From positions 1 through 32,630 of the forward strand of contig JBBTBY010000090.1 in NCBI GenBank assembly GCA_038043445.1: DNA of 32,630 bases, given 5' to 3'. Positions 1-32,630 of the stretch are shown here, one piece after another. The DNA is from Spirochaetota bacterium. Lineage in GTDB: Bacteria > Spirochaetota > Brachyspiria > Brachyspirales > JACRPF01. Each line of letters opens with the position of its first letter. Positions within the stretch are counted from its first letter, which is position 1. Below the pieces are notes generated by a model that was not told the DNA's origin, searched no databases, and worked only from the letters and a program-made list of their open reading frames with translations. Both the position numbers and the translations under genes were made by a program.

Positions 1-969
1 TCGCTCTCCGTGCCGTTCTCATCTATTCCCGCGTTCATCACGGCATCACTTTCCGATGCCGATCTGCTTGAAGATTCGCTTAAGAAGGGAAAACTTCTGG
101 CGATGACGCCGGTTGCGATCAAAAAAACCTTCCTTGTCTCGACATCGAAGGCAGGGCTTGTTGTCGATAATGTGCTCTCTGCTGCGGCAGATGTTTCGAT
201 CACGATCGACGGAGCGTCGATCACAAGACGTATCGAAAAAGGCGAGTCGTCCGTTACCTTTGATCTGGCGCAGCCGATGCAGCCGCGTCAGGCGCGTGAA
301 TGTACGATCACTGCCCAAGGCGTCACCAAACGGGCATCGATCTCAGGCGATCTATTGGCCGCTCGGTATGTGGCATCGCCGACTATCGACGGAGCGCTAT
401 CCGCAGCGGCGGGACTTTCTCCGGTCGTTTTAAATAGCCGCGCGAACCTCTTTCCCAATGATGCGCCATGGCATGGGGCAGATGATCTTTCCATGTCTGC
501 GTATTTCGGCTGGAACGAGGAGGGGCTGTATTTTGCGGCCGAGGTGAAGGATGACACTCATTTTGCGCCCTACGATGCAGTAACAGATTTCTGGCGATCC
601 GACGGCATACAACTCGCCATTGACAGCGGCGGCGAATCGACGTCCGGGTATGATGAGAATGACCGCGAGTTGGGCCTTGTGCTCGGCAAGAACGGGCCGA
701 GACCGTATGTTTATACAAAAAAGAAAGGTGTCGCTCCGCTCACCTGCCGCTTCGCCGCAGTGCGCGACGGCACGTTCACACGCTATGAGCTGTTCGTACG
801 CTGGGCGGACCTCGATCTCCCCGCGGCATATACCAACCGGGTCATGCCGATGAACTTCATTGTGAACGAGAATGACGGGCAGGGCCGAGGCTCATGGATG
901 GGGCTTACTCCGGGCATCGGTGAAGCAAAAGCGCCGATCAATTACCGGTCGTTCGTATTTACGAAATAA
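1..969 (+). CDS. C-terminal part of large secreted glycosidase-like protein with CBM9-like domain (5' end outside window)
   Basis: The reading frame is open to the first base of the window, so about 322 codons of a longer gene are visible and the true start lies upstream. The first ~40 residues align by eye with the region after the catalytic barrel of the proteins at 5927-9748 and 26764-30504 (pattern TPVAIKKTFL against TPLALKKVFF). This makes the gene a third paralogue of that type. The last ~200 residues form a CBM9-like sugar-binding sandwich: a TIDGALSAAA start, then DLSMSAYFGWNEEGLYFAAEVKDD, written here only as the pattern DLS-x5-GWNEEGLYFA, then W-x2-DGIQLAID, and a highly conserved NENDGQGRGSWMGLT end. 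The catalytic part is not visible, so its activity is unknown. It is probably exported like its paralogues. A hairpin with a T-run follows the stop codon. Confidence 0.85.
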   Translation, partial: SLSVPFSSIPAFITASLSDADLLEDSLKKGKLLAMTPVAIKKTFLVSTSKAGLVVDNVLSAAADVSITIDGASITRRIEKGESSVTFDLAQPMQPRQARECTITAQGVTKRASISGDLLAARYVASPTIDGALSAAAGLSPVVLNSRANLFPNDAPWHGADDLSMSAYFGWNEEGLYFAAEVKDDTHFAPYDAVTDFWRSDGIQLAIDSGGESTSGYDENDRELGLVLGKNGPRPYVYTKKKGVAPLTCRFAAVRDGTFTRYELFVRWADLDLPAAYTNRVMPMNFIVNENDGQGRGSWMGLTPGIGEAKAPINYRSFVFTK

Positions 970-992
970 ATAAATTTCATCAAAATAGCTGA

Positions 993-1074
993 GAACAAGG
1001 GGTCATGGTTCCCGAGCGACTTGCGCTGAGCGCTGTCGAAGCGAGTCGAGGGATGCCCCCTGTTCTATATTTTT
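993..1074 (+). terminator. Long imperfect hairpin with T-run; REP-like inverted repeat
   Basis: Outer arms GAACA/TGTTC, GGGG/CCCC, CAT/ATG and CCC/GGG enclose an inner stem CGACT-tg-CGCT paired with AGCGAGTCG. The structure starts 24 bases after the stop codon at 967-969 and is followed by TATATTTTT (1066-1074), so it can act as an intrinsic terminator. The inner part (GCGCTGAGCGCTGTCGAAGCGAGTCGAG) resembles widespread intergenic CTGAGC/GTCGAAG repeats found in many genomes. Only one copy was noticed in this window, so its repeat status is inferred from resemblance. Confidence 0.6.
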
Positions 1075-1181
1075 GCGGCAGTCTCCCGGAAACGATGATT
1101 AATCCATGGATTCATAGAATATTCCATTCCCTTTTGTTCGCCGCATGGCTATCATAGTTGCGAACCATCAAGGAGCAGAAC

Positions 1182-2576
1182 ATGCAAGTAAATGAACCGA
1201 ATGAGTTCCCCGTGCTGGCTTCCGTCGATGTTCTGATTGCGGGCGGCGGTGTCGGCGGCATCGCTGCGGCACTTGCATCCGCACGGGCAGGCGCCAAGAC
1301 CATGCTGATAGAGCGCAGCAGTTATACCGGCGGTGTGGCCACAGCATGTCTCGTTACGCAGGTATTGAACTGCTATTATACTGCCGATCATCGCCTCGCT
1401 ATTACCGGTATCCCCCTGGAAATAGCGGATGCGTTGGCTGAGGCGGAGGGTTACGGAAAAAAATGGCATGACCACAAGGGTCATATCCTATATGATGTGG
1501 AATCGGCAAAGCTTGTATTCGACCGCCTGCTCACGGAGGCCGGCGTTACGGTGCAATACAACACCGTAGTGTCGGGCGTGGTTAAAAATGCCGATACCCT
1601 GAGCGGGCTCATCATCGAAAGCGCATCCGGACGAGAAGTGATACTGGCGAAAACCGTCATCGACGCTACCGGCGATGCCGCCGTGGCGCTCCATGCGGGT
1701 GTGCCGGTGCATGCCGTAATGCCCTGGGGCCGCCACAGTTTCTGCTTCCGTTTCGGCAATGTAGAGATAGCGGATTTCGTTGCATATCTGGAAAAGCATC
1801 CGGGCGAATACCCGGATTATCTGGATGTGAACTGGACTGCAGCCGAGGCGCTCGCCAGTTATCGCGCGCTCGGCACGTTCATGTATCCGCACGCCTCATT
1901 CATCGAACTGAGCGCGATGAAGCGGGCTATCGCTCTCGGCGATTTCAAGAAGACCTCAGGCGTGTACGATTCGCTGGAGCACTGCCAGCTCATCGGCGTG
2001 AAACGCAACAAGAGCGTGTGCATTATCCCGGGCATGACCGATCTGCCCCGGGGAGTCAACGCAGGCGATATTTCGCACGCGATCACCGATGGGCGCACGA
2101 TGGCGAAACAGGTCGCCGAGCTCTTCAATAAATATATTCCCGGCTTCGAACACGCCTATGTGTCACAGACCGCGGATTATCCGGGCATACGCGGGTCGCG
2201 CTGGATAGACGGTGATTTCGTGTTCACCAATGCCATGCGCGAAACGAACAGTGCTTTCGACGACCGCATCGCGAGGAGCGTGGTGCAGTTGAACACCGTG
2301 AAGGGAAAATACGCCGTGATGGATTTCACCAATGGCATATTCGATATTCCTTATCGAACGCTGATGCCGCGGGGCATGGATGGACTCATCATGGGTTCGG
2401 GACGCACCGTAAGCGTGGAACATCCCTTTCTGCTTCGGCTCATGCCGGTAGCGATGGCTATCGGGCAGGCGGCCGGCACCGCTGCTGCTGTTGCCGCAAA
2501 AACCGGGAAAACCGCACGCACGGTGAATGTGAGCGAAGTGCAAAGTATTCTGAAACAGCAGGGAGTGTCGATATGA
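1182..2576 (+). CDS. FAD-dependent oxidoreductase (FAD_oxidored family)
   Basis: This 464-residue protein has an N-terminal dinucleotide-binding fold: DVLIAGGGVGGIAAA with the GxGxxG signature at residues 21-26 and an acidic E44 at the end of strand 2, followed by TGGVAT. The C-terminal IPYRTLMPRGMDGLIMGSGR and GQAAGTAAAVAA motifs are typical of the PF12831 family, which is common in polysaccharide-degrading PVC bacteria. The substrate is unknown; sugars or hydroxy-acids are plausible. No signal peptide is seen, so it is probably cytoplasmic. The ATG at 1182 is chosen because AAGGAG (1170-1175) lies 6 bases upstream; an in-frame TTG at 1158 has no such site. The stop codon overlaps the next ATG (ATGA), which indicates translational coupling in a three-gene operon. 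Confidence 0.85.
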   Translation: MQVNEPNEFPVLASVDVLIAGGGVGGIAAALASARAGAKTMLIERSSYTGGVATACLVTQVLNCYYTADHRLAITGIPLEIADALAEAEGYGKKWHDHKGHILYDVESAKLVFDRLLTEAGVTVQYNTVVSGVVKNADTLSGLIIESASGREVILAKTVIDATGDAAVALHAGVPVHAVMPWGRHSFCFRFGNVEIADFVAYLEKHPGEYPDYLDVNWTAAEALASYRALGTFMYPHASFIELSAMKRAIALGDFKKTSGVYDSLEHCQLIGVKRNKSVCIIPGMTDLPRGVNAGDISHAITDGRTMAKQVAELFNKYIPGFEHAYVSQTADYPGIRGSRWIDGDFVFTNAMRETNSAFDDRIARSVVQLNTVKGKYAVMDFTNGIFDIPYRTLMPRGMDGLIMGSGRTVSVEHPFLLRLMPVAMAIGQAAGTAAAVAAKTGKTARTVNVSEVQSILKQQGVSI

Positions 2577-4861
2577 GCAGAAAAAAAATGAAAACCAAAC
2601 ACAGCTCGGGGAAACAAAAGCCAGCGGCGAAAGCGCCTTCGATCATTTGGCCCTCGACGGCAAGCGTATTCGGTCCTTTTACCAAGGATGATCCCGCTCC
2701 TGCCGCACGGATACTCCTCAAAACCCCGCAATCGCTTGAGCTCGGCGGATCAAATGCCAAAGCCAGGATCGTAGGCACGGAAGAATTGATCGACCTCCAT
2801 GACGCAGTCGGCGGCGGACCGGTGATACCGGAGCGTGTCGCGTACGTGTTCTTCGAAATTGAAAGCTTAGCGGACGGAGAGACCACCATCGGCTGCGGGG
2901 CCGACTACTGGATGCAGTGGTGGGTCAATGGAAAGCCCGCGTTCGATACTCTGCCGGGCGGCAACGGTTCAAATAACTACAGCGTAAAAGCGCATCAATT
3001 CAAAGCCGAGCTCAATAAGGGAACGAATTGTCTGGTTGTCAAAGTGCGCGGCGGAGGCAGCGGTTTCTGCGTGGCCGCCGGCGGGCCGAGGGAAATAGAA
3101 GCTGCGGGCGACTGGCGGCGGCTGGAAAACGGTAATGTCATACCGACGAAAACATATTCGGATCAGCCCTTCATAGTCACTGCCGACGATGGCGCTTGGG
3201 TCTGCTGCGTCACCACCTGTTCCGGTGAAGAAGGAGACCCCGGTCAGCACATCGTAACGATGAGAAGTTTCGATCGCGGCAAGACATGGAGCGAGCCCGT
3301 TGCCGTGGAACCCGCGGATGGCCCCGAGGCCTCGTATGCGGTAATGCTCAAAGCACCGTCCGGCCGTATATTCATTTTCTATAATCACAACACCGACCGT
3401 GTCCCCGAAGTCAAATCCCACGACGGAAAAACCGTTTTCAAGCGCGTCGACTCCTTGGGGCACTTCGTTCTTAAATACAGCGACGATCATGGAAAAAGCT
3501 GGTCGAAGAAGCGCTTTGACATCCCTTTCCGGCTCTTTGACTGCGACCGGGAGAATGTCTACGGCGGAAAGATATGTTTCTTCTGGAATGTCGGCCGCGC
3601 GTTCACCATCGATGACGCCGCCTATGTCCCTTTGATCAAGATCGGAAAAATGGGCCGCGGTTTTTTTGCCCAATCCGAAGGCACACTGCTCAGAAGCCCC
3701 AATCTCCTCACCGCCAAAGATCTTTCGCAGGTCACGTGGGAAACCCTGCCCGAAGGCGACATCGGTCTCAGAACACCTCCCGGCGGCGGCCCGATCTCCG
3801 AAGAACAGAGTTACACTGTGTTGAGCGACAAGTCTATCTATGCCGTCTACCGAACGATAGACGGACATCCCGTCGAGGCGTACAGCCGTGATGGCGGACG
3901 TCACTGGACACAACCGCGATACATGCAGTACCCGGACGGCAGCCGTGTCAAACATCCCCGAGCGGCGAATTTTGTCTGGCGCTGTGAGAACGGAAAATTC
4001 CTCTACTGGTTCCATAACCACGGGGGCAGGCATCTCGCTTCGAGATCCAATGTGTGCGAGATCGCCTATAATAACCGCAACCCCGTATGGGTGCTGGGAG
4101 GCGTGGAAGCCGACTCTCCGGACGGAAAGATCATCCGCTGGGGCCAGCCGGATATTCTGCTCTACAACGACGACCCCTTGATCAAAATGAGTTACCCGGA
4201 TCTGGCAGAGGCTGACGGCGAATATTACGTGACCGAAACTCAGAAAACCACGGCGCGGGTACACAAAATACCGAAATCCTTCCTTGAGAAGCTCTGGAAC
4301 GCGGCGGCAGGAATTCCTATCCCTACGCCTGTTCCCCGTCTTAATTGCATGGAACCGGGCGCGAGCGTCAAGGCGCCGGGACTGCCCGTACTCTTTGAAA
4401 AAGACCTTCAAACCGCCGACGGCCGCGGCGTACATACCCGCAGGGGCTTTGGCTTTGAATTGCGCCTTCGATCGGACGCCAAATCGGGAATACTTCTCGA
4501 TGGTATGAACAGCGAAGGCAACGGTTTCTCACTAGACGTGACGGCTGACGGACGATTGGAGCTCTTTATGGGCGACGGCCAGTGTGAGAGCCGATGCGTA
4601 AGCGAGCCCTTGCTGAAAAGCGGAATCGAGAATCATCTGGTGGTCAATGTGGACGGCGGGCCGGGCATCGTGAGTTTCATCGCCAATGGGAAATTCTGCG
4701 ACGGCGGCGATGATCGCCAGTTCGGATGGAGCCGTTACAACCCGTGGCTGCAGCGTATCGACTTTGCCGGCGAATGGAAGCTCGGCGGGGCGGTCAAGTC
4801 ACTGCGATTGTACGGCCGCCCGCTCTTGAGCGCGGAAGCGCTTACAAGGAGTATCATATGA
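2573..4861 (+). CDS. Sialidase-like BNR/Asp-box protein with flanking beta-sandwich domains
   Basis: This is a 762-residue protein. Residues ~30-170 form a sandwich domain with the pattern GADYWMQWWVNGK (109-121), also present at the C-terminus of the 15746-21214 protein. Residues ~185-570 form a BNR/sialidase-type beta-propeller with three Asp-boxes: SFDRGKTW (232-239), SDDHGKSW (303-310) and SRDGGRHW (438-445). Residues ~600-760 look like a concanavalin-like jelly roll. Family members include exo-sialidases and other glycan-cleaving or -binding enzymes, so the substrate is not defined. The N-terminus is lysine-rich (MSRKKMKTKHSSGKQK) with no hydrophobic segment, so no signal peptide is evident, which is unusual for a sialidase-like protein. 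Both ends overlap neighbours through ATGA junctions, so it is co-translated with the two oxidoreductases. Confidence 0.8.
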   Translation: MSRKKMKTKHSSGKQKPAAKAPSIIWPSTASVFGPFTKDDPAPAARILLKTPQSLELGGSNAKARIVGTEELIDLHDAVGGGPVIPERVAYVFFEIESLADGETTIGCGADYWMQWWVNGKPAFDTLPGGNGSNNYSVKAHQFKAELNKGTNCLVVKVRGGGSGFCVAAGGPREIEAAGDWRRLENGNVIPTKTYSDQPFIVTADDGAWVCCVTTCSGEEGDPGQHIVTMRSFDRGKTWSEPVAVEPADGPEASYAVMLKAPSGRIFIFYNHNTDRVPEVKSHDGKTVFKRVDSLGHFVLKYSDDHGKSWSKKRFDIPFRLFDCDRENVYGGKICFFWNVGRAFTIDDAAYVPLIKIGKMGRGFFAQSEGTLLRSPNLLTAKDLSQVTWETLPEGDIGLRTPPGGGPISEEQSYTVLSDKSIYAVYRTIDGHPVEAYSRDGGRHWTQPRYMQYPDGSRVKHPRAANFVWRCENGKFLYWFHNHGGRHLASRSNVCEIAYNNRNPVWVLGGVEADSPDGKIIRWGQPDILLYNDDPLIKMSYPDLAEADGEYYVTETQKTTARVHKIPKSFLEKLWNAAAGIPIPTPVPRLNCMEPGASVKAPGLPVLFEKDLQTADGRGVHTRRGFGFELRLRSDAKSGILLDGMNSEGNGFSLDVTADGRLELFMGDGQCESRCVSEPLLKSGIENHLVVNVDGGPGIVSFIANGKFCDGGDDRQFGWSRYNPWLQRIDFAGEWKLGGAVKSLRLYGRPLLSAEALTRSII

Positions 4862-5856
4862 CGCTCAACATCGGTATTGTCGGCATCGGGTTCATTTCGG
4901 AGTATCACCTGAAGGGATTCCGGTCGGATACGCGGGCTCTGGTGGCGGGCGTTACCCGCTCCTATCACGGCACCGCGGCGGATAATGCGCGGCAGCGCAA
5001 GGCGCTCGAAGACTTTGCGGTAAAGCACAGTGTCAAGGCCTATGAGAGTTTCGAAGCGATGGCGGCGAGCCCCGATATCGATGCCTTGGTGATAACGAGC
5101 ATTAACCCGGAACATTACGGACAGGTACTGACCGCGCTTGAGAACGGGAAGCATGTACTGATCGAAAAGCCCGTCGTCAACAGCGCGAGAGAGATCGATG
5201 AGCTCAAGAAAAAGTCGCAGGAGAAAGGCCTCGTCGTTTTACCGGCGCACAATTTCGCCTATCGCGGCGCCGTTATCGAAGCAAAGCGTGTTATCGCGGA
5301 TAAAACGCTTGGCGCAATTCAGTACGCGAGCTTCATCGACTCATTTCTGGGTGAGAATTCCGTCAATGAGAGGACATGGCGTTCGAAGCATGCGTTGTCA
5401 TGGGGCGGCGCCCTCATGGATTCAGGAACACATCAGGTGTATCAGTCATTGGCGCTGCTGGGCGCTCCTCAAAAAGTACAGGCGTTCTGCTCGAGGAACG
5501 TCCTTACCCTCAATGATGAAGACATCGCAAGCGTGCAGACATACTATACGAGCGGGGCGATATGCCACATCGTGCAGAACTGGGGGAGCAATCATGGAGG
5601 TGATGCCGCGGGAATACGTATCATTGGGAGCAAAGGAAGCTTGCGAATTGCTGATGCTTTGTATGTAAATGGAAAAAAGATCAATGAAGATGTGACGTAT
5701 GATGGTTCATTCGTCAATCAGGCGCGGCATTTCATCTCGGCGGTAGCCGATGGCGCAGCGCCGTTATCCACGCTCGATGATGCAAAGACGGTGCTTGCCA
5801 TCGTTCACGCGGCGTATGAAAGCAGTACGAGCGGCAAAACGGTCCCCTTGGAATAG
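4858..5856 (+). CDS. Gfo/Idh/MocA family NAD(P)-dependent sugar oxidoreductase
   Basis: This 332-residue protein has the usual length for the family. The N-terminal Rossmann fold begins IGIVGIGFIS (GxGxxS, residues 9-14). The EKP signature lies at 103-105, where Lys is the family's catalytic or cofactor residue, and GGALMDSGTH at 183-192 holds the conserved catalytic-site His. Members oxidise or reduce sugar hydroxyls, often at C3 of glycosides. The start at 4858 is supported by AAGGAG at 4846-4851 (6-base spacing), the ATGA overlap with the upstream gene, and the family start pattern; a longer in-frame extension to 4726 lies inside the upstream gene. It is the last gene of the operon, and a promoter for the next gene begins 15 bases after its stop. 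Confidence 0.9.
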   Translation: MTLNIGIVGIGFISEYHLKGFRSDTRALVAGVTRSYHGTAADNARQRKALEDFAVKHSVKAYESFEAMAASPDIDALVITSINPEHYGQVLTALENGKHVLIEKPVVNSAREIDELKKKSQEKGLVVLPAHNFAYRGAVIEAKRVIADKTLGAIQYASFIDSFLGENSVNERTWRSKHALSWGGALMDSGTHQVYQSLALLGAPQKVQAFCSRNVLTLNDEDIASVQTYYTSGAICHIVQNWGSNHGGDAAGIRIIGSKGSLRIADALYVNGKKINEDVTYDGSFVNQARHFISAVADGAAPLSTLDDAKTVLAIVHAAYESSTSGKTVPLE

Positions 5857-5870
5857 GACGACAATTACAT

Positions 5871-5899
5871 TTGACCGGCAATAGAACTCTTGCTATACT
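5871..5899 (+). promoter_or_regulatory. Sigma70-like promoter for the 5927-9748 gene
   Basis: TTGACC at 5871-5876 and TATACT at 5894-5899 are separated by 17 bases. The predicted start of transcription is near 5906. The leader then carries AGAGGAG (5914-5920), 6 bases before the ATG at 5927. Confidence 0.75.
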
Positions 5900-5926
5900 T
5901 CAGCATATCCGTAAGAGGAGAAAGCG

Positions 5927-8900
5927 ATGAACACATTGCGATCATTCCCGGTTGTCATCATATCGATTGCCATCGCCTCTGCATCGATATTTCCTCAGAC
6001 CAAACCCGCAGTAGAATTGCTTTTCAACGGCGATCTCAAGAATACCGGGACGCTCGGCGGTGAGGCGCAATTCGATAACCCGATCCCTGAGGAGGCCGCG
6101 AAGCTCGGCGGCGAGGGAAACAAAGGATTTCTCGACCTCAATGCGACGCTCGGCGGTATTGCCGATAAGACCGAGAAACACGGCGGTACGGTTGTTTTTA
6201 CTGCACCGTCGATTGCCGGTAGTATAGTCACCATTCAAATTAGTTTTACCCCCGCGACGGCTGATGAACTCCCGAGAACGGTCATCGATCTGCCACCCGG
6301 AATCCGGATCTACAGCCAACAGGGAGTGCTCTTGCTCTCGGCCAGTGGGAAGAGTGGCATCAAATGGCTCAAACTTGGGATTGACCCCACCCCCGGGAAA
6401 AATATTTCATTGGCATTGGTGGTGGACGGCTCTGCACGGGAATACACATTGTACGAAAATTCGAGCGGAGTGGCCATACCCCTGACACAAGGCAAAGACC
6501 TACCTGAGGAACTGACGATCGATGGCAGTATCGCCATCGGGAACAAGTCATCAATAAGACCTTTTAAGGGGACAATCGACACCGTACGGATTTGGAATGC
6601 AGCATTAGCCAAAGCCGATCTCGGCAGGGTATTTGCGGCCGATGAAAGTGGTGCTGGAAGTAAAGAATCAGGTGGCGTTGCGCTTTTAGAAGAATCAAAG
6701 CCGGTTTCGCTGTTCGTCGATTCGCAAAGTATGGAACCGGTTTTCCAGTTGAGTGCGCTGCGCGACGGGCTTATCGCCTCGCTAAGCCGTCACAAGGATG
6801 GCAAAGACATTGTAACCCGGTTGGATTACACATTCGCTGACTCGGTAAGCCTTGGCGACGGAAATGTCAATGCCAACCTTACGTGTATCGCTATGCCAAG
6901 CCTATTAGATACGGTCGGCATGGAGTTTTCTATCAAGGCAAGTGATCCTCGTGCGAAAATATTTGTTCGCCTCGGCGATAAGAGTGGGCAGACACATCAG
7001 CATGCGCTGCAAATTGCCAATTCCGATGATTGGCAGAAGATCCATTTGGCGTTTGACAAGGAGACGTTCCCTCATCATTGGGGTGGCGCCGGTAACGGTA
7101 TCATCCAATTCCCCGTAAAGACATTTTCTATCGCTATGTATCGTGGCACGCAAGCGCCGCCGGGAAAGGGCTACTTCCTGATCAAGGATACTACCGCGGT
7201 CGTGAACCATATCCGGCCGGAGGACAAGTTCAACCTGGCGATCGAGACCAGCCTCCCGGGCGGAGTCGTCTTTGTAAAGGATAAGGCCCTTTACCGCATC
7301 ACGGCAGTCAACCGGGTCGCCCAATCCACGGCAGCTGAACTGGTCGTGCGTGTTGTATCCGATGACGGGAATATCAAGGAACAGAAATATCCGATCACAT
7401 TCTCAAATCCCGGCGAAGCGGTGAGCAGAGAACTTTCCATCCTGACAGCCGAGCCGCGCTTTTACGGCATTCACGCCTGGATAATGGAGAAAGGGAAAAA
7501 GACGGCCAGAACACAAAGCGGCTGCGCGGTTGTGAACCAGGTGCCGAACTATGGAAGGGACGATCCTAACAGTTTTTTCGGGACAGCGAATTGGCTTTTC
7601 GATGCCGAGGCGTGTGAGCGTATCGGTGTTAAAAACCTTCGTGAGTTCGTGTGGTTAAGCCGCGGTGTTTTCACCGATCCTGAAAAATACAACTGGTCGC
7701 TGCTTGACCAGCACGTAGATGAGGCGCGCGCCCACGGTATGCAGGTGGTTCTTACACCCGAAGTGGACTGGTGGTGGGGCGCGAAAACATCCCCGCATTG
7801 GCGTGAAATGTCGGATATCGTTGATGTACCCGATGTTCTCGAGACCTATCGTTCTTTTTTGCGAGCGATCGCAACGCGGTATAAGGGGAAGATCGCAGCG
7901 CTCGAAATACAGAATGAGCCCAACAACGAGACGTATCACGAGACCGGGTACACGCTCGAACGCGGCTCGGATTTGTATTCCGCCATGATACGCGTCGGAA
8001 GGGAAGAGGTTGAAAAAGTATCGCCGGGACTGCCGATCATCGCGATCGGCGTTTCCGGCCGCGACTTCCATGTACAAGCAGGCGGTTCTACCGACAAGGT
8101 GCCCGGCGGCTTCAAGTTCACGCAAGCCGTTCTGCCGAAAATAAAAGGCGCGATGGACATCTATGGCGGCCACCCGTATTCACACAACCGCATTATCAGG
8201 AAGGGGGGATCGATCCAGACACTCGAGGATATGAATGTGCGCGGGCTGTTTTCGGAAGTCGGCGATCTCCTTGAGAAGAACGGATTTCAACGCCGTTTTT
8301 GGTCAACGGAGATCGGCTATTCCATCCTCGGAACCACCGAGGCCCCCGATGAACAGACGATGCTTCATGCCTGCGTCGTTGCGCAGGGACTCATTCTCTG
8401 CAAAACCGTGCCGGGATTTGAAAAAATATTCTGGTTCATACCCCACTTTCACCATTCCGAAGGCGACGATTACAGTCTCTTTCGCTGCAATATGCCGCAG
8501 AGAATAGCGTTGGGCGGCAAATTCCATGATTCCCCTCACCCGGTATTCGCTACCCCGAGCGCATCCGCGTATGCGTCCACTGCGTTCATGCTGCACAATT
8601 CCGCTTTTGTCCGTGAGGTTAGCATTAATTCATCCGTCTCCGCATGGCGTTTCGACCGCGCTGACGGTAAAAGCGTTGTATCGTTCTGGGCCAGGCGTGA
8701 CGGCGAATACCGCATGGATCTGAGCGGTCCGACGACGGATGCGGTTAACATGTTCGGCCGTATCATCGCGCGCGGGACGTCGATGAATTTCAAGTTCACC
8801 GGCATGCCGATGTACCTCGTTACGCCAAAGGAAAAGGCCGATGATCTCGAGGCGGCGCTTGGAAAAGCGAAGGTGACCGCTTTCACTCCCCTGGCACTAA

Positions 8901-9748
8901 AGAAGGTGTTCTTCTCCAGGGAGCGCGAGGTCACTGCGATAGTGCAGAACAACGTCGACTACCGAGTTGACGGCATCCTATCGGTGGCCAATGTCCGGAA
9001 ATCGCATTCATTCGCGCCGCTGACAAATTCGCAGCTGGTGATAGCGCTCCCCGCACCGGTTGAAATTGGCAGCGACGTCTCCCTGGCACTTGATGCGGGC
9101 GTTATGAAAAAAACATTCCCGATACGGACGGATTTTCTCCGCGCAGGCTATGTGAGAACACCGACGATCGACGGCAGTCTGACGGCGGCGGCGGCACTTG
9201 ATGAGATCCGAGTTGACAGTAGAAACTTTCTCTATCCTCCCGACGCGCCCTGGAAGGGGATGGACGACCTGTCCGTAAAGGCGTATGCGGGTTGGAATGA
9301 AGAAGGACTTTACTTCGCCGCGCGCGTGAAGGACGACCGCCACGAAGTGCCATTCGACAGCATACCGGATTACTGGAAATCAGACAGTATTCAGCTGGCG
9401 CTCGACTATGAGGGGGAATCACTCGGCGTGTATGACGGCAATGACCGCGAAATCGGACTGGTGATCGGCGCGAACGGGCCGAAAGCCTCGCTTTACACCA
9501 CCAAGTCCTGGCTGCCGCTGTCGATGAAATTCGCAGGCCGACATGAGAATGGCGTGACGACCTACGAAGCGTTCATCACCTGGAAGGAGCTTGATCTTCC
9601 GGTGCCGGCAGCAGGCAAGCTCATGCCCATGAGCTTCATCGTGAACGAGAACGACGGTCAGGGCCGCGGATCATGGATGGGGCTTACGGCAGGTATAGGC
9701 GAATCGAAAGCGCCGGTCAATTATCGGTCGTTCTTGTTTGCGAAATAA
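5927..9748 (+). CDS. Secreted LamG / clan GH-A glycoside hydrolase / CBM9-like multidomain protein
   Basis: This is a 1273-residue protein. A hydrophobic signal peptide covers about residues 1-22. A LamG/concanavalin-like domain spans ~25-235 and opens with KPAVELLFNG and LKNTGTLGGE, the same signature as in the 15746-21214 protein. Sandwich and linker regions occupy ~255-530. A TIM barrel of clan GH-A type (GH5/GH39-like) spans ~545-870, with acid/base candidate E664 in IQNEPNN and nucleophile candidate E795 in FWSTEIGY. Residues ~1070-1273 form a CBM9-like sugar-binding domain ending in NENDGQGRGSWMGLT. Both catalytic Glu are present, so it is likely an active extracellular or periplasmic glycosidase of unknown specificity. 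It has its own promoter and strong Shine-Dalgarno site. It converges on the AraC gene at 9863-10768. Confidence 0.85.
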   Translation: MNTLRSFPVVIISIAIASASIFPQTKPAVELLFNGDLKNTGTLGGEAQFDNPIPEEAAKLGGEGNKGFLDLNATLGGIADKTEKHGGTVVFTAPSIAGSIVTIQISFTPATADELPRTVIDLPPGIRIYSQQGVLLLSASGKSGIKWLKLGIDPTPGKNISLALVVDGSAREYTLYENSSGVAIPLTQGKDLPEELTIDGSIAIGNKSSIRPFKGTIDTVRIWNAALAKADLGRVFAADESGAGSKESGGVALLEESKPVSLFVDSQSMEPVFQLSALRDGLIASLSRHKDGKDIVTRLDYTFADSVSLGDGNVNANLTCIAMPSLLDTVGMEFSIKASDPRAKIFVRLGDKSGQTHQHALQIANSDDWQKIHLAFDKETFPHHWGGAGNGIIQFPVKTFSIAMYRGTQAPPGKGYFLIKDTTAVVNHIRPEDKFNLAIETSLPGGVVFVKDKALYRITAVNRVAQSTAAELVVRVVSDDGNIKEQKYPITFSNPGEAVSRELSILTAEPRFYGIHAWIMEKGKKTARTQSGCAVVNQVPNYGRDDPNSFFGTANWLFDAEACERIGVKNLREFVWLSRGVFTDPEKYNWSLLDQHVDEARAHGMQVVLTPEVDWWWGAKTSPHWREMSDIVDVPDVLETYRSFLRAIATRYKGKIAALEIQNEPNNETYHETGYTLERGSDLYSAMIRVGREEVEKVSPGLPIIAIGVSGRDFHVQAGGSTDKVPGGFKFTQAVLPKIKGAMDIYGGHPYSHNRIIRKGGSIQTLEDMNVRGLFSEVGDLLEKNGFQRRFWSTEIGYSILGTTEAPDEQTMLHACVVAQGLILCKTVPGFEKIFWFIPHFHHSEGDDYSLFRCNMPQRIALGGKFHDSPHPVFATPSASAYASTAFMLHNSAFVREVSINSSVSAWRFDRADGKSVVSFWARRDGEYRMDLSGPTTDAVNMFGRIIARGTSMNFKFTGMPMYLVTPKEKADDLEAALGKAKVTAFTPLALKKVFFSREREVTAIVQNNVDYRVDGILSVANVRKSHSFAPLTNSQLVIALPAPVEIGSDVSLALDAGVMKKTFPIRTDFLRAGYVRTPTIDGSLTAAAALDEIRVDSRNFLYPPDAPWKGMDDLSVKAYAGWNEEGLYFAARVKDDRHEVPFDSIPDYWKSDSIQLALDYEGESLGVYDGNDREIGLVIGANGPKASLYTTKSWLPLSMKFAGRHENGVTTYEAFITWKELDLPVPAAGKLMPMSFIVNENDGQGRGSWMGLTAGIGESKAPVNYRSFLFAK

Positions 9749-9862
9749 ACCGTTCGGGGCTGGAGCGCCGCTTTCGCCGAAGGTGCGCTTGCCACAGTGT
9801 TCGCGATTGATGAGGCTGGGGCCGAAAAACGATAGCACGTATGTCGCGGGTGTTCGATATTG

Positions 9863-10768
9863 TCAGAACGGATCGTTCTCCCGCACAGCGCTCGGCGCCA
9901 GGGAGAAACGCTTCGTGAACACGCGGCTGAAGTAGAGTTCATCGGTGTACCCGAGCGTTGCCGCTATCTCTCGTATCTTCATCGTTGGATTCTCGGTTAT
10001 CATGCGATAGGCTTTTCGAAGCCTTCGCTCCTGTATATATTTCCCGCAGGGGAGTTCGCCCGCTTCCTTGAACACCTGATTAAGATAGCGCGGCGAGAGC
10101 GAGAGCGCGCGGGCAATGTCCTGTATGCCGATATTCGTTGCGACCTTCGCTTCTATCATTTCTTTTGCGGCGAGGAATATTCTGAGCGATCCTTCTGCCG
10201 CTTCGTTCCGCTGAGCGGAGAAGAATTCACCGAAATTCTCGCGGAGCATGAGATAGAATATATCATAGATGAGGAGCGTGAGCCGCTTTTCCATGAACTG
10301 CCCGCGCAATGCAAGCTCGCGGTCTATGGATGCGTAATGATCCTTCGCCTCGCCGGGAAGCGTGAGCGTGTACCCTCGTTTCTTTGCAAACCCGGCGATC
10401 ACGCTGTTCATCTGCACATTCCCTGTGGAATGGAATTCTATCATGAAGTTGTCTATCGTGCAGTCGCCCTTCGTCATCGTCCATGCGTGTTCGATGCCTG
10501 TCGGCAAGAAATCCACATCGCCCGCCGAACGCGCAAGCGTTTCCGTATGCGTTCGATAGGTCACTTCGCCCTTGCGGATGAAGCTGAATTCGTTGTACGG
10601 ATGCGTATGCCAGAGGGCGCTTTCGCCCGCACGTATCGTGCTTCGCCGGGAAGTGGCGATCGTAACGACAAAACCGCCGCAGTCGATGAAGGGTATTTTC
10701 CTGATGACGCCGCGGACGATCTGATTGTGTACGTCCTCGTGTACATCGTTCTGTGATGAAGTGGCCAT
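9863..10768 (-). CDS. AraC family transcriptional regulator with cupin sensor domain
   Basis: This is a 301-residue protein. The N-terminal half is a cupin-type effector domain (HTHPYNEFSFIRKGE at ~54-68 and GDVDFLPTGIEH at ~83-94). The C-terminal double helix-turn-helix lies at ~212-298, with IQDIARALSLSPRYLNQVFK and the second recognition segment IREIAATLGYTDELYFSRVF. Such proteins usually sense a sugar or its breakdown product and activate nearby genes. The ATG at 10768 is preferred over an in-frame ATG at 10828 because the promoter (-35 10799-10804, -10 10776-10781) lies inside the longer version. No Shine-Dalgarno site precedes the start, so the mRNA appears to be leaderless. It is divergent from the M55 peptidase operon, which is a likely target. 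Confidence 0.88.
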   Translation of the reverse strand: MATSSQNDVHEDVHNQIVRGVIRKIPFIDCGGFVVTIATSRRSTIRAGESALWHTHPYNEFSFIRKGEVTYRTHTETLARSAGDVDFLPTGIEHAWTMTKGDCTIDNFMIEFHSTGNVQMNSVIAGFAKKRGYTLTLPGEAKDHYASIDRELALRGQFMEKRLTLLIYDIFYLMLRENFGEFFSAQRNEAAEGSLRIFLAAKEMIEAKVATNIGIQDIARALSLSPRYLNQVFKEAGELPCGKYIQERRLRKAYRMITENPTMKIREIAATLGYTDELYFSRVFTKRFSLAPSAVRENDPF

Positions 10769-10775
10769 CGCCCGT

Positions 10776-10804
10776 ACTATACAGGGTATCCCTCCGAAAA
10801 TCAA
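10776..10804 (-). promoter_or_regulatory. Promoter of AraC gene, predicted leaderless transcript
   Basis: Read on the minus strand, TTGATT (10804-10799) and TATAGT (10781-10776) are 17 bases apart. The ATG at 10768 begins 8 bases after the end of the -10 box, so transcription should start at or within one base of the start codon. Confidence 0.65.
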
Positions 10805-10847
10805 ATCAATGCCTTCCTGATTCTCCATATATCCGCCATTTTATCCA

Positions 10848-10876
10848 TTGCCGCAAACCGCATGCCCGGATATATT
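10848..10876 (+). promoter_or_regulatory. Promoter of the M55 peptidase operon
   Basis: TTGCCG (10848-10853) and TATATT (10871-10876) are spaced by 17 bases and lie back to back with the AraC promoter. The leader of about 30 bases carries AAGGAA (10903-10908) just before the ATG at 10914. Confidence 0.6.
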
Positions 10877-10913
10877 AATGGCAGGAACGGCTGACCGCCG
10901 ACAAGGAAATACC

Positions 10914-11756
10914 ATGAAGAAATACATGATACGCTGCGACATCGAGGGCGTTACCGGCGTGGTAAGCCCCGAGCAGGCAGCGCCGAACGGATCGGAATTC
11001 GAATTCGGACGACGCATGTTCATGTCCGATATTACCGCGCTTGTCGACGGGCTTAATGCCGGCGGTGCCGATGAGATATGGATATATGACGAGCATTACT
11101 ACGGAAGGAACATCGATCTTAGCGTCATGCCAAAGAACGTGTTCTGCGTATGCGGCAAACCCCCGTATCGTGCGGATTGGGCGGGCGGGCTTGATGCTTC
11201 ATTCAATGGTTTGATACTCCTCGGCTTTCACTCGAAGTGGGGAACACCGGGCGGGCTCTTGCCGCATTCGTACGAGCATGACATCCGCGATATCGTTCTC
11301 AATGGCGTTTCCGTCGGCGAGATCGGAATGGAAGCGGCTATTGCCGGCGACTTCGATGTTCCGCTCCTGCTCATGGTGGGCGATTCGGCTGGTGTTGCCG
11401 AAGCGGAGAAACTCATCCCGCATGTGACCGGTGTATCGGTAAAAACGTCTATCGGTGAGAACGGTGCCATTTGTTTTTCGGCGCAGGAAACATCGGCGCG
11501 TATCGCTGCTGCGGCGAAAGCGATCGTAAAAACACCGCCACGGGCAAAGCCCTACCGTATCACGGAAGAGATATACTGTGCGATAACGCTTAATGACGGT
11601 ACATACCATGACGCGTTCCGGTCGCTCTTCGCGGCTCGCATGTCCGATGACCGCACGGTCGTTCTCCGCGGGAATGCCGTGACCTCAGTATGGGCCGAAT
11701 ACTGGCAAATGAAGCTCAGTGCACAAGTGCTTGCGCAAGCAAAGGTAAAAGGATAA
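10914..11756 (+). CDS. M55 family peptidase (D-aminopeptidase DppA-like)
   Basis: This 280-residue protein matches the M55/DppA family. The expected zinc ligands can be assigned: D9 and E11 in CDIEG, H61 in YDEHYYGRN, H106 in LGFHSKWG, and E136 in NGVSVGEIGM. Their spacing is close to that of Bacillus DppA (D8, E10, H60, H104, E133). Family members are cytoplasmic decameric aminopeptidases that release D-amino acids. The role beside sugar genes is unclear; it may act on peptidoglycan-type peptides or amide-linked sugar derivatives. The ATG at 10914 follows AAGGAA, and an upstream in-frame start at 10848 falls on the promoter. It is followed after 4 bases by the isomerase gene, so the two form an operon. 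Confidence 0.88.
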   Translation: MKKYMIRCDIEGVTGVVSPEQAAPNGSEFEFGRRMFMSDITALVDGLNAGGADEIWIYDEHYYGRNIDLSVMPKNVFCVCGKPPYRADWAGGLDASFNGLILLGFHSKWGTPGGLLPHSYEHDIRDIVLNGVSVGEIGMEAAIAGDFDVPLLLMVGDSAGVAEAEKLIPHVTGVSVKTSIGENGAICFSAQETSARIAAAAKAIVKTPPRAKPYRITEEIYCAITLNDGTYHDAFRSLFAARMSDDRTVVLRGNAVTSVWAEYWQMKLSAQVLAQAKVKG

Positions 11757-11760
11757 TACA

Positions 11761-12669
11761 ATGAAAGGGAGTATCCGCGAAAACGCGAAGATCGGTCTTG
11801 TGCATCACATGCTCTATCCCGCATGCACCGGGGATGAAGCATTTCACGTGGAAACGCTCGCTTCATTCGTCAAACGAACCGACATCGACACATTCGACTG
11901 CTGTGTGCCGTACGGCGCTGATGCACGAAAAAAAGCGACCGCCATCGTTACAAGCGCGGGCAAACCCGTGTGCTATGCGACGCATCTGATACCGCTGAGG
12001 AAATTATCGTGTGCAAGCCTCTTGCCGAACGAGCAGGGCATCATGCGTATGCTCATGATCGATCAGCTCGATGCGGCAAAAGCTGTCGGCGCGAAGGAAA
12101 TGATTTTTGCTTCCGGCGCCGATGCGGCAGCGGGAAAACGCGCCGAGGCGCTGGCGATGTTCAAGGACTTCTGCGTTTTTCTCTGCACAGAAGCGAAGAA
12201 GCGCGGCATAACCGTTCTCCTTGAGCCGTTCGATACCGACTTCGATAAGAAATTCCTCATGGGGCCGACGACGGAATGCGTCAACCTCATCCATTCGCTT
12301 GAGCCGAAGATCGACAATCTCGGCATTGAGCTCGACATGGCGCATATACCGCTCATGCACGAAACCTTCGATCAAGCGATACGCACTGTCGCGCCGTATC
12401 TCAAGCGTGTGCATCTGGGTAATTGCGTCATGAAGGATGCATCGAACCCGTGGTACGGCGATAATCATCCGCCGATGGGGATAGAAGGCGGGGAGATAGA
12501 TGTGCCGGTGCTTACAGAAATTCTCCGCATTCTCGTCGATATCGGGTATATCGGCAAAGACAATAAAGGAACGCTCGTGGTAGAGATGCAGCCTTTCCCG
12601 GGGAGAAGCGTTGATGAGACCATTGCGGATAATTTCCGACGGCTTGATGAAGCGTGGGAAAGCGTTTGA
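11761..12669 (+). CDS. Xylose isomerase-like TIM barrel protein (sugar phosphate isomerase/epimerase)
   Basis: This 302-residue protein has the AP_endonuc_2/xylose isomerase-like TIM barrel. Likely metal-binding residues are E155 (VLLEPFD), D192 (ELDMAH, with H195), H218 (RVHLGN) and E275 (VVEMQPF). This is the E-D-H-E arrangement of sugar epimerases and isomerases. Members interconvert keto- and aldo-sugars, and some relatives catalyse elimination on 3-keto-glycosides. No export signal is seen. The start is 5 bases after the M55 stop, with AAAGGA within the end of that gene, so it is co-transcribed from the promoter at 10848. The exact substrate cannot be told. Confidence 0.85.
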   Translation: MKGSIRENAKIGLVHHMLYPACTGDEAFHVETLASFVKRTDIDTFDCCVPYGADARKKATAIVTSAGKPVCYATHLIPLRKLSCASLLPNEQGIMRMLMIDQLDAAKAVGAKEMIFASGADAAAGKRAEALAMFKDFCVFLCTEAKKRGITVLLEPFDTDFDKKFLMGPTTECVNLIHSLEPKIDNLGIELDMAHIPLMHETFDQAIRTVAPYLKRVHLGNCVMKDASNPWYGDNHPPMGIEGGEIDVPVLTEILRILVDIGYIGKDNKGTLVVEMQPFPGRSVDETIADNFRRLDEAWESV

Positions 12670-12723
12670 ACGGTTACGTGTCTTTTTGACCTCGGCTGTG
12701 CCGCGTCATGAAAATACCATTTT

Positions 12724-12766
12724 ATTCACGGTTATGTTGACAAACCGTGAATGGGCAAACTATCGA
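12724..12766 (+). promoter_or_regulatory. Perfect dyad overlapping a candidate promoter
   Basis: ATTCACGGTT (12724-12733) and AACCGTGAAT (12743-12752) form a perfect 10-bp inverted repeat with a 9-base centre. TTGACA (12737-12742) sits inside the centre, and TATCGA (12761-12766) lies 18 bases downstream, giving a possible promoter with an operator over its -35 box. No T-run follows on either strand, so it is not a normal intrinsic terminator. The rest of the 12670-12887 gap shows no gene. A second -10-like TATTAT (12863-12868) lacks a partner -35. Confidence 0.45.
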
Positions 12767-12887
12767 GGCGTTCATGGGGAGGTATTTGGAAGATCGGCAT
12801 GTGATGAGCGGAATCTCCATAATAGTTCCCGATTATCCATAGCCGCCCCGGCGCAGAGTACGTATTATAGTGCGAAAGGAGTCCGGC

Positions 12888-13460
12888 ATGAAACGAGTAC
12901 TGCTTATCGGCGACTCGATACGCATGAGCTATCAGCTTGAGGTGTGTACGGCGCTCGCCGGCACGACGAAAGTGTTCGCGCCGGTGGAGAATTGCCGGCA
13001 TAGCACGAATGTGCGCGAGTGCATCGCCGAATGGATGAACGACTTTCGACCCGACATTGTTCACATCAATGCGGGGCTTCACGATCTCATACGCAACCGC
13101 GAAACGAGGGGGTATCAGTTTCCCGTCGATGTCTATGCACGGAACATCGAAGCGGCGGTCGATGTGATGCGCGATGCGAAAGTGAGTGTGCTATGGGCGC
13201 TTACGTCGCCGGTGAACGATGCGTGGAATCTCAAAACGCATGGGTATCAGATGCGTTCCGATGCCGATGTAAAACTCTATAACGATGCCGCGAGCGATGT
13301 CATGAAACGGCTCGGCGTTCCGGTGAACGACCTGTATGCCGTCGTGCTCCGAGAAGGGATGGAGAAGATGCATACGCCGGACGGCGTTCATTTTAATGAG
13401 GCGGGGCAAAAGATACTCGGTGCGGCGGTATCGCAAAAGATCAAGTCGGTATTTGGTTGA
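12888..13460 (+). CDS. SGNH/GDSL-family hydrolase
   Basis: This 190-residue protein has SGNH hydrolase blocks. The nucleophile S10 lies in LLIGDSI. The oxyanion-type block III is HINAGLHDL with G63 and H65-D66 in place of the usual GxND. The catalytic D165-x2-H168 lies in TPDGVHFNEAG. The family includes carbohydrate esterases that remove acetyl groups from glycans, which suits this neighbourhood. No signal peptide is visible, so it probably acts in the cytoplasm. AAAGGAG (12875-12881) lies 6 bases before the ATG at 12888; an in-frame GTG at 12870 is not needed. It is the first gene of a likely operon with the two URO-D-like genes. Confidence 0.85.
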   Translation: MKRVLLIGDSIRMSYQLEVCTALAGTTKVFAPVENCRHSTNVRECIAEWMNDFRPDIVHINAGLHDLIRNRETRGYQFPVDVYARNIEAAVDVMRDAKVSVLWALTSPVNDAWNLKTHGYQMRSDADVKLYNDAASDVMKRLGVPVNDLYAVVLREGMEKMHTPDGVHFNEAGQKILGAAVSQKIKSVFG

Positions 13461-13468
13461 GTATCATC

Positions 13469-14539
13469 ATGGGGCAGATGACATCGCATGAGCGAATACT
13501 CCGCATGTTCGAACACCGCGAAGCCGACCGCATCGCGATATGGGACAGGCCGTGGGGATACGACACGGTACTTCGCTGGGAAAGCGAGGGCATGCCGAAG
13601 GGAATGGACTATGCGGAATATTTCGGTTTTGAACGCATGGTGCAGATTCAGCCGGACAACAGCCCGCGGTTCGAGCAGAAAAAGATCGAAGAGAACGATG
13701 AGTATAATACCTATACTACAGCATGGGGAGCAACGGCGCGCAGTTTCAAGAAAATGACCTCCACGCCGGAGTATCTCGATTACCGGGTGAAAACGCCCGA
13801 CGATTGGCGTGCGGCGAAAGAGCGCATGACGCCGACGCGCGACCGCATTCCCTGGGAACAATTGGAGAAGAACTATAAGCGATGGCGTGCGGAGGGGTAT
13901 TGGATACAGCCGAACATCTGGTTCGGATATGATATCACGCATTCGTACATGGTTGGCATGGAGCGCATGCTCATGGCTCTCGCGGAGAAACCCGAGTGGT
14001 GCATAGAGATGTTCGATCATGAGCTTACGGTATCGCTCGCCCTCCTCGATATGATATGGGACGCGGGTTATCACTTCGATGCGGTGCGATTTCCCGATGA
14101 TATGGGATACAAGCATGCGCAGTTCTTTTCAGTGGCGATGTATCGCGAATTGCTGAAACCGTTCCATAAACGCGCGATAGACTGGTGCCATGCGAAAAAA
14201 ATAAAAGCGTATATGCATTCCTGCGGCGATATACGCCCGTTCATACCCGAGCTTGTCGATATCGGCCTTGACTGCATCAATCCGCTCGAGGTGAAAGCCG
14301 GTATGGATCCGATCGCTCTCAAAAAAGAATACGGTGACAAGCTCATGTTCCACGGCGGGGTGGATGCTCTCTTGTGGAATGACATCGACCGCATGGAAGC
14401 TCAGGTCCGTGCGCTTGTGCCGGTCATGAAAAAGAACGGCGGGTTCATGCTCGGCACCGATCATTCGATACCGATGACGGCAGGGGCTGCCGATGTGAAA
14501 CGCATCGTCCGAGCTGCAATAGAATCGGGAACTTATTGA
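13469..14539 (+). CDS. Uroporphyrinogen decarboxylase-like (URO-D superfamily) protein, methyltransferase-type
   Basis: This ~356-residue protein has the URO-D TIM-barrel fold. The start region SHERILRMFEHREADRIAIW is family-typical. The HSCGD motif (H250, C252) matches the zinc-binding H-x-C of corrinoid-dependent methyltransferases such as MtaA, and INPLEVKAGMDP and MLGTDHSIP follow. In these families zinc activates a thiol or transfers methyl groups from a corrinoid; true heme-pathway HemE is less likely given the divergent sequence. No corrinoid protein is encoded nearby, so the methyl donor or acceptor is unknown. Starts at 13469 or 13478 are both possible; the second gives the more typical MTSHERIL beginning. 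It is 8 bases after the SGNH stop. Confidence 0.82.
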   Translation: MGQMTSHERILRMFEHREADRIAIWDRPWGYDTVLRWESEGMPKGMDYAEYFGFERMVQIQPDNSPRFEQKKIEENDEYNTYTTAWGATARSFKKMTSTPEYLDYRVKTPDDWRAAKERMTPTRDRIPWEQLEKNYKRWRAEGYWIQPNIWFGYDITHSYMVGMERMLMALAEKPEWCIEMFDHELTVSLALLDMIWDAGYHFDAVRFPDDMGYKHAQFFSVAMYRELLKPFHKRAIDWCHAKKIKAYMHSCGDIRPFIPELVDIGLDCINPLEVKAGMDPIALKKEYGDKLMFHGGVDALLWNDIDRMEAQVRALVPVMKKNGGFMLGTDHSIPMTAGAADVKRIVRAAIESGTY

Positions 14540-15621
14540 TGAAGCCGCGTGACCGAGTACTGACGGCGCTTAGCCGCGAAAAGCCCGATCGAGTGCCGTT
14601 CCAGGCGACATTCACGCCTGAGTTCGCCGCGCGGCTGCGAAAGCACTATTCCCTGCCCGACGGCGCGCCGCATGATCCGCACAGCGGACGCTGGAACGGG
14701 TATGAGCTTGAAGTCCTTACGGGGCAGGATGCGCTGCAGTGTTCCGCGGGCTGGTTCACCGGTTACTATCACGATACCAAGCCCTATGTAGACGAATGGG
14801 GAGTGCGGTGGTATGTAGAAAAGTATGACACGCCGTTCGGCGAGGGGAGCTATACCGCGGTCAAGGAAGGCCCGTTGTACGACGAGAGGAATATCGCATC
14901 CTACCGTGCGCCCGATCCGAACCGTCCGGAATTGTATGCGAACATTGAAAGGCTGATACGCGAGTATGGGAACGAATACTATATCATCGGCAGACTGCAT
15001 ACCACCGTTTTTGAGACCGCATGGGCGCTGCGCCGTATGGATAATCTGTTCCTCGATTTTGCGTTGGATCCCGAGCAGGCGCATGCGGTGCTCGATATTC
15101 CGTACCGATACCACAAAGCGGTGGCGGAGAATATGGCGCGCCGCGGTGTGGACATGATTTGGCTCGGCGACGATATCGGCGCACAGAAGAATCTCATGAT
15201 GTCGCCTGACGATTGGCGCACATACTTAAAACCGCGCATGGCGGATATCATCGCAAGCGTGAAAAGTATAAAACCCGACATTTCGATAGCGTATCATACC
15301 GACGGCTTCAATACGCCGCTCATTCCGGAGTATATCGAGATAGGCATCGATGTGCTCAACCCCGTGCAGGCGGAGAGCATGGATCCCGCGGAAATAAAAC
15401 GCCTCTTCGGCACAAGGATGTCGTTCTTCGGTGCCATAGATGTTCAGTCGACGCTCCCGTTCGGGAAACCCGATGACGTGAAGCGTGAGGTTGCAACGCG
15501 CTTTGCCACTGTCGGCACCGGCGGGGGGTGGCTCTGCGCCCCCACGCATCATGTGCAGCTCGACACACCCCTCGATAATTTCTTCGCGCTTATGGACGCG
15601 GTCAGTCATTGTCGCTACTGA
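14539..15621 (+). CDS. Second URO-D superfamily protein, with HTDG in place of HSCG
   Basis: This 360-residue URO-D-fold protein begins KPRDRVLTALSREKPDRVP, a classical start for the family. The zinc-site region reads AYHTDGF (H253, D255), so the Cys of the neighbouring paralogue is replaced by Asp. It continues with VLNPVQAESMDPAEIKRLFG. This version occurs in URO-D-like proteins of uncertain activity; different metal chemistry or a partner role is an inference. Its ATG overlaps the upstream TGA by one base (TGATG), so translation is coupled. The two proteins share the fold but differ widely in sequence, so this is not a recent duplication. No clear terminator follows. Confidence 0.82.
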   Translation: MKPRDRVLTALSREKPDRVPFQATFTPEFAARLRKHYSLPDGAPHDPHSGRWNGYELEVLTGQDALQCSAGWFTGYYHDTKPYVDEWGVRWYVEKYDTPFGEGSYTAVKEGPLYDERNIASYRAPDPNRPELYANIERLIREYGNEYYIIGRLHTTVFETAWALRRMDNLFLDFALDPEQAHAVLDIPYRYHKAVAENMARRGVDMIWLGDDIGAQKNLMMSPDDWRTYLKPRMADIIASVKSIKPDISIAYHTDGFNTPLIPEYIEIGIDVLNPVQAESMDPAEIKRLFGTRMSFFGAIDVQSTLPFGKPDDVKREVATRFATVGTGGGWLCAPTHHVQLDTPLDNFFALMDAVSHCRY

Positions 15622-15686
15622 GATCCTCCGGAATGGATGCGTTGTAAAGATGTTCCGTATCCTCCTGATATTTTCCGATCCCTCCG

Positions 15687-15716
15687 TTGCCTGCCGACGG
15701 CTTTTCGTAGTATACT
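15687..15716 (+). promoter_or_regulatory. Sigma70-like promoter for the 15746-21214 gene
   Basis: TTGCCT (15687-15692) and TATACT (15711-15716) are spaced by 18 bases. GGGAG (15734-15738) lies 7 bases before the ATG at 15746. Confidence 0.6.
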
Positions 15717-15745
15717 GATGCCACTCTGTCAGCGGGAGATCGACC

Positions 15746-18700
15746 ATGACCATGCGGATATCGGCGCTTATCGTTTCGGCAGCAATTACCATTGCGCTTC
15801 AGGCGCAGACAAAACCTGCGATCGAATTCCTTTTCGACGGATCATTGAAGAACACGGGAACGCTCGGCGGCGAGGGGAAATTCGCGAACACCGTTGCCGG
15901 CGAGGAAGCGCGCTTTGGCGACGGCATGATGAACGGTTGCCTCGATATGTGCGCCACGCGCGGAGGCATGGATGACAGGGCCGTTCCCCATGGCGGTGCG
16001 GTGCACTTCCCCGCAGCCGCTCTTGCCGGCACATCGGCGGTGACCGTTATCGCGGCGATATACCCGGCTGTTATCGATGATCTCCCGCGGCGCATCGTTA
16101 CGCTCTCCCCGCTCTTGCAGATCTATGTGCAGGGAGCATCGCTCGTGCTTGCGGTCGGCAATGCGAAGAACGAGATGAAATTCTGCGCGACCGGGATATC
16201 CGTCGCTCAGGAAACACCCGCACTCATCGCCGTGACATGCGATGCAAAGAACAAGGTGATAACGACGTATCAGTTCAAGAACCGCGCATTAGTGAAGACT
16301 GCCACCGAGGGCGGCACGCCGGATAATGCAGTGTTCGCCGGGGGTGTCATCGAGGTCGGGAATATGGGGGGCATACGTGCGTTCAAGGGATATATCGACA
16401 ATGTGCGCATCTATACTGCCGTGCTTCCCGAGAACGAGATAGCCTTGATCATGAGCGCGGACAGGAATGCATTCGCGCTTCCGTCAGCGGCAACCGCAAC
16501 GATCGCTTCTGAGAACGGCGCCGCGATTTCCGCTGCCGATGATTTCACTTCGTACGGCGGTGATATGAAGAGCGTACTGAAGAAGTGGGACTTCAATACC
16601 GCGTGCTGGAAGCTTGGTGAAAAAAGCATCATGGCGAATGCGCTGGTGCGTGAATTCGCAGAATATAATACAGCGCCGGCGGAGATCGTGCACTGCGAGG
16701 CAGTCGTTACGTTTAAGCGCTCCATCACCAATGGATGGAAGGCGGCCGGCATCGCGGTTGTCGCGGACGATAATAATTACTGGATGCTCGCGTTGAACGA
16801 GCGGCATGAGAATTTCACGAAAACGCATCCGCTCCTCTTCCCCGACCTGAACGAACGGCTCGGCGGGGTCTGGCTTTCCGAATCCGCAACTACCACCAGG
16901 CTCAAGGCGGCCGCGCTTGAGAATTTCTCGACGACGACGAAACATCCCTGGGCGCACGGAACGCCGTACCGTTTCATCATCGATCTTTCAGAGGACGGCA
17001 TTTCCGGGAGCATACAGGATATGAACGGCAGAGAGCTCGGGCGAAGTGCGTATCAATTCGGCACGCAGCGTGCCGTGCGCTCTGGCCGTCCCGTGCTCGT
17101 TGCGTTCGGGGCCGCGGCAACGTTCAGCGATGTGCGCATACGCACCGAGCGTCCCGTAACCGTGCAACAGGCGGCATCCCCCACCGGTTGGTACATTCAG
17201 CCCGCGGAACATCCGGACATTCAGCCGTTGGAGAATCGATGGGAACCGCTGCTTATACTTTCGCATATATCACGAAAACCGTTCGCAAAGTTAAAACCGA
17301 ACATTCAGCCGCTTGATATAGAGAACCTATGGTATAGGAAAACGTACGATATTCCCGACGAGTGGAAGGGCAGGTCTATCTGGATCAATTTCGAAATGAT
17401 AGAGGGACAGGCGATATTGTTCGTGAACGGCAAGCGGATAAAGGAAATGCTCCGCGGCGACTGGGAGGCGGAGATAACCGATGCGGTCACTCCCGGAGAA
17501 AAGGCGGATGTGCGCCTCTATCTTACCCGAACGTTCACCGGTACTGAGGCAAAGCCTGAAGCGGACGCGCTCATGTTGGAAGCGCTTGCCTTCGCGCGAA
17601 AACAGAAGATCGAACAGCTCGGGATCACCCGTGATGTGCGGGTTTTTACGCGGGGCAATCCGGCATGGATAAGGAATCCCCAGGTCGTGTCGCGATATTC
17701 GGAGAAAAAACTGGCCATTGAATGCGATATCGGCGGGGCCGCGGACGGACTTAAGCTCATCGCGCGGATAAAGAGCATAACCGATCCCGGCCAGCCGCCG
17801 GTGGAAGCAGCGGTAAGGCAGGCGGTGACAGGCATCAATCGATTCGATGCGGCGTTCGACGGTGTTCCCTGGTATCTGAACGCACCGCATCTGTATCGGC
17901 TGACGCTCGATCTCGTATCGGGACAAACGGTGGTCGACAGCACGGAGACGAGTTTCGGTTTTCGCGAAGTGCGCATCGACGGGAATGCGGTGCTCATAAA
18001 CGGGCGGACCAATCGCTGGCGCCTTATCGGGCCGTTCAATCCGACGCAGACGACCAGCATAGCGACGAATCCCGCGTATCTCAAATTCTTCAAGGGTGCA
18101 GGTTTCAATGTCGTGCAGGTACAGCCGAACCCTGAAACATGGTGGGGCTATATGCCCGCACCGTATCCCCGAAATACGTACGGGATAACCGACGATGCCT
18201 TCCTCGACCTCTGTGACCGCGAGGGCATAGGCGTCACGCTTCCGATTCCGCCGGTAGCCAATAATGTAGGTTTTCATTTTTCCTTTGATAAAAAACCCGA
18301 GCTTGCTGTGCAGTACCGCCGTGAGATAAAGGCATATATCGACCGCTATCGGCATCACCCGTGCATTCAGGCGTACACCATCGGCATGAACGTCATCAAC
18401 AGCGATACGTACACGGAAAATCTGTCGCCGAGGGCCATGGGACAGACGCTCCCGGTAAAGCCGGGATGGCAGGAACGCGTCGTACGCGCATTCGAGGTCG
18501 GCGTAGAGACAGTAAAGGAGATAGACCCGTCAGTGCCGGTGTACTGTCATGCGGCAGGTTCATGGGGCGGCGAGATCTCGGGCGGTAATCAGCATTTGAA
18601 CCTGATACCGCTTGCCGAGTATGAGAAATGGCCGTCGCATTGGGCAAAAGAGGGGAAAAAGCCCTGGATAGCGGATGAATTCGCCTGCCCCTGGATCGGT

Positions 18701-21214
18701 GATTTTATTTTCAAGAAATATATACCGGCCGGATGGTCCATCGATCCGAAGAACCCCGAAATGGCGCTCACGGAGTTCTCCGCGATATTGCTCGGTGATG
18801 AAAGCTATCGTGTGGAGACCGAATCGAACCGCCGCGCCCCCCGTGCAGGGATAAAGAACCTCGAGGACTACGGTGTAGCGCATTCGAGCGCGCCGGAACG
18901 ATTGAGCCGCATGCCGGCGTACGAACGTTTCATGAGCGAACATATGCCGCGTGTGGTGCGCGCATTCCGTACGTTCAATGTACTCGGCTTCACGCCCGGC
19001 TGGCTTTTGGAATGGAACGCATTCTGGGAGATGCCGGAAGCGAACGACCCGATGGTGAGAGCATATGCCGCCGTCATGCAGCCCTTGCTTGTGTATATCG
19101 GCGGGTATCCTGATCACTATACGCGAGAGCGCAATTTTCATGCCGGCGAAAAGATCTCCAAGCAGATAGTCGTCGTCTATGACGGCCCCAATGCGCGGCT
19201 CCCGATAACCGTGCGCTGGACGGTTCGCTCCGACAGCGGCGCGAATATTGCGAGCGGAACGGAAGAGCTTGCCCCGAGCGCAGGAGCCATCATGTTCCGG
19301 CAGATCGGTTTCACCGCGCCTGCCGTGCAGGTCCGCACCGGTGCGACGATATCGATAACAACGAGCGGACACTCGCAGAGTACCGGGACTACGGACAGTT
19401 TCCGCGTAAGCATATGGCCTCTCGAAAAGGCATCGCCGCCGGTCGCTGCGCGCATCATAGACCCCGTCGGCGACTCCACGTCATGGCTTTCAAAACGTGT
19501 GACGGAAAAGTCCGATGCACCGCTCATCATCATCGGACGACGCGCGCTTGAAAAGCTTACGAAACTTCCGTACACAGCGGACGATATCGCTTCCGGTCTC
19601 ACCGTTCTCATGCTCGAGCAGACGCCCGACGACCTCATGCGGCTGGGGTTCCGCGTCGAGGAACGCGGGGTACGCAAGGTCTTTATCCGCGGAAAAAATA
19701 TCTTTCCCGGCATCGAGAGCGAGGACTGCATGGATTGGCGGGGAAGTGCGAGCCTCCTTCCCGAAGAAGAGCTCCCGCGATATTGGACGCATCGATCCGT
19801 TCTGATAGGGATGAAGCCGCAGCGCATGACGCGATGGGGGAATCACGGATCGGTATCTTCAGCGATCATCGAGGTGCCGCAGAAAGGAAATATGCGAGCG
19901 CTCATGGATTGCGAATTCGATCTCGCCTATTCACCGCTCCTCGAATGGCGTCACGGCAAGGGGCGCGTGATATTCTGCCAGCTCGATCTCACCGGACGCG
20001 TTGGGATAGACCCCGCTGCAACAGCCATCGCCTCCCGACTCATCGCTCTTGCTTCGTCGCCGTGCGAATCCGCGGACGCACGTCTTTCCATAACAGCCGA
20101 TGACACTACGGCAAAGGCCGTACGCGCGCTCGGTTTCGCCGAAGGGGAAGGTCCGCGCACGGTCAATGCTGTCTCATTATCCCGCGCGGGAGCGAAACGT
20201 CCCGGAACGACGATAATGATCGCCGATGAAAAACCCGCGGGGACCGGCGGCTATGCAGTGAAAGAACTTACCGCCGCGAACGATCTGAACGACATGCAGT
20301 TCGGCTCGGGCATCATCGGTCCCGCGCTCATGCGCTTCCGTCTCCCGCTTACGGTCAATGTCGATGCGAAAGGGAATTTTCTCGCCGGTCCGTCTTCCGG
20401 CGGGGTATCATTCATCGGTGTTCCGATCACGGCGGCTGATACCGGTGATCCGGTCCATGCACGCATCACGAAAATGCGCATTCGATCGCTCTACAGCCGC
20501 GCATTCACCTTTCTCGGCGTGCAGAGCGACGCCGAGTATGCGCAACGCATCTCTTTGCTTTCCGCACCGGTGATGTTTCAGTCCGGCGTACAGGCGGTGA
20601 CATTGCCGCTCGAGAACGCGGAGATATCCGTGCCTATGATATCCCGGACAAGCGACGGCATGAAAGGGCTTATCAATGAACCCGTGAATGAGAGCGAGGT
20701 GGTCTGGAAGGATCTCAAGAACCTAGCCGCCACATCGGACGCAGCCGGCTACGGCGGCAGCGTCGGCGAAGTGATAGACGCGATAGCACTTTTCAAGATG
20801 CAGCCCGATCCTCGAGCCCGCGTTCTCATACGCGGCACCATCGATATTGCCGAGAACGGTCCTGTCAATTTCTATCTCGGCGCGGACTGGTGGGCGAAGC
20901 TCTTCGTGGACGGGAAACTTCTCATCGATCTGAGCACACGCGCCGGGAAATCGAGCGAGATCGTGGGCATAGGATCGCGAGAGCTGTCACGCGGAAAACA
21001 TGAAGTGGTCATGCATATCGTGTCAGGGAGCGCCGGATTCAACAGCCGCCTCATCATGGATACGCTGAAAAAACCGCGGACGATAAGCGATTTCAATCTT
21101 GACTTCAGCAAGATCTACGGCAAACCGATGCGGCCGTACAATCCCGATGGTTATTCGCTCTACAGCGCGCCGATGGGCGATGATGAGGACCCGTATCTCT
21201 ATATGACATGGTGA
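15746..21214 (+). CDS. Giant secreted GH2-like multidomain protein (1822 residues) with LamG domain
   Basis: A signal peptide spans ~1-20. A LamG-type domain spans ~23-240 and opens with KPAIEFLFDG and LKNTGTLGGE, as in the 5927-9748 protein. A second jelly-roll-like region covers ~265-470. A GH2 N-terminal sandwich (LWYRKTYDIP, ILFVNGK) lies at ~500-640, a GH2 immunoglobulin-like domain at ~640-745, and a TIM barrel at ~745-1100. The nucleophile candidate is E978 in PWIADEF. The acid/base position reads YTIGMNV, so V883 stands where NE is expected. Residues ~1255-1440 look GATase/trimerisation-like. Residues ~1650-1780 carry the GADWWAKLFVDGK sandwich also found in the sialidase-like protein. 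It may be a non-canonical glycosidase or a glycan-binding protein. It ends 2 bases from a convergent AraC gene. Confidence 0.8.
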   Translation: MTMRISALIVSAAITIALQAQTKPAIEFLFDGSLKNTGTLGGEGKFANTVAGEEARFGDGMMNGCLDMCATRGGMDDRAVPHGGAVHFPAAALAGTSAVTVIAAIYPAVIDDLPRRIVTLSPLLQIYVQGASLVLAVGNAKNEMKFCATGISVAQETPALIAVTCDAKNKVITTYQFKNRALVKTATEGGTPDNAVFAGGVIEVGNMGGIRAFKGYIDNVRIYTAVLPENEIALIMSADRNAFALPSAATATIASENGAAISAADDFTSYGGDMKSVLKKWDFNTACWKLGEKSIMANALVREFAEYNTAPAEIVHCEAVVTFKRSITNGWKAAGIAVVADDNNYWMLALNERHENFTKTHPLLFPDLNERLGGVWLSESATTTRLKAAALENFSTTTKHPWAHGTPYRFIIDLSEDGISGSIQDMNGRELGRSAYQFGTQRAVRSGRPVLVAFGAAATFSDVRIRTERPVTVQQAASPTGWYIQPAEHPDIQPLENRWEPLLILSHISRKPFAKLKPNIQPLDIENLWYRKTYDIPDEWKGRSIWINFEMIEGQAILFVNGKRIKEMLRGDWEAEITDAVTPGEKADVRLYLTRTFTGTEAKPEADALMLEALAFARKQKIEQLGITRDVRVFTRGNPAWIRNPQVVSRYSEKKLAIECDIGGAADGLKLIARIKSITDPGQPPVEAAVRQAVTGINRFDAAFDGVPWYLNAPHLYRLTLDLVSGQTVVDSTETSFGFREVRIDGNAVLINGRTNRWRLIGPFNPTQTTSIATNPAYLKFFKGAGFNVVQVQPNPETWWGYMPAPYPRNTYGITDDAFLDLCDREGIGVTLPIPPVANNVGFHFSFDKKPELAVQYRREIKAYIDRYRHHPCIQAYTIGMNVINSDTYTENLSPRAMGQTLPVKPGWQERVVRAFEVGVETVKEIDPSVPVYCHAAGSWGGEISGGNQHLNLIPLAEYEKWPSHWAKEGKKPWIADEFACPWIGDFIFKKYIPAGWSIDPKNPEMALTEFSAILLGDESYRVETESNRRAPRAGIKNLEDYGVAHSSAPERLSRMPAYERFMSEHMPRVVRAFRTFNVLGFTPGWLLEWNAFWEMPEANDPMVRAYAAVMQPLLVYIGGYPDHYTRERNFHAGEKISKQIVVVYDGPNARLPITVRWTVRSDSGANIASGTEELAPSAGAIMFRQIGFTAPAVQVRTGATISITTSGHSQSTGTTDSFRVSIWPLEKASPPVAARIIDPVGDSTSWLSKRVTEKSDAPLIIIGRRALEKLTKLPYTADDIASGLTVLMLEQTPDDLMRLGFRVEERGVRKVFIRGKNIFPGIESEDCMDWRGSASLLPEEELPRYWTHRSVLIGMKPQRMTRWGNHGSVSSAIIEVPQKGNMRALMDCEFDLAYSPLLEWRHGKGRVIFCQLDLTGRVGIDPAATAIASRLIALASSPCESADARLSITADDTTAKAVRALGFAEGEGPRTVNAVSLSRAGAKRPGTTIMIADEKPAGTGGYAVKELTAANDLNDMQFGSGIIGPALMRFRLPLTVNVDAKGNFLAGPSSGGVSFIGVPITAADTGDPVHARITKMRIRSLYSRAFTFLGVQSDAEYAQRISLLSAPVMFQSGVQAVTLPLENAEISVPMISRTSDGMKGLINEPVNESEVVWKDLKNLAATSDAAGYGGSVGEVIDAIALFKMQPDPRARVLIRGTIDIAENGPVNFYLGADWWAKLFVDGKLLIDLSTRAGKSSEIVGIGSRELSRGKHEVVMHIVSGSAGFNSRLIMDTLKKPRTISDFNLDFSKIYGKPMRPYNPDGYSLYSAPMGDDEDPYLYMTW

Positions 21215-21216
21215 TG

Positions 21217-22116
21217 TCAGGTCTTTCGAGAGTCGTTTTTTGGCGTTTCTTGCGTACGCGCCCCTGCACGGAAAACGGCGGGCGTTGCCCCGGTGAAGCG
21301 CTTGAACACGATACTGAAATACTGGCTCGATGAGAATCCCAGTTCATAGCCGATGTCGGCGATGCCGAAACGTTTTGCACGGAGCATCTCTTTCGCCCGC
21401 GCTATCTTTTCACGGAGTATGTACTCATGCGGAGGGATGCCGATCTCCTTTGTGAAACGCGTCTTAAAGCGCGAGACCGAGAGAGCGCATTCGGACGCGC
21501 AGGCGGCTACGTTCACGTCGTCGAGCACATGTTCACGGATATGATCGCATACGCCCTGCATTGCTTTTGATGCTTCGATGTCCGCTTTTCCCGCGCAGCC
21601 TATAACGGTAAGGATGAAATCATACGCGAGCATGCGGATGCGCACGCGCTTGAACGGGTCAATGGATGCATACGATTCAATGATGGATTCGATGATATCT
21701 TTCAGCCGTGCTGTGCCCTTGAATATCCTCGGTTTGATGGTGCTCAAAGCATTCCGCAGCCGTTCCGCATCGGTGTCGCGCATGCCGAGGAAATTCCCTT
21801 TATGGCTTTTCAGATCGATGAGGAGCCAATAGACGAGCGATTTGCCTTCCGGGAAGCGCCCCGAGCCGTGCTCTTCGTCCGGATAGGTAATGAACACATG
21901 ATCGCCCGGCACATGATATGCGGTATCATCGACGAGATAGGTGCGCACACCGCGGGCGACATACCGTATCTCGATGATCCCTTCATGGCGATGCGCCTTC
22001 ATCGGCGGCTGCGCCTTTTCGTAGCGGACACCGCCGACGAGATGGAGGTTCGGTATGCCGAGCGGGCTCAGATCGCGCTGGAGTCTTCCTTCATGATCGA
22101 GGTTTTTCCACTTCAT
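21217..22116 (-). CDS. AraC family transcriptional regulator with cupin sensor domain
   Basis: This is a 299-residue protein. The cupin half carries AHRHEGIIEIRYVARG (~41-56) and PGDHVFITYPDEEHG (~70-84). The C-terminal double helix-turn-helix at ~190-285 has VNVAACASECALSVSRFKTRF and IADIGYELGFSSSQYFSIVF. The start at 22116 (MKWKNLDHEG) is chosen because the promoter -10 box ends exactly 6 bases before it; longer in-frame versions would run through the promoter of the divergent gene. There is no Shine-Dalgarno site, so a leaderless mRNA is predicted. It is divergent from a second AraC gene and convergent with the GH2-like gene, both possible targets. Confidence 0.87.
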   Translation of the reverse strand: MKWKNLDHEGRLQRDLSPLGIPNLHLVGGVRYEKAQPPMKAHRHEGIIEIRYVARGVRTYLVDDTAYHVPGDHVFITYPDEEHGSGRFPEGKSLVYWLLIDLKSHKGNFLGMRDTDAERLRNALSTIKPRIFKGTARLKDIIESIIESYASIDPFKRVRIRMLAYDFILTVIGCAGKADIEASKAMQGVCDHIREHVLDDVNVAACASECALSVSRFKTRFTKEIGIPPHEYILREKIARAKEMLRAKRFGIADIGYELGFSSSQYFSIVFKRFTGATPAVFRAGARTQETPKNDSRKT

Positions 22117-22122
22117 GTCGAT

Positions 22123-22151
22123 AGTGTACTGCAATACGGCAGCCAACGCAA
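22123..22151 (-). promoter_or_regulatory. Promoter of minus-strand AraC gene, predicted leaderless
   Basis: On the minus strand, TTGCGT (22151-22146) and TACACT (22128-22123) are 17 bases apart. Six bases then separate the -10 box from the ATG at 22116, placing transcription start on the A of ATG. The -10 region overlaps the recurring element at 22124-22139. Confidence 0.6.
22124..22139 (+). promoter_or_regulatory. Recurring 16-bp element, copy 1 (candidate AraC operator)
   Basis: GTGTACTGCAATACGG lies in the divergent AraC intergenic region. It matches the copy at 26147-26162 at 15 of 16 bases. A shorter relative (GTATACTGC) is present in inverted orientation over the opposite promoter at 22211-22219. 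Direct sub-repeats GTATCGAAC and GTATTCGAAC follow within the same gap. Confidence 0.4.
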
Positions 22152-22192
22152 GAATATGCAGTATCGAACCGTATTCGAACTGCGATCGTTCA

Positions 22193-22220
22193 TTGACGCA
22201 GCCTTTCACCGCAGTATACT
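22193..22220 (+). promoter_or_regulatory. Promoter of plus-strand AraC gene, predicted leaderless
   Basis: TTGACG (22193-22198) and TATACT (22215-22220) are spaced by 16 bases. The -10 box lies in the perfect palindrome CAGTATACTG (22212-22221). The ATG at 22227 begins exactly 7 bases after the -10 box, where transcription itself should start. Confidence 0.65.
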
Positions 22221-22226
22221 GTACGC

Positions 22227-23075
22227 ATGAAACGGGACATGCTATCCAGCAATGCCGATGTTCGAAATACCGGCGTACCGATACAGATACGTCACTATCA
22301 GCGCGGGGCGCATCCCGAGCATGCACACGACTATCTCGAACTGATGATCGTTCTTGCGCCGAACGGAAGCCAGCGAGTGAACGGGCGCACATATCGCTTC
22401 GCGCGCGGACAGGTCTTCTGCCTCGGCTATGCCGATAAGCACGAGATCGTCGTCGATCCGCGGCGTCATTGCGATTTTTATAATATCAACTTCCATCCGG
22501 AGGCGGTGTTCTCATCGCCGAAAGGCGGCTACGAATCGCTCGGACTGCTTCGCCCGTTCTTTCTTCCCGAACAGGTGCCGACCATGATACTTAGTGGAGG
22601 ACAGTTGAGGACCGTCATATCCCTCTGCGAGATCATGCTCCGCCGCGACGATGCGCCGGGAATATTTCACAGTACGGCAATGTCGGGGCTTCTGTCCGCA
22701 CTGCTCTCGGCGATAGCGGAATCATCGCATGGTAAGCCGACTGATGACACGCAGGTGCTCCGCATCATGCATTACATCACGATGAATTTTAAACGCGCCT
22801 TGACCACCGCTTCGATAGCCGAACACTTTTCTTTGAGCCCGTCGGGGCTTTCGCACCTTATCAAGCGCAGCACCGATCTCACGGTAAAGACCATCCTGGT
22901 GCGGCGGCGCATCATCGAGGCGAAAAAGCTTCTTTCATCGACCGACCTCAAGCCGTATCAAGTCGCCGCTGAGTGCGGCTTTAACGATGCCTCGCATTTT
23001 TTCCATTGTTTCCGCGAGGACACGCATTGTACGCCGGAGGAGTTCAGACAGCGGGTTGTCAATCCGCCCCACTGA
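22227..23075 (+). CDS. AraC family transcriptional regulator with cupin sensor domain
   Basis: This is a 282-residue protein. The cupin half carries EHAHDYLELMIVLAPNG (~31-47) and FARGQVFCLGYADKHEI (~58-74). The helix-turn-helix pair at ~180-278 has TTASIAEHFSLSPSGLSHLIK and PYQVAAECGFNDASHFFHCF. The predicted promoter places the RNA 5' end on the ATG, and no Shine-Dalgarno sequence is present. It is transcribed divergently from the 21217-22116 AraC gene (110-bp gap) and lies upstream of, and in the same direction as, the broken GHL6-like gene and the epimerase. These are likely regulated genes. The distant similarity to its neighbour suggests separate effectors. Confidence 0.87.
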   Translation: MKRDMLSSNADVRNTGVPIQIRHYQRGAHPEHAHDYLELMIVLAPNGSQRVNGRTYRFARGQVFCLGYADKHEIVVDPRRHCDFYNINFHPEAVFSSPKGGYESLGLLRPFFLPEQVPTMILSGGQLRTVISLCEIMLRRDDAPGIFHSTAMSGLLSALLSAIAESSHGKPTDDTQVLRIMHYITMNFKRALTTASIAEHFSLSPSGLSHLIKRSTDLTVKTILVRRRIIEAKKLLSSTDLKPYQVAAECGFNDASHFFHCFREDTHCTPEEFRQRVVNPPH

Positions 23076-23092
23076 AATGACAACGATCTTTC

Positions 23093-23121
23093 TTGATTGC
23101 TGTACGTCGCGTATGCATAGT
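23093..23121 (+). promoter_or_regulatory. Possible promoter for the GHL6-like gene
   Basis: TTGATT (23093-23098) and CATAGT (23116-23121) are spaced by 17 bases. The -10 is imperfect, and an overlapping TATAAC is too far from the -35. GGAG (23172-23175) lies 7 bases before the ATG at 23183. Confidence 0.3.
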
Positions 23122-23182
23122 ATAACCGCATCAATTGCTGCGTTCCGATGCTCTATCGGGCGCGCGGATGCGGAGTACAGCA

Positions 23183-25222
23183 ATGTGGTTCAAAAAAAAT
23201 TATCGCCGTGTGTTCCTCGATATGCACATCGATGACTGGAACGAAGAATTCCTGTCGAAACTTGATCCGAAAGCCGTCGTCGATACGATAAAGACATGCG
23301 GTGCGCAGCAGATCGTCGTCAAGGCGAAGCCGCATACCGGTCTCTGCTACTGGCCGGCGAGCGTCGGGCGCATGCATACGGGACTCAAAGGCCGCGACTA
23401 TGTCGGCGAGATGATAGAACTTTGCCATGCCAACGGCATCGCGGCGATGGTGTAATACTCGCACATATTAGACAACTGTGCGTACGAACACCATCCCGCC
23501 TGGCGATGCGTATGTTCCGACGGCATGACATCGATGCAGGAGCCTGTCGATAGAACCAAGTGGGCTCGCGGACGCTACGGCATAGTATGTCCGAACAATA
23601 ATGAATACCGCGCTTACGTGAAAGCGAATCTTACGGAGCTCAATGAGCGATACCGATTTGAAGGGATGTTCCTCGATATGCCGTTCTGGCCCGAGGTGTG
23701 CTACTGCGCGTCCTGCCGGGAACGATATTTCAAAGAGGCCGGTAAAGACATGCCGACCATCGTCGATTGGGGCGATGCGGCGTGGCTTTCCTTTCAGCGG
23801 TGCCGCGAGGCATGGCTTGGCGAATTCGCCGCGTTCTCGACACAATGCGTGAAGGCGGTAAGCCCGGCAGTTACCATCGAGCATAATTTTTCTATCGCAT
23901 TTGCGCCGTGGATATTCGCCACCACCGATATGACAGCCGAGGCAAGCGATTACGCCGGCGGCGATCTCTACGGCGGCTATCTCGAACAGACGTTCGCCTG
24001 CAAATACTATCGGAACGTTTCTCGTGATCTCCCGTTCGCGTTCATCACCTCGCGCTGCGATCCGAACCTGAAATATCATACCTCGACGAAAACGGACGAG
24101 GAACTTATCCTCCACACGATGACCGCGCTCGTCCATGACGGCGCATTCTCGGTATGCGACGGGATGAACCCCGACGGCACGATCAACCCCGAATTCTATA
24201 CCGGCACAATGAAACGCGTATTCGATACGACACGCGAGTTCGAGAAATACGTCGGCGGCGAACGCGAAAGCAATGTGTCGGTCTGGTTCTCATCATGTTC
24301 AAAATTCGACACTGCCGATAACGGCAAACGCGTTGATCTGAATTGCGGCAGGAGTTACATCGACGGCCCCATGAAAATGGCGGGCATCCTCCGCGAGAAT
24401 ACTATACCGTTCGATGTTATCGCTTCGAAGGACCTCGCCGCAGTCACCGATGACGTGCTTGTCATATCCGATGTCGCATCGATATGCGATGAGGAGATGG
24501 ATGCGATAGAGCGATATGTGATGGGCGGCGGGAATCTCTATGTGAGCGGCCATATCGGGCACGCGCGTCTTGCCGAACTGATGGAAATAGAGCAGATAGG
24601 AATGACAGAGCATGATTTTACCTACATGAGCCCGACGGGAAATGGGATATCATCATTCGATGGTTTCAGCAGCACGGATCCGCTCGGCGTGGACGGGAAG
24701 CAGCACATCGTTTCGGTCAAAGGAGATTGCGATATAGTGGCGACGATCACGCTGCCGTACACGATGACGGGCACGCGGCAGTTCGCATCCATACATTCAA
24801 ATCCGCCGGGCATACGTACCGATCATCCCGCCATGATACTGAAACACATCGGTAAAGGGAAGATACTCTGGACGGCGGCGGCCATTGAGACGGCAAAACC
24901 GTATATGAGCAGGCTGGTCGTCTGCAGGCTCATACGCTCATTGTGCGGTGAAATGAAATTCTCCTCGAATGCGCCCGCGCATGTGGAGATCGTCGGATGG
25001 AGAAAGAGCGGGAGGAGATACTTCGCCGTGCTTAATCAGCAGGAAACGATGCCCGTTGCGCCGGTCTATGATGTACGTATCAGCATTCCGGGAAAAACAG
25101 TAAGCGCACAGATACTCGGGACGAAAAGTGAATGCGCTGTCACGCGCGACGGTACGTGTTCGGTGATAGAACTGCCGAAGCTTGAACTGTTCCATGTGAT
25201 AGAAGTATCGCACGGGGCATGA
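23183..25222 (+). pseudogene. GHL6-like glycosyl hydrolase gene interrupted by an in-frame TAA
   Basis: The reading frame runs for 680 codons with one internal stop, TAA at 23453-23455 (codon 91). The frame is unchanged before and after it. Upstream, residues 1-90 (WFKKNYRRVFLDMHIDDWN, KPHTGLCYWP) match the start of the hypothetical glycosyl hydrolase 6-like TIM barrel. Downstream the family pattern continues directly as YSHILDNCAYEHHPAWR, with the barrel motif FEGMFLDMPFWPEVCYC and a C-terminal trimerisation-like domain (ISDVASICDEEMDAIERYVMGGGNLY, shown here as ISD-x-ASI and YVMGGGNLYVSG). The family expects Tyr (VYYSH) at the stop. The gene may be a recent nonsense mutant, a readthrough case or an assembly error. 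No signal peptide is visible. Confidence 0.75.
23525..25222 (+). CDS. 3' open part of the interrupted GHL6-like gene
   Basis: An uninterrupted stretch of 565 codons from ATG 23525 holds most of the barrel (GMFLDMPFWPE, CYCASC, a WGDAAWLSFQRCREAWL segment) and the C-terminal domains. No ribosome binding site precedes this ATG, and the family pattern extends upstream to 23456, so it is better read as part of the 23183-25222 gene than as an independent gene. If it is translated alone, it lacks the first barrel strands. Confidence 0.5.
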   Translation: MTSMQEPVDRTKWARGRYGIVCPNNNEYRAYVKANLTELNERYRFEGMFLDMPFWPEVCYCASCRERYFKEAGKDMPTIVDWGDAAWLSFQRCREAWLGEFAAFSTQCVKAVSPAVTIEHNFSIAFAPWIFATTDMTAEASDYAGGDLYGGYLEQTFACKYYRNVSRDLPFAFITSRCDPNLKYHTSTKTDEELILHTMTALVHDGAFSVCDGMNPDGTINPEFYTGTMKRVFDTTREFEKYVGGERESNVSVWFSSCSKFDTADNGKRVDLNCGRSYIDGPMKMAGILRENTIPFDVIASKDLAAVTDDVLVISDVASICDEEMDAIERYVMGGGNLYVSGHIGHARLAELMEIEQIGMTEHDFTYMSPTGNGISSFDGFSSTDPLGVDGKQHIVSVKGDCDIVATITLPYTMTGTRQFASIHSNPPGIRTDHPAMILKHIGKGKILWTAAAIETAKPYMSRLVVCRLIRSLCGEMKFSSNAPAHVEIVGWRKSGRRYFAVLNQQETMPVAPVYDVRISIPGKTVSAQILGTKSECAVTRDGTCSVIELPKLELFHVIEVSHGA

Positions 25223-25225
25223 CCG

Positions 25226-26131
25226 ATGCCGCCATCGAAGACCGTAATGAAGGATACTCTCGCCATCCATGTGCAGGAACCGCACTATCGATTCGGCGCG
25301 CATCAATTTCTCTGGAAGGAGCGGTGGACGGACGACGATCTGCCGATACTGGATGCTGTGGCATCGCTTGATCTATCGCTCTTTGAAATATCTATCGGCG
25401 ATGATATCAGCTTCGACCGCACGCGTGTGCGTCGTCATGCCGAAAGGAACGGGATAGAACTCACCGTCGGTCCGGGGAATTCCTGGCCGGCAGAGTGCGA
25501 TATCTCCGATGACGATACGGAAAACCGCCGGCGCGGTCTTGCATGGCATAAAAAGAACATCGATATAGCTTCAGAGATGGGGGCCATCGCCTACTGCGGT
25601 GCTCTCTACGGACATCCCGGCACGGTTCGCAAACGCCCGCCTGTCCCGGCTGAGCTCCCGCGCACAGCGGAAAATCTGCATGTACTTGCGGAGTATGCGG
25701 CCGCACATGGTATTGCAGCGGTGATAGAACCGATGAGCCGGTTCAGGACGCATCTCGTATGCACCGCAGAGCGGGCGATAGAACTTGTGCGAATGGCCGA
25801 TCACGAGAATATCAGGATCAATCTCGACACCTATCACATGATAACCGAGGAACGTGATTACGGAAAAGCGATACGCTCCATTCTTCCGCGCATCTGGGGG
25901 ATACACGCCAGCGAAAGCGATCGCGGCGTTCCCGGCGGCGGTCTTGTCCCATGGCAGGATGTATTCCGTGCGCTCTCGGAGAACAATTCCTGCACGAATA
26001 TACTTTTCGAGACATACAATACCGGCGGTGACCTTGGGTATTCGCGGGGAATATTTCAGGATCTCTGTCCCGATCCGCGGCGCTTTATTCGAGATGGCGC
26101 GGCATTCTTGAAAAAAATGATGCGTCCGTAG
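25226..26131 (+). CDS. D-tagatose/D-psicose 3-epimerase-like sugar epimerase
   Basis: This is a 301-residue xylose isomerase-like TIM barrel. The metal ligands can be assigned as E168 (VIEPMSRF), D201 (NLDTYHM), H227 (GIHASESDRG) and E262 (FETYN). Their spacing (33, 26, 35) equals that of the Pseudomonas cichorii D-tagatose 3-epimerase ligands (E152, D185, H211, E246). The substrate-binding pattern YHMITEE and SDRGVPGGG also fits. The expected reaction is C3 epimerisation of a free ketose, in the cytoplasm; the particular sugar is unknown. The start at 25226 follows GGGG by 8 bases; 25247 (MKDTLAIHV) is an alternative. It begins 3 bases after the GHL6-like stop, so the two are co-transcribed. 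Confidence 0.87.
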   Translation: MPPSKTVMKDTLAIHVQEPHYRFGAHQFLWKERWTDDDLPILDAVASLDLSLFEISIGDDISFDRTRVRRHAERNGIELTVGPGNSWPAECDISDDDTENRRRGLAWHKKNIDIASEMGAIAYCGALYGHPGTVRKRPPVPAELPRTAENLHVLAEYAAAHGIAAVIEPMSRFRTHLVCTAERAIELVRMADHENIRINLDTYHMITEERDYGKAIRSILPRIWGIHASESDRGVPGGGLVPWQDVFRALSENNSCTNILFETYNTGGDLGYSRGIFQDLCPDPRRFIRDGAAFLKKMMRP

Positions 26132-26146
26132 ATCGGCATGGCAATT

Positions 26147-26162
26147 GTGTACTGCGATACGG
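26147..26162 (+). promoter_or_regulatory. Recurring 16-bp element, copy 2 (candidate AraC operator)
   Basis: GTGTACTGCGATACGG matches the copy at 22124-22139 except at one base and is followed directly by GATCGAAC. It lies 100 bases upstream of the promoter for 26300-30504. On the minus strand it reads into an ATG, as copy 1 does, but the frame there is only 27 codons long and has no family support. Confidence 0.4.
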
Positions 26163-26254
26163 GATCGAACGAAAGAAACGGACGGCATAGTATATTTTGC
26201 AAGGGGGTTTCGAGGCTCTTATAACGGAAACGACGCGTGGCATGCCCAAGCGGT

Positions 26255-26283
26255 TTGCGTTCATGAGCAACTGGTTGTAGAAT
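26255..26283 (+). promoter_or_regulatory. Promoter of the YhcH-like / LamG-glycosidase operon
   Basis: TTGCGT (26255-26260) and TAGAAT (26278-26283) are spaced by 17 bases. AGAGGA (26290-26295) lies 4 bases before a GTG start at 26300, so the leader is only about 10 bases. Confidence 0.55.
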
Positions 26284-26299
26284 GGCATGAGAGGATATT

Positions 26300-26767
26300 G
26301 TGATCATAGATGAGCTTGAAAACATATCGGCCATTCTGCTGATCCACCCGCGATTCCGGGATGCATTCGATTTTCTTGCTCGACCCGGCTTGACTTCACT
26401 CGCTTTCGGACGAACGAATATTGACGGCGATTCGATGTATGCGCTCCTCAACCGAGCCCAGGGAAGACCGCGCGCGGGGGCGGAGCTCGAGACGCATGAA
26501 CGATACATCGACATACAGTATATCATCGAGGGCGTTGAGAACTTCGGCTGGTCGCCGGCTGGCGATTGCAGTAGTGTATCGAAACCGTACGACAGTGAGA
26601 AGGATGTGGCGTTCTTCAGCGATGAGCCGCAGTTCTTTTTTCCGATCCGCACCGGTCAATTCGTTGTTTTCTTCCCGGATGATGCGCATATGCCGGGGAT
26701 CGCGGATTCGGTCGTTCATAAAGCTGTCGTTAAGTTAAAGATCCGAACAACAGGAGGACATGCATGA
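26300..26767 (+). CDS. YhcH/YjgK/YiaL (EbgC-like) family protein
   Basis: This 155-residue protein has the usual family length and is a cupin-like fold. The motif ETHERYIDIQYIIEG contains E64, H66, Y69, D71 and Q73, and FPDDAHMPG contains D128 and H130; these are the conserved, probably metal-binding, residues. Relatives include EbgC (beta subunit of evolved beta-galactosidase) and proteins tied to sialic acid or ketose use in other bacteria, where they are thought to act as sugar anomerases or isomerases. The GTG start is supported by AGAGGA at 26290-26295, since the ATG at 26287 is out of frame. The stop overlaps the ATG of the secreted glycosidase gene (ATGA), which indicates coupled translation. 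Confidence 0.87.
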   Translation: MIIDELENISAILLIHPRFRDAFDFLARPGLTSLAFGRTNIDGDSMYALLNRAQGRPRAGAELETHERYIDIQYIIEGVENFGWSPAGDCSSVSKPYDSEKDVAFFSDEPQFFFPIRTGQFVVFFPDDAHMPGIADSVVHKAVVKLKIRTTGGHA

Positions 26768-29700
26768 AACAGGGTACACATCTCATGTTATTGATCTGCA
26801 TCGCTGCGGTATCGCTTTTCACCGCCGACGGACCTATTGCCCGCTGGAGTTTCGATGAGAGCGGCGGGACCACGGCAAAGGATTCCATCGGCGATCTTCA
26901 CGGAACGGTGCGGGGGAAAGCCGGTTTCCAAAAGGGCAGGTTCGGGAATTGTCTCTCGCTGCCGGGCACGGCTGAATCGTACTTCGACCTCGGCGCGAAG
27001 TCCGAGGGGATGACGCTCACGTCTTCGTTCACGTTCACCCTCTGGACGAAGAGCACCGGTCGCGGCATCAATTGGCCGACATTACTGCGCAAGGCGAAGA
27101 ACCCCGACGGCAGGAATTATATGCTTTCCGTTAATCCGGACACGGGGGCGCTTTTTTTTGGATGCAATTTCGAGAACGGCACCGCCCTCAATGGCGTTGG
27201 TGCAACGAAGGCGTTCGACGGCGAATGGCATCACATTGCTGTTGCGTTCGATGCCCCGAAAAAGATATTGTCGATCTTCGTTGACGGGGTGCTCGATAGA
27301 TCGTTCACAACCCCCTCCGATACGCTTGTCGCTACGGCTGAGCCGTTCTCTATCGGTCAATACGCCGCATGTCTCATCGATGAAGTGAACGTGTACGATC
27401 GCCCGCTCTCCGCAGCGGCAATAGCCGATGATCGTTCACGGGTGATCGAGGAAAGCACCGCGGAGCCGCGTTTGGAGAAGGCGGGGTCGGGAATGAAGCG
27501 CATACTGCTCGATTATTCAGGCGCGGCGATGGATGATCTGTGGAAGCTTGATCTTTATCGGAAAGGAGTGACCGCCGCACTATCGTTCTCAGGCGGGCAG
27601 GAGAACACGCTTCATGCCGACTACCATTTCACCAGCGCTGTCGACGACAAGGGGGGTGCGGTGTATGTGCGTCTGACGCGGACGGATGTTTTTCCCGAGC
27701 AGCGCGGCATATCGTTTGCTATGGAGTCTTCGCCGCGGGCGGATCACTATATGCGCATCGCTATGGCGGACGGCCAGGTCTTTCAAGCGAAGGTCATGGT
27801 CAATGATACGGCATGGAGCGCCTATGAGCTCCCGTTCGACACGGCTCATTTCAAACCTCATGCAAGCATCACGGACGGGATAATGCGCTTTCCGGTGCGT
27901 ACGATTACCATCGATACGTATAAAGGCAAGATCGAATCCCCCGCCAGATGTTCCATAAAAAATGTCGCGGCCCTTGTGACAGAAATACGGCCCGAGATGG
28001 AGGCGCATCTTTCCATAAAGATCCCCGGTGCCGGCGGCATTGTTTTTATCGGTGAAAAAGCACCGGTACAGATGCGCGTTGCCAATAGAAGCGAACGCGC
28101 GCGCGAATTCGTGCTTTCGCTTACGCAAAGCGAGGGGAACGGACGCGTGAAGAAAACAGATTGGAAGCATTCACTCCCCCCCGGCGCAAGCGATGAACGT
28201 TCGATACAGATCTCAACTGATGAGCCGGAGTATACCGGCATGACGGCTGTGCTCAATGAGAACGGGAAGGAGATCATGCGTGTCAGGGGCGCCGTTGCGG
28301 TCGTGCATAAGCCGAAAAATTCCGGTTCATTCGATTCGCAAAGCATGTTCGGTATATCCCAGACTGCGGATAGACTGCCGGAACTTTTAGCGCCAATGGG
28401 CTGCAAAATATTCAGGGCCATTATTCTTCCCGGAAGCCATTCATGGGATGGGATCGACAGTATGGTCGGCAGGATGCGCTCGAACGGCATACAGGTTGTG
28501 CTCTGTCCCGACGTGCGTGAAGTTCACGGTTTCGATCTGCTCGGATGCTCGAATGTAAGCGAGCTTATTTCTCCGGAACACATCGGCAAATGGAAAACCT
28601 ACATCAAGACTATCGTCGAACGATACAAGGACACGATAGCCGGGATCGAAATATGCAACGAGCCGAACGGGCAAATAGGCAGAAATCTTCCTTTTGAAGA
28701 TTTTACCGGTGTGTATGCCGCGCTGCTTAAGACCGCGTATGATACGGTTAAATCCATCGCTCCGAATTTGCCGGTACTGGGAATAGGAGATTCAGGGATC
28801 AATGAAGGCCGGAACGGGAATTACGCCTACTTTGAACGGGTGGCGCAGAAGGCTGGCGATACGATCGATATATGCCCGTATCATGTGTATCTTTGGAACA
28901 ACGGTATGTGGAGCAAGATAGGGGATGACAGGCGACGCACCATTTATCCTGATGAGCCGGTGGAAAATCAGAGCATCAGCTATTCGGGTATTCTTACGCG
29001 TGCCGGTGATATTCTCGTATCCAATCGCGCCCCAAGGCGGTTTTGGGTGACGGAAACCGGTTATACGGTTTACCCCAGAACGGATGACCCGCTTGAGTGG
29101 AGATCATACGCATATGCCGCAGCGCTGGCACAAACGTATATCGTTGGGGGAACTACACCGGGGGTCGAGAAATTGTTCTGGTTCACTGCACATTGGCATC
29201 CCGGGCATGTCTCTCCGGACAGTGAATTCTGGGGGGAATACAATCTCTTCGGATGCAATTTCCCGCTTGAGAGCAGGCAGTGTCTGGGGCCTTATTTCCC
29301 CTATCCTGCAGTGAGTTCGTATGCAACTACCGCCTACGAACTGCATCACGCGAAGTTCATTCGTACGCTCGATACACCGTCACCCGTGCGTGCGCATCGT
29401 TTCGATCGCGAAGATGATAGAAGCGTGGTCGCACTTTGGACGCGGCACGATATCCCATTTCGTATGGAGGCAAAACTCCCTGCAGCTGCAAAAGTCGTAT
29501 CGATGTTCGGGAACACTATCGGCGGCACGGGCACATTCGCCCATACGCTCGACCGCGGTCCCGTATACATTTCCGTGAAGCGAAGCGAAGCGGACATGCT
29601 TGAGCAGGCGATACTGCGCGCTCAGATAAAGCCCACAGCGCGATGCATCATACGCAATGCCTATCTTGCATCGCTTACTGATGCGGTGCTTGTCATTGAT

Positions 29701-30504
29701 AATCCGTTCGAGGCATTTGCAGCACAGGTGCGCGCCGGCGGCAGCGAGCGTTCTGAATCGATAGCCGCGGGGGCGCAGCGAGTGAACATTGCGCTTGCGG
29801 AAGCGGCAAGTCCCAAACGCGATGTACGGATACAATTCTCTGCGGGCGATTTTTCAACGAACATTACGCTCAGCGCTTCGGGCATTCTCGCCTGCCGATA
29901 TATCGCATCAGCGGTCGCCGATGGCGATCTTTCCGAGACCGCGGATCTCGCCGAACTGCGGATCGATACGCGCGAAAGCGTTCTTCCGAAAGCAAATACC
30001 TGGCGCGATGCCGCAGACTTGAGCGCGCGCGCATTCTTCGGATGGAACGAGAACGGTCTCTATTTTGCGGCAACGGTGATCGATGATGTTCATTCCGCGG
30101 CCGATGACAAGATGGGCGATTTCTGGAAGTCGGACAGCATTCAGATAGCCATCGACAGCGAGGGTGATTCGGCGCGCGGGTATGATGCGAACGACCGGGA
30201 AATAGGCCTTGTGCTTGGTGCATCCGGCGCGCATGCGTACCTGTACCGCGGCGCCATGAGCGAATTGAAATGCGACGTTCACACTGCACGAAAGGATGGC
30301 CGCACCGTGTACGAGGTTTTCATGCCATGGAAAGAGATGGGGCTTTCCGCACCGAAAGCGAACACGGTCATGCCGATGAATTTCATCGTCAATGAGAACG
30401 ACGGCAGGGGGCGTACACAATGGATGGGGCTTACGCCGGGCATCGGAGAGGCGAAGGCCCCGCAGTATTACAAGCGATTCGTCCTCTTGCCGCAGAGAAA
30501 TTGA
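26764..30504 (+). CDS. Secreted LamG / clan GH-A glycoside hydrolase / CBM9-like multidomain protein
   Basis: This 1246-residue protein is paralogous to the 5927-9748 protein. The signal peptide covers ~1-21 (LMLLICIAAVSLFTA). A LamG domain at ~22-222 opens with IARWSFDESGG and includes FDGEWHHIAVAFD. Sandwich regions occupy ~245-510. A clan GH-A barrel (GH39/GH5-like) at ~525-860 has acid/base candidate E633 in CNEPNG and nucleophile candidate E764 in FWVTETGY. The CBM9-like domain at ~1045-1246 has FFGWNENGLYFAATVIDD and NENDGRGRTQWMGLT. AGGAGG (26752-26757) lies 6 bases before the ATG. Both Glu are kept, so it is probably active. Its LamG differs clearly from those of the 5927 and 15746 proteins. 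Confidence 0.85.
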   Translation: MKQGTHLMLLICIAAVSLFTADGPIARWSFDESGGTTAKDSIGDLHGTVRGKAGFQKGRFGNCLSLPGTAESYFDLGAKSEGMTLTSSFTFTLWTKSTGRGINWPTLLRKAKNPDGRNYMLSVNPDTGALFFGCNFENGTALNGVGATKAFDGEWHHIAVAFDAPKKILSIFVDGVLDRSFTTPSDTLVATAEPFSIGQYAACLIDEVNVYDRPLSAAAIADDRSRVIEESTAEPRLEKAGSGMKRILLDYSGAAMDDLWKLDLYRKGVTAALSFSGGQENTLHADYHFTSAVDDKGGAVYVRLTRTDVFPEQRGISFAMESSPRADHYMRIAMADGQVFQAKVMVNDTAWSAYELPFDTAHFKPHASITDGIMRFPVRTITIDTYKGKIESPARCSIKNVAALVTEIRPEMEAHLSIKIPGAGGIVFIGEKAPVQMRVANRSERAREFVLSLTQSEGNGRVKKTDWKHSLPPGASDERSIQISTDEPEYTGMTAVLNENGKEIMRVRGAVAVVHKPKNSGSFDSQSMFGISQTADRLPELLAPMGCKIFRAIILPGSHSWDGIDSMVGRMRSNGIQVVLCPDVREVHGFDLLGCSNVSELISPEHIGKWKTYIKTIVERYKDTIAGIEICNEPNGQIGRNLPFEDFTGVYAALLKTAYDTVKSIAPNLPVLGIGDSGINEGRNGNYAYFERVAQKAGDTIDICPYHVYLWNNGMWSKIGDDRRRTIYPDEPVENQSISYSGILTRAGDILVSNRAPRRFWVTETGYTVYPRTDDPLEWRSYAYAAALAQTYIVGGTTPGVEKLFWFTAHWHPGHVSPDSEFWGEYNLFGCNFPLESRQCLGPYFPYPAVSSYATTAYELHHAKFIRTLDTPSPVRAHRFDREDDRSVVALWTRHDIPFRMEAKLPAAAKVVSMFGNTIGGTGTFAHTLDRGPVYISVKRSEADMLEQAILRAQIKPTARCIIRNAYLASLTDAVLVIDNPFEAFAAQVRAGGSERSESIAAGAQRVNIALAEAASPKRDVRIQFSAGDFSTNITLSASGILACRYIASAVADGDLSETADLAELRIDTRESVLPKANTWRDAADLSARAFFGWNENGLYFAATVIDDVHSAADDKMGDFWKSDSIQIAIDSEGDSARGYDANDREIGLVLGASGAHAYLYRGAMSELKCDVHTARKDGRTVYEVFMPWKEMGLSAPKANTVMPMNFIVNENDGRGRTQWMGLTPGIGEAKAPQYYKRFVLLPQRN

Positions 30505-30519
30505 TGTCGGCGTTCGATC

Positions 30520-30531
30520 GCGTACTGCAAT
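30520..30531 (+). promoter_or_regulatory. Partial match to the recurring element (copy 3)
   Basis: GCGTACTGCAAT matches the first 12 bases of the 22124-22139 element at 11 positions, preceded by GTTCGATC, the reverse complement of the GATCGAAC beside copy 2. It lies upstream of the gene at 30597. Confidence 0.25.
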
Positions 30532-30560
30532 GCACAGTTACACACCAATTGTTTTTCCGG

Positions 30561-30569
30561 TGTTACTAT
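30561..30569 (+). promoter_or_regulatory. Possible extended -10 promoter
   Basis: TGTTACTAT gives a TG-N-TACTAT extended -10 element without a good -35 box. GAGGAG (30585-30590) follows and serves the ATG at 30597. Confidence 0.35.
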
Positions 30570-30596
30570 TGTTCTTAATAATACGAGGAGATGCGC

Positions 30597-32267
30597 ATGA
30601 AAGCCCCCTATAAAGTGCTTTTCAGCAATGACACGACAGGGCTCTCGAACTGTAAAAGCCCCTATAATCCTCACCCGGCGTTCAAGCAGGATGAAGCGAC
30701 CGGGGAGTGGATATATAACGAGGTCGGTTTTTCGAAAGAGATACTCGAGGCAAGCGTGGATGAGACGGCGGGACAGGGCATCGATGTCCATCTCCTGCAG
30801 CCCGGCGTGGGCTGGGTGCCGTGGTGGAAGAGCCGTGTGTACCCCTTTGCCGAACACATCGAATTCATGAAGGAGCGCACCGGCATGGACCCGTCGGTCA
30901 ACGCGTTCGCGAAATTCATGGCCGACGGCGGCGACATGGTGGATGTGTTCGTCAATCGCTGCCGAAATAAAAAACTCACGCCGTTCATCTCAATGCGATT
31001 GAACGACTCACATGGTCATGAATATCTTCTTGCGGAGCCGAAAGATATTCCGAGCCATGCCTGGCATTGTTTCAGCAAAATACACATCGAGCATCCCGAT
31101 TGGCGCATCAGCCGGGATATCGCCGATTGGAACGGCAGGGTGCTTAATTGGGCTATCCCTGAAGTAGTGGATTTCAAGTATTCATATATTGAAGAGATAT
31201 GCGAGCAGTACGACATCGACGGCTTTGAACTTGACTTCATGCGGCACAACCGCTTTTTCGATGAGACGGTGACGCCGCTTGCCGAGCGAAGACGCATCAT
31301 GAACGCATTTATCCGCCGTGTCCGCATGCTGCTCGATAGGACTGCGAAGGCCGGGAGGCGCCGCTGGCTCTGTGTCCGTGTACCGGCGTATCTGAAGCTG
31401 TATGACGACCTCGGCATTCATCTTCCCGATTTCGTACGCGAGGGCGTTGATATGGTGAATGCGTCCTACAGCTTTTTCACCGAACAGCAGGGCGATATCG
31501 GGGAGATACGGACCATGATACCGGAGGCATCGCTCTATGTGGAAATGTGCCACACTACATCGATGGTCAATTGGCGGACGAAGATCGGGTATGATGCGAT
31601 CGCTTACCGTCGTACGACGGCGCGGCAATACTGGACGACGGCGCATCTTGCCTATGCCAGGGGTGCCGATGGGATGAGCACATTCAATTTCCAATACTAT
31701 CGCGAACACGGTACGGGACCGCGCGGCCCGTTCCATGAACCGCCGTTCAGTATGCATAAAAAACTCGGCGACCCGTCAGCCCTCGCCAGCGAGCCGCAGC
31801 ATAATTTCATCGGCGCGACATGGTATGACTGGGCCGCCCCGTCGCGGCAGCTCGATCATCGCGGGAAAATATCGACGTTCCTGCCCGGCGAGACAAAACG
31901 CTTCGAGCTAGCTATGGCGCCCCCGAAAGGCGGCTGGAAAAAAGGAGGGATTCTCCGCATTCAGTCACCCGTATCGTTCGATTCCGCCGAATGGGATGCT
32001 GTGTACAACGGCGTAAAGCTTGCGCGTACCGACGAACGCGGCGAGCCGTACGATAATCCCTATCCGAACCTCCTTGGCGATAATGAAATGCATCGCGCGT
32101 TCATACTTCCTGCAAGCGTACTGCGTGACGGGTTCAATACAGTGGATATAACCTATGTGGATAGATCTCGATCGACAGCGGCATTGAATCCGATGATCAC
32201 GCCGTCGGTCACCGATAAGAAAGCAGAGGCGGCGTATCTATCCTTCATCGATGCTGCGGTCGAGTGA
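30597..32267 (+). CDS. GHL10-like glycosyl hydrolase family protein
   Basis: This 556-residue protein has a TIM-barrel-type N-terminal two-thirds, including YDIDGFELDFMRHNRFF near residues 205-221 (E211 and D213 as catalytic or binding candidates) and a long conserved stretch around WVPWW and VDMVNASYSF. The C-terminal ~130 residues form a beta-rich domain (RFELAMAPPKGGW). It resembles the poorly characterised glycosyl hydrolase-like families (GHL10/DUF187 type) that accompany polysaccharide loci; the exact family is uncertain. No signal peptide is seen. The ATG at 30597 is preferred over 30591 because GAGGAG (30585-30590) abuts 30591 but lies 6 bases from 30597. It is convergent with the partial gene at the right edge. 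Confidence 0.7.
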   Translation: MKAPYKVLFSNDTTGLSNCKSPYNPHPAFKQDEATGEWIYNEVGFSKEILEASVDETAGQGIDVHLLQPGVGWVPWWKSRVYPFAEHIEFMKERTGMDPSVNAFAKFMADGGDMVDVFVNRCRNKKLTPFISMRLNDSHGHEYLLAEPKDIPSHAWHCFSKIHIEHPDWRISRDIADWNGRVLNWAIPEVVDFKYSYIEEICEQYDIDGFELDFMRHNRFFDETVTPLAERRRIMNAFIRRVRMLLDRTAKAGRRRWLCVRVPAYLKLYDDLGIHLPDFVREGVDMVNASYSFFTEQQGDIGEIRTMIPEASLYVEMCHTTSMVNWRTKIGYDAIAYRRTTARQYWTTAHLAYARGADGMSTFNFQYYREHGTGPRGPFHEPPFSMHKKLGDPSALASEPQHNFIGATWYDWAAPSRQLDHRGKISTFLPGETKRFELAMAPPKGGWKKGGILRIQSPVSFDSAEWDAVYNGVKLARTDERGEPYDNPYPNLLGDNEMHRAFILPASVLRDGFNTVDITYVDRSRSTAALNPMITPSVTDKKAEAAYLSFIDAAVE

Positions 32268-32285
32268 TACGCGATGTATGCCGTC

Positions 32286-32630
32286 TCACCTTCGTGAACA
32301 ATAGGCGTCTATCTCTTCCCGTGCAATAGCCACCCATTGGGGTATGCGACGCGTATCGTTCTGGACCGTATGCGTGTCTTTGAGTATTATCTCGAGGGTA
32401 AGCGTTCCGGCTATCGCCAGGGTTTTTCTGATGTCTTCGTGTATCTCGTTTTCATTGAACTGCGCGCACACCATCGTTGGGTTCGGTTTGCGGGAGAAAA
32501 TGTACTTTGTGCCCATTTTGGCAGCGCACACATCCTGGTCCGCCCACGGCGAGACGGCAATGCGCCTGAGCGTCTTCACGGTAAAAAGCGCATCAAGCCG
32601 TTTGTCGAGCGGTTCGCAGCAGCCGTATGA
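32286..32630 (-). CDS. C-terminal part of a URO-D-like TIM barrel protein (5' end outside window)
   Basis: The minus-strand frame is open to the last base of the window, giving 114 visible codons. The sequence reads YGCCEPLDKRLDAL, then LRRIAVSPWADQDV and SRKPNPTMV, ending with KDTHTV and a short tail. The GCCE region lines up with the zinc-site HSCGD segment of the 13469-14539 protein in a distant URO-D-like family common in Lentisphaerota and Planctomycetota; this assignment is from memory of the family pattern. An opposite-strand frame (32337-32630) exists but has no family pattern. It is convergent with the GHL10-like gene, with an 18-base gap. Confidence 0.6.
   Translation of the reverse strand, partial: SYGCCEPLDKRLDALFTVKTLRRIAVSPWADQDVCAAKMGTKYIFSRKPNPTMVCAQFNENEIHEDIRKTLAIAGTLTLEIILKDTHTVQNDTRRIPQWVAIAREEIDAYCSRR

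Follow-up and report, generated by a model that had tools for sequence, protein, structure and literature searches.

The glycosidase gene and its neighborhood

The window, by which we mean the whole 32,630-nucleotide stretch of DNA that was analyzed, came from a Spirochaetota bacterium and contained a glycosidase gene with a single in-frame TAA inside it. The coordinates of the features are listed in Table 1. Translation showed that the frame ran from the ATG at position 23183 through 90 sense codons to the TAA, and then through 588 stop-free codons to a TGA ending at position 25222. The first-pass annotation had reported a TAA at codon 91 of an otherwise open frame, and this TAA was indeed real in the sequence given; the count of 589 codons after the TAA that came with it was corrected to 588. 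The genome assembly itself (G000, contig C90) held the stop, as one TAA. The start codon was preceded by a Shine-Dalgarno-like site, and homologues began at the aligned Met, each with its own purine-rich site.

Table 1. Features of the interrupted glycosidase locus, and the second interrupted gene found in the survey
Feature	Position	Strand	Remarks
AraC-type regulator, intact	22227..23075	+	Just upstream of the glycosidase gene; Pfam HTH_18 and AraC_binding
GGAG, Shine-Dalgarno-like	23172..23175	+	7 nt upstream of the start codon (23183); read from the sequence
GH151/GHL6-like glycosidase gene	23183..25222	+	679 codons plus stop; one in-frame TAA inside
N-terminal fragment expected from normal translation	23183..23455	+	90 residues; beta strands 1-3 at most
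Premature TAA (codon 91)	23453..23455	+	Third beta strand of the TIM barrel (model residues 87-93)
Open frame downstream of the stop, counted from its first in-frame ATG	23525..25222	+	565 codons; barrel strands 1-3 missing
Xylose-isomerase-like (sugar-isomerase-like) TIM-barrel gene, intact	25226..26131	+	AP_endonuc_2; separated from the end of the glycosidase gene by 3 nt
AraC-type regulator interrupted by one in-frame TAG (codon 31), locus L091 (G000:C36)	10389 to 9565; stop 10299-10297	-	Frame starts at the ATG at 10389; ligand-binding domain begins at the TAG

The xylose-isomerase-like gene is probably co-transcribed with the glycosidase gene. The neighborhood was rich in sugar-catabolism genes, with genes for a GH2-like protein of 1822 residues (15746-21214), a YhcH/YiaL-family protein (26300-26767), and an uncharacterized protein of 1246 residues (26764-30504). 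Near the premature stop, we found no promoter or terminator and no meaningful Rfam match.

The gene product is GH151-like

The Pfam model GHL6 (PF14871) gave one continuous match to residues 28-166 of the read-through frame (E 4.8e-22), with a domain score of 79 bits where the cut-off is 35. When the first 90 residues were used alone, GHL6 was still found (5.3e-9) and the match ended in the middle of the domain. These 90 residues also aligned with the N-termini of relatives, so we rejected the idea that the TAA was the end of an unrelated short gene. A profile built from the protein and nine relatives matched the GH151 alpha-L-fucosidase 6TVK with an E value of 3.4e-30, and the match covered the chain in both its halves. 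The structure predicted by AlphaFold (mean pLDDT 82, pTM 0.86) gave the same answer in a Foldseek search: the first PDB match was 6TVK (E 2.5e-41, TM 0.76), followed by GH42 and GH164 enzymes. Thus, the name GHL6-like, which had been assigned from the sequence in the first pass, was right, and GH151-like is the more exact name.

The published catalytic residues of the GH151 enzyme are the nucleophile Asp D154 and the acid/base Glu E235, in the numbering of that paper (PMC10154630). In the window protein, an FLD motif lies where strand 4 ends; its Asp, D165, aligned with the FLD Asp of 6TVK and was invariant among relatives. We take D165 to be the counterpart of D154, an equivalence that relies on a hand-counted offset of 29 residues; the sequence alignment with 6TVK stopped before E235. 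The closest relatives of the window protein were uncharacterized proteins, and the substrate suggested by the homology makes it a probable fucose-releasing enzyme.

Apart from codon 91, the gene is intact

To place the stop among relatives, we used an alignment of 16 homologues with 30-62% identity. All 16 had Tyr at the codon-91 column, as the first-pass annotation had claimed for the family, and none had a stop. The column was ungapped in every homologue, so the match is not due to chance. No stop was found at this position in any homologue from 393 genomes of the phylum or from the species-level genome collection. The comparison with relatives that had been proposed in the first pass therefore yielded intact homologues that lack the stop, and the in-frame stop in the window truncates a conserved domain; both are features expected of a single-nonsense pseudogene or null allele.

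The description of the gene as otherwise intact held up equally well. There were 55 invariant columns among the 16 homologues, and the window protein retained 54 of them, codon 91 being the sole loss. Among the nine closest homologues, it retained 127 of the 131 invariant columns; in a leave-one-out control, each of these nine homologues lost between 1 and 15. Upstream of the stop, third-position GC was 0.70, similar to the 0.65 downstream, and the coding scores of the two parts, 19.7 and 9.9, were both high. Thus, the further decay or relaxed selection that marks an old pseudogene was not found in the comparison of invariant columns. Because a gene that had been decaying for a long time would show more losses, the change is either recent or not real. 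One of the homologues, from Oscillospiraceae (locus L016), appeared to carry a frameshift around codon 600 (about 4410-4434 in locus coordinates), and its two halves matched in different frames.

Single-nonsense genes are a low background in the genome

The genome is a 5.13-Mb draft in 178 contigs, with 97% completeness and 1.95% contamination. We surveyed 2.03 Mb of it for single stops that were flanked on either side by coding sequence and not followed by a start codon in the next 10 codons. The survey produced 41 candidates, 20 with TGA, 11 with TAG, and 10 with TAA. When the 40 candidates other than the glycosidase gene were examined with Pfam, there was one clear second case, an AraC-type regulator gene with an in-frame TAG (Table 1); the remaining 39 had no domain that ran convincingly over the stop. 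These candidates had separate domains on either side, belonged to no family, or had one domain on one side only, and a few lacked any Pfam match. An AXE1 match in locus L093 did run over the stop, but it was a weak, low-scoring secondary match at a clear boundary between two genes.

About 42% of stops placed at random in long frames passed the same filter. At that sensitivity, the genome may carry a background of the order of ten single-nonsense genes. A low background with mixed stop codons fits a situation in which no special mechanism is needed. In-frame stops are widespread in bacterial genes, where most are about as short-lived as population polymorphisms, and they are frequent in carbohydrate genes (Belinky et al. 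2021, PMC7918605). The sources listed in that work are annotation artefacts, sequencing errors, pseudogenes, and functional genes (PMC7918605).

A probable recent nonsense substitution, or an error in the draft

The most likely reading, to which we give a probability of roughly 0.64, is that the glycosidase gene is a nascent pseudogene or null allele produced by a very recent nonsense substitution, either fixed or polymorphic. According to this proposal, a single substitution would have struck codon 91 of an accessory GH151-like gene. Ribosomes would start at the ATG at 23183, stop at the TAA, and release the 90-residue fragment. Since the fragment would contain about three of the barrel's eight strands, it would lack most of the barrel and would not be an active enzyme. 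The gene would then be a nascent pseudogene, or else a null allele that part of the population carries. Other defects would be absent because too little time has passed since the substitution for them to gather. Little decay is the pattern expected if the change was very recent, and for the same reason we limit the claim to a nascent pseudogene. The loss of glycosidase function is predicted from the sequence. Likewise, the change appears to be recent, the nearest known relative being 62% identical and so too distant for dating, and we infer that the TAA, which is known from one draft assembly, is real in the organism.

The second-ranked explanation and main rival is a consensus or assembly error, in which the organism carries an intact gene and the draft has a single base that is wrong or comes from a minor strain. 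We regard this as a possible but clearly less likely reading. An isolated single-base defect in a gene that retains all other invariant residues is what an error would produce, the contig number and contamination of the draft leave room for one, and errors, too, could account for a rate of only one other such gene in 2.03 Mb. Nothing specific pointed to an error, however: the site had no homopolymer and no adjoining frameshift, and nonsense variants are common in real bacterial data (PMC7918605).

The reading frame was identical on either side of the TAA, so no frameshift or hop is needed to join the two parts. A perfect 8-nt inverted repeat lay beside the stop, of which we estimated that about 0.7 would be expected by chance in 301 bases. 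An origin of the stop by template switching was rejected because the arms of the repeat do not reach over the changed codon.

Readthrough, a split gene, and reassignment of UAA

Low-level near-cognate misreading is possible at any stop codon, and UAA followed by U, as here, is regarded as an efficient terminator, which we count against readthrough. Functional readthrough would require that some ribosomes decode the UAA as an amino acid and make a little full-length enzyme, perhaps as a form of regulation. The intact frame after the stop would agree with this, but recency predicts the same intactness. In addition, a local stem-loop of fair stability (23434-23508; z -2.4 to -2.7) had the stop at its apex. 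This stem was absent in the five homologues that were folded, and windows with z at or below -2.4 occurred elsewhere within the same 4 kb, so we rejected it as a functional element. The RNA 3' of the stop was ordinary (z -0.09), with no sign of a stimulatory structure.

The decoding machinery was also normal. The genome contained 40 tRNA genes as detected with Rfam, and ARAGORN typed all 40 with normal anticodons; none was a suppressor with a UAA, UAG, or UGA anticodon, and the anticodon of tRNA-Tyr was GUA. tRNA-His and tRNA-Leu(CAA) were missing from the 40, probably as a result of the incompleteness of the draft. Three genes with release-factor domains were present, and TAA terminated 174 of 702 long frames in the 2.03-Mb sample.

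Readthrough has been proposed for many in-frame stops (Belinky et al. 2021, PMC7918605), but at this position no homologue retains a stop, and we consider functional readthrough very improbable here. Slightly less probable still is a maintained regulatory UAA, at which low near-cognate readthrough in the stem apex would throttle production of the glycosidase. The first-pass annotation had offered four alternatives, namely a very recent nonsense mutation, a population variant, an assembly error, and programmed readthrough. Our results favor one of the first three; the lack of a suppressor tRNA, of a shared stop, and of a conserved structure, together with the normal use of TAA, counts against programmed readthrough.

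In a split gene, the 90-residue fragment would assemble with a second chain restarted at the ATG at 23525, which lies in frame 69 nt after the stop. We think this more doubtful again, since there was no obvious Shine-Dalgarno-like site before 23525, barrel strands 1-3 would be absent from the second chain, the 23 conserved codons between the stop and the ATG would be missing from both chains, and no homologue was split. Genome-wide reassignment of UAA to a sense codon, which would also yield an in-frame TAA in a conserved gene, is refuted for practical purposes by the ordinary use of TAA as a terminator, the lack of a tRNA for UAA among the 40, the presence of release-factor genes, and the finding that only one of the 10 surveyed TAA candidates, the glycosidase gene itself, runs inside a domain.

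The observation matters chiefly for annotation: at a locus where relatives have one GH151-like enzyme, an automatic pipeline would call two fragments or a pseudogene, and the organism might use the sugar concerned or might not. Were the stop population-wide and under selection, it would be a rare example of bacterial control through a UAA; nothing here suggests this.

Comparison with known systems

The window protein was homologous over its full length to ALfuk2 of Paenibacillus thiaminolyticus (6TVK; PMC10154630). The two proteins shared a three-part layout, consisting of the barrel, a Rossmann-like domain, and a C-terminal beta domain, and both had an Asp at the end of strand 4. They differed in that identity was about 17% in the structural alignment and that the window copy has a stop in strand 3. 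Similarly, the read-through frame matched the Pfam family GHL6 (PF14871), whereas in the window gene the match is broken by the stop. The cases collected by Belinky et al. (PMC7918605) had to show the stop in two or more genomes, whereas the stop in the window is known from one. In other respects the gene resembled those cases: it has one in-frame stop, is otherwise conserved, belongs to carbohydrate metabolism, and falls in the class of short-lived variants. The case is ordinary in kind.
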